DNA from: a bacterium | GTDB taxonomy: Bacteria > Campylobacterota > Campylobacteria > Campylobacterales > Sulfurimonadaceae | Direction: 5' to 3' | Assembly: GCA_018822665.1 (NCBI GenBank) | Contig: JAHJJX010000014.1 | Location: 62,001-126,000 of the forward strand | DNA length: 64,000 nucleotides | Shown here: positions 1 through 64,000 of the stretch, piece by piece | Layout: every line of letters starts with the position of its first letter | Numbering within the stretch: the stretch's first letter is position 1 | The notes under the pieces: generated by a model | What the model saw: only the letters and a program-made list of their open reading frames with translations | Told to the model about the DNA's origin: nothing | Database searches by the model: none | Position numbers and translations under genes: made by a program

Positions 1-433
1 CCAAGATAAGAGCTATCGTCTGCGGATGCTCATTGATAATAAAATCTGAAAGCTGTTGAGGCTTAATTTTAGAAAGATAAGAAAAATTTTGAGAATTTTG
101 CATACTTTTTGATAGTTTTTCTAACACTTTTTTAGCCTCTTCGGGTCCCAGAGTTCTATAAAGCAGCTCTCTTGCATACTCCATCCCTCCTGCTGTAATA
201 TATTGACCTGATTGAAAAATAGCATGGAACTCTTCAAGTATCGCTGTTGCAACAGCTTTTTCAATACTTTTATTACTTGCAATAAATTTTGAAACTTCCG
301 TAATTGCATCAATACTCATGTTTGAAAATATTGCTGCGGTTGATTCTTCTCCTAGCTGCAGCAAAAGAATTGCTATTTTCTCCGACATTCCCATTTCATC
401 AAAAGTTGCTTGCTGTGCAGGAGACAAATTCAT
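1..433 (-). CDS. fliG: Flagellar motor switch protein FliG (N-terminal part; gene runs off the left edge)
   Basis: FliG is the rotor protein that joins the FliF MS-ring to the C-ring and takes torque from MotA. The visible ~144 residues start MNLSPAQQATFDEMGMSEK and continue into GEESTAAIFSNMSIDAI and ILLLQLG-type helices, as expected of the FliF-binding N-terminal domain and the start of the middle domain. The torque domain lies outside the window. Its ATG shares one base with the fliF stop codon, so the two are translationally coupled and probably made in a fixed ratio. The fliF-fliG order is universal. High confidence in family; C-terminal integrity cannot be judged. Confidence 0.93.
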   Translation of the reverse strand, partial: MNLSPAQQATFDEMGMSEKIAILLLQLGEESTAAIFSNMSIDAITEVSKFIASNKSIEKAVATAILEEFHAIFQSGQYITAGGMEYARELLYRTLGPEEAKKVLEKLSKSMQNSQNFSYLSKIKPQQLSDFIINEHPQTIALIL

Positions 434-2151
434 TATCTTTCCTTCCCATTTTTAGCTGGTACGCTATCTATTGCTTCTGTTAAAAGGGCTTGAAGCAAGG
501 CGGCGACCTCTTCGGGTCCATCTTCAGCCATCGTTCTAACTTTTTCCAAAAGTACATCATACTTGAGTTCATCTTCATTAAAGCCCTGTCCAACACCCAG
601 CTGTTCTTCAACTTTTTTACGCATTTGCTGAACTTTCTCGATGAGGTCCTCTTCTTCATCATTTTCCAAGTCTAACACGGGTCTCGCAAGAGCATCCTCT
701 TCTTTTGAAACTTCAAGCATTTTTTCTGCAAACGGAGTGATAACTTTTTTGTAAACAACAAGCAATAAAATAAGAACAAAAAGATACTTAAATAGTTCAG
801 AAAAAGGTGCTAAGTACGTTTCGCTAAAGATAACTGCCTTGCTTACACTGTCTTCACCCGCACTAACCCCGTTTCTTTTAAATTGTAAATTTTTTACTGA
901 AACTCTGTCGCCTCTTGCTTCATCAATTCCGATAGAACGGCTTACAAGGGAACTAATAGCCTCCAAATCCGCCTCTTCGAGTGCAGAATATTCCAAGGCA
1001 TCCGTTGCTTTTCCCTCTGCATCAAGTTTGTATTTGTATTTCCCATCCACAATCACCGCCGCATTTATTTTTTTAATTCTTGCGAAACCTGATTTTGTGG
1101 TAGACACGGTTTTACCAACTTCATAGTTCGTGGTTCCCGTATTTTTTTCATATTTTTCACTCGATTGCGTGCCGTTAAGTCCCTGAACCGGTCCTATGTT
1201 ACTCACAGTTCCCGGAACACCGCCAACCTCAGGAGGAGTTCCCCCTTCGCGTTTTTCTTCGCTTATCTGCTCGCTTCTCACAACATTTTCAGGGTCGTAA
1301 CTCTCTGAAGTAGAGTTTTGTATCGAAAAATCAAATTCAATACTTACCTGAGCGACAACCTTATCATCTCCGCCCACAAACGGAGAGATAACCTGAATTA
1401 TCTTTTTTTGTCCTTTTTTTTCTTCTGCCGCTTTAAACTTTTGCTGAACAATCGAAAGCTCGCCCATTTGCGCCATCTCGTCTTCGTCACCTAAAGTTTC
1501 CCCTTCGCTATCCACCAGCATTACATCGCTGGATTTCATTTTTGGAACAGCAGAGGCAATAAGATTTTTTATCCCTCTGATTTGTTTTGAGGAAAGAACC
1601 CTCCCCTCAACAAGACGAACCATAACCGAAGCGCTAGGATCAACTTGCTTAGAGACGAATAATGTGTCTTTTGGTATTGCAAGACTCACGCTTACGGATT
1701 CAATGGGTCCTAGAGAATTAATAGTACGGGAGAGTTCTCCCTCAAGGGCACGAAGATACTTTACATTTTGGTCAAAACTCGTAGCTCCAAACTCTTGGTT
1801 GTCAAAAAGCTCAAAACCGACCCCGCTATCTTTTGGAATTCCTTGTGAAGCGATGGCAATTCTTTGTTTGTAAACTACCTCTTTTGGAACTTTGATAACA
1901 TTGTTATCCATTATTTGGTAAGGGATATTTTCTTTTTCTAATTGTTCAATAACTTTATTTGCATCAGAAGAGCTTAATGAATCAAAAAGAACCACAAACT
2001 TTTTATCGGTATTGCTTTTAGCCGTATACACAACCATAAAAATTAAAAATGCAATAATACCGATAACAGCTGCGGCTATAATTATTTTTTGCTGTCTGGT
2101 GAGCTTTACATAAAGCACAACCAATTGCGAAAAAAGTACCTTAAAGTCCAT
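433..2151 (-). CDS. fliF: Flagellar MS-ring protein FliF
   Basis: FliF forms the membrane ring on which the flagellar motor and export gate assemble. The 572-residue product has a transmembrane helix near residues 23-45, a long periplasmic ring-building region, a second membrane helix near residues 465-485 (YLFVLILLLVVYKK) and an acidic cytoplasmic tail rich in Glu/Asp that binds FliG. Length is normal. I chose the ATG at 2151, behind GGGA; a TTG one codon upstream is also open. It follows hisC by 18 bases, so amino-acid and flagellar genes share a transcription unit here, a gene order I recall from Campylobacter jejuni. Confidence 0.95.
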   Translation of the reverse strand: MDFKVLFSQLVVLYVKLTRQQKIIIAAAVIGIIAFLIFMVVYTAKSNTDKKFVVLFDSLSSSDANKVIEQLEKENIPYQIMDNNVIKVPKEVVYKQRIAIASQGIPKDSGVGFELFDNQEFGATSFDQNVKYLRALEGELSRTINSLGPIESVSVSLAIPKDTLFVSKQVDPSASVMVRLVEGRVLSSKQIRGIKNLIASAVPKMKSSDVMLVDSEGETLGDEDEMAQMGELSIVQQKFKAAEEKKGQKKIIQVISPFVGGDDKVVAQVSIEFDFSIQNSTSESYDPENVVRSEQISEEKREGGTPPEVGGVPGTVSNIGPVQGLNGTQSSEKYEKNTGTTNYEVGKTVSTTKSGFARIKKINAAVIVDGKYKYKLDAEGKATDALEYSALEEADLEAISSLVSRSIGIDEARGDRVSVKNLQFKRNGVSAGEDSVSKAVIFSETYLAPFSELFKYLFVLILLLVVYKKVITPFAEKMLEVSKEEDALARPVLDLENDEEEDLIEKVQQMRKKVEEQLGVGQGFNEDELKYDVLLEKVRTMAEDGPEEVAALLQALLTEAIDSVPAKNGKER

Positions 2152-2169
2152 CAAATTCCCATTTTATAT

Positions 2170-3264
2170 TTAGATTATTTCTAAAAAAAGTTCAAAAAAT
2201 CTACTATTTTGCTCTTTTGTCCCAATAGTAACTCTTATTGCGTTCATATTATAACTGCTTAAATCTCTAACTATCATCCCTTTTTTTAAAAGTTCACGCG
2301 AGAGATGCGATGAATTTTGTGAATCATTTAAACATAAAGTCACAAAATTTGTATAACTCTTTATTATATCTATTTTTTGCTCTTTTGCAAACTCTTCATA
2401 ACGTTTCATCTGTTCAAAATTGCTGGCAATACATTTATTGACAAACTCTTTATCACGCAGGGCAACAGTGGCTGCTTCAAGCGAAAGCGTGGTGATATTA
2501 AAGGGAGGTCTTAGCTTATAAAGCTCTTTTATTATTTTAGAATTTGAGATGCCGTAGCCTACTCGCATGCCGCCAAGACCGTAAGCCTTTGAAAAAGTGC
2601 CAAGATATAAAACATTATCAAATTTTTCCAACAGCTCACGAGGCTGTACTTTTTTATTTTCATCTTTATACGCAGAATATTCCATATAAGCGCCATCTAC
2701 GACTACGAGCGTATCATTATCGATTTTAGATATAAAATCAAATAACTCTTTGGCATCAATAGCATCGCCCGTAGGGTTATTTGGAGTACATAAAAATATA
2801 ATCTCCGGCTTATGCTCAAGATAGAGCTTATAAAACTCATTTAAATCATGCTCTTGCGCACTTGTTCGGATGACCTGCGCTCCAACATGCTTGGCATATA
2901 TCTCATACATTGCAAATGTTATGCTGTTCATTAAAATTTTACTGCCCAAAGACGCTTTTGCATGCACTGCAAACTCAATCACCTGATCACTTCCCGAACC
3001 GATAATGATGTTTTCGTCTTGAATTTCATAGTGGGCACTCAAAGCAGCTTTTAATTTAAACATAGAATCATCCGGGTATAAAGCCATTTTTGAAACTATA
3101 TCACTGACAGAATTTTTCACTAAAGGCGAACATCCGTAAGGGTTTTCATTACTTGCCAGTTTGACAATATCTTTTGCATCTATTCCATATTCACGAACAA
3201 CCAACTCTATGGGCTTTCCCGCTTCATACGTTTTTATATCTTCTAAATGTTTGTTAAACTTCAT
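2170..3264 (-). CDS. hisC: Histidinol-phosphate aminotransferase
   Basis: PLP-dependent class I/II aminotransferase converting imidazole acetol-phosphate and glutamate to histidinol phosphate. The 364-residue protein shows the SNENPYG substrate motif near residue 38, CTPNNPTG near 160, and the PLP lysine in [19 protein letters not shown] near 225. These support the HisC branch, although HisC-like enzymes can also act on aromatic amino acids. It shares one base with the preceding pheA stop, so it could also serve phenylalanine or tyrosine formation after pheA. The other his genes in the window (hisA, hisH) lie 32 kb away, so the pathway is scattered. Confidence 0.92.
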
Positions 3265-4343
3265 TATTCGCCTTTAGCATAGCTTCCAAGCCATGTTACC
3301 TCTCCCTTGTGCTTGGAGAGTACTCTTTGAATTGCTTCACCGTCAATATGCCCGTAAAAATCTATAAAAAACCAATATCCAAAACCGCTTTCATCTTTGG
3401 ATGGACGAGACTCAATTTTAGATAAATTTATTTTTTCTTCATCAAAATCTTGTAAAAAGTGAACTAAAGAGCCGGCTTTTACAGCATCTTTTAATCGAAC
3501 TAAAATTGAAGTTTTATCGTCTTCACTCATCGCATTTTTAAAATCGCTCAAAATGACAAACCGCGTATGGCTGTCATGCTCATCCTCTATATTGTCGAAC
3601 ATTCTTGGAACACCGTAAAGTTTAGCAGCTATATGAGAGCAAATCGCAGCAGATTTCGGCTCATCCGCGGCAAGTATTGCCGCTTTTGCCGTTGACTCTA
3701 CCGGAATAAGCTCTATATTTACAAGTCCATGCTCTGAGAGAAATTCTCTACATTGGCCAAAACCTTTATCTTTTGAATAAATTTTAGTAATATCATCAAG
3801 TTTTCTGGCCTTCGTTGCAAAAGACATGTGAATAGGCATATAAAGTTCTGCAACAATTTTGACAGAACTTTTTGCAAGTAAATCAAGTGTTTCCCCCACA
3901 ATTCCGTCTCTGGAATTTTCAATAGGAACAACTCCGAATTTTGCACGTTTTGCCTCGAGTGTCTTAAATACAGACTGAATAGAGTTAAGGGACAAATAGT
4001 CGCTCATCCCGCCAAAACGGCTCTCCGCAGCTTGATGGGTAAAACTCCCCTCTGGCCCTAAAAAGGCTATGCGTTCGGGTAGTTCCAAATTTCTGGCAAC
4101 TGCAAAAATCTCTAAATATATCGCTTCGATGGCACCCTTGTTTAAAACCCAATTATTTTCTTTACTCTTTTTGGTAAGTCTTTCAATGATGGCTTTTTCT
4201 CTCTCGGGTCTGTAAACGGCCGTGCCTGTGTTATGTTTTATCTCACCGACTCTTTCTACAACCTTCATTCTTTTGTTGAGCAGTTCCAATATTTCATTAT
4301 CAATCGTATCGATTGCCAATCTACACTCTTCTAAAGTATTCAT
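3264..4343 (-). CDS. pheA: Bifunctional chorismate mutase / prephenate dehydratase
   Basis: Makes phenylpyruvate from chorismate in phenylalanine synthesis. Order of domains in 359 residues: AroQ-type chorismate mutase (about 1-85, with [15 protein letters not shown]), prephenate dehydratase (about 92-270, starting [15 protein letters not shown], with [11 protein letters not shown] and the catalytic HTRF of DSHTRFVIL), and a C-terminal ACT domain (about 283-355, containing ESRPSKD) that normally gives phenylalanine feedback inhibition. ATG start overlaps the upstream HAD gene stop by four bases (ATGA). No odd residues seen. Confidence 0.95.
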
Positions 4344-5116
4344 ATTGCCTCCAAAATTTCATGCATATTGCTATAAACCGCATCCGGTCGCAGGTGAGGT
4401 TTTAAAGAAGGAACAATTTCCTCTGCGCTTTTATACTTTCCGCTGAGTACAAAAACGGTATTCATTCCCATCTCTTTTGCTCCTCCCAAATCACCTTTTA
4501 CGTCATCGCTTATGATAGTAATGTCACTGAACTCGGCATGTGGAACTTGGGTTTTGAGTCTTTTTAAACCCTCTTCATAAAATGCACTGCTGGGCTTGCC
4601 CACAACTTCATAAGAAGTGGATGTGGCGAATTCTAAGAGCTTTAGAATTGCTCCGACACCGGGGTATCGTTTGGAATGTTTTGCATAAATAGATGTTTCA
4701 TGCATCCCGACCAAAGAGGCGCCTGCTAATAATAAATCTATCATTTGTGCGAATTCGTCAAAAGTATAATTGTCTTTCACGGACACCAAAACAGTTTGAG
4801 GATTTGCATAATTTAGAACATAGCCCATGCTCTCCAAAACATCCAAAAATTCTTGAGTACCATAGGCGGCAACCGCTTCTTTGGAAACTTTGGATTCTAA
4901 AATCATTAAAGGGTCCAAATAAGAAGAGAGCGTAAAATCAAACCCTATGGAGTTCAAATATGCCAAAAAATCTTTTGATGTATGCTTCGTATTGTTTGTG
5001 ATAACCATATAAGGAATTTTCTTCCCATTAAGCATATCTATAAACTCCCTGCTGCCCCCAAGAGGAGATTTGTCTTCATCACTAATCAAAGTGCCTTGAA
5101 CATCTATAAAATACAA
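4340..5116 (-). CDS. HAD-superfamily phosphatase (NagD-like)
   Basis: Predicted cytosolic phosphatase of the HAD IIA (NagD/PGP) type, 258 residues. It opens with YFIDVQGTLISDEDKSPLGG, the first HAD motif; note D-V-Q-G-T where the family has DxDGT, so the usual second Asp is Gln. ITNNTKHTS is motif II, VGKPSSAFYEE gives the lysine motif, and DDVKGDLGGAKEMG the last acidic motif. The start is TTG, supported by a strong GGAGG seven bases upstream; no better ATG exists. Substrate unknown. The D-to-Q change could lower phosphomonoesterase activity because that Asp acts as general acid/base in the family (established knowledge; effect here is inference). Confidence 0.8.
   Translation of the reverse strand: MYFIDVQGTLISDEDKSPLGGSREFIDMLNGKKIPYMVITNNTKHTSKDFLAYLNSIGFDFTLSSYLDPLMILESKVSKEAVAAYGTQEFLDVLESMGYVLNYANPQTVLVSVKDNYTFDEFAQMIDLLLAGASLVGMHETSIYAKHSKRYPGVGAILKLLEFATSTSYEVVGKPSSAFYEEGLKRLKTQVPHAEFSDITIISDDVKGDLGGAKEMGMNTVFVLSGKYKSAEEIVPSLKPHLRPDAVYSNMHEILEAI
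4535..4544 (+). repeat. DUS-like 10-mer GGCATGTGGA, site 1
   Basis: In the HAD gene, gene strand encodes VPHAEF. Followed by ACTTGG. Confidence 0.9.
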
Positions 5117-5162
5117 ATAAATACCTCCGCTAAAAACTAAGTCTAAAACTTCAAAAAATTTC

Positions 5163-6368
5163 TTATAAAAAATCTTTTTCTAAAGCAATCAAATCTTCAA
5201 AACTCTCACGAGAACGAATCATTTTCGCTGTGTTGCCTTTGATGGCAATTTCTGCACTTCGTCCTCTTGTATTGTAGTTGCTGCCCATACCAAAACCGTA
5301 GGCTCCGGCACTGTGAACAACAAGCAAATCGTTATGTTCTAGCTTCGGCAAAGTGTAGTTTTTAGCTAAAAAATCGCCGCTTTCACAAACAGGCCCAACA
5401 ATATCTGCTTTACTCTCAGCCGATTTACTTTCGGTAATTGCTTCTATTTTGTGATATGCGTTATACAAGCTAGGACGAATCAGGTCATTCATCGCACCAT
5501 CCACCACAACAAATCTTTTTTGGCCATTTTGCTTTTCATATAAAACTTTTGTAAGAAAGTAACCTGCATTGGCCGTTAAAAATCTTCCGGGTTCACAAAT
5601 AACCGTCAAATCAAGCGCTGTCAAAGTTGAGAGAATCGCTTGCGCATAGTCATAAGGTTTGATTGTAACTTCATTGTTGTACTGCACTCCAAGTCCGCCG
5701 CCGATATCAAAAAACTTCAATTCTATGTTTATCGTTGAGAGTGAACGAACCAAATCGGCAACGATTATAGCTGCCTCACGGATAGGTTCAAGCTCTGTGA
5801 GTTGGGAGCCGATATGAAAATGGATGCCGACCGGGTCTAAATGGGCGGAGTTTTTTGCAAAAATATACATTCTTTTTGCGCTGTTCAAATCTACTCCGAA
5901 CTTATTATCATGAAGTCCTGTTGAAATATAAGGGTGCGTTTTTGGGTCAATATTGGGATTAACGCGAACACTTATCCGGCATGTGGAATTTAATTCTTTT
6001 GCAATGAGTTCCACCCGTCCAAGTTCAGCTTCGCTCTCAACATTAATATAAAGTATATCTTTTTGGATTGCTTCTTTTATCTCATCATCACTTTTGCCGA
6101 CCCCGGAAAAAATAATTTTATAGCTTGGCACACCTGCTAAAAATGCACGGCGGACTTCGCCGATTGAAACACAATCCGCCCCGCTTCCCATATCTGCAAA
6201 ATGTTTAACGATGCTTAAATTTGAATTTGCTTTTACGGCGTACGCCAAGATTGACTTTCTTCCTTTAAAGGCTTCTTTGAGCGCATTATACTGAGCGCTC
6301 ATGTAATCTAAATCGTACACATACAAAGGTGTCTTATATTCACTTGCCAATTCTTTAAAATTTATCAT
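5163..6368 (-). CDS. lysA: Diaminopimelate decarboxylase
   Basis: Last step of lysine biosynthesis: meso-diaminopimelate to L-lysine. PLP-dependent fold III enzyme, 401 residues. ILAYAVKANSN near residue 41 holds the PLP lysine, FDIGGGLGVQY is the glycine-rich phosphate loop, CEPGRFLTANAG and GPVCESGDFLA supply substrate and active-site residues including the interdomain Cys. ATG is preceded by AGGA at five bases. It is separated by 46 bases from the next gene. One DUS-like 10-mer lies inside at 5978. Confidence 0.95.
   Translation of the reverse strand: MINFKELASEYKTPLYVYDLDYMSAQYNALKEAFKGRKSILAYAVKANSNLSIVKHFADMGSGADCVSIGEVRRAFLAGVPSYKIIFSGVGKSDDEIKEAIQKDILYINVESEAELGRVELIAKELNSTCRISVRVNPNIDPKTHPYISTGLHDNKFGVDLNSAKRMYIFAKNSAHLDPVGIHFHIGSQLTELEPIREAAIIVADLVRSLSTINIELKFFDIGGGLGVQYNNEVTIKPYDYAQAILSTLTALDLTVICEPGRFLTANAGYFLTKVLYEKQNGQKRFVVVDGAMNDLIRPSLYNAYHKIEAITESKSAESKADIVGPVCESGDFLAKNYTLPKLEHNDLLVVHSAGAYGFGMGSNYNTRGRSAEIAIKGNTAKMIRSRESFEDLIALEKDFL
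5978..5987 (+). repeat. DUS-like 10-mer, site 2
   Basis: In lysA, encodes STCR. Followed by ATTT. Confidence 0.9.
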
Positions 6369-6419
6369 AAGAATCCTAACTGATTTTTTTGCGATTGTAC
6401 CAAAAATGTACTTATATTT

Positions 6420-7490
6420 TTATGTGGGCAAACGAAATTTTCTCCATTGCCATGAAGCAATAAAAAATAAAATTACAACCGGAGCAATCACCCCTATTTC
6501 GCTTGGAATAGTTTTATTGTTCGATAATTCAATTAACATAAACAAAATTCCCCATACTAAAAGCGTTGCTAAAATAGCACCAAAACTAAACAATGAAACA
6601 TTCAAAAATCTGGGACTGATTGGCACAAAAAAGAAAATGATTACAACCAGACACGGAACAAAAAAAGGATAAATAAATATCTTATACAAGGCTCCTTTGA
6701 TACTGCTCGTATTGACATTTTGGTTCCTTAAAAGAAAAAGCGCATCAATTGCATCTTTAATTGTAAAATTCACCTTGCCTTCATACACTTGGTCTAACAT
6801 CTTTGGACGGAACCCTTCTAACATCTCCAAATCTTTTGCATTTGTTACTTTAATGCCGAGTGATTCAAAACTGAGATCATCAGGTTTGGTAATAATGTCT
6901 GCCTTTTTTATGAACCAAGCCTCATCTCTGTAAACGGCGGAAGAAGCAACAATAACCTCTTTAAGGGAGTTGTTTTTAACACTAAAAATACGTATCCCTT
7001 CAGCTTTTTCCTGAAGCGGCAGCATTTTTGAGAAGTAAACAAATTTGTCTTTATATGTAAAAAAAAGGTCGCGTGTCGGACTCAAATATTCTGCATTTTT
7101 TCTAATATTATTTGAATACTCATCGGCTCTTGAAAAACTGCTGAGTGAATGCAGCGCGATAAATATCACAACGACAACCGTGGAAACAACCACAAAAGGG
7201 CGCAAAACGTCTATTCTTGAATAACCCAAAGAGTAAAATGAAACAAGGGCGTTTGAGCGGATTAAAAATATTTTAGTAGAAATCATTGCAAAAACAAGGG
7301 CCAGAGGCAAAAGCATATCCAGAGCAAAAAAAGCTTTGTAAACAATGTAAATGAGAACCAGATTTGCAGAGTTAGAGAGTTGGTCTGCATTTTCCATATA
7401 ATCAAAACCGACCAAAAACAGAACCAGAGCCAGTAAAATAACTGAAAAATATTTTATGTAATGAAAAGAGATGTATTTAAATGCTAACAT
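6420..7490 (-). CDS. lptG: LptF/LptG-family lipopolysaccharide export permease
   Basis: Inner-membrane permease of the YjgP/YjgQ family, which extracts lipopolysaccharide and passes it to the Lpt bridge. The 356 residues show three N-terminal membrane segments (about 10-30, 45-75, 95-118), a periplasmic beta-jellyroll region (about 125-260), and three C-terminal segments (270-350), the normal LptF/G layout. The G versus F choice rests on the gene order pth-lptG-lysA recalled from Campylobacter, so the symbol is less sure than the family. It begins after pth with 25 bases between. Confidence 0.85.
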   Translation of the reverse strand: MLAFKYISFHYIKYFSVILLALVLFLVGFDYMENADQLSNSANLVLIYIVYKAFFALDMLLPLALVFAMISTKIFLIRSNALVSFYSLGYSRIDVLRPFVVVSTVVVVIFIALHSLSSFSRADEYSNNIRKNAEYLSPTRDLFFTYKDKFVYFSKMLPLQEKAEGIRIFSVKNNSLKEVIVASSAVYRDEAWFIKKADIITKPDDLSFESLGIKVTNAKDLEMLEGFRPKMLDQVYEGKVNFTIKDAIDALFLLRNQNVNTSSIKGALYKIFIYPFFVPCLVVIIFFFVPISPRFLNVSLFSFGAILATLLVWGILFMLIELSNNKTIPSEIGVIAPVVILFFIASWQWRKFRLPT

Positions 7491-7515
7491 ATACGTCCGT
7501 TAATAAAATTAGGTG

Positions 7516-8076
7516 TTATTTTAGCTGAAATTTTTTAATTGTATATTTTGAGCTTACATCTTCCAAAGTATTGTCTAAAAGTGACTCGACCGCGTCACAG
7601 GCTTGAGAAATCCAAGTTTCAAGATGTTTTTTTTCTTCTTCATTAAATTCACTCAAAACATACGAGGCTACTTCACCTTTGTGTTCAGGTTTTGCAATAC
7701 CCATTCGCACTCTTATATATTCTTTTGAAATTTTTTCATCAGCCGATTTGAGGCCGTTATGTCCTCCGTGTCCTCCGCCAAGTTTAAATCTTATTGTGCC
7801 AAAAGGCAAATCCAAATCATCGTGAATTACAATCACCTTATCAATTTTATAAAAATTTTTTACGGCTTGTATAGATTCACCTGAGAGATTCATATAGGTA
7901 AGTGGTTTTAAAAGAAAATTTTGGGAAAATTTAAAAAGCTCACCTTTAAATGAGCCGCTTGAAGAAAGTTTGGAAGCTTTGTGACGAAAAACAAGGGCAT
8001 CCACGACCATAAAACCGATGTTATGGCGAGTTTTTTCATAAGTCGGTCCAGGATTTCCCAGTCCGACTATAAGCAT
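7516..8076 (-). CDS. pth: Peptidyl-tRNA hydrolase
   Basis: Releases tRNA from peptidyl-tRNA that drops off ribosomes. 186 residues, typical length. Seen: MLIVGLGNPGPTYEKTRHNIG with the catalytic His of RHNIG, LTYMNLSG with the substrate-binding Asn, VIVIHDDLDLPFG with the catalytic Asp, and GGGHGGHNGLKS. Starts directly after the rplY stop (two bases between), a common pairing of ribosome-linked genes. Confidence 0.96.
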   Translation of the reverse strand: MLIVGLGNPGPTYEKTRHNIGFMVVDALVFRHKASKLSSSGSFKGELFKFSQNFLLKPLTYMNLSGESIQAVKNFYKIDKVIVIHDDLDLPFGTIRFKLGGGHGGHNGLKSADEKISKEYIRVRMGIAKPEHKGEVASYVLSEFNEEEKKHLETWISQACDAVESLLDNTLEDVSSKYTIKKFQLK

Positions 8077-8078
8077 GA

Positions 8079-8615
8079 TTATTTAGCTTTAATGATACTT
8101 ATTACAGCTACACGATCAGAATCTGTAAATGTAATATTTTCAACTTTAGCTAAATCACGGATAAGTTTAGAATCACCAACATCCATTTTAGTAACGTCTA
8201 CATTGATTGCAGCAGGAAGGTTTTCAATTGTAGCTTTTACTCTTAAACGAGGTTTTGAAATATTTACAAGACCTTTGTTTTTAAGACCTATTGCGCTCCC
8301 TTGTGCAACTACAGGAACATGATAATGCGTTACAACACCTGGTTGTGCCACCATTAAATCAACGTGTAAAAGTTTCCCCGTTACCGGGTGTGCTTCATAT
8401 GATTGAACAACAACATTCATCTCTTTACCATTCAATGATACCGGGAATGCTAAAGTTTCTTTGTTGCGAACAGTACGGATATACTCATTTTCTTTGAATG
8501 CAGCGTTGATATTCTCAAGCCCTTTTCCGTAAACGTTTGCAATTAGATAACCATCACAACGCAATGCCTTTGTTCCGGCTTTGCTTATACTCTCTCTAAT
8601 TATGCCTTCTAACAT
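8079..8615 (-). CDS. rplY: 50S ribosomal protein L25 (CTC family)
   Basis: Binds 5S rRNA in the large subunit. The 178-residue product has the N-terminal L25 beta-barrel (about 1-92) followed by the C-terminal TL5/CTC domain (about 95-178), the longer form common outside enterics. The ATG has AAGGA upstream at a good distance. First gene of the minus-strand block down to fliG, so the promoter for that block probably sits in the 73 bases upstream. Confidence 0.94.
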   Translation of the reverse strand: MLEGIIRESISKAGTKALRCDGYLIANVYGKGLENINAAFKENEYIRTVRNKETLAFPVSLNGKEMNVVVQSYEAHPVTGKLLHVDLMVAQPGVVTHYHVPVVAQGSAIGLKNKGLVNISKPRLRVKATIENLPAAINVDVTKMDVGDSKLIRDLAKVENITFTDSDRVAVISIIKAK

Positions 8616-8643
8616 ATTAAGTCCTTAAATAAAAATGAGTGGA

Positions 8644-8649
8644 ATTGTA
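8644..8649 (-). promoter_or_regulatory. Candidate -10 box upstream of rplY
   Basis: On the minus strand TACAAT lies 29 bases before the rplY ATG inside an A/T-rich stretch. Campylobacterota sigma-70 promoters usually have a -10 box and poor -35 boxes, which fits. Weak evidence. Confidence 0.35.
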
Positions 8650-8688
8650 CTTAAATAAGCTTTAAAATCGGTTAAAATTTAAACTCTA

Positions 8689-9876
8689 TTACTTTAAATC
8701 AAAAATATCATTACTCTCTTTTGTTTCAATTTTTTTAGCTTCTAGCGGCTCCTTATGTTCAGAAGCCTGTCCTGTATTGAGACCGCTCATTTTAAGTTCT
8801 AAATCCGATGCGCTTGTCGCGTTATCTTTTGCTTTGTCTTTTGAGATAATTCCCTCATTGTATAAATCAAATATAGCCTGATCGAAACTTTGTGATTTAT
8901 AATACTCTCTTCCTTTTTCAATGGCATCTTTAATCTCATAATCACGATTTTCCATAATTAACTTTTCAATCGTAGGGGTACGTACCAATATTTCCATAGC
9001 TGCACGTCGTCCGCCGTCTACTGTTTGGATTAACCTTTGGGAAATAATTCCCTGTATTACCCCCGCCAGCGAATTTCTGACACGATTTTGTTCTTCTATC
9101 GGAAAGGTGGCAATAATACGGTTTATCGTCTCTTTTGCATCCACGGTATGCAAAGTTGAAAACACTAAGTGCCCCGTATCCGCAGCATGAAGGGCAAGAT
9201 TGATTGTTTCTCTGTCACGCATCTCTCCAACTAAAATAATATCCGGGTCTTCACGCAGTGCCGCCCTTAAAGCTCTCGTAAAAGAGAGTGTATCTTGACC
9301 CACCGAGCGTTGATTGATGATGCAACCCCTGTCTTTGTGAACAAATTCAATAGGGTCTTCAATCGTTATGATATGCTTTTTTTTTGTTAGATTTATTTGA
9401 TTAATCAATGCGGCAAGTGTTGTAGATTTACCGCTCCCCGTCACCCCCGTCACTAGGACAAGTCCTCTTTCTTTTTGGGTAAAAGTATTCATAACTTCAG
9501 GAAAATACAAATCTTCCATAGTCGGTATTTTTATCGGGATAACACGAAAAACAGCAGATACTCCATCCATTTGAAAAAATATATTCACGCGAAAACGGTT
9601 TTTTTCATCAAAGGCATACACCATATCAAGCTCTTTTTGCTCGACAAACTCCGCATATCTTCCTCTTAAAAGCTCTTTGGAAAAAATCAAGGCATCATCT
9701 TTTGAAAAAACACCGCCTGCAAACTGCACGATATTACCGTTTATTCTTGCACGGATGACGGCATTTGCCTTAAGATGAAGGTCACTTCCCCCTACCTCTA
9801 TTAGTTTTTTCAAATGAGCCCGTACTTTTTTTAACTGCTCAAACGATAACTGACTTACGTCTACTTCCTTGTCCAT
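8689..9876 (-). CDS. pilT: PilT-type type IV pilus retraction ATPase
   Basis: Hexameric ATPase at the base of type IV pili that drives retraction, used in twitching and DNA uptake. 395 residues. The N-terminal PAS-like domain holds GGSDLHLKAN; then Walker A GVTGSGKSTTLAAL near 137-150, the Asp box TIEDPIEFVHKD, Walker B REDPDIILVGEMRDRETI, and the His box STLHTVDAKETINR. FDLYNEGIISKDKA and the following segment match the PilT end, after which there is a ~35-residue charged tail longer than the family norm. Overlaps the tal stop by one base. PilU is the alternative. With dprA 6 kb away and the DUS-like repeats, a role in transformation is plausible (inference). Confidence 0.88.
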   Translation of the reverse strand: MDKEVDVSQLSFEQLKKVRAHLKKLIEVGGSDLHLKANAVIRARINGNIVQFAGGVFSKDDALIFSKELLRGRYAEFVEQKELDMVYAFDEKNRFRVNIFFQMDGVSAVFRVIPIKIPTMEDLYFPEVMNTFTQKERGLVLVTGVTGSGKSTTLAALINQINLTKKKHIITIEDPIEFVHKDRGCIINQRSVGQDTLSFTRALRAALREDPDIILVGEMRDRETINLALHAADTGHLVFSTLHTVDAKETINRIIATFPIEEQNRVRNSLAGVIQGIISQRLIQTVDGGRRAAMEILVRTPTIEKLIMENRDYEIKDAIEKGREYYKSQSFDQAIFDLYNEGIISKDKAKDNATSASDLELKMSGLNTGQASEHKEPLEAKKIETKESNDIFDLK

Positions 9877-10877
9877 TATACCGACTCCAAAATATCTCTA
9901 AATGCATCTTTAAAAGCATCCAATCCCTCAGAAATTTGTTTACTGAGCACCGCATCAAAATCAATTCCACATGCCGCCACTTTTGAAAAATGATTTTTGA
10001 TAATTTCATCTGAAATAGGCAGCGCCGGCACTTTTATTCCATTTGCGTGAAAAGCTTTAATGGTATCTACCGGAGCTGTATTGACGCTGTTATAAGCCAG
10101 TAATCCATCCAAATAATAATGCGCAGGCAGAGAATCATCTTTTACCCCCGTACTAGCAAAAAGCGCCCTGCATCCACTCACGTTCATTTTTTGTATTTCT
10201 GCATAAATAGCGGCACTGTTGTAAATTCCGCTTAAGGCAGGTTGTATTGTGTTTTGGACGAGTTTGCCATCAAGAGCACGGTCAATCCTGCTTACGAAAA
10301 TACTGATAACCGTATCAACAACAACTCCGGCTTGGGCTTCTTTTACACCCTGTCTTTTTGCCCCTGCTTCAAAAGCCTTTGCACAAGAGACAGCTTGAGC
10401 TTTTGAAAAAATAAGGGTTGCATTTACAGGAATTCCACATGCCCTCAGCTCTTCCATCGCTTCGTACCCCGCAGAGGTCGCCGGAACTTTTATCATTACA
10501 TTTTTTCTATCTATCCTTGCGAAAAGTCGCTTCCCTTCTGCTATGGTGGCGGCGGCATCATCACACAAGAAAGGGTCAACTTCAATACTCACGTATCCGT
10601 CATCGCCTCTTTCATAAAGAGGTTTTAAAATATCCGCCGCTTTTGTGATGTCATAGATTGCAACTGCTTCATATTTTTCTTTTGGAGAAAGTGATGAAAG
10701 GCTGTCCAACTGTTCTTTGTATGCAGGTGAAGTTAAGATTGCACTTTTAAAAATAGCAGGATTTGAAGTAGCTCCATTTATAATTCCTTTAGCGATTAAA
10801 TCTTTAAATTCATTATCAAGATAATCTCTCTCGATAAAATCTGCCCACAAAGAAAATCTCAAATCTTCAATATACAT
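9876..10877 (-). CDS. tal: Transaldolase
   Basis: Pentose-phosphate enzyme moving a dihydroxyacetone unit between sugar phosphates. 333 residues from the chosen start. GATSNPAIFKSA near residue 35, the Schiff-base lysine in KNVMIKVPATSAG near 130, and ALFASTGVKDDSLPAHYYLDGL support the longer transaldolase family seen in Campylobacterota and actinobacteria. I start at the ATG at 10877, which has GAGG nine bases upstream; the ATG five codons earlier has no ribosome site. Two DUS-like 10-mers fall in this gene, both encoding Ala-Cys-Gly-Ile. Confidence 0.92.
   Translation of the reverse strand: MYIEDLRFSLWADFIERDYLDNEFKDLIAKGIINGATSNPAIFKSAILTSPAYKEQLDSLSSLSPKEKYEAVAIYDITKAADILKPLYERGDDGYVSIEVDPFLCDDAAATIAEGKRLFARIDRKNVMIKVPATSAGYEAMEELRACGIPVNATLIFSKAQAVSCAKAFEAGAKRQGVKEAQAGVVVDTVISIFVSRIDRALDGKLVQNTIQPALSGIYNSAAIYAEIQKMNVSGCRALFASTGVKDDSLPAHYYLDGLLAYNSVNTAPVDTIKAFHANGIKVPALPISDEIIKNHFSKVAACGIDFDAVLSKQISEGLDAFKDAFRDILESV
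9966..9975 (-). repeat. DUS-like 10-mer, site 3
   Basis: In tal, encodes ACGIDF. Followed by ATTG. Confidence 0.9.
10434..10443 (-). repeat. DUS-like 10-mer, site 4
   Basis: In tal, encodes ACGIPV. Followed by ATTC. Confidence 0.9.
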
Positions 10878-10922
10878 CTGTGTCAACCTCATAATTTTTC
10901 ATCAATTATATCCCAAGGTTTC

Positions 10923-11606
10923 TCAAACTACTTTAAAGCTAACTTTATTTTTCATCTTCACAACAAGAGAAGCGAACATGAAAGTATGCAAGAACGCAAG
11001 TACGTATCCTATTTCTTCGTCTAAAAAATTTTGAGCATCCGTAACATCAAGCCAAATATATACATCATAAATGAATTCTTTAAAAGATAATAAAAAAAAT
11101 ACCGTCATAATAGTTCCACATGCCAAGAGCACCTTCCGACTTTTAAAAGCATTCACATAAAATTTGTATTCGCTTCTGTGCATCTCCTCTTTGTAAAGAA
11201 GAAAAATTACACAAGCCATATTCAGAAAATAAAGGATAAATTCTGTCGAACCAAACATGAAAAGCAAGGCTTTATGAACACCAAGAAGATACAAAAACAA
11301 GAAAAAAGTTTTGTTGTTTTTAAACAGAGTGAGCAAAAAGACAAACTGCATCACTATACAAAAGGTATATGCACCTATATAAATCAGGGTAATTGAGAGA
11401 ATAATATGAAACATAACCAGTCCATACATCTCTTTTTTTGACTTCAATACTACATGCTTATGAAAAAAAAGAAGTCCGCTTAATAAAAACACATAAAACA
11501 TAAAAATTAATTCTTGGGGATTAAAAATATCTTGCGCGCTCACAAAGGAGCCGTAAAACAGCTGAATAAATATCGACAGTCCAATCATCAGACTCAATAT
11601 TTTCAT
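10923..11606 (-). CDS. Predicted multi-pass membrane protein
   Basis: I do not recognise a family. The 227 residues contain about seven hydrophobic helices (for example residues 3-22, 30-48, 60-82, 85-105, 115-135, 155-175, 200-220) with short basic loops; no extracytoplasmic domain and no catalytic motif. Its ATG lies directly after the stop of the histidine kinase gene, so the two are cotranscribed and coupled. The size and topology resemble the N-terminal membrane block of that kinase, so it might be a partner sensor or arose from a similar module (inference). Confidence 0.6.
   Translation of the reverse strand: MKILSLMIGLSIFIQLFYGSFVSAQDIFNPQELIFMFYVFLLSGLLFFHKHVVLKSKKEMYGLVMFHIILSITLIYIGAYTFCIVMQFVFLLTLFKNNKTFFLFLYLLGVHKALLFMFGSTEFILYFLNMACVIFLLYKEEMHRSEYKFYVNAFKSRKVLLACGTIMTVFFLLSFKEFIYDVYIWLDVTDAQNFLDEEIGYVLAFLHTFMFASLVVKMKNKVSFKVV
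11115..11124 (-). repeat. DUS-like 10-mer, site 5
   Basis: In the membrane-protein gene, encodes LACGT. Preceded by TT. Confidence 0.9.
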
Positions 11607-13016
11607 TTAAGAAATATTTTTAGGAATTTGAACTACAAATGTAGCCCCGCTGTTTGAGCTTTGCACATAAATATCACCGCCCAATTGTTTTTGGATAATC
11701 ATTTGACTCATATATAAACCGAGTCCTGTTCCATTTTTGCCTTTGGTACTGAAATACGGCTCAAAAAGATGCGCCAAATGTTTATCATCAATTCCATCGG
11801 CATAATCTTGCACAAAAATTAAAATTTTCTCTTTTTTATTCGCGACGCTGATTTTAATTTTTAATTTTTCTTTATTCACCTCTTTTAAAGCATCTATCGC
11901 ATCAATAGCGTTGTTAACAAGATTGAGTATCACTTGAATCAGCTCGTTAATATAGGTTTTGATAATGATGTCCTGCTCTTTTTCTATCATTATCCTTATC
12001 CCATTATTTGCTACTCTCGGCAATGCAAAATTTACAGCCCTTTGCAAGAGCTCATGCACTTCTACCTCTACAAGCTCTTTTGCAGGATGAAAATATGTCT
12101 TAAAATCATCAATGGTTTGAGAGAGATAGATAATTGTGTCGGAAATTTCAGCCAAGGTACTGTCAATTTCTCTAATTTTTTTATCTTTGCCAAGAAGTTG
12201 TTCAAGCTGATAATTGGCTATCTTGAGTGTAATGGTAGAAAGTGGCTGGCGCCATTGATGTGCAATCATACTAATCATTTCACCCATAACCGCCTGCTTT
12301 GATTGAACACTCAGAATTTGATCTTTTTGTATCAATTGGTCTATTTTATCTTGAACTCTCATCTCAAGCAACTCATTCATTTGGGTTAACTCAGTCGTTT
12401 TATCTTTTACCTGTTTTTCCAATTCATTATTAAAATTCTTTAACATTTCTTGTTGTTCCAAAATCAAATCTCTTGCTTTTGTCATTTTATTATTGTAAAA
12501 ATAGGTTATCAAACTAATTAACATGATGACAAAAGAGATGTACGATACTTGATACAAAGAGTACTTGACTTCATAAAAGTTTTGAAGCGGAGCTACCATT
12601 AATAAAAGAATAATCAGACTCAGCCAATATTTGGCTCTTTGGGGTTTTTGCAGGTTAAGTAAAATAATAGGATATGTAAAAATCCATGCATGCTTTAAAT
12701 CTCCCACTTCGCTGACATAGATTAAAAATAAAAAAAACATCGTATATTCAAGGGTAAGAATTTCAACTATATACTTAAAAGAGTTTCTGTACTCCCTCAA
12801 AATATAAAGCATGATTAAACCGCCGCTAATCAACGCAGTTTCAACGGCAATAAGACCTTTGACATCTCTGATTATATTTCCGATGATTCCGTAAAGAAGT
12901 CCGAATATGGACATGAGTATAATAATATTTACTATCTCGTATCTGCTTTTTAAGCTAAGTTCAGAATCACCGAATTTAAATCCGCTTGTAAAAAAATCAT
13001 CTGTTTTAAATTTCAT
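11607..13016 (-). CDS. Membrane sensor histidine kinase
   Basis: Predicted to sense an unknown signal and autophosphorylate. 469 residues: about six membrane helices (about 25-185) without a large periplasmic domain, a coiled coil (about 190-240, LEKQVKDKTTELTQMNELLE), a DHp helix with MISMIAHQWRQPLSTITLK holding the phospho-His, and a HATPase domain with N-box NLVNNAIDAID, G1 YADGIDDKHL and G2 GTGLGLYMSQ. The HQWRQP form is typical of Campylobacterota kinases. I choose the ATG at 13016 because AAGGGG sits seven bases upstream; a GTG six codons earlier lacks this. No response regulator lies next to it, so it is an orphan kinase. Confidence 0.85.
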   Translation of the reverse strand: MKFKTDDFFTSGFKFGDSELSLKSRYEIVNIIILMSIFGLLYGIIGNIIRDVKGLIAVETALISGGLIMLYILREYRNSFKYIVEILTLEYTMFFLFLIYVSEVGDLKHAWIFTYPIILLNLQKPQRAKYWLSLIILLLMVAPLQNFYEVKYSLYQVSYISFVIMLISLITYFYNNKMTKARDLILEQQEMLKNFNNELEKQVKDKTTELTQMNELLEMRVQDKIDQLIQKDQILSVQSKQAVMGEMISMIAHQWRQPLSTITLKIANYQLEQLLGKDKKIREIDSTLAEISDTIIYLSQTIDDFKTYFHPAKELVEVEVHELLQRAVNFALPRVANNGIRIMIEKEQDIIIKTYINELIQVILNLVNNAIDAIDALKEVNKEKLKIKISVANKKEKILIFVQDYADGIDDKHLAHLFEPYFSTKGKNGTGLGLYMSQMIIQKQLGGDIYVQSSNSGATFVVQIPKNIS

Positions 13017-13030
13017 AATTTCACCCCTTC

Positions 13031-13969
13031 TCACGGCAAATATATTTTATCTAAAAGCTCTTTATATTCACTCTTTGCTTCGCTGTCCAAAGTAATTCCG
13101 CCGCCACTTTTATAAATATACCCATTTTTCGTTTTTTCTATAAAACGAATCATCACTCCGCTATCAAGCTTTTTTCCGTCAAAAACACCAAAAACACCGC
13201 TGAAATAGCCTCTCTCATAACCTTCCACTTCATCAATAATACTTAAGGTGCTTTTTTTGGGTGCGCCGCTGATACTTCCGGCGGGAAGCAACGATTTCAA
13301 AATATCTCCTATGCGCGCAGGCCAATTTTCCCCCACATCCCCACAAATGTGCGAGCTTACTTGAAGCAGTTTTTTCTCTCCCGCTTCAATGCTCTGAACA
13401 TATCTAAACTCTTCAACCCTGACATCCCTTGCCACGATGGACAAATCGTTACGAAGCAAATCCACAACCATAATATGCTCCGCCATCTCTTTTTCATCTT
13501 TTAAGATAATCTCTTTGGCATGTGGAATTGCGGCATCTATGGTTCCTTTCATGGGATAGGTATGGATTTTAGAGTTCTCCATCTGGATAAATTTCTCAGG
13601 AGAAAAACATACAAATTTATCTTTATATCGTAACTTATAATGGGCATTTGCATGATTATATATCTCTTGCAAACTAAGATTTACTTTGATTTTTGTGCTC
13701 TGTGTCAGATTAAGAAGGTAAGTATCTCCAGATTTTATTTTCTCTATAACAGCATTGAATTTCTTTTCATATTCATTTAACGCTAAAGGAAATTTTTCCA
13801 AGAGTTCATTATGCTTTTTATAGATGTATGTTTCATTGATGCAAAATTCAATATCTTCATTTTCAAGGTTTTCTAAAAGGATAACTTCTAAATGTTCCGC
13901 TTTAAAATCAGATATAAATAAAAAGGGGGTTCTTTGCGCACCAAGAATATTTAAATCGCTAAATGTCAT
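13031..13969 (-). CDS. pabB: Aminodeoxychorismate synthase component I
   Basis: Chorismate to 4-amino-4-deoxychorismate for folate. The 312-residue protein has only the catalytic core of the anthranilate/ADC synthase family: [14 protein letters not shown], the metal-binding and catalytic block [29 protein letters not shown], and GVFGVFDGK with [15 protein letters not shown] at the end. The N-terminal domain is short, as in other Campylobacterota. Overlaps the pyrB stop by four bases (ATGA). A DUS-like site encodes IPHAKE here. TrpE is excluded by the short N-terminus, with moderate certainty. Confidence 0.85.
13517..13526 (+). repeat. DUS-like 10-mer, site 6
   Basis: In pabB, encodes IPHAKE. 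Flanked TT-site-ATTG. Confidence 0.9.
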
Positions 13970-14835
13970 AAAATAAGTTTTTTTAAAACTGCCATTCTTA
14001 TAGATACGCCATTTGAGACTTGCTTAAGCACTTTACATCTCTCATCTGCTAAAAGGGCATCACATATATCTACGTTTCTATGAACCGGCCCGGGGTGCAG
14101 TAAAATAATATCTCTATCACCAAGCAACTCCGAAGTGATACAAAAATCACTCGCATAGTCTTTTAAAGAGGCATAACTTTGGGAGGAGTGCCTCTCTGTC
14201 TGCGTTCTTAAGCTCATAATCGCATCTATTTCATCAATAATTTCATGAATATAATGCGTGGTTTTTAATTTTGTTTTTGGTAAAAATTGAGGAGGAGCCA
14301 CCAAAATCACATCCATCCCGAATCTGCTTAAAAGCTCTATATTTGAGTTGGCAACGCGAGAATTCTTGATATCTCCGACTATTGCTATTTTTTTGCCCGC
14401 AACATCCCCAAAATGTTCTTTTAGAGTGTAAAGGTCTAAAAGTGCCTGCGTAGGATGCGCATGTGCGCCATCGCCCGCGTTGATAATCGCTGCGTTTGTA
14501 TGATTGGAGAGAATCTTTGGAACACCCGCATTTTGATGTCGAACGATAATGGCATGTGGACCCATCGCATCCAAGTTCATTGCGGTATCAACCAAGGTCT
14601 CACCTTTTGTCGTTGAACTTTTTGCAACATCAAGATGAACCATCTCCGCACCAAGTCTTTTTGCGGCTATCTCAAATGAGCTTCTCGTACGCGTTGAATT
14701 TTCAAAAAAAAGCGTAATGATTACCTTATCCTGAAGCATTCGCTCGAATCTGCCATCACTGAACCTTGTAGCATCCGCTAAAATCTCTTCAATCTCTTGG
14801 GTTGTAAAATCATCCGTACGAATTAAATGTTGCAT
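13966..14835 (-). CDS. pyrB: Aspartate carbamoyltransferase catalytic subunit
   Basis: Second step of pyrimidine synthesis. 289 residues, the usual size. The carbamoyl-phosphate motif [13 protein letters not shown] lies near 45-57, the second-domain [12 protein letters not shown] near 127, and [13 protein letters not shown] near 240. No regulatory pyrI follows, so it is likely an unregulated catalytic trimer. Followed by pabB with a four-base overlap. Confidence 0.95.
14551..14560 (+). repeat. DUS-like 10-mer, site 7
   Basis: In pyrB, encodes GPHAII. Followed by CCC, an exception to the A/T flank. Confidence 0.9.
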
Positions 14836-14857
14836 TCTTTACACTTCTTATAATTTT

Positions 14858-15505
14858 TTATAGATTATACAAGACATCACATATTTTTTCAATATCATCA
14901 CTGACTTTTAACACTTTTTGATTTGTTTTTAAAAAGTAAGGTTCACTGATAATTTTAAAATTCTCATCATCCTCTTTGCAATTAAAAGCAATGGCATGTG
15001 GAATATTTTTCTCTTGCAAAGCTTTTTGACTCAGAAGCGTATCGTTAATACACCCAAGTGAGCAATGCGTTACCAAAAGTGCCGAAGCATTAAAATATTG
15101 AATTAAGTCTATCATCATCCAGTTTTCATCTATCGGAACATAAAGCCCGCCTGCACCCTCGATAATCACTAAATCACAAGAAGCTTCCATTGCTTCAATA
15201 CGCAAAAGAATTTTTTTCAAATCCAAAGGACTATTGTTTGAAGCAACAAAAGGAGCAGCCGCAAGCTCGTAGGTAACGGGAACAATATCGTCCACTTCCA
15301 AGGACCAGAGCTTAGGATTGAGCTGTTTAATACACGCTAAAAGTTCTTCCCCGTCCGATGCGAAATCGTCAATAACCCCAGTCTCTATGGGTTTAATCAC
15401 CCCAACCAAAATACCGCGCGAAGCAAACTCTTTTAAAAGAAGTTTTGTAGTGTACGTCTTGCCTATATTTGTATTCGTGGCGGTTACGAAAATTCTTTTT
15501 TTCAT
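14858..15505 (-). CDS. bioD: ATP-dependent dethiobiotin synthetase
   Basis: Closes the ureido ring of dethiobiotin from diaminopelargonic acid, CO2 and ATP. 215 residues with P-loop VTATNTNIGKTYTTK at the N-terminus, IKPIETGV near residue 38 and VIIEGAGGLYVPIDE near 113, which are the BioD signatures. AGGA precedes the ATG. Other biotin genes are not in the window. It lies 126 bases after dprA and 22 before pyrB, probably in the same transcription unit. Confidence 0.93.
   Translation of the reverse strand: MKKRIFVTATNTNIGKTYTTKLLLKEFASRGILVGVIKPIETGVIDDFASDGEELLACIKQLNPKLWSLEVDDIVPVTYELAAAPFVASNNSPLDLKKILLRIEAMEASCDLVIIEGAGGLYVPIDENWMMIDLIQYFNASALLVTHCSLGCINDTLLSQKALQEKNIPHAIAFNCKEDDENFKIISEPYFLKTNQKVLKVSDDIEKICDVLYNL
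14993..15002 (+). repeat. DUS-like 10-mer, site 8
   Basis: In bioD, encodes IPHAIA. Followed by ATAT. Confidence 0.9.
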
Positions 15506-15631
15506 AATATCCTATCTAATAATCCGGCTTTTACATCCGTTTGAGTCTGTTTTAAATTTAAAGACACCGACATCTTTAAATCTTTTCTACGATAAACGCA
15601 GATTATATCATAATCACTCCGCTCCAATATG

Positions 15632-16405
15632 CTAAAGTCCTATCCTGCCGAGCTTAACGCTTATTTTCCCACTCAGTTCATACTCAAAAACTTTAGCCCC
15701 GTATTGTGCAACGGCCGCTTCATACCTTGGATTTGTCTTGCAGTATTCTAAAAATTCATCTTTTACACTCTCTTTTTGCTTAGCCTTTGTAAACTTGGCG
15801 ACAAATGCGTCAACGTCATGTATGCCCTTCGCAAATCCATTATAAAGCAGCCTATTCGTACCCTCGCTTTCACCTATTCTGTGAGGCAGCACATAAATCT
15901 CTTTGCCCATTTTTAAAGCATATTCTACACTTCGCATCGTTCCAGAACTTATATCTGCGTATGTCACGATAAGAACTTCTCCCAAAGCGACTATCAACTC
16001 GTTGCGAAGGGGGAAATGATATTTATTGGATGCAATGCCGCTTTGAAACTGACTGAGCACCAAACCCTCTTTTTCTATCTCTTGAATTATATTTTTATTG
16101 ATTGCAGGATATCTTGTATCTAGCCCTGTTCCAGCAACCATAATGGTATTACCCGCCCCAGCTGCTTTGTGAGATATTGCATCCACCCCAATGGCTCCGC
16201 CACTCACAATGCAAACTCCTGCTTGAGATAATTTGGATGCTATTTCATGTGAGAATTGTCTTGCGTATTGATTTGGCTTACGACTTCCGACTATGGAAAT
16301 TTTCGGTCTTCCCAATAACTCCGTCTTTCCTATATAAAACAGCTCTTTTGGGTACTTCTTCATTACATCAAGTTCCAAAATATGAAAGTCAACAGATTGA
16401 ATCAT
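15632..16405 (-). CDS. dprA: DNA-processing protein A (natural transformation)
   Basis: DprA protects incoming single-stranded DNA and loads RecA on it during transformation. The 257-residue product has the Rossmann core with ISIVGSRKPNQYARQFS near 38, CIVSGGAIGVDAISHKAA near 70, AGTGLDTRYPAINKNI near 95, and LPHRIGESEGTNRLLYNG near 175. The N-terminal SAM domain is absent and a short C-terminal winged-helix-like tail is present, as in other Campylobacterota. I start at the ATG at 16405 (GGAG six bases upstream) rather than four codons earlier. Its presence beside the many DUS-like repeats is evidence, not proof, of competence. Confidence 0.93.
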   Translation of the reverse strand: MIQSVDFHILELDVMKKYPKELFYIGKTELLGRPKISIVGSRKPNQYARQFSHEIASKLSQAGVCIVSGGAIGVDAISHKAAGAGNTIMVAGTGLDTRYPAINKNIIQEIEKEGLVLSQFQSGIASNKYHFPLRNELIVALGEVLIVTYADISSGTMRSVEYALKMGKEIYVLPHRIGESEGTNRLLYNGFAKGIHDVDAFVAKFTKAKQKESVKDEFLEYCKTNPRYEAAVAQYGAKVFEYELSGKISVKLGRIGL

Positions 16406-16427
16406 ATCAAACTCCATTTAGAAGCAT

Positions 16428-17444
16428 TCAATAAAGCTCATGTATATAAACTAAATCAATATCTTTAAAAAGCTTTTTTGATTCATTTAATGCCAATATT
16501 GTGTTGGCATGTGGATGCCCTATTGCGATGGCTGTTCCATGCAACTTTGCAAGGCTGATAGATTTTTTTATCTGCGTAATAATATACGGTTTATCCATGT
16601 GATGGTCCAAAAAGACATCTCTTGCCACATAATTGAAACCAAAATTTTTCAATACTTTCGGAGCCTGTGTCTGCGCCGTGGTTCTGCTGTCAATAAAACT
16701 GATTTTTTCATTCTTAAGTGCATAAATCAGCCGATTCATTGCCACTTCATCCGCTGTAAATTTACTTCCGGTGTGATTATTAATATAACTCACTTTTGGA
16801 AATAATTTTTTTAGTTCATGAATTCTGTCTGTTATTGTTTCCTGCGAATCGTTTACTCTTAGCGTAAACGGTTCTTCGGCATTAAAGTTTGTAGCTTCCA
16901 TAGGGAGATGAACCATATAAAAATTTTCTTTGGATGCTAACTTGGCAGAATTCGGGCGGGCTTGACTAGGAGGCAAAAAAGACATCGTAAGGGGAAGTCC
17001 TAGGCTTTTTATAGCATTTACATGCGAGCGGATAGAAACATCATCGATAATAATTGCTAATTTTGGTTTACTCAAAACTCTCTTTATCTCTCTTGGTTCT
17101 GCTATTGGCGGCTTCTCTAGCGGTTCACCGTCATATTCATGCGAAGCACCTGTATCTGCCTTTTTAAGAACTTCTTTTAATCTGTCGTTAACGCTTATCG
17201 AACTTACAACAGTTCCAGCAGGAGGCTTTGAAACACTTGCCTCTTCTACTTTTTGAAGCATACCAAGTCTTGTCTGCTGTTGAGTTTTCTCTTTGTTTAA
17301 TATCTCATTTTTTGCGCTTTCATAACCAAAATAATATCCGGTCACCAGAGAACTTAAGATGAGGGCAATAACAGCGAGCGTCCATGCAATATAAGTTAAA
17401 ATCGTTGAACTTGCTTTAGAAGTTCTTTTTTTTGCTCTTGCCAT
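16428..17444 (-). CDS. Divergent polysaccharide deacetylase family protein
   Basis: 338 residues: a basic N-terminus with one membrane helix (about 18-42), a low-complexity linker (about 45-130), and a YibQ/DUF610-type deacetylase fold from 130 with LAIIIDDVSIRSHVNAIK, LPLTMSFLPPS, MVHLPMEATNF and SYINNHTGSKFT. The fold is that of carbohydrate esterase family 4, but metal ligands differ in this divergent branch, so activity is uncertain. Probably anchored in the inner membrane and acting in the periplasm. Divergently transcribed from the rpsF operon. Confidence 0.82.
   Translation of the reverse strand: MARAKKRTSKASSTILTYIAWTLAVIALILSSLVTGYYFGYESAKNEILNKEKTQQQTRLGMLQKVEEASVSKPPAGTVVSSISVNDRLKEVLKKADTGASHEYDGEPLEKPPIAEPREIKRVLSKPKLAIIIDDVSIRSHVNAIKSLGLPLTMSFLPPSQARPNSAKLASKENFYMVHLPMEATNFNAEEPFTLRVNDSQETITDRIHELKKLFPKVSYINNHTGSKFTADEVAMNRLIYALKNEKISFIDSRTTAQTQAPKVLKNFGFNYVARDVFLDHHMDKPYIITQIKKSISLAKLHGTAIAIGHPHANTILALNESKKLFKDIDLVYIHELY
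16506..16515 (+). repeat. DUS-like 10-mer, site 9
   Basis: In the deacetylase gene, encodes HPHANT. Confidence 0.9.
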
Positions 17445-17470
17445 TAGAATACTATCTCCAAATTTTTGTA

Positions 17471-17476
17471 ACTATA
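17471..17476 (-). promoter_or_regulatory. Candidate -10 box for the deacetylase-dprA transcript
   Basis: Minus-strand TATAGT lies 27 bases before the deacetylase ATG, with GGAG in between as ribosome site. No clear -35. Confidence 0.4.
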
Positions 17477-17644
17477 TCCTAAAATGAAAAATTTTGCCAT
17501 TTCATTGCATTTTGTCATATCATTATTTTAGACATTCTTGATATTTTGATTTTATTATCTAAATTTAACACAATGAGAGAAAACACTGCTTTATGTTTAT
17601 TTCTATTGCTTATTTTAAGCATATTTTATGTAAAATTTCGAGTT

Positions 17645-17718
17645 CCTTTCTCTTTGTATCATATAGACTATGATATATTAAATATCCGAAAGGGAAACAA
17701 AGCCTATATTGGCGATAT
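17645..17718 (+). promoter_or_regulatory. Structured leader upstream of rpsF
   Basis: Two nested inverted repeats are visible: TATCATA (17657-17663) with TATGATA (17669-17675) around a five-base loop, enclosed by CCTTTC (17645-17650) with GAAAGG (17688-17693). A further ATATC/GATAT pairing (17682-17686 and 17714-17718) encloses a CCG trinucleotide. Many bacteria carry an S6:S18-binding leader with a CCG bulge before rpsF, so autoregulation is possible. By eye only; competing pairings exist. Confidence 0.35.
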
Positions 17719-17739
17719 ACCAAAAGGAGAATATACTCT

Positions 17740-18159
17740 ATGAGACATTACGAAAACCTAGTAATCGTAAAACCTACACTAACTGCAGAAGAGATTCAAA
17801 ATAGCGTTGCGGCAGTAGAAGAAATAATTACTGCAAACGGTGGCGAAATCGCTACTACTAATGCAATGGGAATGAGAAAATTAGCATACCCTATTAATAA
17901 AAATGAACGTGGTTATTACCATGTTGTCTATTATTCAGTTGCTCCGTCTTCTATCTCAGAAATTGAGCGTCGTTTTCGTATTAACGAAGATTTACTTCGT
18001 TTTGTGACTATCAAATACGATACAAACCGTGAAATAAAAGCATGGAACCAGTTGGTAGATAAAATGAAAAAATCTGCATCAACTCCAGCAAAAGAAGAAG
18101 CTCCGGCAGAAGCAGTTGCAGAAGCGCAAGAAGCTCCAGTAGAAGCAGCTGCAGAGTAA
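17740..18159 (+). CDS. rpsF: 30S ribosomal protein S6
   Basis: Small-subunit protein that pairs with S18. 139 residues: a ferredoxin-like domain (1-100) with MRHYENLVIVKPTLTAEE at the start and the RRFRINEDLLRFVTIKYD block near 80, followed by an Ala/Glu-rich tail of about 30 residues typical of the group. AAAGGAG precedes the ATG. First gene of rpsF-ssb-rpsR. Confidence 0.97.
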   Translation: MRHYENLVIVKPTLTAEEIQNSVAAVEEIITANGGEIATTNAMGMRKLAYPINKNERGYYHVVYYSVAPSSISEIERRFRINEDLLRFVTIKYDTNREIKAWNQLVDKMKKSASTPAKEEAPAEAVAEAQEAPVEAAAE

Positions 18160-18191
18160 TTGGATTCACTCCAAGCTATTAAGGAAAATTC

Positions 18192-18743
18192 ATGTTTAAT
18201 AAAATAATTTTGGTCGGCAACTTAACTCGCGACATCGAGCTTAGATATTCTCAGGGTGGTATGGGTATAGCAAAAACTGCTATTGCAACAAGCCGTAAGT
18301 TCACTAATAACGGTGAAAAAAAAGAAGAAGTATGTTTTGTAGACATCACATTCTTTGGAAGAAGTGCAGAAATAGCCAACCAATACCTTAGAAAAGGAAG
18401 CAAAATCCTAGTTGAGGGAAGACTTAACTTTGAACAATGGGTTGACCAAAATGGTCAAAAACGCTCGAAGCACTCTGTCGCTGTTGAATCTATGCAAATG
18501 CTAGATTCAAAATCTGATGCTCAAAGCGGGATGAATTCACCTATGGGTTATGAGGATCAAGGTGGTAGCTATGCGCCTCAACAAGGGCAGCCTCAAAGCT
18601 ATCAACAACCGACTTATGGAAGTAATCACTCAGGAAAACCGCAACAGCCAAGCAATCAAAAAGCTCAATATCAGAGCCGGGAGATGCCAAGCAGCAGTAA
18701 TATCCCTGAAATCGATATCGATGAAGATGAAATTCCATTTTAG
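18192..18743 (+). CDS. ssb: Single-stranded DNA-binding protein
   Basis: Protects single-stranded DNA in replication, repair and transformation. 183 residues: OB fold (1-110, MFNKIILVGNLTRDIELRYS at the start), a Gln/Ser/Gly-rich disordered linker, and an acidic tip ending DIDEDEIPF that recruits partner proteins. Placed between rpsF and rpsR, the standard bacterial order; AAGGA precedes the ATG. Confidence 0.97.
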   Translation: MFNKIILVGNLTRDIELRYSQGGMGIAKTAIATSRKFTNNGEKKEEVCFVDITFFGRSAEIANQYLRKGSKILVEGRLNFEQWVDQNGQKRSKHSVAVESMQMLDSKSDAQSGMNSPMGYEDQGGSYAPQQGQPQSYQQPTYGSNHSGKPQQPSNQKAQYQSREMPSSSNIPEIDIDEDEIPF

Positions 18744-18770
18744 AAAAAAATAGATAAGAAAGGTAATACT

Positions 18771-19034
18771 ATGTCAGAAAAAAGAAAATACAAAAAAAGA
18801 TTTTGTAAATATTGTGAATCAAAAGTTGAGTTTATGGACTATAAAGATGCTGGTGCACTTCGTTTCTCTCTTTCAGAAAGATACAAAATTATGCCTCGTC
18901 GTTTAACAGGTAACTGTAAAAAACACCAAGATATGATTACAATCGTTATTAAAAGAGCTCGTGCTGCTGCACTCGTACCTTATACTGTAACTAGAAAAAC
19001 AGTTGTAAGCGCACCATTCGAAAACCTAAGATAA
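18771..19034 (+). CDS. rpsR: 30S ribosomal protein S18
   Basis: 87 residues, binds 16S rRNA with S6. [18 protein letters not shown] carries a CxxC pair near the N-terminus, so this may be the zinc-type (C+) variant, and [10 protein letters not shown]-like [14 protein letters not shown] adds a further Cys and His. Last gene of the operon. Confidence 0.96.
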
Positions 19035-19038
19035 AAAT

Positions 19039-19062
19039 TTTATGGTGCTTTTGCGCCATAAA
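19039..19062 (+). terminator. Hairpin after rpsR
   Basis: TTTATGG (19039-19045) pairs with CCATAAA (19056-19062), extended inward by a U-G pair and GC/GC around a four-base T loop. It starts five bases after the rpsR stop. There is no following T tract, so it may be a weak terminator or mRNA stabiliser. Confidence 0.4.
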
Positions 19063-19140
19063 CCATTGAAATCCCCAAAAAAACAATAAAATCACAACTT
19101 AGGAATATTTTTTGCTTAGAGTAATGTAAAAAGTACTCAA

Positions 19141-20856
19141 ATGCATTATATTTTAATCATCTTCTTCTTATTCTCATCGCTTCTACATTCCAAGCAGTCT
19201 GACTTTTCAATTATTATAGACAGGCCTTTTAATGATGCCTTGTTTGACATTACCGAAGACTATGACAGAGGTATGAGTGGTGTCGGATTTTCAAATAATT
19301 ATAAAACCTCTTCTTTTGCAAACAAACAAGCCTATACAGATGCTTTTGAATATCTTCAAAGTGTTTCAAATGCCAAGGGTTCACAAATGCATTTGCTCAA
19401 AGTAGACAATTCTGCAAATATCATTCTCAATAAAACAGCAAATCTTACACAATTCAATGAAGCAGTAGCCGTAGTGAAAACACCTTCAAACGGGTATTTT
19501 GTAGGAGGCTATACGCTCAACGGCTCGATTCTCATTTTACAACTTGATTCAAACGGAAATATTCTATTTTATAAAACTTTTGGCACAAAAAATTATGACA
19601 GACTAAGCAAGCTTGTTCAACTCAACGACGGAGGAGTATTGGCAGTCGGTTCTTCTGTCACATCAAGATCGCAACATGATAATTTATTTGAAACCGGACT
19701 TGGATTAAATGATATATACATCAGCAGATTTTCAAAAAATGGAAATCTGCTTTGGAGTAAAAAATATGGCACAGACTATGATGACATAGGGATAGATGCC
19801 GTAGAAGCTTTCGATGGCTCTATAATCGTAATAAGCACAACCAGCTATGATAACAATAAAAATCTTACCTTGATGAGAGTTACGGAAAATGGAGATAAAA
19901 TCTGGCTCAAGCACCATAGGGAAGATGAAAGAATAACTCCTCATAAAATCATAAAACTAAGAGATAATAATTTTCTCATCTCTCTTAGCTACGTAAACGA
20001 TATGAAAAAAGAGCAGATAAGGCTTATGAAATTTGATTTGCATAAGAATATTCTTCTTGACAACAAAATTTCCACCCAATACTCAAGCGTACTCAAGGAT
20101 ATAAAGGAATATTCAGATTCAAAACTTATCGGTGTTGGATATGTGAGAGATTCTTACAACACGGATGCGCTTGCTATGATATTCAATAGCGAACTCAATA
20201 TGCTTCATCAAGAACATTACGGGGAAGAAAATTTTGACGTATTTAATGCGGTGACTATTTTACATAATTCTCAGGCCGCTGCAGCCGGTATCCATACAAA
20301 TGAAAATTCGCAAGAATCCAATATGTGGATAGTAAAGCTCAATCGAGATGCAACGATTGCATCTAAGTCTTCAAAAGCATCAGATTTATTTATTGAGCTT
20401 TCCAAACTCTTTCAAGATGAAATACATTCCAGGGAACTCATAATCAAAAAGGATTTAAGCATAGAATTTGTGGATGCAATGCTCTATTTTGAAATTGGAG
20501 AGTACGCGCTAACAAGGATTCAAGAAGATTTTTTGATTCGATTTTCTAAAAAAATTATGCCTTTTTTGCAAACGCATCAAGAGCAAATAAGCACACTAGA
20601 GATTAATGGACATACATCCAGCGAATGGGGAAACAGTAATTTTACGAATACCTACCTCAAGAACGAAGAACTTTCCATGCGCCGTTCTTATGCAGTGCTC
20701 AGTTTTATATATCTCTCTCAAGAGAGGTCTCAGCAATTATTATTGTCAAAAATAATTAAAGGCAGCGGACTAAATTATTCTAAAAAGATTATAGTGAATA
20801 AAAAAGAAGATTTGCAAAAGTCAAGAAGGGTATCGTTTAAAATCATTTTAAATTAG
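19141..20856 (+). CDS. Exported protein with C-terminal OmpA-like domain
   Basis: 571 residues. A hydrophobic signal segment (about 2-17) is followed by repeated blocks of roughly 50-60 residues containing G-Y/G-T and D-x-x-G-N patterns (LDSNGNILFYKTFGT, FSKNGNLLWSKKYGT, VTENGDKIWLKHHR), which suggest a beta-propeller. The C-terminal ~130 residues resemble OmpA/MotB peptidoglycan-binding domains: LEINGHTSSEW, ELSMRRSYAVLSFI and SRRVSFKIIL. Likely periplasmic, attached to the cell wall, function unknown. No clear ribosome site and ~100 bases after rpsR, so probably its own unit. Confidence 0.7.
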   Translation: MHYILIIFFLFSSLLHSKQSDFSIIIDRPFNDALFDITEDYDRGMSGVGFSNNYKTSSFANKQAYTDAFEYLQSVSNAKGSQMHLLKVDNSANIILNKTANLTQFNEAVAVVKTPSNGYFVGGYTLNGSILILQLDSNGNILFYKTFGTKNYDRLSKLVQLNDGGVLAVGSSVTSRSQHDNLFETGLGLNDIYISRFSKNGNLLWSKKYGTDYDDIGIDAVEAFDGSIIVISTTSYDNNKNLTLMRVTENGDKIWLKHHREDERITPHKIIKLRDNNFLISLSYVNDMKKEQIRLMKFDLHKNILLDNKISTQYSSVLKDIKEYSDSKLIGVGYVRDSYNTDALAMIFNSELNMLHQEHYGEENFDVFNAVTILHNSQAAAAGIHTNENSQESNMWIVKLNRDATIASKSSKASDLFIELSKLFQDEIHSRELIIKKDLSIEFVDAMLYFEIGEYALTRIQEDFLIRFSKKIMPFLQTHQEQISTLEINGHTSSEWGNSNFTNTYLKNEELSMRRSYAVLSFIYLSQERSQQLLLSKIIKGSGLNYSKKIIVNKKEDLQKSRRVSFKIILN

Positions 20857-20880
20857 TTTCTGAAAAAATCAGAAACTAAT
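20852..20880. terminator. Bidirectional intrinsic terminator
   Basis: A 12-base perfect inverted repeat, ATTAGTTTCTGA (20852-20863) with TCAGAAACTAAT (20869-20880), around an AAAAA loop. It overlaps the TAG of the OmpA-like gene and sits before the stop of the convergent small-protein gene, so it can serve both. Confidence 0.7.
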
Positions 20881-20899
20881 AAGAGACATTATTTACGCA

Positions 20900-21238
20900 T
20901 TAACCACAAGATGGAACATCACCGTCAGAAGCATATTGCCAGCAAAAATCGTATAAATCATCAATATCTTTTTGTTTCATTTTTTCTATTTTTTTCGCAC
21001 CGCTTGGGCAAATTTCCTGCCATGCATTTAAAAGTTCTCCGCCTTCTTTTAACTCAGCCCATGTGCTACGGTCGTTTTTAGCAGCGAAATTAGCACCTGT
21101 TTTGAGACCATCTTTTTGACAAACTTTTAATTTTTTGAGATAATACTTTTGCCCTGATTTAGCGTCTGCCATAGCAGCTGTTGTAAATACAGAACCTGCA
21201 ACAATCGCAGATAATAATAATGAAGTCATTTTTTTCAT
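20900..21238 (-). CDS. Small exported four-cysteine protein
   Basis: 112 residues with a clear signal peptide (KKMTSLLLSAIVAGSVFTTAAMA, cleavage near residue 24). The mature ~88 residues are charged and hold four cysteines (near 40, 75, 99 and 111), with CWQYASDGDVPSCG at the end; spacing suggests two disulfides rather than haem, as no CxxCH is present. I do not recognise a named family. AAGGA precedes the ATG and a TATAAT box lies upstream, so it is probably monocistronic and could be well expressed. Confidence 0.7.
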   Translation of the reverse strand: MKKMTSLLLSAIVAGSVFTTAAMADAKSGQKYYLKKLKVCQKDGLKTGANFAAKNDRSTWAELKEGGELLNAWQEICPSGAKKIEKMKQKDIDDLYDFCWQYASDGDVPSCG

Positions 21239-21289
21239 TAGTTGTTCCTTGTGTGATAAGATTGTGATAGTCTACACATAAAATGATAA

Positions 21290-21295
21290 ATTATA
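21290..21295 (-). promoter_or_regulatory. Candidate -10 box for the small exported protein
   Basis: Minus-strand TATAAT about 52 bases before the ATG at 21238, in an A/T-rich region without a good -35. Confidence 0.5.
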
Positions 21296-21379
21296 GATTA
21301 ATCTTATACATTGAACAAATAATTTATCTTAATTTGCTACTATCTGCGTACTTTTAGAGAGTAACTGCAAATATAAATT

Positions 21380-21709
21380 TTACTCAAAATCAGCGTCAGA
21401 TTTTTTGGCCGAAGCCTGAAAAGAATATCGAAGCTTATCCTGTTTCATTTTTTTATAGAGCTTATTTTTAGCAACCAGCAGCCCTTCATCATCCAAAGAG
21501 AACTCTTTTTTCATTGCTTCGTTACTGATTCCTGCACTATCCATAGCATACAGTTTGAGTTCTTTTTTTGTAAGTTTTCTTTTTAAAACAGCGTACAACT
21601 CTTTTTCATCGTCTATGATTGTAAGAGGTTCAACTCCATAAAGACTACACAATTCTTCTCTTAAATTGTTCTCTTTATGGTATTGTCTCCAAACAGAATT
21701 TTCCAACAT
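21380..21709 (-). CDS. Conserved hypothetical protein with sigma-region-4-like helices
   Basis: 109 residues starting MLENSVWRQYHKENNLREEL. The start at 21709 has AGGAGA at a correct distance, eight bases after serB; a longer reading frame upstream has no ribosome site. Residues 50-95 (LTKKELKLYAMDSAGISNEA...LYKKMKQDK) resemble the helix-turn-helix of sigma factor region 4 in pattern, but there is no sigma region 2. Cytosolic, function unknown; coupling to serB suggests coexpression only. Confidence 0.6.
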   Translation of the reverse strand: MLENSVWRQYHKENNLREELCSLYGVEPLTIIDDEKELYAVLKRKLTKKELKLYAMDSAGISNEAMKKEFSLDDEGLLVAKNKLYKKMKQDKLRYSFQASAKKSDADFE

Positions 21710-21717
21710 ATAATCTC

Positions 21718-22347
21718 CTATATTTTCTTTAATATTTGTGTTAAATCTTTTGTCTCTATAACTATATTTGCTTCTTTTTTTAAAATCTCTTTTGCACAAA
21801 AAGCAACTCTGGTGTCGGCATGTGCAAACATTGACAAATCATTTGCGCCATCTCCGCACACAAGAGTTTCCTCTCTTGAAATACCTAAAATATTTTGCAG
21901 TCTCAACAGCATATCGCCTTTTGAATAATTAAACATCATGTCTCCGCCGACCAAACCGGTAAGCTTGCCATCCTTATGATGAAGAACGTTAGAGAAATCT
22001 GCATCATACCCGAGGATATCTTTTGCATAACCTGTAGCACTTCTAAAACCGCCGCTAAAACAAATAACTTTCATGCCTCTGTTTTTCATTTCTGCAATAG
22101 TCTCTTTTGCACCTTTCATATAAGGTAAATTCTGACTGATTTTTTCAACAACACTGTAATCAAGTCCTTTAAGCAGGCCAACTCTTTGCTGAAGAGATTC
22201 AAAAAAGTCAATTTTTCCGGCCATAGCCAATTCGGTTATACGGCTAACTTCTTCTCCTATTCCCAATTCAACAGCAAAAAAATCTACCGTTTCACCATCC
22301 ATAAGTGTTGAATCAAAATCAAAAACAGCCAATTTCAACATATACAT
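21718..22347 (-). CDS. serB: Phosphoserine phosphatase
   Basis: Final step of serine synthesis. HAD enzyme of 209 residues: AVFDFDSTLMDGETVDF gives the nucleophile Asp and general acid Asp, ICFSGGFRSATGYAKDIL the Ser motif and TLVCGDGANDLSMFAHAD the last acidic motif. ACT domains are absent, as in Campylobacter. The reading frame starts at 22347 or two codons later; neither has a clear ribosome site. Divergent from the methylenetetrahydrofolate reductase gene. Confidence 0.92.
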   Translation of the reverse strand: MYMLKLAVFDFDSTLMDGETVDFFAVELGIGEEVSRITELAMAGKIDFFESLQQRVGLLKGLDYSVVEKISQNLPYMKGAKETIAEMKNRGMKVICFSGGFRSATGYAKDILGYDADFSNVLHHKDGKLTGLVGGDMMFNYSKGDMLLRLQNILGISREETLVCGDGANDLSMFAHADTRVAFCAKEILKKEANIVIETKDLTQILKKI

Positions 22348-22361
22348 TACTCACTTTTTGT

Positions 22362-22367
22362 TATAAT
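22362..22367 (+). promoter_or_regulatory. Candidate promoter -10 for the MTHFR-family gene
   Basis: TATAAT preceded by CTTTTTGT, about 84 bases before the TTG start at 22451. It lies in the 103-base gap between divergent genes. Confidence 0.5.
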
Positions 22368-22450
22368 TACGGAATTATACCAACCCTAGCTAAAAACTTA
22401 ACAACTATGGCGCTAGATATACCCAACAATATTATTACTCAGGATTTTTT

Positions 22451-23362
22451 TTGTTTGAAACATTAATGGATAAATTAAAAAACGGCACGTTTATTACACT
22501 TGAAACCACCCCTTCACATTCTCCTGTGTTTTCTCCAATCATTGAAAAAATAGCAGCATTGGAGCTTGATAAATATGTGGACGGCTTTTCAACAACAGAC
22601 AATCCTCTTGCAAAACTTAAATACAACTCTTTGTTTGCCGCGAAGATGCTCCAAGACAGATTTAACAAACCTGTAATTGCGACAATGAGCATGAGAGACA
22701 GAAACCGTATAGCTTTACAATCGGATTTGCTTGGTGCAAATGAAGTGGATATCAGAGCCATACTAGCACTTACCGGTGACCCTGCAAATATATCCGACCA
22801 ACCAAATGCCAAAGGTGTTTTTGAATCTGACAGCTCACTTTTGCTTGACATGATTTCATGTTTCAACAGCGCAATTGATTTTGCGGGGAAACCTTTAGGT
22901 GCCAAACCACAGACAATCTACCCCTTTGCCGTTGTAAATTCCTACGCTAAAAATCCAAAAATACTTCAAAAAAAGATGCAAAAAAAGATAAACCACGGGG
23001 CATGTGGAATTATAACGCAGCCGGTCTATGACCTCGAAAGTGCAAAAAGACTGATAGAGCTCAAGGAAGCCGCAAACAAAGAGTGTTGTTCTGAAAATAG
23101 AAGCGCTGAACTCATTTTAGGTATTTTTCCTATTACAAAACTTCGCACGGCACAATTTTTATCTGCGCATGTTCCAGGTATCAATGTACCCAATAACTGG
23201 ATAGAATCCCTAAGAGTAGCAAATGAAAGAGGAGCGCAGGAGGAGTATAAAGTCGGATTTGAACTGAGTAAAAAACTTTTTGAAGAGTTAAAAGAGTTTC
23301 ATCCAAAAATACACCTCATGACTGCAAACCAATTTCAAATAGCAAAAGATATCCTCGCTTAA
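22451..23362 (+). CDS. Methylenetetrahydrofolate reductase family protein
   Basis: 303 residues, TIM-barrel flavoenzyme family that reduces 5,10-methylene-THF to 5-methyl-THF for methionine. LETTPSHSPVF holds the catalytic-type Glu near residue 20, followed by DGFSTTDNPLAK, TMSMRDRNRIALQSDLLGA, ILALTGDPAN and GACGIITQPVYD. The TTG at 22451 is preferred: AGGA lies six bases upstream, whereas the ATG five codons later has none. It may be metF or a paralogue working with a corrinoid methyltransferase; the ring motifs fit either, so I leave the symbol open. Ends at the DUS-built terminator. Confidence 0.8.
   Translation: MFETLMDKLKNGTFITLETTPSHSPVFSPIIEKIAALELDKYVDGFSTTDNPLAKLKYNSLFAAKMLQDRFNKPVIATMSMRDRNRIALQSDLLGANEVDIRAILALTGDPANISDQPNAKGVFESDSSLLLDMISCFNSAIDFAGKPLGAKPQTIYPFAVVNSYAKNPKILQKKMQKKINHGACGIITQPVYDLESAKRLIELKEAANKECCSENRSAELILGIFPITKLRTAQFLSAHVPGINVPNNWIESLRVANERGAQEEYKVGFELSKKLFEELKEFHPKIHLMTANQFQIAKDILA
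22999..23008 (+). repeat. DUS-like 10-mer, site 10
   Basis: In the MTHFR-family gene, encodes ACGII. Confidence 0.9.
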
Positions 23363-23365
23363 TCA

Positions 23366-23390
23366 AACTTCCACATGCCATGTGGAAGTT
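23366..23390. terminator. Bidirectional terminator built from an inverted DUS-like pair
   Basis: AACTTCCACATG (23366-23377), one central C, then CATGTGGAAGTT (23379-23390): a perfect 12-base inverted repeat. In RNA a nine-base stem with a seven-base loop is likely. It starts four bases after the plus-strand stop and covers the stop of the convergent minus-strand gene. It contains one exact 10-mer (minus) and a facing copy with one mismatch (23377-23386). Confidence 0.75.
23370..23379 (-). repeat. DUS-like 10-mer, site 11 (terminator half)
   Basis: Left arm of the inverted pair at 23366-23390; intergenic. Confidence 0.9.
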
Positions 23391-25131
23391 ACAATAACAC
23401 CTCCAATGCCTTAATATCCGCTATCTCCGGATTATCAATCTCTATATGTTTGTAGACAAGGTCTATATTTGTATTGACTAATATGCTCTGTAAAATATTT
23501 ATATATTTTTCAATCTCAATATGTTTTTTACTTAACATTATAAAATCATCTCCGTACAATCTAAAAATGAAGCTCTCTTTACAAGCATCGTCCAAAGTGC
23601 TTCCAAGTTGTTTAAGTAACTTATCCCCCTCTTCCCAACTGTACTTTTTATTGTATTGTGTAAAATTCTTCAAATAAATGCCGTATCCGCATTTAAATCT
23701 AAACTCATCCGTATAATTATATGCCATTACAAATTCTAAATAGTTTTTATTATAGACTCCCGTAACCTGATCTTTATAAAAATACGAAAATCTCTCTTTT
23801 TCCAATGTGCTTAACGGCCGCTGACTGATTGCCTCTTCCAAAACCACATTTTTTAATACCTTGCCTGCCGCATTGACAATCTGCGCATTAAACTGTTTTG
23901 AAGCGAGCTCTTGTAACTCTAAAATAGCCAGTCGAACACTTTTTTTTGCCTTATATATTCTATTTGTCGTCATCGCATCAAAAGCGTCCGCTACCGTCAT
24001 TATTTGGGACAATAGCGGAATCTCATCTGCCTTCAATCCATGCGGATAACCAGACCCGTCATAACGCTCATGATGGTAGTGGACAATCTCCGCTATATCT
24101 TTATAAACATCCACCTCTTTGAGCAACTCATAACTTACAACAACATGTTCTTGAATTATTTTATATTCTAATTCAGAAAGCTTGCCTGGCTTTAAAAGGA
24201 TTGAATCGGGTGTTGAAACTTTCCCTATATCGTGCAGCATGCAGGCTCTGTAGAGTTCGTCTATCTTTTCTTCATTAAATCCCATCTCTTTTGCAATTAA
24301 GACAGAATATTTGGCAACCCTTTGTGTATGACCAGCCGTATAGCTGTCTCTTTTTTCTATAACATTCACCAAAGAAAATAAATGCTGTTCATAATCTTTT
24401 ATTTTATTTTCAAATGCCTCTTTAATTTTTTTCCTGCTATACAAGATAACACCCATTCCGATAAGCCAGATAAAGCCTATGACCGCACAATTTAAAACTG
24501 AATGTGAGAAGGCATCTTTATAGTATTTGCTCATTGGGATGGAGACTGAAACAGCACCTCGAATATCCCCTACTTTATAACCCTGATGTTGATGACATTT
24601 TAGACAGGATGTTTCTGTTATAAGAGGATTTAAATAACGAAAATATTCCTCATTGCCTATCAATGACTTCTCATAAAATGGTTTACGTGTTTTTTCAATA
24701 ATATCTAAAGCTTTATCTTCCCAAGCATCAGGTTTATTATTTGGATTTAATAATTTTTTACTGGTAATATGCCCTTTGTTTCCATATAAACTAGAATACT
24801 TACTCATCATCTGAGAAAGCATGTACGCCCCATTCATAAGGGTCAATCTTTGATTGTCTGTTGTGTTGACATCACGATTTTTAAGATGCGCAAGATAAGG
24901 ATTTGGAGGTGTGGTTTCAGTGATTGGAACATAAACTCCGCCGTGAGAAGCACCCCACGACCTATATGCAAGGTCTTTATTTATACTGATAAATGCTTCA
25001 TTTTTTGCCAATGCACCTGCATAACCGTAGTTTTCAAATACAAAAGTCAAAGCGACAAGCAACATCACCACGCTCCAACTTACGATAGACATAAAAAAGA
25101 TTTTATTAATAAAATGTTTCCTGAAACCCAT
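23389..25131 (-). CDS. Haem-c sensor / HD-GYP / degenerate GGDEF protein
   Basis: 580 residues. Membrane helix near 10-32; periplasmic DUF3365 (Tll0287-like) domain with RSWGASHGGVYVPITET and a haem-c site CLKCH near 176; second membrane helix near 218-238; HD-GYP domain (about 255-420) with HTQRVAKYS, HDIGKVSTPDS, HHERYDGSGYPHG, all catalytic residues present, so a c-di-GMP phosphodiesterase; C-terminal GGDEF-like domain with RLYGDDF in place of GG[DE]EF and therefore probably not a cyclase. Start ATG at 25131 has AAGG six bases upstream. Could couple redox state or a small ligand on haem to c-di-GMP breakdown (inference). Confidence 0.85.
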   Translation of the reverse strand: MGFRKHFINKIFFMSIVSWSVVMLLVALTFVFENYGYAGALAKNEAFISINKDLAYRSWGASHGGVYVPITETTPPNPYLAHLKNRDVNTTDNQRLTLMNGAYMLSQMMSKYSSLYGNKGHITSKKLLNPNNKPDAWEDKALDIIEKTRKPFYEKSLIGNEEYFRYLNPLITETSCLKCHQHQGYKVGDIRGAVSVSIPMSKYYKDAFSHSVLNCAVIGFIWLIGMGVILYSRKKIKEAFENKIKDYEQHLFSLVNVIEKRDSYTAGHTQRVAKYSVLIAKEMGFNEEKIDELYRACMLHDIGKVSTPDSILLKPGKLSELEYKIIQEHVVVSYELLKEVDVYKDIAEIVHYHHERYDGSGYPHGLKADEIPLLSQIMTVADAFDAMTTNRIYKAKKSVRLAILELQELASKQFNAQIVNAAGKVLKNVVLEEAISQRPLSTLEKERFSYFYKDQVTGVYNKNYLEFVMAYNYTDEFRFKCGYGIYLKNFTQYNKKYSWEEGDKLLKQLGSTLDDACKESFIFRLYGDDFIMLSKKHIEIEKYINILQSILVNTNIDLVYKHIEIDNPEIADIKALEVLL

Positions 25132-25148
25132 GTGCAACCTTTGAAGTC

Positions 25149-25154
25149 ATTATA
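25149..25154 (-). promoter_or_regulatory. Candidate -10 box of the haem-HD-GYP gene
   Basis: Minus-strand TATAAT in context TGCACTATAATG, 18 bases before the ATG. Confidence 0.5.
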
Positions 25155-25197
25155 GTGCAAGAAATATTAAGAATTTATTTCCTTATACTTATACCTT

Positions 25198-25207
25198 GGC
25201 ATGTGGA
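25198..25207 (+). repeat. DUS-like 10-mer, site 12
   Basis: Intergenic, between the divergent promoters of the haem-HD-GYP gene and serS. Flanked TT-site-ATTG. Confidence 0.9.
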
Positions 25208-25227
25208 ATTGCTTTATCATATTTTGA

Positions 25228-25233
25228 TATAAT
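25228..25233 (+). promoter_or_regulatory. serS promoter -10 box
   Basis: TATAAT in context TTTTGATATAATC, an extended -10 form favoured in Campylobacterota, 27 bases before the serS ATG with AGGA between. Confidence 0.6.
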
Positions 25234-25259
25234 CTCACCACTTATTTTTTAGGAAAATT

Positions 25260-26510
25260 ATGATTGATTTAAAATTATTGCAAAAAGAGTTTGATACGGT
25301 GAGTAAAAAACTCACCAGAAAAGGTGTCGATGCTGCACTCATTGAGAGTTTAAAAAATAAAAACGAAGAACTCAAAGTTGCTAAAGTGGCTTATGAAACT
25401 CTTCAAGCAGCCCAAAACAGTATGAGCAAGGAGTTTGGCATCTTTATGAGAGAGAAAAAAGATGTAACGCAGCTCAAACAAAAAGTGGATGAAAATAAAG
25501 TAAAAATTACCGAGGCACTTGAAGTTCAAAGAATTTGTCAAGAAGAGCTGGAAAATATTGCTATGTCCGTCCCAAATATCCCTGATGACAATGTTCCCGA
25601 TGGTGTGGATGAGAATGACAATATTGAAATAAAAAAAGTTCTCACTCCAAGAACTTTTAAATTTACTCCAAAAGAGCATTGGGAGCTTGCAGAACAAAAT
25701 GGCTGGATAGACTTTGAAAAAGGTGTCAAATTGGCAACGAGCCGTTTTTGTGTCGTGTACGGAAATGGCGCAAAACTCGAACGTGCACTTATCAATTTCA
25801 TGTTAAATTTCAATTCTTCAAGAGGTTTTGTGGAAGTAAGCGTTCCTGCTCTGGTAAACCGTAGAGCCTTGGAGGGAACGGGTCAGCTCCCAAAATTTGA
25901 AGATGATCTTTATAAAATTGACGCACAAGACCTTTTTTTAATCCCAACAGCAGAAGTACCTCTTACAAATCTGTTTCAAGATGAAATACTTTCTCTGGAC
26001 GATTTACCCATAAAAATGACAGGTTACACCGCATGCTTTAGAAAAGAAGCGGGTGCGGCAGGACGCGATACAAGGGGAATGATACGACAGCATCAGTTTC
26101 ACAAGGTAGAACTCGTGGCAATTTCCACTCCGGATGAAAGCGACATCATTTTTGATGAGATGCTTGCGTGTGCTTCAGACATTTTGACCGCACTTGAACT
26201 TCCTCACCGACTTGTTACTTTATGTACGGGAGATTTAGGTTTTGGAGCGGCTAAAACAGTAGATATCGAAGTGTGGCTCCCGGGTCAAGCTACTTACCGT
26301 GAAATCTCTTCTGTTTCAAATACAAGAGATTTTCAAGCACGTCGCGCAAAAATCCGTTTCAAAGACGGCAAACAAAACACATTCGTTCATACCCTTAACG
26401 GCTCTTCTTTGGCTGTTGGAAGAACAATGGTAGCCATTATGGAGAACTTTCAAAATGAAGATGGAAGCATAGATATTCCTGAGGTTTTAAAACCTTATAT
26501 GGGGATGTAG
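25260..26510 (+). CDS. serS: Seryl-tRNA synthetase
   Basis: 416 residues. Long antiparallel coiled-coil tRNA-binding arm (about 25-105) and class II catalytic core with [10 protein letters not shown], motif 2 [20 protein letters not shown] and motif 3 [21 protein letters not shown] precedes the ATG. In C. jejuni, as I recall it, serS is directly followed by the pflB TPR gene; here the two are separated by 1.8 kb of inserted material. Confidence 0.97.
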
Positions 26511-26522
26511 ACTTCTTCGTTT

Positions 26523-26557
26523 AGCATGAATAGGCATTTTAACTGCCTATATATGCT
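26523..26557 (+). terminator. Candidate hairpin after serS
   Basis: ATAGGCA (26530-26536) pairs with TGCCTAT (26544-26550), flanked by AGCAT (26523-26527) and ATGCT (26553-26557) across a small internal loop. It starts 13 bases after the serS stop; no clear T tract. Confidence 0.45.
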
Positions 26558-26661
26558 GCCATCTTTATAATGGGTTTTAGAAAAAAGTTATTTATTTATA
26601 ATTTCTTCTATATCCATCAAAAAACAAACTAAGAAAACGGTAATTACTAGAAGGTAGCTAA

Positions 26662-26975
26662 AAAGTTGCTAAAATCTTAAACAGACACCCTAAGTTTGTA
26701 GGCAAGTGGTTAAAGACTTATAAAGCATTTGTTTCAGATGTTTCTCAGTACAACCGGTCTCTCAAAAGTACAAAAGCCATCTATAAGGGCTATAAATATT
26801 GAACTTTGGTTTACACCGCCCTATACACCTGAATTCAACCCTATCAAAAGAGTATGGAGTTTCATGAAATCTATGCTGCAGTTTGATTTAGGATGGATAT
26901 AAAACACATATAAATGTTATTTTTGATAAACTTAAAGCATTAATGGAAGCTGGAAAGAAAAATGGCATAAGTAAA
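26662..26975 (+). pseudogene. Remnant of an IS630-type transposase
   Basis: The gap 26511-27080 has no intact gene. From 26662 one frame reads KVAKILNRHPKFVGKWLKTYKAF, cited as KVAKILNRHP followed by KFVGKWLKTY, an N-terminal helix-turn-helix of IS630/Tc1 type, ending at a stop near 26799. In another frame 26795-26902 reads ELWFTPPYTPEFNPIKRVW then a stop; PPYTPEFNPI-RVW is the C-terminal DDE block of IS630 transposases, with Lys where the catalytic Glu is expected. The catalytic middle is missing and a third frame (to about 26975) may hold the very end. Clearly dead; no terminal inverted repeats identified by eye. Confidence 0.75.
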
Positions 26976-27080
26976 TATATTCACTATAAATTCTTGTATG
27001 TGCATTGTTTATTACAAATTAATCGAGTATCTCTAAGCCTTTAGCAGACGCTTGTTACAACGGAGGATTCACTCAGTACC

Positions 27081-28217
27081 ATGAGCGCAATAATGAAAAC
27101 TTTTTTACATAGTGGTTATACATTTACAGAAGCTGAAAATGATGTTAAATACAAGATTATATTTTTAAACAGCGTAGTTGGTTTTGCAGCTCTCATAGCG
27201 TTTATCATGGGGATTATTAGATTAAATAGTAGTTATATTCTCATGGGATTTATTGATATCATTTTTTCAATCGTTTTTTTGTTTTTTTTATTTCAACTAA
27301 GAACGTCAAAAGATAAAATTGATTTTATATCAAATGCACTTATTTTTACAGCTTATTTATTATTTACAGCTATTTACCTCTTAGCCGACAATCAATCCAG
27401 CAGATTCAGTGTATATTATTTATTATTAACATCTGCGTTTTTTTTAAAAGGAAGAAAAGTAGGATTTTATTGGCTTTTAGTTATTATTCTGACAATCGTA
27501 ACTATTCATCTTGCAAACTTTTTAAATATCTCTTATACACATTTAGATATTTTTAGCACGTCTATTTACTTAATCGCACTTTATTTTATTATGAATATCT
27601 ATGAAGAAATTAAAGAATCCCAAAATAAAACCCTGCTCGCCCTCAATACAACTTTAGACTCTACGGTCAAACAAAGAACGCAGGAACTAGAAAGAGCCAA
27701 TGTGGAGCTAAAAAAAGAAAAGGAAAAATTCGAGATTCTCTCGCAAACAGATCAGCTTACCGGTTTGCATAATAGACATCACATAAAAGATATATTTAAT
27801 TTTGAAGCTACCCAAGCCAAACGATATAAAACTGATATATCAATCATTATGATGGATATAGATTTTTTTAAAGATATAAATGATTCTTACGGACATAATG
27901 CGGGGGATCAATTTTTAAAGGAAATTGCTCATATTTTAAAAACAACACTTCGAGAAAGTGAGCTCATCATACGCTGGGGTGGAGAAGAGTTTTTAATAAT
28001 AGTTCCCAAAGCAAATTTATCAAAAGCCAAAGAGATTGCCGAACGGCTTCGTACAAAAATCGAACAACACTTTTTTATAAATATCGAAAAAAGAACAGCA
28101 TCTTTTGGTATTGCGGATTACAAAGAAGATGAGTCTTTTGACGCACTCCTTGTCAGAGCAGACCATGCTTTGTATGATGCAAAGGAGAATGGGAGAAATT
28201 GCGTGAAAACAAGATAA
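27081..28217 (+). CDS. Membrane diguanylate cyclase
   Basis: 378 residues: six membrane helices (about 25-180) with short loops, a coiled coil (about 185-220), then GGDEF domain with QTDQLTGLHNRHH, MMDIDFFKDINDSYGHNAGD and the active site RWGGEEF. The inhibitory RxxD site five residues upstream reads RESE, so product inhibition may be lost. Makes c-di-GMP from two GTP. GGAGGA lies 13 bases before the ATG, slightly far; an ATG four codons later is possible. It stands just after the IS630 remnant, between serS and the pflB-like gene, and so may have arrived by transfer. Confidence 0.85.
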   Translation: MSAIMKTFLHSGYTFTEAENDVKYKIIFLNSVVGFAALIAFIMGIIRLNSSYILMGFIDIIFSIVFLFFLFQLRTSKDKIDFISNALIFTAYLLFTAIYLLADNQSSRFSVYYLLLTSAFFLKGRKVGFYWLLVIILTIVTIHLANFLNISYTHLDIFSTSIYLIALYFIMNIYEEIKESQNKTLLALNTTLDSTVKQRTQELERANVELKKEKEKFEILSQTDQLTGLHNRHHIKDIFNFEATQAKRYKTDISIIMMDIDFFKDINDSYGHNAGDQFLKEIAHILKTTLRESELIIRWGGEEFLIIVPKANLSKAKEIAERLRTKIEQHFFINIEKRTASFGIADYKEDESFDALLVRADHALYDAKENGRNCVKTR

Positions 28218-28320
28218 TACTCAAATACTGCGATTGCGCAGACACAAGAACTTAGAAGGATAAATTAGTGGCACTTTTTTTGCTTTAAAGAGCTTAGAAG
28301 ACAACAAAACAGGGCAATAA

Positions 28321-30660
28321 ATGGCAGAACCGGTAGAAGATATAATCATCATAGAAGAGAGTGATGCCGCGGGCATAGACAATAACATCGGTGATGCAGA
28401 ATCTTCTGGCAATAGTGATTTAAAAAAGAAAAAGATTATCTTATTTGGCGGAGCCGGTATTGCTGCAGCTCTTCTTTTATTGATAATCATACTTTTAATT
28501 TTCAAATCACCAAACAACCAGACCGCTCTTTCAATGGACCTCATAGATGAAAAACTTGATGAAAATACTACTCTACCCATAGAACCGAGCAAACTAGAAA
28601 ATATGATTGCAAAAGCAAATTACCTCTACTCAAGCGGCTCAAAAGAGGAAGCTTTATCTTTATATGAAAAAATTGCTCTTTACAGTGAAGCAATATCCCA
28701 ATACAATCTAGGTGTAGCGCAACTTAAAAATGAGCAATACGAAATGTCCTTAAAAACATTTCAAAAAGCGATAGTTAATGATGAAAAAAGATGTGTAAGC
28801 GCTATTAACGCGGCCGTCTGCTCCATTCACTTAGATGATTCTGAAAGTTTTAGATACTACATTGACTTGGCTTATGCTTATCTTCCAAATGAAATAAACT
28901 CACCTTTGTATTCCTACTATTATGCACTCATCAACTACTATAACAACAATTATTTTGAAGCATTAAGTGCCCTTAAAAATCCTACTTCAGATGAATATCC
29001 AGATGTTCAAAAGCATTTGAGCGCAAAAATAAATGCTCTATTTGGGAATGATTATGATGCTATTGAAGCCATGGAAAATAATTTTAATGAAATGGATGCT
29101 TTTAGCATAGGACTTTTATATGCTAAAGTTGGAGATTTTACATTAGCTAAAAAACATCTTGAAGATGCAATAGTTAAAAATATAGAGCCTATTAAATCTG
29201 CATTGGCACTAGGGTTGATAAATCTCAAAGCTGGGCAAGTCGCTACTGCAAGCAAGCAGATAAGAGATACAACAGACATGTTTCCCGAAGAAGTTTATAA
29301 ACACTACCCCATTCAAGTAAATCTAAAAAAATCTCTCTTTGATCCGGAAAAAGCTCAAAATCTCTATAGAAGCAATAGAGACAAAAATAAGCTTTTAATT
29401 TATCAAAAAATATTTTATTTTTCCCCTTATAAAGTTTTCAATACAGAGCAAACCTTAAGTTACATTAAAAAAGGCACGGCTAACATATACATCGATAATA
29501 TCGATTCTGCGCAAGAGTACCTTAAAAAAAGTGCTTCATCATCAAGTGTAAACGTTGGGATTGCAAAAGCAATTAAAAAAGCATTGTCATTTAAAATCAG
29601 AGAAGCCAACCAAGAATTACTGCAGCTGGTGGAAATTCAGCCAAAGCACTCTATCTTACACTATAATTTAGCATTAACATACGCTCAAATGGGCAATATG
29701 ATAGATGCCCATAAGCATTTTTTACGCTCCTATCATTTGGATGCAAAAAATTATTTATCCGGTATTTTTTCTCTTATGACCGCTGAACTTATCAACAAAG
29801 AAAATACAAAATTAAAGTCTATCCTCATAGACTCTCTTTCTGAAGAAGAGCACAGTGAAGAGATTGCACTTTATAAAACACTTCTGCATATCGCTCAAAA
29901 CAATATTTTATCAACCGTTGACTGGCTAGACAATAACTATGAACAACGCCCTCTTTATTTAGCTCTTGATATTATCATCGCTTTACAGCTCAATAACATT
30001 CCCGCAGCTAAAAAATCATCTGAAAAGCTCACCATATTACTTCCAAAGGATATATTGCCTCACTTGATGTATATAGACGCCAACTTTAGTGATTTACCAA
30101 ATAAAGGATATGCCTTGAGTGTTATGAATTATATAAAAAAACAAAGCTTTCATTTCAATGATTTGTATTTTGGTCCATACATAGTAAGATACCTTTATAT
30201 ACAACAAAATCTTATAACCGGTCAACTCTATTTTCTTAGAGAACAGCTCAGGCATACTTTAGAGACAACAGCAGAGTACCCGCACGAGCTCACAAGTGCA
30301 CTTGCATTGGCATCACTGTATGACAAAGCTTTTGAAGAATCATATACCTTGTATAATCAAATGATTGATGATTTAAAAATAAGAGATGCTTTGACTTTGT
30401 TTTTGGGAGCCGTTGCTTCTACCGCTGCCGGGCATCACGAAAATGCAATAGCATTGCTTGAACTCTCTAAGATGAAAGATACAGATTTTTTGGAAAGTAG
30501 ATATGCACTTGGTCTGCTTTATTTGGAAGTTAGAAACAATCAGGGGGCGGTAATTCAATTATCAAGAGTAGGAGATAATGGATTCAGTTCCGAATATTTC
30601 GATTTTGCAATTGATATGGATAAATTATTGTTCGAGAAACAGCATAAAAAGGATAAGTAA
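28321..30660 (+). CDS. pflB: Membrane-anchored TPR protein, probable flagellar disk protein PflB
   Basis: 779 residues: acidic cytosolic N-terminus (1-38), basic KKKK then one membrane helix (about 41-63), and a long periplasmic region of TPR-like helical repeats (about 90-770; for example QYNLGVAQLKNEQYEMSLKTF and LHYNLALTYAQMGNMIDAHKHF). In Campylobacter PflB has this layout, forms the motor disk needed for stator placement, and its gene is next to serS. The name rests on size, topology and that neighbourhood, not on an alignment. Ribosome site weak (AGGG). Convergent with pssA, two bases apart. Confidence 0.65.
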   Translation: MAEPVEDIIIIEESDAAGIDNNIGDAESSGNSDLKKKKIILFGGAGIAAALLLLIIILLIFKSPNNQTALSMDLIDEKLDENTTLPIEPSKLENMIAKANYLYSSGSKEEALSLYEKIALYSEAISQYNLGVAQLKNEQYEMSLKTFQKAIVNDEKRCVSAINAAVCSIHLDDSESFRYYIDLAYAYLPNEINSPLYSYYYALINYYNNNYFEALSALKNPTSDEYPDVQKHLSAKINALFGNDYDAIEAMENNFNEMDAFSIGLLYAKVGDFTLAKKHLEDAIVKNIEPIKSALALGLINLKAGQVATASKQIRDTTDMFPEEVYKHYPIQVNLKKSLFDPEKAQNLYRSNRDKNKLLIYQKIFYFSPYKVFNTEQTLSYIKKGTANIYIDNIDSAQEYLKKSASSSSVNVGIAKAIKKALSFKIREANQELLQLVEIQPKHSILHYNLALTYAQMGNMIDAHKHFLRSYHLDAKNYLSGIFSLMTAELINKENTKLKSILIDSLSEEEHSEEIALYKTLLHIAQNNILSTVDWLDNNYEQRPLYLALDIIIALQLNNIPAAKKSSEKLTILLPKDILPHLMYIDANFSDLPNKGYALSVMNYIKKQSFHFNDLYFGPYIVRYLYIQQNLITGQLYFLREQLRHTLETTAEYPHELTSALALASLYDKAFEESYTLYNQMIDDLKIRDALTLFLGAVASTAAGHHENAIALLELSKMKDTDFLESRYALGLLYLEVRNNQGAVIQLSRVGDNGFSSEYFDFAIDMDKLLFEKQHKKDK

Positions 30661-30662
30661 AC

Positions 30663-31382
30663 TTATTTTTTAACTATGCGTTTTGCCAAGAGAATAAGCG
30701 CTCTGAGCGGACCGTATAAAATATAGATAATAAACAGGAGAGTAAATCCTTCAATTGGAAAGACAAAAATTAGAAGTGCAATAAATAAAAGTACCACAAA
30801 AAGCTTCATTACGTGTTTTGGACTATAATCTATCTTTTTAAAACTTGGGTATCGAATGTTGCTCACCATCAATAAAGAAACAACAATAGATAAAATCATA
30901 ATCACCATTGCAAAATCTGCTTTAAAGCCGTATTTATTAAAAAGCAATACCAATAATGAGATAAAAACTGCCGCCGTGGGAATTGGAACACCTATAAATA
31001 CAGATGGTTCACTGCTTGAGGTCATAACATTGAATCGAGCCAATCTAATCGCTCCAAACATTACAAACAAAGCAGAAGCTACAATACCAAAACGCCCAAA
31101 TTCATATCCGACAAAAAGATACATTAACAGCGCAGGAGCGACTCCAAAGGCTACTATATCCGCCAAAGAATCAAATTCAACACCAAATCTGGATGTTGTA
31201 TTTGTCAATCTGGCTATTCTACCATCCAAACCATCAAAGATAAGCGATAAAAGAATAAGCCATGCGGCTTGGTTAAACTCACCTTTTACAGCACTAATCA
31301 TGCTGAAAACACCTGCAAAAATAGAAGCAGCTGTAAAAAGGTTCGGCAATATATATATTAAATTTGCTGGTTTAGTACGCAT
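30663..31382 (-). CDS. pssA: CDP-diacylglycerol-serine O-phosphatidyltransferase
   Basis: Membrane enzyme making phosphatidylserine. 239 residues with about seven helices. The CDP-alcohol phosphotransferase signature is complete: DGLDGRIARLTNTTSRFG followed by FDSLAD (D..DG..AR........G...D...D), near residues 47-72. Downstream of the Psd-like gene with six bases between, as in the Campylobacter block. Confidence 0.93.
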   Translation of the reverse strand: MRTKPANLIYILPNLFTAASIFAGVFSMISAVKGEFNQAAWLILLSLIFDGLDGRIARLTNTTSRFGVEFDSLADIVAFGVAPALLMYLFVGYEFGRFGIVASALFVMFGAIRLARFNVMTSSSEPSVFIGVPIPTAAVFISLLVLLFNKYGFKADFAMVIMILSIVVSLLMVSNIRYPSFKKIDYSPKHVMKLFVVLLFIALLIFVFPIEGFTLLFIIYILYGPLRALILLAKRIVKK

Positions 31383-31388
31383 CTTGTT

Positions 31389-32024
31389 TTAAGAGAAATA
31401 CCCTATTAATGTCTCAGAACCTATTAGCTCATTTCCAACATTAATGTCTAGTCTAAAGTTTTGAGGTAAAAATATCGTTGTAACACCTTTTACCATAACC
31501 CCATATCTTGTTCCCTGCATATATTTTTGAGCCTCTATCGCATCGATATTTATTGAATCAAAACTTTGGGTCAAAGTATGCAAAACCTTAAGAGTATTAT
31601 TATTTTTATCACTAAAAAGAAGTTCTGTATTTTCATTTATTTTTTTACTTAAAGGTGAAAATCTAGATAATTTTGCACCTTTTTTCTTGTTTAAAATATG
31701 TACAGTAGAAGTAAGGGGAGCTCTTAAGACAGAGACATGCTGATAGTTGCAATCTATTTCCACTTTATATAAAAATTCTTCATGATTATCAATCTCTTCA
31801 ATGGACAATACAACTCCATCCACTGGACTTACCACGCTGTTATCTTGGAACACCTGAGTCAATCTTTCAGGATTTCTAAATACAAATATAAAAAAAGCTG
31901 CGGCCAAAAAGGATATAAATGTTAAAACTTCCAAATCTAAAATAGCAAATATTACAAATGCCAAAATAGAATAAGCAACATATCCCCAACCCTCTTTTGA
32001 AATAGGAAATAAATTATTTCTCAT
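31389..32024 (-). CDS. Phosphatidylserine decarboxylase-related membrane protein
   Basis: 211 residues: two membrane helices (about 12-48), then a Psd-like domain with VVSPVDGVVLSIEEI, DCNYQHVSVLRAPLTSTVHI and RYGVMVKGVTTIFLPQNF, ending in IGSETLIGYFS. Family members form a pyruvoyl group from the Ser of an FGS-type motif; at that place I read KGVT, without Ser. It may therefore be a non-decarboxylating relative, or my hand alignment is shifted. The start overlaps ftsH by 11 bases. The pairing with pssA argues for a phospholipid role. Confidence 0.75.
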   Translation of the reverse strand: MRNNLFPISKEGWGYVAYSILAFVIFAILDLEVLTFISFLAAAFFIFVFRNPERLTQVFQDNSVVSPVDGVVLSIEEIDNHEEFLYKVEIDCNYQHVSVLRAPLTSTVHILNKKKGAKLSRFSPLSKKINENTELLFSDKNNNTLKVLHTLTQSFDSINIDAIEAQKYMQGTRYGVMVKGVTTIFLPQNFRLDINVGNELIGSETLIGYFS

Positions 32025-34029
32025 CTTCTTCTCTTTTTTCGTTTACTTTCTTCTCTTTTTTGGAACCCTCAGACATTTGTGCATCTTGTTTAAGTTCTTC
32101 TTCTATATGGTTGTGCACATCAGTAACTTTTGTTTCTATCCCATTTTCTTTTTCATAGTTGATAATGATATCTCTAACTTCATCGCCTGTAATGTTTTCT
32201 TTTTTATAAAGCAAAGCAACTATATCTTCTATGGCGCCTCTATATTCTTCAAGTCTTGCAACTACAGCTTCATATCGCTCAGCTAAAGATGATTTAATAA
32301 AATCATCCATATTTTCAGCCATTTTATCACTATATTCACGAGAAGATTGCTGTGATCCTCCCAAAAACGAGTGTCTTTGTTTTTCTAAAACCATAAGCCC
32401 TGCTACTTCACTCATTCCATAAACTTGAACCATCGCTTTAATTATATCGGTTGATCTTTCAAGATCATTTCCTGCGCCTGTAGAAATCTCGCCGATGAAC
32501 ACTTGTTCAGCAGCACGACCCCCTAGCAGTACATCAACTTCAGCCCATAATTCATGACGTTGCATCATAAATTTATCTTCTTCAGGCTTGTTGAGTGTAT
32601 ATCCTAGCGCCGCCAATCCGCGAGGAACAATAGAAACTTTTGATACTTTTTTAGCACCAACAGTAGTTTCAGCCAAAAGGGCATGACCGCTCTCATGATA
32701 AGCAACTATTCGTTTTTCTTTTGGATTAATACGGCGGGATTTTTTAGCAAGTCCTGCGATAGCCCTTTCAACCGCTTCAAACAAATCTTTTTGTTTGACG
32801 GTTTTTTGACTTTTTCTACCTGCTAAAAGTGCTCCCTCGTTTATAACATTTGCCAAATCAGCACCTGCAAGTCCCGCGGTAAGTCTAGCTATCTCTTCAA
32901 GTTCAACATCGGCATCCATCTTCACATTTCTGCTATGTACTTTCAAAATCTTAACACGACCTTCAAAATCTGGTTTATCCACCAAAACTTGTCTATCAAA
33001 ACGGCCTGGACGCATAAGCGCAGGGTCAAGAATCTCAGGTCTGTTTGTTGCCGCTAAAATAATTACAGGAGTATCCGTACCAAAACCATCCATCTCAGCC
33101 AAAAGTTGATTGAGAGTCTGCTCTCTCTCATCGTTTCCGCCCATCATCGCACCCGCTGCACGGCTTTTTCCGATTGCATCAATCTCATCAATAAAAATGA
33201 TACTTGGCGCATCTTTTTTTGCTTGTTCAAACAAATCACGAACCCTTGCTGCTCCAACACCGACAAACATTTCGATAAAACTTGAACCGCTTACCGAGAA
33301 AAAAGGCACATCAGCTTCACCTGCAACTGCCTTGGCTAAAAGTGTTTTACCCGTACCGGGACTCCCGACCAAAAGAACACCTTTTGGAATTTTTGCGCCA
33401 ATCTCAACATATCTTGCAGGATATTTTAAAAAGTCTACAATCTCTTGAACTTCTTCTTTTGCTTCTTCAACTCCCGCGACATCATCAAACTTTGTTTTTG
33501 GTTTTTCGGAGTTAACCATCTTTTTGGAATTACCCATTCCCAAAAGACCGCCACCCATACTTTTTTGCATACGACCTGCAAAAAACATCCAAATACCAAT
33601 AATTATAAGAAACGGCAAAAGCCATCCAAACATATCTGTAAACCAGTTTGTTTCGCTAAACCCCGTATATTCAATACCCTGCTTGTCCAATTCTTCAACA
33701 AGATTCATATCATTTTTTACAATTCTAGTAGTATAAATGACATTTTTTCCGCTGTCGCTTGAAAATGCTCTGATATACGTTTGTCCGATTTCAACTTTTT
33801 GAACACTCTTAGAGGCTACCAAATTTTTCAATTCAGAGTAGCTAACCTGTCTGGTTTTTGTATTTGCTCCAGATATAGAGCCATCAACACCAGCACCATC
33901 TCCGATAACTGTTTTAAAGAGTAAAATAATTACAACAGAGAAAACTGCAAATGTTATTAAAGGATTTTTATTAAAAAAGTTATTATTCTTATTCTCGTTA
34001 TTATTCGATTCTTTATTTGACTTTGACAT
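32014..34029 (-). CDS. ftsH: ATP-dependent zinc metalloprotease FtsH
   Basis: Membrane-bound AAA protease for misfolded and regulatory proteins. 671 residues: Asn-rich N-terminus, membrane helix about 25-45, periplasmic domain, second helix about 140-158, AAA module with Walker [17 protein letters not shown], pore [13 protein letters not shown] and Walker [15 protein letters not shown], then the peptidase with zinc motif [10 protein letters not shown] and a charged C-terminal tail. Between prmA (13 bases) and the Psd-like gene. Confidence 0.97.
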
Positions 34030-34042
34030 AATCTGCTCTTTC

Positions 34043-34870
34043 CTATCTTTTTTTCAAAACAAGTGTTATCCACTCATCTTGTGCTATTTTTTCAACTATT
34101 TCACAATCTTTATAAAAATTCAGAACTTTATTTTCATATTTGTCTAAAATGCCTGACAATATCAGTATTCCATTACTTTTGAGAGCATTTTTTAAATCAT
34201 TCGCTATGAAAGTTAGAACATCAGCGACTATATTTGCTACAACCACATCGTATTTATTATTACTTACGCAACAGGAACCTTCCCATATATTTCTAAATGT
34301 TAAGCCGTTGTTTTTTGCATTCTCACTACTGTTTTCTACAGAAATTATATCTGTATCACACGCATCCACCTCTGCCCCAAGCTTCATCGCACCAATACCG
34401 AGTATTCCGCTCCCGCAACCAACATCTATTACTTCATAACCTTTTTTTACATATCTTCCGACGGCTTTGAGTGATGAAGATGTTGTCGGATGATGCCCTG
34501 TTCCAAATGCCAAAGCCGGATCTATTGCTATATTTATCAGTCCGCTTCTTGGTTTATCCCATGTCGGATGAATGTAAAAACCGTCTATTTGCAGTGGTTG
34601 TATACTTTTTTGATACTCTTGCACCCAATCGCTATTTTTTAGTTTAGTTTGCGTGCATTCAAGCTCTATCGTTTCGCCTAAAGCCTTTTGCAAAGCTTCT
34701 TGAAATTGCTCTAAACCCCACATTATCGTATCGAGCTCATCTTCACTTCTAATAATAAAGCCCTCTTCATTCTCTTCAAAACCAACAGGCAAGGTATCTG
34801 ATAAAAAATCAGAAAAAAGAGTGTGATATGCGGATACTTTTACAACTAGCTCAAAATAAGACTCTTGCAT
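34043..34870 (-). CDS. prmA: Ribosomal protein L11 methyltransferase
   Basis: SAM-dependent trimethylation of L11. 275 residues: N-terminal substrate-recognition domain and a Rossmann methyltransferase with DVGCGSGILGIGAMKLGA near 155, preceded by AFGTGHHPTTSSSLKA and followed by DVVVANIVADVL, the PrmA N-I-[VL] motif. Overlaps the cheY stop by one base. Confidence 0.94.
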   Translation of the reverse strand: MQESYFELVVKVSAYHTLFSDFLSDTLPVGFEENEEGFIIRSEDELDTIMWGLEQFQEALQKALGETIELECTQTKLKNSDWVQEYQKSIQPLQIDGFYIHPTWDKPRSGLINIAIDPALAFGTGHHPTTSSSLKAVGRYVKKGYEVIDVGCGSGILGIGAMKLGAEVDACDTDIISVENSSENAKNNGLTFRNIWEGSCCVSNNKYDVVVANIVADVLTFIANDLKNALKSNGILILSGILDKYENKVLNFYKDCEIVEKIAQDEWITLVLKKR

Positions 34871-35244
34871 TATCCTTCGATACCCATTACTGCACCGAGT
34901 TTTTCTTTTAAAACTTGTGGCGTAAAAGGTTTTACGATGTAGTTGTTTACTCCGGCTTTGAGAGCAGTAATAACTTCCGCTTTTCCACCCTCGGTAGTTA
35001 CCATTATGATTGGTAAATCTTTAAAACGCGCATCTGCACGAACTTTTTTAACCAGCTCCAAGCCATTCATTTCTGGCATATTCCAGTCCGTGATAAGCAT
35101 GTCAACATCCGGGTTTGCATCCAGTTCGTTCCAGCCTTCTATGCCATCACCGCCTTCTAAAATATCTTTATGTCCAAGACGAGCCAATGTATTTTTAATA
35201 ATACGACGCATTGTAGAGCTATCATCAACAACAAGTAATTTCAA
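34870..35244 (-). CDS. cheY: Chemotaxis response regulator CheY
   Basis: Single receiver domain of 124 residues with all phosphorylation residues: LVVDDSSTMRRI (acidic pair), LITDWNMPEMNGLELV (phospho-Asp near 53), IIMVTTEGG (Thr) and IVKPFTP (Lys). Phosphorylated CheY binds the flagellar switch. The start is TTG, with AGGA six bases upstream. This copy sits in the conserved cheY-prmA-ftsH block and is probably the motor-directed one, in contrast to the copy at 63.6 kb. Confidence 0.94.
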   Translation of the reverse strand: MKLLVVDDSSTMRRIIKNTLARLGHKDILEGGDGIEGWNELDANPDVDMLITDWNMPEMNGLELVKKVRADARFKDLPIIMVTTEGGKAEVITALKAGVNNYIVKPFTPQVLKEKLGAVMGIEG

Positions 35245-35318
35245 GTGAAATCCTTTTTTTTATATTATATTTTACAAAATTTATCACAAATAGTATCTAA
35301 ATATTTGTTTTTTTTCTA

Positions 35319-36029
35319 TTAATCTAGCATCTTAAACATTTTCTCTAAGTCCAATGTTCCTTCATAGTAAGCCTTGCCTATGATAACGCCATCAACTTCT
35401 TTTGTTGCAATCAACGCTTGTATATCACTCTCATCTTTTACACCGCCGCTTGCAATAGTACTCACTCCGCTTGCTCTTGCAATATCCAAAGTAAATTCAA
35501 CATTCACACCGCTGAGCGTTCCGTCTTTTCCGACATCCGTACAAATGATTGCTTCAACTCCCGCATTTGCAAACTCCCGCGCCAAATCAGTAGCCCGCAT
35601 TTCACTCACTTCTCCCCAGCCTTCAACCGCCACAAAACCATCAATCGCATCAATTCCGACAGCAATCGGATATTTTGAAGCCATATCTTTTACAAATTGA
35701 GGGTCCTTGACTGCGATAGAACCAAGAATAATTCTATCTATCCCTATAGCAAGCATTTTTTTGATAGTTTCTTCATCGCGAATTCCGCCGCCAAGCTCTA
35801 GCTTCACATTACAATTTTCTCTGATTTTTATTATTTGTTCCAAATTTTTCGGCTCACCTGCAAAGGCACCGTTTAAGTCAACTAAATGCACCCATTTGGC
35901 ACCCATCTCTTCAAACTTTTTCACTAGGAGCCAAGGCTCATCAGAATAAATTTTTGCACTCTCCATAAGCCCTTTTGTCAGTCTTACCGCTTTTCCGTCT
36001 TTTAAGTCTATTGCCGGGTATAATGTCAT
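35319..36029 (-). CDS. hisA: Phosphoribosylformimino-5-aminoimidazole carboxamide ribotide isomerase
   Basis: Fourth step of histidine synthesis. TIM barrel of 236 residues with the catalytic Asp in [40 protein letters not shown] with the second Asp, and [11 protein letters not shown]. Starts one base before the hisH stop ends; hisH and hisA are coupled. Confidence 0.95.
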
Positions 36030-36641
36030 CTATAATCCTATAAAATTTTCTAAAATTGCAAGCCCATTTTTATGGCTTTTCTCAGGGTGAGGCTGAATCC
36101 CCATTACATTTGCACATGCCACTGCGGATGCAAATTGATAACCGTATTCTGTAGTACCTATCACATCTTCTGCGCGCTCACAAACAACATGAAAAGAGTG
36201 GACAAAATATAAATAATGTTCTTCATCCAAGTTTTTAAAAAGCGGGTGTTCTTGAGTAAACATTTTATTCCATCCCATATGCGGAACTTTGAGCGGTTGA
36301 GAAAATTTTGCAGTATCAAAAGCTACAACTTTTCCTTTGATAAGTCCCAATCCTTCATGATTTCCAAACTCTTCACTGCTTTGAAAAAGAAGTTGCATGC
36401 CTAGGCAAATTCCTAGAACAGGCTTGCCGCTCGCAGCAAACTCTTTGATAGCTTGTATCATATTTCTCTCTCTTAAATGCTCCATTGCATCACCAAAAGC
36501 ACCCACACCCGGAAGTATCAATTTATCATAATTTTTAAAATTATCCGGATTATTCTCTACAACCGTAGCTTTGCCAAGTTTAGCAAATGCATTTTTCACG
36601 CTCGCCAGATTTCCCATGTTATAATCAACTATTGCTATCAT
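36030..36641 (-). CDS. hisH: Imidazole glycerol phosphate synthase glutaminase subunit
   Basis: Feeds ammonia to HisF. 203 residues, class I glutamine amidotransferase: IVDYNMGNLASVKNA at the start, LPGVGAFGDAM oxyanion region, nucleophile Cys in GICLGMQLLF near 79, and catalytic His/Glu in GIQPHPEKS near 187. hisF is not adjacent. Confidence 0.95.
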   Translation of the reverse strand: MIAIVDYNMGNLASVKNAFAKLGKATVVENNPDNFKNYDKLILPGVGAFGDAMEHLRERNMIQAIKEFAASGKPVLGICLGMQLLFQSSEEFGNHEGLGLIKGKVVAFDTAKFSQPLKVPHMGWNKMFTQEHPLFKNLDEEHYLYFVHSFHVVCERAEDVIGTTEYGYQFASAVACANVMGIQPHPEKSHKNGLAILENFIGL

Positions 36642-36643
36642 AT

Positions 36644-37549
36644 TTAATCTTCAAGCTTTAATTTTGTAAATCTTATATACACTGCAAGTCCCACAAGAAG
36701 CATTGCAACCCCACCCACTATATACATAGCATACATAAGTTTTTCAGGGTCTGTTATAGCGAACTTAAAAACAAGCATCAAAGCTTCAATGGATAAGGCG
36801 ATAATAATAGAACCTAAAAACTTCACCATGGTTTTGTGCGGACCGGAGATATTATGCTCCTTCGTTCGACCCATTATCTCCTCTTCTATGAGAGTTTTGG
36901 CAAGGTCAAATATGGCTAAAGCAAGCGTTATCAAAATAGTTGCTTCAAATACATTTTTTGCTTCAAAATGAGCTACCGTAATCTCATATAAGAAGAAACT
37001 CTGCATCCCTTTTAAAAATAATAATAAAGCGACTGCAATAAGTGCGAAAGAAAATAATGCATAAGAATACTTGAAAAATTTGCTAAAAAATGTATCAAAA
37101 GTATTAAGATGCGCAATTTTTAACACCTCATCTAAAGGCATATCCAAACAAGCTACATACTTTAAGTTTCCGTCTTCACAATAGATTGGTTGCGACGCCG
37201 TAACGGTTAAATCTTGCGTGATGAGTGATGGATACGGGTCTGTTATCGTACATCTTGCTTCTCTGACGGCACGATAATAGTAGGCTCTATCGGCACGAAT
37301 CTTGCCTGCATCTTCATCAACCTGTCCGTGAGCTCTAAATGTCGGTGAAACTTGAACACCGCGGTAATCCAGTAAATATACACCTTCACAATTATGAAGG
37401 TCTGCCTTAATCTTTAGAAGACGAGGCATAATCATCTCTTCTGAAAGTGATGGAAGTCTATTTGGAATGTTTTTGGAAAATAGATAACAAAAGTACGCTC
37501 TAGCCTTTGTGCGACCTTCTGAAAAGTCTTGAATATCTGATGGGACCAT
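36644..37549 (-). CDS. PDC (Cache)-like sensor with four membrane helices
   Basis: 301 residues. Residues 1-150 carry PDC/Cache-like features (RADRAYYYRAVREARCTITDPYPS and VTASQPIYCEDGNLKYVACLDMP), followed by four hydrophobic helices (about 165-190, 205-230, 240-262, 272-295). Odd points: Cache domains are normally outside the membrane between two helices, but there is no N-terminal helix or signal peptide, so this one appears cytosolic; and there is no output domain. I use the ATG at 37549; the TTG four codons earlier sits directly on AAGG. Function unknown. Confidence 0.6.
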   Translation of the reverse strand: MVPSDIQDFSEGRTKARAYFCYLFSKNIPNRLPSLSEEMIMPRLLKIKADLHNCEGVYLLDYRGVQVSPTFRAHGQVDEDAGKIRADRAYYYRAVREARCTITDPYPSLITQDLTVTASQPIYCEDGNLKYVACLDMPLDEVLKIAHLNTFDTFFSKFFKYSYALFSFALIAVALLLFLKGMQSFFLYEITVAHFEAKNVFEATILITLALAIFDLAKTLIEEEIMGRTKEHNISGPHKTMVKFLGSIIIALSIEALMLVFKFAITDPEKLMYAMYIVGGVAMLLVGLAVYIRFTKLKLED

Positions 37550-37619
37550 TGATTTATTCAACCTTTAAAAAAATTACAGCGATTATACCAAAATTAACTT
37601 TTATACCAACTCTGTTTGA

Positions 37620-37625
37620 TATAAT
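37620..37625 (+). promoter_or_regulatory. Candidate waaC promoter -10 box
   Basis: TATAAT in context TTTGATATAATG, ending eight bases before the preferred waaC start codon. The predicted transcript would start at or next to the ATG. Confidence 0.5.
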
Positions 37626-37632
37626 GTCGCCA

Positions 37633-38664
37633 ATGAAAAAAGATATAAAACGCATTGCAATTGTAAGACTTTCCGCGCTTGGAGATATTGTCAACACGGC
37701 TGTTGTTTTACAGTTTGTTCATGAAAAATTTCCACATGCCAAGCTTGAATGGATAACAGAAGAGGTTTTTGCACCGCTTCTGCAAAACCATCCGCTTATC
37801 AGTGCTGTGCATACAATCAACCTGAAAAAGCTAAAAAAAGAAAAAAATATCTCAAACCTTTTTCAAACTATTTCCAAACTAAGAAATCTTGGAGCATTTG
37901 ATATTATCATCGATGTGCAGGGACTTTTAAAATCTGCCGTAGTTTCAAGGCTCTTAGGTAAAAATACCCATGGATTTGACAAAAACTCTTCAAGAGAATC
38001 TTTATCTTCTTTATTTTACAAAACAACTTCAAGTATAGGCTATGATGAAAATGTTGTTAATAGAAACACTTTTTTAGTAGCAGATGCGCTTGGTTTTGAG
38101 ATAACGCAAGAGATGCTTTTAAAAAAACAGCCGATATTTCCAAAACAGGAGAACCGCTTTTTTGAAGCAAAAAATTTATTCAAAGATGTCGGCGGTGAAA
38201 TTCCACATGCCAAGAATATTGCCCTTGTTATCGGCGCATCTTGGGAGTCAAAAAAATATCCTAAAGAAAAAATAGCACAACTTTGTGATGCATTACAGCA
38301 AAACTGTTTCATCATCTGGGGCAGCGAAAAAGAAAGAGAAGACGGCATGTGGATATGTGAACATTCCGCTTATGCAGCTTTGGCACCTCAACTTTCCTTA
38401 ACCGAACTGGTTTCTTTTATTTCAAATGTTGATTTGCTTATAGGAAACGACACGGGACCTACACACATAGCTTGGGCACAAAACATACCTTCCATAACGC
38501 TTTTCGGTCCAACCACTACGAGAATGATTTATGAAACACCAAAAAACATAGGCATACAGTCACCCTCGGATGTCAATATAATGAAAATAAATAAAAATGA
38601 TTTTTCTATACAAGAGATAAAAGTAGAAGAAATTGCACACAAAGCAAAGGAATTATTACACTAA
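37633..38664 (+). CDS. waaC: Lipopolysaccharide heptosyltransferase I
   Basis: Adds the first heptose to Kdo in the inner core. GT9 fold, 343 residues from MKKDIKRIAIVRLSALGDIV, the N-terminal family signature. WITEEVFAPLLQNHP, DVQGLLKSAVVSRLLG and GNDTGPTHIAWAQNIPSITLFGPT are typical. Start choice: ATG at 37633 because the family signature begins there; no ribosome site is visible. Three DUS-like 10-mers lie inside, two reading PHAK. lpxL follows without a gap, the LOS-core gene order of Campylobacter. Confidence 0.92.
   Translation: MKKDIKRIAIVRLSALGDIVNTAVVLQFVHEKFPHAKLEWITEEVFAPLLQNHPLISAVHTINLKKLKKEKNISNLFQTISKLRNLGAFDIIIDVQGLLKSAVVSRLLGKNTHGFDKNSSRESLSSLFYKTTSSIGYDENVVNRNTFLVADALGFEITQEMLLKKQPIFPKQENRFFEAKNLFKDVGGEIPHAKNIALVIGASWESKKYPKEKIAQLCDALQQNCFIIWGSEKEREDGMWICEHSAYAALAPQLSLTELVSFISNVDLLIGNDTGPTHIAWAQNIPSITLFGPTTTRMIYETPKNIGIQSPSDVNIMKINKNDFSIQEIKVEEIAHKAKELLH
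37731..37740 (-). repeat. DUS-like 10-mer, site 13
   Basis: In waaC, encodes FPHAKL. Confidence 0.9.
38202..38211 (-). repeat. DUS-like 10-mer, site 14
   Basis: In waaC, encodes IPHAKN. Flanked TT-site-ATTT. Confidence 0.9.
38344..38353 (+). repeat. DUS-like 10-mer, site 15
   Basis: In waaC, encodes DGMWI, a different reading frame from sites 13 and 14. Confidence 0.9.
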
Positions 38665-39548
38665 TGGGCTATAAACTCTTTTTACTTCTTGAAAAATTTC
38701 TTATGATTCTCCCCTCGTCTTGGAGAAAAGCTTTTTTTAGTTTTTTGGCTACTTTTGCTTATTATGTATCCAAGCGCTACAGAGAAGCTTCTTATCAAAA
38801 TCTTGAGTTTGCCTTTGATGGGAAACTCAGCGAAGATGAAAAAAAAGAGATTACAAAGTATGCTTTTAAAAATTTAATGTTTAACTTTCTTCATGCCCTT
38901 GAACTAAGACACATGAGCAAAAACGAACTGGCTGAAAAAATAAAAATACAAAACATAGAAGCTGTCCAAAAAGTCCATGCCCAAGGGCGTGCCGTTATTT
39001 ATGTAACGACACACTACTCTTCTTGGGAACTCGGCGGTGCCAGCATCGGTGCTTTTATTGAGCCCCTCATCGCCGTATATAAAAAGATGAAAAATCAAAC
39101 CTATCAAAATTGGCTTTTAGAAGCAAGAGGCGCTTTTGGAAATATCTCTATGGAAAAAACAAATGTTGTTAAACCGCTTGTTAAAAACATTAAAAAGGGG
39201 ATGGCATGTGGACTTTTGATAGATACCAACATCAGTCCTAAAGAAGGCGTTATCATCAATTTTATGGGTAAGACGCTACGCCAAACTTCAACACCGGCTT
39301 ATCTGGCTAGAAAATTTAATGCGGCCATCATTCCCGTGACCATTCGAACGGATGATGAAGAAAACTATACACTTTTGCTTTTTGATGAGATACCGGTAGA
39401 AAAAACGGACGATGAAGCCGCAGACATCCAAAAAGCCACACAGCTTCAAGCAGACTGGCTCACCGCTCTTATAAGCCAAGAACCGAAGTTTTGGTTTTGG
39501 CTTCACAGAAGATGGAAAAACGACCATCCGGAAATTTATAAAAAATAA
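38664..39548 (+). CDS. lpxL: Lipid A biosynthesis acyltransferase
   Basis: Late acyltransferase of the LpxL/HtrB family adding a secondary acyl chain to lipid A at the inner membrane. 294 residues with an N-terminal hydrophobic stretch and the HX4E catalytic motif in TTHYSSWELGG near residue 113; GLLIDTNIS and FWFWLHRRWK close the family pattern. One DUS-like site. Convergent with the permease gene, five bases apart. Confidence 0.9.
   Translation: MGYKLFLLLEKFLMILPSSWRKAFFSFLATFAYYVSKRYREASYQNLEFAFDGKLSEDEKKEITKYAFKNLMFNFLHALELRHMSKNELAEKIKIQNIEAVQKVHAQGRAVIYVTTHYSSWELGGASIGAFIEPLIAVYKKMKNQTYQNWLLEARGAFGNISMEKTNVVKPLVKNIKKGMACGLLIDTNISPKEGVIINFMGKTLRQTSTPAYLARKFNAAIIPVTIRTDDEENYTLLLFDEIPVEKTDDEAADIQKATQLQADWLTALISQEPKFWFWLHRRWKNDHPEIYKK
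39203..39212 (+). repeat. DUS-like 10-mer, site 16
   Basis: In lpxL, encodes ACGLL. Confidence 0.9.
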
Positions 39549-39553
39549 AAGTA

Positions 39554-40594
39554 CTAGTTAGAAAATTCTTTTGTTCTCGCTTCAAAAAGTTTTAAAATCG
39601 TTAAGAAAAAAGAAGTGATTGCAGGTCCGAGTATCATGCCCCAAAACCCGAATGTTGCAAGTCCGGCAATAATTGCAAAGAAAATCACAAGCTCATTCAT
39701 TCTTGCATCATCCTCTTTGAGGAGTCTTTTGTTTATCTCTTTAATAATTAACGGTTTTATAAAAGTATCTGCAACAATCGATATCATCACAACCGTATAT
39801 ACCGCTATGAAAATTGCGTTGGAGTTGTTTCCTGTTGAGAATTCATACAACATAAACGGAAGCCACATAATAACACCGCCAACGACGGGAATAAGGGAAG
39901 CAAATCCGTACATTATCCCAAACAAGAGTCCGTTGTAACCCATAAAAGAAATTGCTACTCCAAATAAAACACCCTGAAACATCGCATTTATAATAATAGA
40001 ATAAAAAACAACACTCATGACGGAAGAGAGCTCTCTGACAAGCGTGGTTGTCTCATCCACCGACATCTGAACAACTCTTTTTAACAAATCTACCACAAAA
40101 GCTCCATTATACTGGGCAAAAAAGTAAAATATGATAACCAAGAAAGCATTTTTCAAATATCCGGCACTAAATGAACCGAAAGTTCCGGTTAAAGAAAGAG
40201 CATTTGTTGCAAGTGAATTAATATTGATATCTTTGAGGGCGTCAATTGCATACGGCTTTAAAAATAACAAATATTCTGGCGGATTTGCAATAAAATTTCT
40301 TACCAATATCTCTATATTTGTAAAAACTTCCGGCTCAATTCTATTGAGTTTGATAGTCAAAGTGGCTAAAAAATAGCCAAGGGGGACAAAAAATAAAACT
40401 GCCAATAAAAAGCTAGAACTCAGTGCCGCCAGAAATTTTGAACCATAAAGTTTCTCAAAGCCGTTTTGGATGTTTGCTGTTGAAATCGCCAAAAGTGCCG
40501 CGATTGTTATACCCAGCAAAAATGGAGTATAAAGCAGATACATCCAATATAGTGAAGTTGCAAAAAGGATTGCTATGAAATATTGTGGTTTCAT
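39554..40594 (-). CDS. PerM / AI-2E family transporter
   Basis: 346 residues with about eight membrane helices and the family block VVGGVIMWLPFMLYEF near 240 followed by FFAIIAGLATFGFWGMILGP. Substrate unknown; family members include AI-2 exporters and Na+/H+ antiporter-like proteins, so no function is assigned. Overlaps the ruvB stop by one base. Confidence 0.82.
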   Translation of the reverse strand: MKPQYFIAILFATSLYWMYLLYTPFLLGITIAALLAISTANIQNGFEKLYGSKFLAALSSSFLLAVLFFVPLGYFLATLTIKLNRIEPEVFTNIEILVRNFIANPPEYLLFLKPYAIDALKDININSLATNALSLTGTFGSFSAGYLKNAFLVIIFYFFAQYNGAFVVDLLKRVVQMSVDETTTLVRELSSVMSVVFYSIIINAMFQGVLFGVAISFMGYNGLLFGIMYGFASLIPVVGGVIMWLPFMLYEFSTGNNSNAIFIAVYTVVMISIVADTFIKPLIIKEINKRLLKEDDARMNELVIFFAIIAGLATFGFWGMILGPAITSFFLTILKLFEARTKEFSN

Positions 40595-41607
40595 TAAAAA
40601 AGTGCTCCATTGTCTTGCGGGATTGAAATATTTAAAACTTGATACGTCATTCTCGTAGCCTTTCGGCCTTTTGCAGTTCTCTCCAAATAACCGTTTGCTA
40701 TCAGATAAGGCTCAAGAACATCCTCGACGGTTCCTTCATCTTCACTCAGCGATGCCGCAATGGTACTCAGTCCCATAGCTCTTCCGTTTGCACTCACGAG
40801 AAGATTTAAAAGCCTTAAATCCATCTCATCAAAGCCGTGTGAGTTGATTCCAAGTTCATTGAGTGCATATTGGGTGCGCGTATGGTTGATATGCAGCTCC
40901 TCCGCAACATCGGCAAAATCTCTCACGCGGCGAAGAAGGCGAAGTGCGATACGAGGCGTTCCTCTGCTTCGTTTTGCTATCTCCATGGATGCCTCATGGA
41001 TGATCTCTTTATCAAGCTTAAGTGAAGCTTGGGCAATAATTTTTGATAGCTCTTGCGTATTATAAAACTGCATTCTAAAACTCATGCCAAATCTGTCTCG
41101 AAGAGGGTTGGAAAGCATCCCCGCGCGTGTTGTCGCACCAATAAGGGTAAAACGCGGCAAGTCGATTTTGACGGTTTGTGCCGCCGGTCCGCTTCCGATG
41201 ATAATATCTATGCGAAAGTCCTCCATGGAAGAGTACAAAATTTCCTCAACCGCAGGTGAGAGTCTATGAATCTCATCTATAAAAAGTATATCGCCCTCTT
41301 CCAAGTTTGTAAGAAGCGCTGCCAAATCTCCGCTTTTTTCTATCATTGGAGCGGCCGTAACTTTGATATTTGCATTCATCTCATTTGCTATTATAAGCGC
41401 CAAGGTAGTTTTTCCAAGCCCCGGAGGTCCAAAAAAAAGAACATGGTCGAGCGCCTCAGCTCTTTTTTTGCTCGCCTCTATAAAGACACCAAGATTTTTT
41501 TTAATCTGTTCTTGACCTATATACTCGTTCCAAGCACTTGGACGAAGAGAGCGCTCTATATTTTCTTCTTCTGAGTTAAACATTTCAATCTCGACTAATC
41601 TTTCCAT
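40594..41607 (-). CDS. ruvB: Holliday junction branch migration helicase RuvB
   Basis: AAA+ motor of the RuvAB complex. 337 residues with [19 protein letters not shown], Walker [16 protein letters not shown], Walker [13 protein letters not shown], sensor [19 protein letters not shown] and the winged-helix end [16 protein letters not shown]. Also needed for recombination of incoming DNA. Start at 41607 kept because the N-terminus matches homologues, though the ribosome site is poor. Confidence 0.97.
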
Positions 41608-41618
41608 ATTTTCTACTT

Positions 41619-42410
41619 TTAGTATGTATGAATTTCTTGTGGAAACTCTTTTTTTTGAACTTCATCCGAATACGTTTTCATAGCGTCTTTCACCAACCCT
41701 GCTCCATCAAGATATTTTTTTACAAACTTTGGCGTGAACGATTCAAAGAATCCCAGCATATCTGAAAACACAAGAACCTGCCCGTCTACCTCAACACCCG
41801 CACCTATACCGATAACGGGGATATCCACACATTTTGCAACTTCACATGCCACATCTGCTTTGACACCTTCTATCACCATGCAAAAAGCGCCTGCTTCTTC
41901 AACCGCTTTTGCATCTTCAATGAGTTGCAGTGCCTCTTTTTCTGTTTTGCCTTTTACTTTGTAACCGCCCTCGCTTCTGACAGACTGGGGAAGCAAACCT
42001 ATGTGACCGCAAACTGCTATGCCGTTTGAACATAAATGTTTAATTATATCTGCTTTATCTGCTCCACCCTCTATTTTTACACAATCTGCAGGAGTTTCTT
42101 GAAAAACTCTCATAGCATTTTGCAATGCAACATCCTTGCTGATGTAAGTTCCAAAAGGCATATCGCAAATAACAAAACTGTTTTTAGCGCCCATACAGAC
42201 CGCGTTGGTATGGTATAGCATTTGTTCCATTGTTGCGCTCAGGGTGTCACTTTTACCTGCAAAACTCATGTTAAGACTATCGCCTACCAAAATCATGTCC
42301 GAGCTTGGCTCGAGCAGCGAAGCGAAAAGTGCATCGTAGGCCGTTATCATCACTAAAGGTCGAACACCTTTTGTTTTTTTTATAGAAGAAGTAGTCATTT
42401 TTTTCATCAT
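41619..42410 (-). CDS. panB: 3-methyl-2-oxobutanoate hydroxymethyltransferase
   Basis: First step of pantothenate synthesis from alpha-ketoisovalerate and methylene-THF. 263 residues with [53 protein letters not shown] and [23 protein letters not shown] use the ATG at 42410; a TTG two codons earlier and an ATG one codon later are alternatives. Confidence 0.95.
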
Positions 42411-42478
42411 TATCAAGCTCTTTTTATATTCTAGGCTATCACTAAAGTTTAGTAAAAAGAATTTTAACTAAAAACTGC

Positions 42479-42484
42479 TATAAT
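42479..42484 (+). promoter_or_regulatory. Promoter -10 box of the Hpt-trpA unit
   Basis: TATAAT in context CTGCTATAATCC, 25 bases before the Hpt gene ATG; AGGAG follows as ribosome site. Confidence 0.55.
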
Positions 42485-42509
42485 CCAAACCATACAGGAG
42501 AATTATTTT

Positions 42510-42911
42510 ATGGGCGTAAGAAGTGATTTAGATGCCAACTTTGACTTTGAGATAGTGGATGAGTTTTTAGACCATTATTCCATTATGGTTGATAGCATGG
42601 AAGTTATGATTCTTGACCTCGCAAAGCCAAACATGTACAAGAGAAGTGTTGATGAACTTTTTCGTGTTTTTCATAACATTAAATCTGCTTCAGGCTTTTT
42701 AAATATGGAGCCCATGGCAAGACTCTCCGGATTTGTTGAAGACATTTTGGAAAGTTTGAGACAAACAGATGAACTCGGCAATGAAGAGGTTATTAGCTGG
42801 CTGCTTAATATCAGTGATATGTACGCGGTATGGCAAGATGATTTAAAACTTGACAACGAACTTAGCAAAATAAAATATTCTCTGCTTAAAATACCTGACT
42901 TGGAAAAATAA
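42510..42911 (+). CDS. Stand-alone histidine phosphotransfer (Hpt) protein
   Basis: 133 residues, all helical. VDELFRVFHNIKSASGFLN near residue 55 is the Hpt motif with phospho-accepting His. The rest resembles the N-terminal Hpt of the HDOD protein at 51.7 kb (compare NLFRIFHGIKANSRYF). No kinase or receiver is attached, so it may relay phosphate between an orphan kinase and a regulator. Its TAA is followed at once by the TTG of trpA. Confidence 0.8.
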   Translation: MGVRSDLDANFDFEIVDEFLDHYSIMVDSMEVMILDLAKPNMYKRSVDELFRVFHNIKSASGFLNMEPMARLSGFVEDILESLRQTDELGNEEVISWLLNISDMYAVWQDDLKLDNELSKIKYSLLKIPDLEK

Positions 42912-43652
42912 TTGAAAAATTTAGTTGCATATATAACATCCGGTTATCCGGAAAAATCTTTTAGTATTGACTTGGCCTTGGCGCTTGGCGAGAGTGGAGT
43001 TGACACGCTGGAGCTTGGTGTTGCGTTTTCTGATCCCGTTGCAGATGGTCCCTTAATCGAAAAAGCAAACCACAAGGCACTTGAGCTTGGTTTTAAATTT
43101 CGGCATCTTTTAGAGATATCAAAGGCGGTTGCACCAAAAGTAGATACTTTGTGGATGGGTTATTTCAATAGCTTTTATCAACAAAACATGGATAAACTTA
43201 TTCCACATGCCAAAGAACTTGGAGTAAAGGGATTGATTATCCCTGACCTTCCCCACGAAGAAGCCCTTGCTTATAAAAATTTATTTGCTACAAATGATGT
43301 TGCCAATATCAGCTTTGTAGCTCCAACTGACAGTGAAAACAGAATCAAAGATATAGTGAGTGATTCAAATAAGTTTATCTATATGGTTGCATACACGGGC
43401 ATTACAGGTTCTGGAATCAGCGAAGATTTACAACCATTTTTGGAGTCTATTAAAAAGTACACTCAGACACCCGTTTATGTAGGTTTTGGTGTAAATAAAT
43501 CGACAGCCCGCAGTAAAGTCAAAGGTGCCGATGGGGTTATAGTCGGAAGTGCTTTTATAGATATTTTATTAAAAGAAAATCTCAATTATGCACAAAAGAT
43601 TCAAGAGTGCAGTGACTTGGCTAAGATTTTAAAAAATGAGATAAACAGCTAA
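42912..43652 (+). CDS. trpA: Tryptophan synthase alpha subunit
   Basis: Cleaves indole-3-glycerol phosphate. 246 residues: catalytic Glu in DTLELGVAFSDPVADGPLIE near 36-51, the catalytic Asp in LIIPDLPHEEA near 115, and YMVAYTGITGSG. The start is TTG, touching the Hpt stop; no separate ribosome site, so translation is probably coupled. trpB and other trp genes are absent from the window, an unusual isolated position. Confidence 0.93.
   Translation: MKNLVAYITSGYPEKSFSIDLALALGESGVDTLELGVAFSDPVADGPLIEKANHKALELGFKFRHLLEISKAVAPKVDTLWMGYFNSFYQQNMDKLIPHAKELGVKGLIIPDLPHEEALAYKNLFATNDVANISFVAPTDSENRIKDIVSDSNKFIYMVAYTGITGSGISEDLQPFLESIKKYTQTPVYVGFGVNKSTARSKVKGADGVIVGSAFIDILLKENLNYAQKIQECSDLAKILKNEINS
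43202..43211 (-). repeat. DUS-like 10-mer, site 17
   Basis: In trpA, encodes IPHAKE. Preceded by TTT. Confidence 0.9.
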
Positions 43653-43653
43653 A

Positions 43654-44577
43654 TTATTCTGTGGAAGCAATTTCAAAAAGTACCAAAAGTGTTTTTTGAA
43701 AAAAACTTCCATTATTATCACTCACCATTAAAAATGTATTGGCACCCACTTTTGTTAATCCCTCAAAGTTATCTATTTTCCATCCTTGAACACTTTCCAA
43801 TTCTGCAAGAACTTCACTTTTACATATTACATTGACACAATTATTTAAACTCACTTTACTGATACTCAAGACTCTTTGATTTTTTTTCTTATTATAGTTT
43901 TTTTCTAAAACCAAAATATCGTTCTCATTTATAAACTCCATAGCTGTAATCTTTCCACATGCCGGGAACTTCCATGTAGTATTTTTTGAATACAGAATGT
44001 GAAAATCTTTATTTTGCTTTTTCAAAGGAATTTCGGGAGCCGTTACAACTCCGTACTTATTATTATATGTAACAGCTTCCAGTGCTTTATTTTTGTCCTG
44101 ATAATTTTTTATATCTTCTAAATCTTTATTGATTTCATAATTTTTTATCTTCTTTGCTTTTAATGAAAAAACTTCTATTCTGGGCTTGTTTTCAAATGAA
44201 ATAAGCAAAGTATCATCCACAAACGCCATCCCCTCGGAATCGCTTTTTGACTTTTTATAAGACTCCTCGTTTTTATCTTTTAACTCAAAAGCCTCTTTTA
44301 ATTCTAATTGTGCAATTTTTTTATCTTTTATTTTTATATTAAAGTGATAAACATATCCTCTGTCGCTCAAAGCATAAAGCTTATCATTATGGAAGGCAAG
44401 TGCTGAAAGTTCACTCACTTTTATTCCATCCATTGTATCAAACTTCAACTCTTGTGAGTCCAAAATATCAATCTTCATGAATTTAGACGCTTTAAGCCAA
44501 TCCGGCTTGATTTCGTATTTTAATGCTTGGGCATGAAGAGATAAAATAAAGAGGAGAAAAACAATAAAAATTTTCAT
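43654..44577 (-). CDS. Exported esterase-like (phytase-type) beta-propeller protein
   Basis: 307 residues from the chosen ATG at 44577: signal peptide MKIFIVFLLFILSLHAQA, then a beta-propeller with ELSALAFHNDKLYALSDRG, SDSEGMAFVDDTLLISFE, LEAVTYNNKYGVVTAPE and IDNFEGLTKVGANTFLMVSDNN. The D-[SN]-E-G-[ML] and SDR/SDNN repeats fit the 'esterase-like activity of phytase' family (PF13449). Substrate unknown; periplasmic. A 32-base stretch of this gene is repeated upstream at 44612. Confidence 0.75.
   Translation of the reverse strand: MKIFIVFLLFILSLHAQALKYEIKPDWLKASKFMKIDILDSQELKFDTMDGIKVSELSALAFHNDKLYALSDRGYVYHFNIKIKDKKIAQLELKEAFELKDKNEESYKKSKSDSEGMAFVDDTLLISFENKPRIEVFSLKAKKIKNYEINKDLEDIKNYQDKNKALEAVTYNNKYGVVTAPEIPLKKQNKDFHILYSKNTTWKFPACGKITAMEFINENDILVLEKNYNKKKNQRVLSISKVSLNNCVNVICKSEVLAELESVQGWKIDNFEGLTKVGANTFLMVSDNNGSFFQKTLLVLFEIASTE
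43830..43861. repeat. 32-base direct repeat, copy 1 (inside the esterase-like gene)
   Basis: Begins CATTGACACAATTATTTAAA and ends CTCACTTTACTG on the plus strand. Encodes SKVSLNNCVN in the esterase-like protein. Identical to 44612-44643. Confidence 0.85.
43954..43963 (-). repeat. DUS-like 10-mer, site 18
   Basis: In the esterase-like gene, encodes PACGK. Confidence 0.9.
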
Positions 44578-44611
44578 TTCAAAAGGACCTTTTTCGTATA
44601 CTGCCAAAATT

Positions 44612-44643
44612 CATTGACACAATTATTTAAACTCACTTTACTG
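44612..44643. repeat. 32-base direct repeat, copy 2 (upstream of the esterase-like gene)
   Basis: Exact copy of 43830-43861 in the same orientation, placed 35 bases before the ATG of the esterase-like gene. Flanking bases differ on both sides. Confidence 0.85.
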
Positions 44644-44686
44644 CTTAGAGCTATTCTCATTGAAACAAAAGTAATACATAGTTAAT

Positions 44687-46342
44687 CTACTTACTGCTAT
44701 TTTGTGCTGTCAGTTTATATTCATCATTTTTAAATATACTTATACAGGCATCTACCGTATCAGTATCATAAAAAATACCTTTATATTTTTCAATCTCTTT
44801 GAGTGCAGAATCTATACCCAACATGGCTCGATAAGGTCTGTGTGATGCCATTGCTTCGACAACATCTGCTACACTTATAATTTTCGCTTCAAGCAAAATC
44901 TTTTCACCTTTAAGACCGTTGGGATACCCGGACCCATCAATGTGCTCATGATGCTGATAAATCATCTGGGCAATCGGCCACGGGAATTTACTCTCTTTTA
45001 AGATATCAAAACCCACTTGAGGATGTGTTTTTATCATTTCATATTCCAAATCAGTCAGCTTAGTCGGTTTTGAAAGTATCTCTGCGGGAATTTTTATTTT
45101 CCCTATATCATGAACTAATGCGCCCAATCTAAGCCCTTCTATACGTTTTTCATCAAGTTCCATTTTTTTTGCAATAGCAACAGCCAAATCAGAAACACGG
45201 TTCTGATGTCCTGTAGTGTATGGGTCTCTGGCTTCTACCATCATCGCTACGGAATGGATTGTTCCATCAAGACTCTCCTGCAGCTGAATAAGCATCTCTT
45301 TATTATCTATACTTACTTCTGCAAACTTTTTACGAAGCCGAAGCGTGTGTATACCGTATGATGTATCATCTACGAGTTCTTTAAAAAGATTATTCTTTGC
45401 GTCATCGAACATGTTTGGCCGTTTTGAGTAGATGAGTAGCGCGCCAATACTACTATTGCTATTTTCTAAAGGAAGTATCATCATAGAACCCTGCATGTCG
45501 TACGGAGTAGCCGGGCATATCTCTGCATGCTCTTTCATATATGTATACCATTCAGAATCATTATAAATATCATTGATAATAATAACTCTATTTTGTTCGA
45601 TAGAGACTATTACCGGACATTCAGCATACTTCGCATCAGTTAAGTCAACTTCTTTAATATTTGAGAGAGTATCTATTTCTGAGGATACGTAAGAACAGTT
45701 TATGGAGCTGTCATCTTTTAAATATATAGCTGAAAACTCATACTCATCACTGTTTACAATTTCATTACAGATATTTGCTAACAACATTTTTTCACTCATG
45801 CTTCGCACTAAATGTTCATTACATTTACCGATGATGCGGAGTGTTTTGTTAAGCGCTATTATCTCTAACTCCTGAGTGCGAAGTGTTGTAATATCTTCAA
45901 AAAGGTGAATCCCAAAAGAATATTTCCCATCGTCATCATAAACCGGATAGGTGCGTGATTTAAATATCCGTCCATCATCAAGCACAAACTCTTCTTCGGC
46001 AACTTTTCCACTCTCAACAGATTGGCTGCAACTTTGCATCGGTCCCTTAAGCTTCGGGAAAACCTGCCAATACGGTTTTCCTATAATCTCTTTAAATTTT
46101 TTTGCCCCGCAAAGCTCTTTGTAAGCAAAATTTGCACGCATAATGTTGAGCTTAACATCGTGAAGCATCACCCCGTCATCGATGGCATCAAAGGCACCGG
46201 TCCACTCCCTCTCTGCTTTTTTAACAATCGTTTGTGTTTCTTGAAGATCTTCGAGCATGCTTAGCATTGCCAAACGCGTTCTCTTCTCCTGCATAAGAAG
46301 TAATTCCAGCTCTTTATTATGCGCATCTTCTTTAGGATTCAT
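44687..46342 (-). CDS. PAS-GAF-HD-GYP c-di-GMP phosphodiesterase
   Basis: 551 residues, cytosolic: coiled coil (about 8-45), PAS (about 48-155), GAF-like domain (about 170-325), and HD-GYP (about 355-520) with HQNRVSDLA, HDIGKIKIPAE, HHEHIDGSGYPNG and the metal residues intact. Hydrolyses c-di-GMP (family knowledge). The start overlaps the upstream CHASE gene by 11 bases, and the N-terminal coiled coil could pair with the coiled coil at the end of the CHASE protein. Confidence 0.88.
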   Translation of the reverse strand: MNPKEDAHNKELELLLMQEKRTRLAMLSMLEDLQETQTIVKKAEREWTGAFDAIDDGVMLHDVKLNIMRANFAYKELCGAKKFKEIIGKPYWQVFPKLKGPMQSCSQSVESGKVAEEEFVLDDGRIFKSRTYPVYDDDGKYSFGIHLFEDITTLRTQELEIIALNKTLRIIGKCNEHLVRSMSEKMLLANICNEIVNSDEYEFSAIYLKDDSSINCSYVSSEIDTLSNIKEVDLTDAKYAECPVIVSIEQNRVIIINDIYNDSEWYTYMKEHAEICPATPYDMQGSMMILPLENSNSSIGALLIYSKRPNMFDDAKNNLFKELVDDTSYGIHTLRLRKKFAEVSIDNKEMLIQLQESLDGTIHSVAMMVEARDPYTTGHQNRVSDLAVAIAKKMELDEKRIEGLRLGALVHDIGKIKIPAEILSKPTKLTDLEYEMIKTHPQVGFDILKESKFPWPIAQMIYQHHEHIDGSGYPNGLKGEKILLEAKIISVADVVEAMASHRPYRAMLGIDSALKEIEKYKGIFYDTDTVDACISIFKNDEYKLTAQNSSK

Positions 46343-47456
46343 GCCTACTCCTTAATTGTTCTTTGAGAAGATTGATTTCCTCTTTAAGAGTTATTATGCG
46401 CTCTTCTCGCCCAATAGCAATATTTCCAAAGCGTCTTAACTCTTCGTTGCTCTCACTCATTACTGCGTACCTGCGTGCAAAAACATAATATAATAGAGAG
46501 ATTAAAGCTGTTAATACTATTATAAAAAAAAGAGCAAACCATGGAAAATAAGTTGTATACTCAGAAACAAAGGTTTCGTTGGCCACTACTTCGATTTTCC
46601 ATCTATGACCGAAAAATTCGATTAAAACAGAAGAAGATATTTCCGGCACTTCGATATCTAAGATATTGAACTGCTTAGAGTAAAACATATTGCTCTCAGA
46701 AGAGGCATCAATATCGTAAATTCTTATACTTAATCCCTTTACATTATCTATATTTTCTATAGAGTGAGAAATAAAATTATCCACATTCATAGTTATGGCA
46801 TACAAGCCTTCAAAGTGCTCAAGTCTGTCTGCATTTTTATAAACAGGACAGTAGAGCAGGAAATTGTTTTGCTGTTCTTGGTAAACAAGTCGAAATGGCG
46901 AAGTCATAGAAATATTACCGGAGTTCTTAGCTATAGTTAATGCCTGAAGGCTCTGTGCTATGGTTCCAGTGTCAAATCCAAGTGCCTTTTCGTTTCCTTT
47001 ATAAGGCTCTACGTAATATACAGGGTAATAATATTCCCTCTCCTCAGCAGGAACTATATCCCCATTGTTGCCAAGTTGCGTGAAACTAAAGTTCTTAAAA
47101 CCATCCTTTACTGCTTTTTGTATATACAGGGTTTTTTCTTCTTTTTTTACTTCAGGAATCCATTCAATCATCTGAATATCCGGATATTTTTTCAAAACAA
47201 TATGCGTAAACTTTGAGAATTCATCACGCTTTATATACCCATGAGCGGAGTGTATAGCCAAAAGCGATTCAAATACATGCGTAGTGTGTTCGAGAGTGTG
47301 TTTTATTGAATTCGCATATTTACCGCTCAGATAGATAAAACTTCCTTTTGCTTTATTTATTTCAGCTTGATGCAACAAGCTAAAAACTGTAAAAGATATT
47401 ATGAAACCTACAAGCAGAATAATTGATGATATTAAATATATTTTATTCTTATTCAT
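46332..47456 (-). CDS. CHASE-domain membrane sensor without output domain
   Basis: 374 residues: membrane helix (about 7-28), CHASE domain in the periplasm (about 45-300, with IQMIEWIPEV and YYPVYYVEPYKGNEKALGFD), second helix (about 308-330), then a ~40-residue cytosolic coiled coil (FGNIAIGREERIITLKEEIN) that in homologues leads into PAS or kinase domains. It stops there, and the PAS-GAF-HD-GYP gene begins 11 bases earlier in another frame. The two probably form a split receptor. Confidence 0.85.
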   Translation of the reverse strand: MNKNKIYLISSIILLVGFIISFTVFSLLHQAEINKAKGSFIYLSGKYANSIKHTLEHTTHVFESLLAIHSAHGYIKRDEFSKFTHIVLKKYPDIQMIEWIPEVKKEEKTLYIQKAVKDGFKNFSFTQLGNNGDIVPAEEREYYYPVYYVEPYKGNEKALGFDTGTIAQSLQALTIAKNSGNISMTSPFRLVYQEQQNNFLLYCPVYKNADRLEHFEGLYAITMNVDNFISHSIENIDNVKGLSIRIYDIDASSESNMFYSKQFNILDIEVPEISSSVLIEFFGHRWKIEVVANETFVSEYTTYFPWFALFFIIVLTALISLLYYVFARRYAVMSESNEELRRFGNIAIGREERIITLKEEINLLKEQLRSRHES

Positions 47457-47491
47457 AAAAAACCTTTATTTTCTTAAATATAATCTTTACT

Positions 47492-47497
47492 ATTTTA
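47492..47497 (-). promoter_or_regulatory. Candidate -10 box for the CHASE gene
   Basis: Minus-strand TAAAAT, 36 bases before the ATG. The rest of 47498-47686 holds a short 6-base inverted repeat (47551-47566) but no gene. Confidence 0.35.
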
Positions 47498-47686
47498 CCA
47501 TAAAGAGATAAGCGTATAATGCTAACTAACGAATGTTATATTGTAGTCAGCTAGTTATAAAACTAGTAAAATTTTAGATGCCATCAGGTATATCTGAAGA
47601 AATTTAGATAGAAAAATAGTGCTTAGAAGTTTTATAAAATGTTATTTAAAGTGCTTGTTTTTAGGGAGTTTTTTTGAGTTTAAGTA

Positions 47687-47763
47687 TGGTGCGCCCGACA
47701 TGATTCGAACATGTGACCGCTGGTACCGCAAACCAGTGCTCTATCCAGCTGAGCTACGAGCGC
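47687..47763 (-). tRNA. tRNA-Arg, anticodon GCG
   Basis: 77 bases with 3' CCA encoded. The acceptor stem GCGCTCG pairs with CGGGCGC; D arm GCTC...GAGC; anticodon stem CTGGT/ACCAG around the loop TTGCGGT, giving anticodon GCG; T arm with TTCGAAT. Reads CGC and, by wobble, CGU. Most bacteria use ACG (inosine) for these codons. Confidence 0.93.
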
Positions 47764-47829
47764 ACACCATCTCTGTTTTAAGAGGTTGAAATTATATCAC
47801 TTTTAACTTATAAAATAATAAAATAATAA

Positions 47830-48048
47830 CTATTTTTCAAGATTTTTCAAGATTTCTTTCATTTTTTGGTCTTGCACAAATAATTCATGATTTTTTCTAA
47901 CGTAAGCTTGAAGCAATAACTTTAAGTCATTGTTCCCCTCAACATTAAAGTCTTTTGACATCTGATGTGCTAAAAATGTACCAAAAGCATCTTCCACATC
48001 AACATCAAATCGACGGCCGCCAATATGTAAACCTAATTTTTTACTCAT
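47830..48048 (-). CDS. ZapA-like cell-division protein
   Basis: 72 residues: a short N-terminal beta region (KKLGLHIGGRRFDVDVE) followed by helices to the end, the layout of ZapA, which cross-links FtsZ filaments. Length is at the short end of the family. Placed six bases after the coiled-coil gene. Assigned by pattern, not alignment. Confidence 0.55.
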   Translation of the reverse strand: MSKKLGLHIGGRRFDVDVEDAFGTFLAHQMSKDFNVEGNNDLKLLLQAYVRKNHELFVQDQKMKEILKNLEK

Positions 48049-48053
48049 ATATT

Positions 48054-48284
48054 CTAGCCTAAAATACTTTCTATTTTATTCACTATCTCTTCTATTTCCA
48101 AGTCTTTCATCGCATTTTCGTCAACCAATCTTTCAATCTCATGGTTTTTAAGTTCTCTCTCCCCTTTAAGGGTAATCACCTCCATGCGTAGCACTTCATT
48201 TTCACTTTTGAGAGAATGGTACTCCTGCAATATTTGTGAAACTTTATCGTTTAATTTTTCTAAAGTACTTTGGCTTTGCATCAT
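48054..48284 (-). CDS. ZapB-like coiled-coil protein
   Basis: 76 residues almost entirely coiled coil, with heptad Leu/Ile pattern from residue 8 (LEKLNDKVSQILQEYHSLKS) to the end. Size and structure match ZapB-type division proteins, and the ZapA-like gene follows. No enzymatic motif. Low sequence complexity makes the name tentative. Confidence 0.5.
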   Translation of the reverse strand: MMQSQSTLEKLNDKVSQILQEYHSLKSENEVLRMEVITLKGERELKNHEIERLVDENAMKDLEIEEIVNKIESILG

Positions 48285-48477
48285 AATTCCTATTTTTTTG
48301 TATATCTATAATTCTATCACAAAAAATACAATCGACAAGGTCAATTTAACATAACCTGAAGCGGTACAATAAGGAAAAAAATTCAAACAAATATCACATA
48401 AATATAATTATCAAGGGAAATTTGACAATTTCTGTTGTACAATATTTCCTTCATAAACATACTTTAAGGCATATAAA

Positions 48478-49461
48478 ATGAAGGTTATAAGAGTTACAAA
48501 GAATCTTATTAAAAATTCATACTCATCTTTTGATGCCAATACTTTGAGAGTGGGAGATATTGTCTCACACGACATCTATATAAAACGGTCCTCTCAATAT
48601 ATTATTATCATTGAGGCGCAAACACCACTCAATGAAAGATTGTACAACATATTACAAAATCAGGATAATTTATATATTGTCCATAAAGAAGAGGATAATG
48701 TTTATATTTTAGATTCGCAAGTAAATCATCCTGTTGATATTAATTGTAAAACTTTACTCATTCGAATCAAACACAATAAAAATAATTTTATTAAAGACCT
48801 TGAATTACTTTACAATATTAACGGCAATGTTTTTAATAATTTTTTGGAAAATTCCGAGAATAAAATTGATTTATTTTGTATAGCTTCTATTGTTGAGTCT
48901 ATTATTTTTTTGATAAAGCAACATACTTTTTTTGTAAAAAAAATCATGCCCCATCTGCATGATAATTATAAGTTGCCCATACACTCTCTGCACGTAGCAA
49001 TTTACGCACTTCATATTGGCATCCTGCTTCATTTTTCTGATGAGAAGCTTTTAAAATTAGGAAAAGCCGCTTTAGTGCATGATATTGGCAAAAAGAATAT
49101 GGATGCAATAGTAGATAAGCATAGTGCCCTTAATTTAGAGGAGTTAGAATTAACAAAGCAACATTCTAGTTACAGCGTAGATATTCTTAAAGCACACGGC
49201 ATAGAAGATGCTCTTATTATTGACGCCGTCAAACACCATCATGAAAGATATGACGGGAGCGGATATCCCGATAATTTATTACGCAGTCAAATCAGTGAAT
49301 TTGCATCCATCTTAGCTGTTTGCGATGTTTTTGACGCATTAACAACAGCCAGACCTTACAGAAAAGGGAATAGCACCTTTGAATCGTTAAAACTCATGAT
49401 GAAAGAACCTTCTATGACACATCAATTTAATCATGAATATATTAAATTGCTTTTAATTTAA
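48478..49461 (+). CDS. HD-GYP domain phosphodiesterase
   Basis: 327 residues. N-terminal ~125 residues contain a beta-rich region (TLRVGDIVSHDIYIKRSSQY and LNERLYNILQNQDNLYIVH) that I do not recognise; HD-GYP domain follows (about 160-320) with HVAIYALHIG, VHDIGKKNMDAI, KHHHERYDGSGYPDN and VCDVFDALTTARPYRKG. All metal ligands seem present. Soluble. Upstream 193 bases contain a possible promoter region but no other gene. Confidence 0.85.
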   Translation: MKVIRVTKNLIKNSYSSFDANTLRVGDIVSHDIYIKRSSQYIIIIEAQTPLNERLYNILQNQDNLYIVHKEEDNVYILDSQVNHPVDINCKTLLIRIKHNKNNFIKDLELLYNINGNVFNNFLENSENKIDLFCIASIVESIIFLIKQHTFFVKKIMPHLHDNYKLPIHSLHVAIYALHIGILLHFSDEKLLKLGKAALVHDIGKKNMDAIVDKHSALNLEELELTKQHSSYSVDILKAHGIEDALIIDAVKHHHERYDGSGYPDNLLRSQISEFASILAVCDVFDALTTARPYRKGNSTFESLKLMMKEPSMTHQFNHEYIKLLLI

Positions 49462-49462
49462 A

Positions 49463-50341
49463 CTAAAATCCCCTCAATACATTTGGCACAAAAGCACTTT
49501 CTCCGGTGTTGAGCGCCAAAGACAATTCGTTAATCAATCTTGCTTTATCTTTTGGAAGCGTTCCTGCCAAATGCAAAGCGTTTGAAGCATGGTTAGACCT
49601 GAATATAATTTTATTGCTTGGATTTAAAAGCTCTAAAAATCTCCTCTGTTCCTCTAAAATATGATAATCATCCAGCAAAATAAAATCATTAAAATATTTC
49701 AAAAAATTATCTTTGGCATCTTCTTCCAATCCTAGCTGTAAAGTCGACAGATAATTAACGGTGGTTGCATTAATAATTTTTGCCGTATCTTCTATATGTT
49801 CTTTGGTGTATTTTTCACCGCCGATACCCAAAATAACCGTTGCGGATATTTTCATTCCTATTTTTGAAACTTTATTCAGCGATTCAATTATCTCCCTTGA
49901 ATCCACTCCTTTTGTTATCTTTTTAAGGACAGTATTACTGCCTGTTTCAATCCCGTAATAAATGAGGGTGAGATTGTTCTCATAAAGCTGCTTTAAATCT
50001 TTTTCAGACTTCTTCAGTATATTTTGCGCAGAAGCATAAAGAGAAACTCTTTTTAACCGAGGAAAGGATTGTTTTAAATATTGCAAGAGGTTTGTTAAAT
50101 ATTCTGTGTCCAAAGATAAAGCATCTCCATCTGCTAAAAATATTTTGTTGGCATGTGGATAATAATCGGCTAAGATATCTATCTCTTTGAAAATCTCTTT
50201 TATATCTCTGAGCTGATACTTTTTAGTTTTATACATGGAGCAAAAACTGCAGTTATTGTAACTGCACCCGTATGTAGCCTGAATAATAACATTATCCGCT
50301 TCCGCGGGCGGTCTATAAAGCGGATGGGAATAATTGAACAT
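49463..50341 (-). CDS. Radical SAM protein
   Basis: 292 residues. The cluster motif reads YGCSYNNCSFCSMYK, i.e. Cx4Cx2C instead of the usual Cx3Cx2C, a form known in the COG1032-type 'YGCSxNxCxFCxMYK' branch. IFLADGDALSLD and YYGIETGSNTVLKKITKG complete the TIM-barrel signature. Product unknown. Starts two bases after the helicase stop codon (cotranscribed). One DUS-like site encodes YPHANK. Confidence 0.8.
   Translation of the reverse strand: MFNYSHPLYRPPAEADNVIIQATYGCSYNNCSFCSMYKTKKYQLRDIKEIFKEIDILADYYPHANKIFLADGDALSLDTEYLTNLLQYLKQSFPRLKRVSLYASAQNILKKSEKDLKQLYENNLTLIYYGIETGSNTVLKKITKGVDSREIIESLNKVSKIGMKISATVILGIGGEKYTKEHIEDTAKIINATTVNYLSTLQLGLEEDAKDNFLKYFNDFILLDDYHILEEQRRFLELLNPSNKIIFRSNHASNALHLAGTLPKDKARLINELSLALNTGESAFVPNVLRGF
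50150..50159 (+). repeat. DUS-like 10-mer, site 19
   Basis: In the radical SAM gene, encodes YPHANK. Confidence 0.9.
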
Positions 50342-50342
50342 A

Positions 50343-51587
50343 TTATTTTAATGCAGCATTTTTCGCAGCTTCTTCTCTTGCTTTATCTTTTTTGCTTTTG
50401 CCCTTGCCTTTCACCGGCTCTTTGCCTTTTTCTTTAACCGGTGCACTTCCTACAAGCGAATACCCTTGTATCTGCTCTCTCTCAAGCTTCATTGCGGAGC
50501 GTTTTTCTATAAGAGCAAAATGCTCTTTATCTTCGTGAGATATAAAGGAAACGGCGACACCGGATTTTCCTGCCCTGCCGGTTCGTCCAATACGGTGTAT
50601 ATAATCGATGGGAGAGCGGGGAAGGTCAAAGTTTACGACACACGCAATATCTTTGATATCAACTCCGCGCGCAACGATATCTGTGCTAAAGAGGATGCGG
50701 ATTTTTTTGTTTTTAAACTGCTCTAAGGTGTAGTTACGCTCTTCTTGAGTTAAATCGCCATGCAAAGAATCTGCCAAAAAACCATACTTTTTAAACTTCT
50801 CTGCGATGTTATCCGCCGCTCTTTTGCTTGCCATAAATACCAGCACCTGCTCCCATTTTTGAGTGTTTAACAGATGTCTTAACAAAGGACCGCGATTTTC
50901 ACGGTTTACCTCTATAACGCGCTGAGAGATACTCTCTGCAGTCGGCTCTTCATGTTCAATAGTTACTTCAACAGGGCTTTGCGTAATTTTAGATGCTATG
51001 GCTAACATTTTTGAAGGATATGTGGCAGAAAAAAGTAGATTTTGACGTGTAGAGGGAATGGCTTCGAGAATAAGTTCAAGCTCTTGGGCAAAACTTAAAT
51101 CAAGCATTTTATCCGCTTCATCAAGAACAAAAAAATCTATATGCGACAGATTCATTTGCTTTTTATGAAGCACATCTAAAAATCTGCCTGATGTAGCCAC
51201 TAAAATATCACATCCTTGCTGGATTGCATACAGTTGATTCCCGATACTTTCCCCGCCTATAATGCTCACAACTTTTGGCTTTTTGTCTAAACTTGCACCA
51301 AAGGTTTCAAATGTTTTGGCAACCTGAAGGGTTAATTCTCTTGTCGGAGTCAATACAAGAACTTTAATTTTTGCCTTTCCCTCCCCCTTTGTTTTAAATA
51401 ACATTTCCAAAATCGGCAAAACAAAACTAGCGCTTTTTCCACTGCCTGTTTGAGCCCTTGCCATGATGTCATGCCCTTGCAAAACAAGCGGAATGACTTT
51501 TTCTTGTATAGGAGTCGGCTCTAAAAAGGTATTTTTTTGAAGCGTTTGTAATAATTGCGGCGAAAGACCTAGGGTAGAAAATGACAT
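50343..51587 (-). CDS. DEAD-box RNA helicase (RhlE-like)
   Basis: 414 residues: Q motif FLEPTPIQEKVIP, Walker A ARAQTGSGKSASFVLP, LTPTRELTLQ, VLDEADKMLDL, SAT in FSATYPSK, and C-terminal HRIGRTGRAG. The tail (about 380-414) is basic and Lys-rich, like RhlE. Start at 51587 has AGGA eight bases upstream; an in-frame start ten codons earlier does not. Unwinds RNA in ribosome assembly or decay (family knowledge). Confidence 0.92.
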   Translation of the reverse strand: MSFSTLGLSPQLLQTLQKNTFLEPTPIQEKVIPLVLQGHDIMARAQTGSGKSASFVLPILEMLFKTKGEGKAKIKVLVLTPTRELTLQVAKTFETFGASLDKKPKVVSIIGGESIGNQLYAIQQGCDILVATSGRFLDVLHKKQMNLSHIDFFVLDEADKMLDLSFAQELELILEAIPSTRQNLLFSATYPSKMLAIASKITQSPVEVTIEHEEPTAESISQRVIEVNRENRGPLLRHLLNTQKWEQVLVFMASKRAADNIAEKFKKYGFLADSLHGDLTQEERNYTLEQFKNKKIRILFSTDIVARGVDIKDIACVVNFDLPRSPIDYIHRIGRTGRAGKSGVAVSFISHEDKEHFALIEKRSAMKLEREQIQGYSLVGSAPVKEKGKEPVKGKGKSKKDKAREEAAKNAALK

Positions 51588-51716
51588 AAATCTGTTCCTC
51601 TTAATAATGATGTGCATTTTAGTGCGTTTGGGCTTTAATTCAGCCTTTTAAAATGTCAAATAGAAGAAAATTTGATACATTCATCACTTATGAATATATC
51701 AGTGGAAGCTTTTCAA

Positions 51717-53321
51717 CTATTGCGCAGTAATTTTTACAATTGCATCCAATGCCTTTTGCAAAGGCTCTGCGCTCAAACCATTATCATGCAATAATTTTTC
51801 AATTTTTTTCGGTATTTTGGGTTGAACATTCCCGTTAAGCTCTATGAGTCTATATACAATATGATTTGCAAGACATAGATGATAAACTTCTTCAGGAGCA
51901 TTCTGCGGATAATCACTAAATCGGATTGAATCAATAATATCATTATCCAACTGCCAATAACTAAGAATATCGCTACTTACATACGCTGTAGTCGTATGCG
52001 TAAACTTTTCCTCCGCATGTTGCACACCATTTTCATTTAAGTCTTTCAAAAAGTTATCTTTTTTATCCGGTGTAGCAATCTCTCCTGCAATAAGAAGTTG
52101 TCCTATATTACCCAATATAGCTGTTGTTGAGAGTATAGATAATGAAGAGATAGATACTTTAGAATACCATTTAATCATAAGCGTCAAACGTAAAGCAGCA
52201 ACATTCGAAAAAACCGATTCGGAAATATTATACGCACTTAAATCTGTTTTACCAAATGCATTAATCATTTTAGTTAAAGCAATCGCTTTGACTCTCATCT
52301 TGCCGAATATACTTATAGCATGGTCGACAGTATTTATCTCTTCTAAGCCATACATTGGGTTTCTTGCGGCTTTGAGTATCATGCCAGAAATAATTGGGTC
52401 AAGTTTTACAACTTTTATAAGCTCTTTTATAGATATTTCTTCATCATTACATATTCGCTGTATCTGCAAAATAGATGCATGCAGCGGCTGAAGTGTTTGA
52501 ATAAAATTTTTAATTTTTTTATTACTTATCAAAAAATGTCTCGGAGTAAAATGGGAGTCTATAACCGATAAAAGTTCACGTTTAAGGACATCTCCCATAA
52601 TTGGATTTTTTATAATGTGGTAAATACCTTCTGCGCCAAGCTTCACAAATGTATCCCTGTCAGATTTATCCACTATGACAATTATTGCTGATAGCGGAGC
52701 ATGTATTTGAGATAATTTTGATGCTTTGATACTCTCTTTGCTAAAATTTATTATGCATATATTTGCTTGCTCATTTATAATTTTTTTTTCAAAATCGGCG
52801 AGGCTGTCTGTTTGCTGTACGCTTATAAAAGTTTTTTTCAAAGCACCGACTAATTGATTCGAACGTTTTGTATTATCATCCAAATAGATTATGGAGATTT
52901 TTTTCATAATTGATGATAATTTTTCGTTGGAAGTATGAATATCAACCGCTCTTAGCAATAGCGGATTTACTTTAGAAAATTCAGTAGCCGTGCTTTCCAT
53001 TTCTTGCATCCAAACCGAACATTGTTCTTGAACTCTTAAAAGCCATTCAACTATATTTGTATCTGCAGGTCCGTTCACATCCCTTAGCGAGCTTAGCACT
53101 TTTTCAACTTTGTCTACTACTGTTGTAATTGCTTCAAAATGAAAATAACGGCTATTGGCTTTTATGCCGTGAAATATTCTAAATAAATTATTCACTGCGC
53201 TTTCGTAAGATTCAGGGTTTTGTAAATCAGAGATGCCATTCTCGATATGCACCATATTATTTATAAATTGATCTTTAAAAATTTCATAGATTTCATATTC
53301 AAAATCATTTGTATCTATCAT
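51717..53321 (-). CDS. Hpt - pseudoreceiver - HDOD signalling protein
   Basis: 534 residues in three parts: Hpt-like domain (about 5-110) with NLFRIFHGIKANSRYF keeping the phospho-His; a receiver-like fold (about 140-255) where the phospho-Asp position reads CIINFS, so no phosphorylation expected; HDOD domain (about 275-480; LQPLHASILQIQRICNDEEI and DPIISGMILKAARNP). HDOD domains lack catalytic HD residues and act in protein interaction. Last gene of the chemosensory operon, 17 bases after the preceding stop. Role unknown. Confidence 0.8.
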   Translation of the reverse strand: MIDTNDFEYEIYEIFKDQFINNMVHIENGISDLQNPESYESAVNNLFRIFHGIKANSRYFHFEAITTVVDKVEKVLSSLRDVNGPADTNIVEWLLRVQEQCSVWMQEMESTATEFSKVNPLLLRAVDIHTSNEKLSSIMKKISIIYLDDNTKRSNQLVGALKKTFISVQQTDSLADFEKKIINEQANICIINFSKESIKASKLSQIHAPLSAIIVIVDKSDRDTFVKLGAEGIYHIIKNPIMGDVLKRELLSVIDSHFTPRHFLISNKKIKNFIQTLQPLHASILQIQRICNDEEISIKELIKVVKLDPIISGMILKAARNPMYGLEEINTVDHAISIFGKMRVKAIALTKMINAFGKTDLSAYNISESVFSNVAALRLTLMIKWYSKVSISSLSILSTTAILGNIGQLLIAGEIATPDKKDNFLKDLNENGVQHAEEKFTHTTTAYVSSDILSYWQLDNDIIDSIRFSDYPQNAPEEVYHLCLANHIVYRLIELNGNVQPKIPKKIEKLLHDNGLSAEPLQKALDAIVKITAQ

Positions 53322-53338
53322 TGAAATATTCTTCCTTA

Positions 53339-54409
53339 TTAAAAAAATTCTATTGTATCTTCATCGCTTACGTTTTTTTCATTTGGTTTAAAGATTATTT
53401 CCAATTCCAAACATGTATTGGCAAAAGAGGCATCAAAATAATGAATATTATCTGTTGTTTTAGAGATAAAAACTAAATCAATCCATTTATCAAAATCTTC
53501 CAGCATTGTCACTAAAATATCTATAAAAAGTTCCTGTTTGCTTATATCTGTAAAAACTTCATCTTCTAAATTTTCCACAAATTTTATAAGATGTGTTGCT
53601 GCTTGCGAGGCAACGGGGAAAACTCCGATTATATCAAGTGCTTTTATAAGTTCTCGAACCCCTTCAAGCACTTCTTTGAGAACTAGTCTCAAAGAAGCTA
53701 TGTTATAATTTTCTATCGAGCAAAGCAATAACTCGTAATACGCTATTTTTTCGCGAAAATTATCAATTTTCTCTTTTCCGCGAACATCCAAATCTTCTAC
53801 ATCAACATTTTCCATATCATTAATACTGTTGCGAATCTTATACTTTTGTACGAGTGTTTCATTTTCTTCAATTTTATTGAGTCTTGGTGTTCTTTCTTGT
53901 GTGGTTCGATTTTTCAGCTCTTCACTTTTTCTCGCAACATTCTCTCGTGCCATGGATTCCAACTGCTCAACATAATGCTCTAAAAGTTTCTTTTCATTGA
54001 TATAGTGAAGGGTTCTTTGAAGTACCTTCATGGTTAAGTCTTCATTATACGGCTTAGGCAATATGGCATCTACACCGTTTAACATATATGTTCTCATAAG
54101 ATTCAAATCTTCTTCACTCGTCATAACAATAATTCGAACATTAAAATCTTTCTCACGAATTTTTTGTACTAATTCCATCCCATTCATTTGTGGCATGTAA
54201 TTATCGCTGATAATCAAATCAACCGGCTTCTTTTTTTGATTGCAAAAATAATCGTATGCTTCTGCTCCGTTACTCTTCATGGTAAAGGTATGAAATATTC
54301 CATGAAAAAGCCGACGGTATAATCCCTGCATCATTAAATCATCTTCAGCGATAAGGACATGTACGTTTTTAGCATCCTCTTTTATCATTTGTAAAATACT
54401 TGTTTCCAT
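53339..54409 (-). CDS. Response regulator with unknown C-terminal helical domain
   Basis: 356 residues. Receiver domain (about 15-130) complete: LIAEDDLMMQGLYRR, LIISDNYMPQMNGMELV, IIVMTSEED and ILPKPYNED. A coiled-coil segment (about 130-190) leads to a ~160-residue helical region without a known motif, ending acidic. The ATG is preceded by AGGAG eight bases away; an in-frame start three codons earlier overlaps that site. Between cheB and the HDOD gene, so likely an output of this CheA. Confidence 0.8.
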   Translation of the reverse strand: METSILQMIKEDAKNVHVLIAEDDLMMQGLYRRLFHGIFHTFTMKSNGAEAYDYFCNQKKKPVDLIISDNYMPQMNGMELVQKIREKDFNVRIIVMTSEEDLNLMRTYMLNGVDAILPKPYNEDLTMKVLQRTLHYINEKKLLEHYVEQLESMARENVARKSEELKNRTTQERTPRLNKIEENETLVQKYKIRNSINDMENVDVEDLDVRGKEKIDNFREKIAYYELLLCSIENYNIASLRLVLKEVLEGVRELIKALDIIGVFPVASQAATHLIKFVENLEDEVFTDISKQELFIDILVTMLEDFDKWIDLVFISKTTDNIHYFDASFANTCLELEIIFKPNEKNVSDEDTIEFF

Positions 54410-54420
54410 AATCTTCACTC

Positions 54421-55455
54421 CTATATAATTTCATTAATATTTTCTGCAACTTGATTAATTTCCAGTTCCATATCAATAGCGCCTATCTCTTTGGCAATTC
54501 TCGGCATTCCGTAAACTACTGCAGATTTCTCGCTCTCTGCAAAAGTTTTTGCACCGGCTTCATGCATCATTTTCAAGCCCATTGCTCCATCACTTCCCAT
54601 ACCCGTCAATAAATAGCCATACGCACTGCTCATGGCGCTTTTAGCAACAGATTTAAACAAAACTGTAACACTTGGCTTATGCGAATGTACTTTAGGAAAA
54701 TCTCGCAAATGCACTTTATATACATTTCCTATCTTATAAACTTCCATGTGGATTCCGCCGGGAGCGATAAGCATCTGTCCATCTTTAACAATGTCATCAT
54801 TTTGAGCTTCCTTTACATAACAATAAGGGGCTATTTGATTTAATCTTTTAGCAAATGAAGCTGTAAAGCCTTGTGGCATATGTTGTGTTACTACGATTCC
54901 CGTATGATTTTTTTTAAGCCCTAAAACAATTTTTTCTAAAGCTTGGACTCCCCCTGTTGATGAACCAATCGCTACAATCTTTTTACTTTCCCTAAGGGCA
55001 TCTATATCTTTAACACTATTCTTTATCGGTGACTCAATGCTCTTTGCAACTCTAACATGTGCGCCGATAGCAGATTTTATTTTTTCGCCGAGTTCATCTT
55101 GATAGTCTAAAAAGAAACTCTCGAGATTTACTTTTGGCTTTTCAATAATATCCACCGCCCCATAACGAAGAGCGTCTATAGCCGCGTCAGAACCTTCCGC
55201 AACCAAGGTTGAACATATTATAACGGGAATAGGTTTTTGTTCGGAAATTTTTCTCAAAAAAGTTATTCCATCCATTTTAGGCATCTCTATATCTAAAATA
55301 AATAAATCAGGAAGTCCGACTTTTTTAAATATTTCAAACGCATCAATAGGGTTGCTGGCTTCTGCAAGAAGTTCAACACCAGAAATTTTACTAATCAATT
55401 TAGAAAAACCACGGCGAACAGCCATAGAATCATCAATTACCATTATTTTAATCAT
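54421..55455 (-). CDS. cheB: Chemotaxis response regulator protein-glutamate methylesterase
   Basis: 344 residues: receiver (1-120; VIDDSMAVRRG, LFILDIEMPKMDGITFLRK, IEKPKV) and CheB methylesterase (about 155-344) with catalytic Ser in AIGSSTGGVQALEK, His in VTQHMPQGFTASFAKRLN and Asp in LTGMGSDGAMGLKMM. Removes methyl groups from or deamidates the MCP, opposing CheR. Full-length with receiver, so phospho-regulated. Confidence 0.96.
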   Translation of the reverse strand: MIKIMVIDDSMAVRRGFSKLISKISGVELLAEASNPIDAFEIFKKVGLPDLFILDIEMPKMDGITFLRKISEQKPIPVIICSTLVAEGSDAAIDALRYGAVDIIEKPKVNLESFFLDYQDELGEKIKSAIGAHVRVAKSIESPIKNSVKDIDALRESKKIVAIGSSTGGVQALEKIVLGLKKNHTGIVVTQHMPQGFTASFAKRLNQIAPYCYVKEAQNDDIVKDGQMLIAPGGIHMEVYKIGNVYKVHLRDFPKVHSHKPSVTVLFKSVAKSAMSSAYGYLLTGMGSDGAMGLKMMHEAGAKTFAESEKSAVVYGMPRIAKEIGAIDMELEINQVAENINEII

Positions 55456-56352
55456 TTAAAAAAACTCCACTTCACTTTTAGTATCCACTCGACTATGCAA
55501 ATGATTAATCATAAATATTATAGAATCATGCAGAGAGTGTTCAAACACATAAACATCACAAAAGATGCGTTTTACAAAAAAATTGTTAATATAACTTTGA
55601 ATATCTTGCAATATTTCTACAAGGTAATCAAACCCTTCGAGAGTTGCCACATCAACATCATCAAAACTGTACATACGTAAAAAAGCAACCATCTCATCAA
55701 ATATCATTGTCACATGGGCCGTGTAATGATGATAGGTGAAAATTTCGCCTATCTTTTGTATCTCATTTGCTATTTCACAAAAAAACTCATGGCTTAATTC
55801 ACCGCTTTTTAGTCTCTGTATTAAAGCAGACAGTATCTCTAAAAGAATGATGACATCCCCTTCATAAGCATCTAAATACGCATCTATTCCCGTACCGTCT
55901 AAAAATTTTTTATGCGTATTTAAAGTATGCGTCATTTCATAAAGCATTAATTTTGCGCTCAGAGCGATACTCATTTTTTTATTCAAAGTTTCTGCTTCAA
56001 AAGGTGCAAATACAATAGTATCTGCAAGATTTGCAATTTCAGAGCATGTCCCGTTATAATCTTCAAGAATTACCGTAATGACTATATTTCTATCGTATTT
56101 TTGTATTTCTGTACATAAAGAGAGGACTTTATCATAATCAGTTGAATAGATGAGTACCATATCAACTTTAACAGATATTAACATATTTGAAAGATGAGAA
56201 ATGGCCATATCGTTCATACTGCTATAACGATATAACTCAAAAGCTTCCAAAATATCTTTATAATTTTTTAGAAGCTTTCCATCATCATATACAAGCAATT
56301 GGCGTGTTTTTGCCAATAAGGAAATAAAATTTTTATAATTATAATTTATCAT
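55456..56352 (-). CDS. Pseudoreceiver protein of the chemosensory operon
   Basis: 298 residues. The first ~130 residues follow the receiver fold (LLVYDDGKLLKNYKD, VDMVLIYSTDYDKVLSLC, IVITVILED, TIVFAPFEAE) but the phospho-Asp position is Ser and the Lys position reads APF, so it should not be phosphorylated. The rest is helical, of unknown type. It ends one base before cheB. Similar overall plan to the neighbouring response regulator (receiver plus helical tail). Confidence 0.6.
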   Translation of the reverse strand: MINYNYKNFISLLAKTRQLLVYDDGKLLKNYKDILEAFELYRYSSMNDMAISHLSNMLISVKVDMVLIYSTDYDKVLSLCTEIQKYDRNIVITVILEDYNGTCSEIANLADTIVFAPFEAETLNKKMSIALSAKLMLYEMTHTLNTHKKFLDGTGIDAYLDAYEGDVIILLEILSALIQRLKSGELSHEFFCEIANEIQKIGEIFTYHHYTAHVTMIFDEMVAFLRMYSFDDVDVATLEGFDYLVEILQDIQSYINNFFVKRIFCDVYVFEHSLHDSIIFMINHLHSRVDTKSEVEFF

Positions 56353-56354
56353 AT

Positions 56355-57164
56355 TTATACCTTTTGATAAATAGAAGTATCCACTTGCTTGAGCATTGGA
56401 TTATGAATACTGCGAAGATTTTCTGTGAGTGAAATAATGAGATATCCATTCTCTTTTAGATTTTTAATACTATTTTCTACTACTAAAGCTTTAATTTCAT
56501 CATTAAAATAGATGAGCACATTACGTAAAAATATAATATCAAATTTGCCTATTGTAGATTGAGGTTCTAATAAATTAGCCTGTGAAAAATAAACATTTTT
56601 TTGCAACTCTGGATGTATCAAGAACTGCTTTTCGTATTGATTTTTTCCTTTAAGACAATAATTTTGTTTATATAAAGTTGGTATTTTGTCCACCCATGGC
56701 AGAGGATAAAATCCTTTTTTGGCAATTTGCAATACTTCGGTATTTATATCTGTGGCGAGGACCTCGTACCGCGAAGCTCCCAAAATATTGTCCAATACCA
56801 TGGCGATAGAATACGCTTCAGCTCCAAGTGAAGCTGCGGCGCTCCAGACACGAATTTTCCCCTCTTCCTTTAGTTCTTTTGATATCCGTTCTAAAAAATC
56901 AAAATGGGCCTGCTCACGAAAAAAATACGTTTCATTTGTCGTGATTTGATTAACCATTTCCGAGGCTTCATCACGATTAAATTGAACAATACGGATATAG
57001 TCACTAAATTTATGAAGACCATAAAAATTCAAACGCTTTGTCAATCTATTTTTAACTAAACTTTTTTTACTCTCATCAAGAGTAATTCCTATATTCTTAA
57101 AAATCAGCTTCTGTATAAGCATAAATTCCGAGTCTTGCAATATTATTTCTTTTAACATATTCAC
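56355..57164 (-). CDS. cheR: Chemotaxis protein methyltransferase CheR
   Basis: SAM-dependent methylation of receptor glutamates. 269 residues: N-terminal helical domain (1-75), NQITTNETYFFREQAHFDFL near 92, SAM site VWSAAASLGAEAYSIAM, and FDIIFLRNVLIYF. The start is GTG overlapping the cheV stop (GTGA), with GAGAG upstream; an ATG two codons later is possible. Confidence 0.94.
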   Translation of the reverse strand: MNMLKEIILQDSEFMLIQKLIFKNIGITLDESKKSLVKNRLTKRLNFYGLHKFSDYIRIVQFNRDEASEMVNQITTNETYFFREQAHFDFLERISKELKEEGKIRVWSAAASLGAEAYSIAMVLDNILGASRYEVLATDINTEVLQIAKKGFYPLPWVDKIPTLYKQNYCLKGKNQYEKQFLIHPELQKNVYFSQANLLEPQSTIGKFDIIFLRNVLIYFNDEIKALVVENSIKNLKENGYLIISLTENLRSIHNPMLKQVDTSIYQKV

Positions 57165-58096
57165 AATATGTACTCTCTAATAGCGGATTCTATACTTTCA
57201 AAATCAACTTTTCCTATAATTTTAGATACTTTTTTAGAGTTTAATGCGCCTGTTATAGACGAGTTAGCCATATTTGTATGCACCACAATGGGTATGTTTG
57301 AATAAGAAGCTTGATTTCTTAGTTCATTGATAACATCTATTCCGGTTTTTTTTGGCATCTCTATATCAAGTAAAAATATCCCGATATCATCAATATTTAT
57401 TGTCTTTAATGCATCTAACAATTCCTGCCCGTCATCATAAATCTTAAATCTTACTCCAAGTTTATCAAATGTGTCATACGCCATTTTACGAATTAACTTA
57501 CTATCATCGGCGAATAAAACCATTTTATTGCTTTGTATCGGTTGCACCTGTTTATCGGTAACTGCTTTGTCATTGCCGTATAAGTCGTATAAAAGTTTAT
57601 CGGTGTCAAAGACGGTGCATAAGAGGAGCTTTTTCCCAATCGCTACTTTTGCGATAAATGTTGTTTGTTCGTTATGTTTCGCATTGTTATACATGTGTGC
57701 GGGCTCTATACTGATGATATCTATCACCTGCTTGACTATCAGTCCTAAATATTCTGAAGAAAAATGACACAATATAAGGAGTTCATACGCAGTCGTCTCA
57801 AAATTTTTATTACCGAACCATTCATCGAAATAAATTAAAGGGGTCATGTGGGAACGAATATCGGCTGTGCCGATAATGATATTGTTTTTATCATTATTTA
57901 CAGCGATATTATCTTTTTGAAAAACAAATAATTCCGTAACTTTTGCAACGTTTATAGCATAATATTCTCCGTTAGAACCTTCAAAGACAACATACTGACT
58001 TGCTATATCAGCACTTGCACTGACAAGCTTTACAAGGTCTATCTCATCTTCGTCAAGATAATCTTCATTGGATATTTGCGTATTGTTATGTGGCAT
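57161..58096 (-). CDS. cheV: Chemotaxis coupling protein CheV
   Basis: 311 residues: CheW-like domain (about 30-170; GTADIRSHMTPLIYFDEWFG) then a receiver domain (about 192-311; VLFADDSKLIRKMAYDTFDK, IFLLDIEMPKKTGIDVI, VVHTNMANSS, IIGKVDFE) with all key residues. Couples receptor to CheA and can act as phosphate sink. A DUS-like site covers its start codon (ATGCCACAT). Confidence 0.92.
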   Translation of the reverse strand: MPHNNTQISNEDYLDEDEIDLVKLVSASADIASQYVVFEGSNGEYYAINVAKVTELFVFQKDNIAVNNDKNNIIIGTADIRSHMTPLIYFDEWFGNKNFETTAYELLILCHFSSEYLGLIVKQVIDIISIEPAHMYNNAKHNEQTTFIAKVAIGKKLLLCTVFDTDKLLYDLYGNDKAVTDKQVQPIQSNKMVLFADDSKLIRKMAYDTFDKLGVRFKIYDDGQELLDALKTINIDDIGIFLLDIEMPKKTGIDVINELRNQASYSNIPIVVHTNMANSSITGALNSKKVSKIIGKVDFESIESAIREYIL

Positions 58097-58601
58097 GTGG
58101 ATTTTCCCTTTGACTCAGAAATTCTATGTCAGCAACATTTTTCAGCGACAAGAGAGGGATAAAGTCGCCCTTATATGGTATCATGGCTTCTACATATTTT
58201 GAATGAATTGGTAACCCAAAATGAGGAACACCTTGAAGTTCACTTGCCTCAAAAACTTCAACTTCGTAAACTTCATCAATGATAAAACCTATTTTATGAG
58301 ACATCTCTTCATCTATGATTTTTACTATAACCAAAGATGTACGGTTTGTATTTATAAAATCATTTTGCAATAAACACCTAGCAATATCTATTACACCGAC
58401 AATTGTTCCGCGAATATTACATACACCTTTCACGCAAGGCAGCATCCACGGAACTTTAGTAATTTGCGGCAGTTCAACAATCTCAGTAATAAACTCACCT
58501 CTGAGTGCATAAAGATTTGATTGTAAATAAAAAAGCAAATACTGCGTACCCTCTTTAATTGCCATTTCATCATCATCATCCATGAGTATCTGCGAGTACA
58601 T
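58086..58601 (-). CDS. cheW: Chemotaxis coupling protein CheW
   Basis: 171 residues, a single CheW domain (about 20-160): LLFYLQSNLYALRGEFITEI, VKGVCNIRGTIVGVIDIARCL and VDEVYEVEVFEASEL. Links receptor and CheA. AGGA before the ATG; overlaps cheV by 11 bases. Confidence 0.94.
   Translation of the reverse strand: MYSQILMDDDDEMAIKEGTQYLLFYLQSNLYALRGEFITEIVELPQITKVPWMLPCVKGVCNIRGTIVGVIDIARCLLQNDFINTNRTSLVIVKIIDEEMSHKIGFIIDEVYEVEVFEASELQGVPHFGLPIHSKYVEAMIPYKGDFIPLLSLKNVADIEFLSQRENPHAT
58092..58101 (+). repeat. DUS-like 10-mer, site 20
   Basis: At the cheW/cheV overlap; encodes NPHAT at the end of CheW and includes the ATG of cheV. Confidence 0.9.
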
Positions 58602-58609
58602 TTACATTC

Positions 58610-60442
58610 CTAAAAACGTTCAAAATTTCGTAAATCCAGAGTATCTTCTGATCCACTTTTATCACCGAGTGTATAATCTTGTGAGGTTCTGCCAATCTTT
58701 ATTCCAGCCTTTTCTTTGAAGGAAGGATTAATACTCTGTGTATTTAATTTAAAAAATTTCATCATATCTGTTAAAGACGATGCCTGTCCATTAAGTTCTT
58801 CTGCTATTGCGGCAAGCTGTTGCGAAGAGGAAGCATTTTCTTGGGTAACCTGGTCAAGTTGATTCATAGCAATTGAAATTTGCTCAACTCCAACAGCCTG
58901 TTCACTCGCTGCGGCAGTAATATCGCGTACAAGTTTTGCAGTTTCTTCAATTTTTGGCAGAGCAGTTGAAATAAGCGTACCGGCCTCTTCAGAAATAAAA
59001 ACACTCTCTTGTGTAATTTTACTTATTTCCTGTGCGGCGATTTGTGAGCGTTTTGCCAGTTTTCTAACCTCTGCGGCAACAACGGCAAACCCTTTCCCGT
59101 GCTCACCCGCACGAGCCGCTTCAATGGCAGCATTCAGAGCCAGCAGATTAGTTTGATAAACAATATCTTCGATAACCTTGATTCTTGTAGAGATGTCATG
59201 CATGGCTGTCACTGTTTTGCTCACGGCTTCACCCCCTTTTTGAGCCATTACAGATGCATCTGAAGCCAATTGATTGGTCAATTTTGCATTATCTGCCGTT
59301 TCTGAAACGGAGCCGCTCATCTCTTCGATAGAGCTTGTTGTTTCTTCAATTGAAGAAGCCTGTATTTCTGCGCCCGAAGAAATTGAGCTTGAAGAGCTGC
59401 TTACTTCACTTGAAGCTGTGCTAATTTCATTTGCACTCATAACTATCTGCGTAATAATTTCAGCGAGAGATTCAACAAATGAATTAATAGAATGTTTTAT
59501 TTCATCAAGTTCACCGGGCATATCAAGCGTGATTTTCTTGGTTAAATTGCCGCCTTGCATTTCACGAAGAGTATCACGCATTTCAACAATCATATTGCTT
59601 AGAATTAAAATAAAACTATTTGTTGATTCTTTGATAGCGTGCATATCCCCCGGAAGTTCTATGTCTATGCGCTCAGATAATTTACCTTGACTTAATTCAC
59701 CCATCACTCTTGATAATTCAACAATAGAACTCTGCATCATTGATGCCAAATTATTTACGGAATCTGTAATAATGGCATAATCACCGAGGTAAGTCGCTTC
59801 TATTTTAGCACTAAAATTCCCATGACTGAGCTCTACCAAATTTTCACTCACATCTTGCAATACACCTACGACTGCATCCATAGTATCGTTTAATCCAGAG
59901 CAAATCATTGCATATTCGCCCTTATATTTTGACGCATCCAACCGTACGGTAAGATTGCCTTGACGCATGGCAGTTGTTGCTAATCTTGCATCAACCGCCA
60001 AAGAATGAAGACTCTCAATTACATTATTTACAGATTCTTTAAGCTTATCGAATTCGCCGTGATACGTAGTCGTTACTCTTGCAGAAAAATCACCGTCCGC
60101 GACTCTATCCATAACAAATGAAATATCACTAAGCAGACAGGCTATAAGATCAACATTGTAATTAAATGCATTGCTTAATTCACCGATGCTGCCCTTGTAC
60201 TGCAACATGTCTATTCTCTGTGTCATATCGCCGAAGAAAACAGCTTTATTAATCGCAACTACATCATGATTAAGTGTCTGCATTTTAGCGCGCATTGCAT
60301 CTATTTTTGAAAATAGTGGAGTAAACTCTTCGCTTCTTGCATTAAAAATCTCTTCAAAATCACCATTGATGAGTGCATCTATCGCTTTTTCAGCCAAGGA
60401 AATATCTCTGACATGTTTTTTCTTCATCATATCTTTACTCAT
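58610..60442 (-). CDS. Soluble poly-HAMP methyl-accepting chemotaxis protein
   Basis: 610 residues, no membrane segment and no ligand-binding domain. Residues 20-365 consist of about six or seven HAMP-like repeats, each with a G-[DN]-[FLM]-[ST] turn ([48 protein letters not shown]). The signalling hairpin (about 365-560) has the invariant tip [20 protein letters not shown]. The tail has no CheR-docking pentapeptide. A cytosolic receptor; its missing sensor may be the adjacent PAS-CZB protein. Confidence 0.9.
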
Positions 60443-61326
60443 TACAAACTCCTTTCTTCAACATAATTATCAATTACATCACGTAGTGCAGAAAATAATT
60501 TCAATGTATCTTTTTCAACTTCAAGCAAAATGCCGTTAAGTTCGTCTTTGGTAGCAGATTTAGCTGCTCTCTCAACATAGTCTCCCATCAAACTATGTAC
60601 ATGGTTATGGTAGTGGTGGACCTTTCTCCATGATGGATGCAGGGTAAAGGGCATATCTTCGAGGGATTTTAATTTTTTTCCAAAATTACAGCAACAAGAT
60701 TCTGTTACTTTTATATCTTTTTTACCCAAAGCAATACTGCGTAATATGTTTGTCTTAAAAATCATATGGTCTATATAATAGCTATCTACATCTATATTTA
60801 AAGCATCCGGACTGCTTATGGAGCGGTTGAGCGCCAATCTGTCAATAAATTGCTCATAACTTAAATTTCTTTCTTTTAAAAAATGAAGCATAAATTCAAA
60901 AGTTTCATCAAGAGAATTTGATTTTTCATGCTCTGACAAAACTTTATATAATTTTGAGATTTCTTGTTTAACAAAAGAACTGATTGGTCTGCGATAAGAA
61001 ATGATACGAATAATTTCCCCATTAGAAATAATAGGAGCAACATACGCTTTCACCCAATAATAATTTCCCTCTTTTGTACGATTTTTCACAAAAGCGCTAA
61101 TGGGCTTACCTCCAAGAACGGTATCCCACAGCAGTTTAAATACAACACGCGGCATATCTGAGTGGCGAACTATACTGTGAGGTTTTCCAATCAATTCTTC
61201 ATGAGAGTAACCTGCAATTTTGCAAAAAATATCATTTGCATACGTAATTTTTCCCTTCCTGTCAGTCATACTTACAATTAAATCATGCTCATTAAAAACA
61301 ATCTCTTTTTCTTCAATAGTATTCAT
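60442..61326 (-). CDS. PAS-CZB cytosolic sensor protein
   Basis: 294 residues. PAS domain of Aer type (about 10-125): [42 protein letters not shown]-terminal CZB zinc-binding domain (about 185-275) with [18 protein letters not shown] and [12 protein letters not shown], giving the His-Cys-His-His zinc set. No MCP signalling hairpin. Stop codon overlaps the MCP start by one base. Aer-like PAS domains bind FAD or haem, CZB binds zinc and responds to HOCl or pH in other proteins (family knowledge). Confidence 0.85.
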
Positions 61327-61345
61327 GCCTATTCTCCTTTATCTC

Positions 61346-63334
61346 TTAATTTATCTTTAGCATTTCAAACAAAGCCGGGATATCAAATATCAATGCAATC
61401 TCTCCACTACCCAAAATGGATGCGCCGTAAAGTCCGGGCGCATTTTGAAAAAGCCTGCCAAGCGGTTTGATGACGGTTTGGTATTCCCCAAATAATTCAT
61501 CAACGAGAAGCCCCATTTTATTACGTCCATACTTTACCACTATTATATTTTGTCTTTCACACATTTTACACGGAAGTTCATTATAATAATTTCTAATATC
61601 AAGAAGAGGCAGTAAAGTACCGCGAAGATCAAACAAATTATTTTCACGCATATTAACACGATGTTTGGCTGTAAATTCTATCACCTCCGATACCATGTCC
61701 AGAGGAATAATATAATTCGTATGTCCAACCTGAAATAAAAAACCCTCAATAATTGCCAGCGTTAAGGGAAGGCGGATTGTAAAACAGCTGCCCTTGCCGA
61801 CTTTGCTTTGCAATTCAATCTCACCCTTTAAAGCTTCTATGTTCTTTTTTACAACATCCATACCGACACCGCGGCCTGAAATATCCGAAATAACTGCAGC
61901 CGTTGAAAAGCCGGGTTCAAAAATCAACTTATAAGCCTCTGCGTCTGAGAGCTCCTCTGATTCGTCAATGATTCCTTTTGCTCTTGCTTTAGAGATTATC
62001 GCATCAAGTGCCAAACCTTTGCCGTCATCTTCTATTTCAATAACTATAGCACCGGATTCAGGATAGGCACGAAGTTCAACATTTCCATACTCTGATTTGC
62101 CTTTTTCAAGTCTCTCTTGCGTTGTTTCGATACCGTGGTCAACCGAATTACGCAACATATGTAAAAGCGGGTCTGCGATTTTTTCAATTACCGTTTTGTC
62201 AAGCTCTGTATCGCCGCCTTGTATGGTAAAATTTATTTTTTTATTCAGTTTGCGAGCAACATCATTTACAACTCTGCGAAATTTTTCAAACGACTCACCC
62301 ACTGCAACCATGCGAATATTCATCACATTATTACGCAGTTCTTCAAGCAATGTTCCAAGCTCAATGCAGACCTCTTCCAAATCCGCATCTGCATACTTTT
62401 CAACATATCTGTTGATTCTGGCATTTGCTATCACCATCTCACTAATTGTGTCGATGAGTGTATCAATTTTACTGGAATCAACACGCAGTGACTGTGATAC
62501 ATTGCCGGCTTGCTTCACAAGGGATTCTTTTTTTGCTTGAATCGTTTGAATCTCGGTTGGTTTTATCTGTATTGGAGGCTCTTGTTCTTGGGGCTTTATC
62601 TCTTCCGCTTCCATATCTTGAGCTTTCGTAGCTGAAAAAACATCTAATGTTATGTCATCTTCAACAAATTCAAAAACTTCTACTATCTCCTCTTTTGTAA
62701 TCTCCCCCTCAAATTCTATTTCAAATCCCAAATAAGGTTTATGCGGGTCAATCAATTCCAAGCCCGGGAGCTTGTCCAAAACAGGAGAAATACTATGCAG
62801 TGTTCCCAAACGCTGAAGATAAGCTAGGATAGAGAGGAGATCCATCCCCGTCTCAAAAAAATGTTCTTTAAGATAAAGTGAAATATGCCATAAGTTTGAA
62901 TTTGAAACTTCTTCTTCTGGTTTCTGCAGAGCTTTGGGTTTGTCTGCGGGAGATTCTAGATACTCTTTTATGGTTAACTTAAGAAGCTTGTCTTTTTCTA
63001 GCGTGTTTTGAGGTATTGCAATAGATTCAACCGCACAATGCACCAACTCGCCCACATGGTCTTTACATTCCAAAAGAAGCATCAATAAATCTTCATTCAA
63101 TGCTATTTTTCCGTTACGCACTGCGTCCATTAAATTTTCCGCAATATGCGTAAAAGAGATAATATCTTCAAAACTAAACATCCCTGCCACACCTTTAATG
63201 GTGTGCATAGCACGAAAGATTGTTCCTATGTATTCACTATTTACACCTTTTTCCATTGCATCAAGCAATGCACTCTCCATCATTTGAAGCTGTTCTTGAG
63301 CATCTTCGTTAAAATACTCTAACTCTTCACTCAT
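61346..63334 (-). CDS. cheA: Chemotaxis histidine kinase CheA
   Basis: 662 residues: Hpt P1 with RAMHTIKGVAGMF (His near 44), a P2-like domain (about 145-240), dimerisation helices (about 280-345), HATPase with HMLRNSVDHGIE, DDGKGLALDAI and GRGVGMDVVK, and the CheW-like P5 (about 525-655). It lacks a C-terminal receiver, unlike the CheA-Y fusion usual in Campylobacter and Helicobacter. Start overlaps the STAS stop by eight bases. Confidence 0.95.
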   Translation of the reverse strand: MSEELEYFNEDAQEQLQMMESALLDAMEKGVNSEYIGTIFRAMHTIKGVAGMFSFEDIISFTHIAENLMDAVRNGKIALNEDLLMLLLECKDHVGELVHCAVESIAIPQNTLEKDKLLKLTIKEYLESPADKPKALQKPEEEVSNSNLWHISLYLKEHFFETGMDLLSILAYLQRLGTLHSISPVLDKLPGLELIDPHKPYLGFEIEFEGEITKEEIVEVFEFVEDDITLDVFSATKAQDMEAEEIKPQEQEPPIQIKPTEIQTIQAKKESLVKQAGNVSQSLRVDSSKIDTLIDTISEMVIANARINRYVEKYADADLEEVCIELGTLLEELRNNVMNIRMVAVGESFEKFRRVVNDVARKLNKKINFTIQGGDTELDKTVIEKIADPLLHMLRNSVDHGIETTQERLEKGKSEYGNVELRAYPESGAIVIEIEDDGKGLALDAIISKARAKGIIDESEELSDAEAYKLIFEPGFSTAAVISDISGRGVGMDVVKKNIEALKGEIELQSKVGKGSCFTIRLPLTLAIIEGFLFQVGHTNYIIPLDMVSEVIEFTAKHRVNMRENNLFDLRGTLLPLLDIRNYYNELPCKMCERQNIIVVKYGRNKMGLLVDELFGEYQTVIKPLGRLFQNAPGLYGASILGSGEIALIFDIPALFEMLKIN

Positions 63335-63599
63335 AGGAACACTCTAAAAACTGGGAACATCCACTCAGCTTAAGCGCATCAACAACGCCATTTGTGCAAT
63401 TAATAAGCACCATCTTGCGATTTTGATTATGCAGGCTTTGTCTGAGGCTTAAGAAAAGTTGGATTATCGATAAGTCGATTTTATTTACATTGATAAGGTC
63501 TATCATGATGAGAGGTTCTTCATTTTCAAGACACGACAACAACGCATCTCTAATTCCATCTGCTTCTTCAATCCCAAGAACATCAGATTCAAATATCAT
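63327..63599 (-). CDS. STAS-domain protein
   Basis: 90 residues, one STAS domain: LIMIDLINVNKIDLSIIQLFLSLR with Ser at the position phosphorylated in anti-sigma-factor antagonists, then MVLINCTNGVVDALKLSGC. Between cheY and cheA. Possible substrate of a kinase or scaffold; such proteins occur in alternative chemosensory clusters. Confidence 0.85.
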   Translation of the reverse strand: MIFESDVLGIEEADGIRDALLSCLENEEPLIMIDLINVNKIDLSIIQLFLSLRQSLHNQNRKMVLINCTNGVVDALKLSGCSQFLECSYE

Positions 63600-63603
63600 G
63601 GAA

Positions 63604-63966
63604 TCAACCCAATAGCTTATGAATAACCATAGTAAATTTTTCTTTATTAAAAGGCTTTAGCATCCAAGCTTTCACTCCGAGAGCTCTACCTTTTTCTTTA
63701 AGCTCATCCGAACTTTCGGTAGTGAGCATCACTATCGGTATATATTTGTACGCCATAATTTTTTTAATAGCTTCTACCATCTCTAGTCCGCCCATAACCG
63801 GCATATTCACATCACTAAAAATCAAATCAAATTGATGAAATTTCAATGCTTCAAGCCCCTCAGCACCGTTTTCAACGACAATCACCTCATGTCCCGCTTC
63901 TTCAATTGCTTTTTTTGCAACCATCCGAATTAAACCTGCGTCATCAGCCACCAATACCTTAGCCAT
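63604..63966 (-). CDS. cheY: CheY-like response regulator
   Basis: 120-residue receiver with all sites: VLVADDAGLIRMVAKKA, LIFSDVNMPVMGGLEMV, IVMLTTESSD and MLKPFNKEKF. First gene of the operon with AAAGGA before its ATG. Differs from the 34.9 kb CheY around the fourth helix and at the acidic pocket, so it may not bind the flagellar switch (inference). Confidence 0.92.
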   Translation of the reverse strand: MAKVLVADDAGLIRMVAKKAIEEAGHEVIVVENGAEGLEALKFHQFDLIFSDVNMPVMGGLEMVEAIKKIMAYKYIPIVMLTTESSDELKEKGRALGVKAWMLKPFNKEKFTMVIHKLLG

Positions 63967-64000
63967 AGAATTCCTTTAAAAAAAATTAAAACCTACAAAC

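Follow-up and report, generated by a model that had tools for sequence, protein, structure and literature searches.

Inverted pairs of a putative uptake-sequence-like 10-mer give hairpins without U-tracts at gene ends in a Sulfurimonas lineage

When two convergent genes are separated by little more than a perfect inverted repeat, and each arm of that repeat contains a copy of the same abundant genomic word, one may ask what the repeat does at the ends of both transcripts and why the word should be paired there at all. This question is raised by a locus in a 64-kb stretch of bacterial DNA (referred to below as the window), which comes from a genome that, as judged by seryl-tRNA synthetase, has its closest named relatives in Sulfurimonas and Sulfuricurvum (Campylobacterota). 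An MTHFR-family gene on the forward strand (22451-23362; PF02219, E 3e-24) and a haem-type HD-GYP gene on the reverse strand (23389-25137; Tll0287-like, HD and GGDEF domains according to Pfam) converge at positions 23366-23390, where the first-pass annotation placed a terminator composed of paired DNA uptake sequences (DUS).

The structural part of that description was borne out. The site consists of AACTTCCACATG-C-CATGTGGAAGTT, a perfect inverted repeat with 12-nt arms (23366-23377 and 23379-23390) around a 1-nt centre (23378), and its context reads taa (23360-62), tca, the repeat itself and aca. It does lie between the ends of the two genes, since the open reading frames terminate at 23362 and 23389 and Pfam agrees with both assignments; 3 nt separate the MTHFR-family stop codon from the left arm, and the right arm shares 2 nt with the stop codon of the HD-GYP gene. 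As had been claimed, one arm holds the DUS-like motif and the other its copy with one mismatch. The exact 10-mer, TCCACATGCC, occupies the left arm plus the centre (23370-23379, forward strand), and its mate in the right arm, TCCACATGGC (23377-23386, reverse strand), is changed at position 9 and retains the inner core CACATG. Variants of the 10-mer with G at position 9 are tolerated (5 seen versus 0.8 expected). The nearest other copy is unpaired and lies within the MTHFR-family gene (22999-23008, reverse strand), and a further unpaired copy is found between the HD-GYP gene and serS (25198-25207, reverse strand).

Transcribed from either strand, the site is predicted to form a hairpin with 11 bp in the stem and 3 nt (GCC or GGC) in the loop, and the fold of the forward-strand RNA has a calculated energy of -13.9 kcal/mol (z -4.5). 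Throughout the window there are two perfect inverted repeats with arms of at least 12 nt and a loop of up to 8 nt; only the one at 23366-23390 has 5 G/C per arm, the other being AT-richer, and five first-order resamples of the window yielded no repeat with this arm G+C. A search of the Rfam families gave no match across 20000-27000 at E ≤ 1. The arms depart from the consensus in a matching way at the second position of the flank, with C opposite G, so that the pairing is kept.

The motif itself is the most over-represented 10-mer of the window, with 20 copies versus 0.05 expected. Genome-wide (2.5 Mb) it occurs 859 times, 437 times on the forward and 422 times on the reverse strand, as compared with 2 occurrences of the reversed control. 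Copies with a single mismatch are enriched when the change is at position 1, 2, 9 or 10, and are absent or at background level when it is at positions 3-8, which make up the core CACATG; a protein that reads the core would be expected to leave such a pattern of a rigid core with tolerant edges. Beyond the 10-mer the consensus extends to A-A/T-T-TCCACATGCC-A-A-G, and the flanking columns reach background beyond about 3 nt. The scan of viral contigs gave one motif match per stretch.

Copy number and a rigid core would suit any sequence-reading protein, and the 10-mer might in principle be another genome-wide signal, such as a Chi- or KOPS-like element, a dispersed mobile repeat, or a binding site of a nucleoid or regulatory protein. 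We consider this quite unlikely. An oriented signal of the Chi or KOPS type was rejected because strand polarity is lacking, 162 of 346 copies being located on the G-rich strand, so that orientation is independent of GC skew. A mobile repeat of the REP or MITE type was rejected because conservation fades within about 3 nt of the core. The presence of 205 of 310 sampled copies within genes argues against a regulator, and the species-specific dialects around a common core, described below, are a hallmark of DUS and USS. Gene-end pairs in inverted orientation likewise typify DUS and USS; to our knowledge, Chi, KOPS and mobile repeats do not share this trait. The sampled stretches of this genome were picked around pairs, which inflates the intergenic share of all copies in the sample (34%), and the rates for single copies were thus taken from unpaired copies only; 190 of these are coding and 31 intergenic, i.e. 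14% are intergenic, with intergenic DNA accounting for 7.3% of bases. At two loci (L123, 5079-5159, and L124, 4361-4422), four to five copies of the motif were also observed in tandem with an 18-19-nt period; one array is intergenic and the other lies within a gene.

Is the pair at 23366-23390 an isolated case? In the whole genome we found 44 close inverted pairs, of which 16 have the orientation of this site (TCCACATG-N(0-12)-CATGTGGA) and 28 the opposite one (CATGTGGA-N(0-20)-TCCACATG), versus about 4 expected by chance as estimated from copy density. Of direct pairs no more than 20 nt apart there are 13, distributed over 8 loci; several are 18-19-nt tandem arrays. When genes were called with a simple caller on 773 kb of stretches from this genome and on the window, 37 of the 44 inverted pairs proved to be intergenic, 6 coding, and 1 was located at the edge of a stretch. 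The intergenic pairs comprise 21 between convergent genes, 14 between genes of the same direction and 2 between divergent genes. Pairs are split 37:6 between intergenic and coding positions and unpaired copies 31:190, which gives an odds ratio of 38 (p 3e-20), and convergent gaps make up 10% of intergenic bases, yet hold 21 of the 37 pairs (p 4e-12). Among the same-direction pairs, 12 of 14 lie no further than 43 nt past the upstream stop codon. In four related genomes (G166, G167, G169 and G170) almost every intergenic pair is situated about 50 nt or less past a stop codon and none is divergent, with the reservation that some of these pairs may be orthologous; the arms in G166 carry that genome's own dialect, TTCACATG. 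The first-pass annotation had named the absence of other inverted pairs at gene ends as a result that would speak against it; given the 37 intergenic pairs, 21 of them convergent, and the four relatives, the opposite was found.

One should ask at this point whether the hairpin plays any role in RNA. Tags might simply pile up where they are least harmful, short gaps at gene ends being able to take two copies, and the symmetry of the arms might be due to template switching or chance. It is true that unpaired intergenic copies lean towards convergent gaps as well (11 of 31), and that convergence alone does not distinguish pairs from unpaired intergenic copies significantly (p 0.09), so that placement may partly reflect where copies are tolerated. 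Perfect complementarity of the arms can also result from template switching rather than from selection. However, such an account predicts equal numbers of direct and inverted pairs, whereas 37 inverted and about 5 direct loci are intergenic. Furthermore, the same-direction pairs cluster at 4-43 nt past the stop codon, whereas unpaired copies within gaps of that kind are scattered throughout the gap. Beyond the motif, complementarity between the flanks of the arms is commoner than between those of shuffled partners (49 versus 35, for tail-to-tail pairs at position 2). Hairpins unrelated to the motif are also enriched at gene ends, being present at 32% of convergent ends versus 0.5% in shuffles (motif-free hairpins, loci L081-L120), so that the motif pairs join a wider tendency of this genome towards hairpins at gene ends. 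Under half of the motif-free gene-end hairpins have a U-rich stretch behind them.

The same junction in related bacteria bears on this point too. The convergent order of the MTHFR and HD-GYP genes is shared by four motif-free relatives (L040, L042, L043 and L061), in which no comparable hairpin lies between the two genes, as would be expected if the structure had no function in RNA; the hairpin is, at any rate, unnecessary for the gene order. In L044, where serS directly follows the MTHFR gene, an inverted pair of its own is located behind the latter (-19.3 kcal/mol), and in L002 a hairpin behind the MTHFR gene contains one motif copy. The comparison thus makes the hairpin a trait of motif-bearing lineages. 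With the evidence from both sides taken into account, we regard a hairpin devoid of any RNA role as unlikely.

If the hairpin does act in RNA, one candidate is a conventional bidirectional Rho-independent terminator formed by two uptake sequences, as in Neisseria. A stable GC-containing hairpin is indeed found directly past both stop codons, and the placement of pairs resembles that tabulated for Neisseria, with tail-to-tail positions favoured and head-to-head ones rare (PMC1852404). On the HD-GYP side, where the tail is TGATTAAGCG, the nucleotides past the core, AGTTTGATTAAG, are weakly U-rich. However, the tail that follows the full stem on the MTHFR side, ACAATAACAC, has 1 T in 10, and the hairpins of the pairs in this genome have, as a class, A-rich tails with a mean of 2.7 T per next 10 nt (5 T in 8 in 16% of them). 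Other hairpins at gene ends are richer in T (4.4 T, 43%), and so are gene ends that have no hairpin (3.8 T, 37%). A U-tract after the pair hairpins is lacking both in this genome and in the four relatives. With A-rich tails and no U-tract, the defining feature of an intrinsic terminator is missing, and the classic U-tailed terminator was rejected as a reading of the class. In Neisseria, the pairs favour the orientation in which the extended motif provides A- and T-tails, and the tails match gene direction (PMC1852404), whereas a strong preference for the tail-giving orientation is found neither in this genome (16 versus 28) nor in G166 (27 versus 29). A simple consensus terminator scan did not include 23366-23390 among its predictions. 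A terminator of the Neisseria type is, in our opinion, improbable. Hence, what remains of the proposal that the repeat forms a terminator is a hairpin at gene ends; the U-tract, the prediction by the scan and the Neisseria-type bias in orientation did not materialize.

The explanation that we favour, and judge moderately probable from sequence comparison, is that a DUS-like tag provides inverted pairs which are kept at the 3' ends of mRNAs as U-less hairpins, serving as protectors or U-independent terminators. According to this explanation, this Sulfurimonas lineage would have in TCCACATGCC a genome tag akin to DNA uptake sequences; the tag would be read by the competence machinery on incoming DNA and would accumulate by biased uptake and recombination. 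Two copies placed head-to-head within about 20 nt would give a transcript hairpin of about 8-12 bp, and such pairs would be retained almost only just past stop codons, chiefly between convergent genes. The single hairpin at 23366-23390 could then serve the MTHFR and HD-GYP transcripts alike, as a two-sided 3'-end RNA structure which would shield ends produced by Rho-dependent termination or by processing from 3'-to-5' decay; alternatively, it might stop the polymerase without a U-tract. U-less termination and ProQ-like protection of the 3' end appear to be the two likeliest mechanisms.

As to the former, U-less 'I-shaped' gene-end hairpins resemble those of Sulfurimonas in being located just past the stop codon with no poly-U trail, and PMC8355165 cites U-less terminators from H. 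pylori, which belongs to the phylum of Sulfurimonas. What sets the Sulfurimonas hairpins apart is that each arm is a copy of a tag found throughout the genome, in the dialect of the species. As to the latter, meningococcal ProQ binds 3'UTR hairpins including DUS, and PNPase protection was reported for a ProQ-bound mRNA (PMC7272453). Hairpins of an uptake motif in 3'UTRs can thus be bound by an RNA-binding protein in meningococcus. If the favoured explanation is true, it would help to untangle two ideas about Neisseria, namely that pairs exist as T-tailed terminators and that mRNA 3'-end hairpins are useful in themselves.

The motif takes several forms among the relatives, TCCACATGCC, TTCACATGCC and NCCACATGCC, of which TTCACATGCC is the dialect of L008 (genome G166). 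The word CACATGCC is present in more than 100 copies, mostly in hundreds, in about 19 of 135 genomes of the genus, and in about 20 copies in the others. In genomes without an excess of CACATGCC, a palindromic 10-mer, TTACATGTAA, reaches 100-425 copies per genome over a background of about 5 (G079, G011, G090, G126, G044, G034 and others; loci L052, L054, L067 and L076), and high numbers of TTACATGTAA and CACATGCC are mutually exclusive between genomes. From the common ACATG we infer that TTACATGTAA may represent a further dialect. In the seryl-tRNA synthetase tree, the genomes rich in CACATGCC or in TTACATGTAA are clustered, yet do not form single clades. A different word, CTGCGTTTA, is over-represented in relatives without the CACATG motif (L004, L005, L040 and L042), with 4-7 copies per 15-21 kb versus about 0.03 expected for 10-mers; this word may belong to another tag or to a repeat in coding sequence.

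Neisseriaceae and Pasteurellaceae were described in 2025 as the sole families known for recognition of self-DNA by short tags (PMC12616744), and a search of open-licence papers yielded none on uptake sequences in Campylobacterota. The Neisseriaceae DUS, GCCGTCTGAA, and the Sulfurimonas motif are both non-palindromic sequences of about 10 nt, present on both strands in hundreds to thousands of copies, with extended flanks, an invariant inner core and tolerant edges; both form dialects between species (PMC12616744) and inverted pairs in convergent gaps and just past stop codons (PMC1852404). About 1,900 DUS copies are present in N. meningitidis, and 231 pairs in Z2491 (PMC1852404). In contrast, the Sulfurimonas motif, which is unrelated and comes from another phylum, is sparser (859 copies in 2.5 Mb, 44 pairs), its pairs have neither a U-tail nor a strong orientation preference, and its role in uptake is putative. 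The Pasteurellaceae USS, AAGTGCGGT, is similarly a high-copy sequence with dialects and a rigid core, and USS pairs occur in presumed terminators (PMC1852404); the Sulfurimonas motif differs from it in sequence, belongs to an unrelated lineage and has no long AT-rich extension, and its hairpins are devoid of T-tails. We find it fairly probable that Sulfurimonas evolved a third, independent DUS system, whose dialects, at least three in number, share an ACATG core. As in Neisseria and Haemophilus, inverted pairs of the tag would have become RNA structures at gene ends, in this case without U-tails, so that the pairing itself would be kept rather than the supply of tails. If this is true, uptake tags would be present in a third, distant lineage, that of free-living sulfur oxidisers, which would mean that the trait evolves repeatedly, and many natural dialects would be at hand for finding the receptor.

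The function of the motif in DNA uptake is what we infer from the shape of these data. The pair at 23366-23390 had been taken as independent support for the DUS interpretation; its arrangement does match a known companion trait of DUS, and is not a test of uptake. Among components of the machinery, ComEC is encoded at G000:C24:17003 of this genome, a DprA-family gene (about 15827-16372, reverse strand) is located in the same window as the hairpin, and the genome also has type II-like pseudopilin genes. DprA is a hallmark of natural transformation. ComEC, DprA and pseudopilins were also found in relatives without the motif, and therefore the machinery does not discriminate motif-bearing genomes. 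A type II secretion-like cluster of this genome includes four pseudopilin genes (L226, 5036-15193; G000:C26); this four-gene layout was observed in several motif-bearing relatives and in G009, and not in the motif-free G083 and G084. A trio of pseudopilin genes is located about 10 kb from comEC (L231, 6525-8010; G000:C24). These two pseudopilin clusters are a possible place to look for the receptor.
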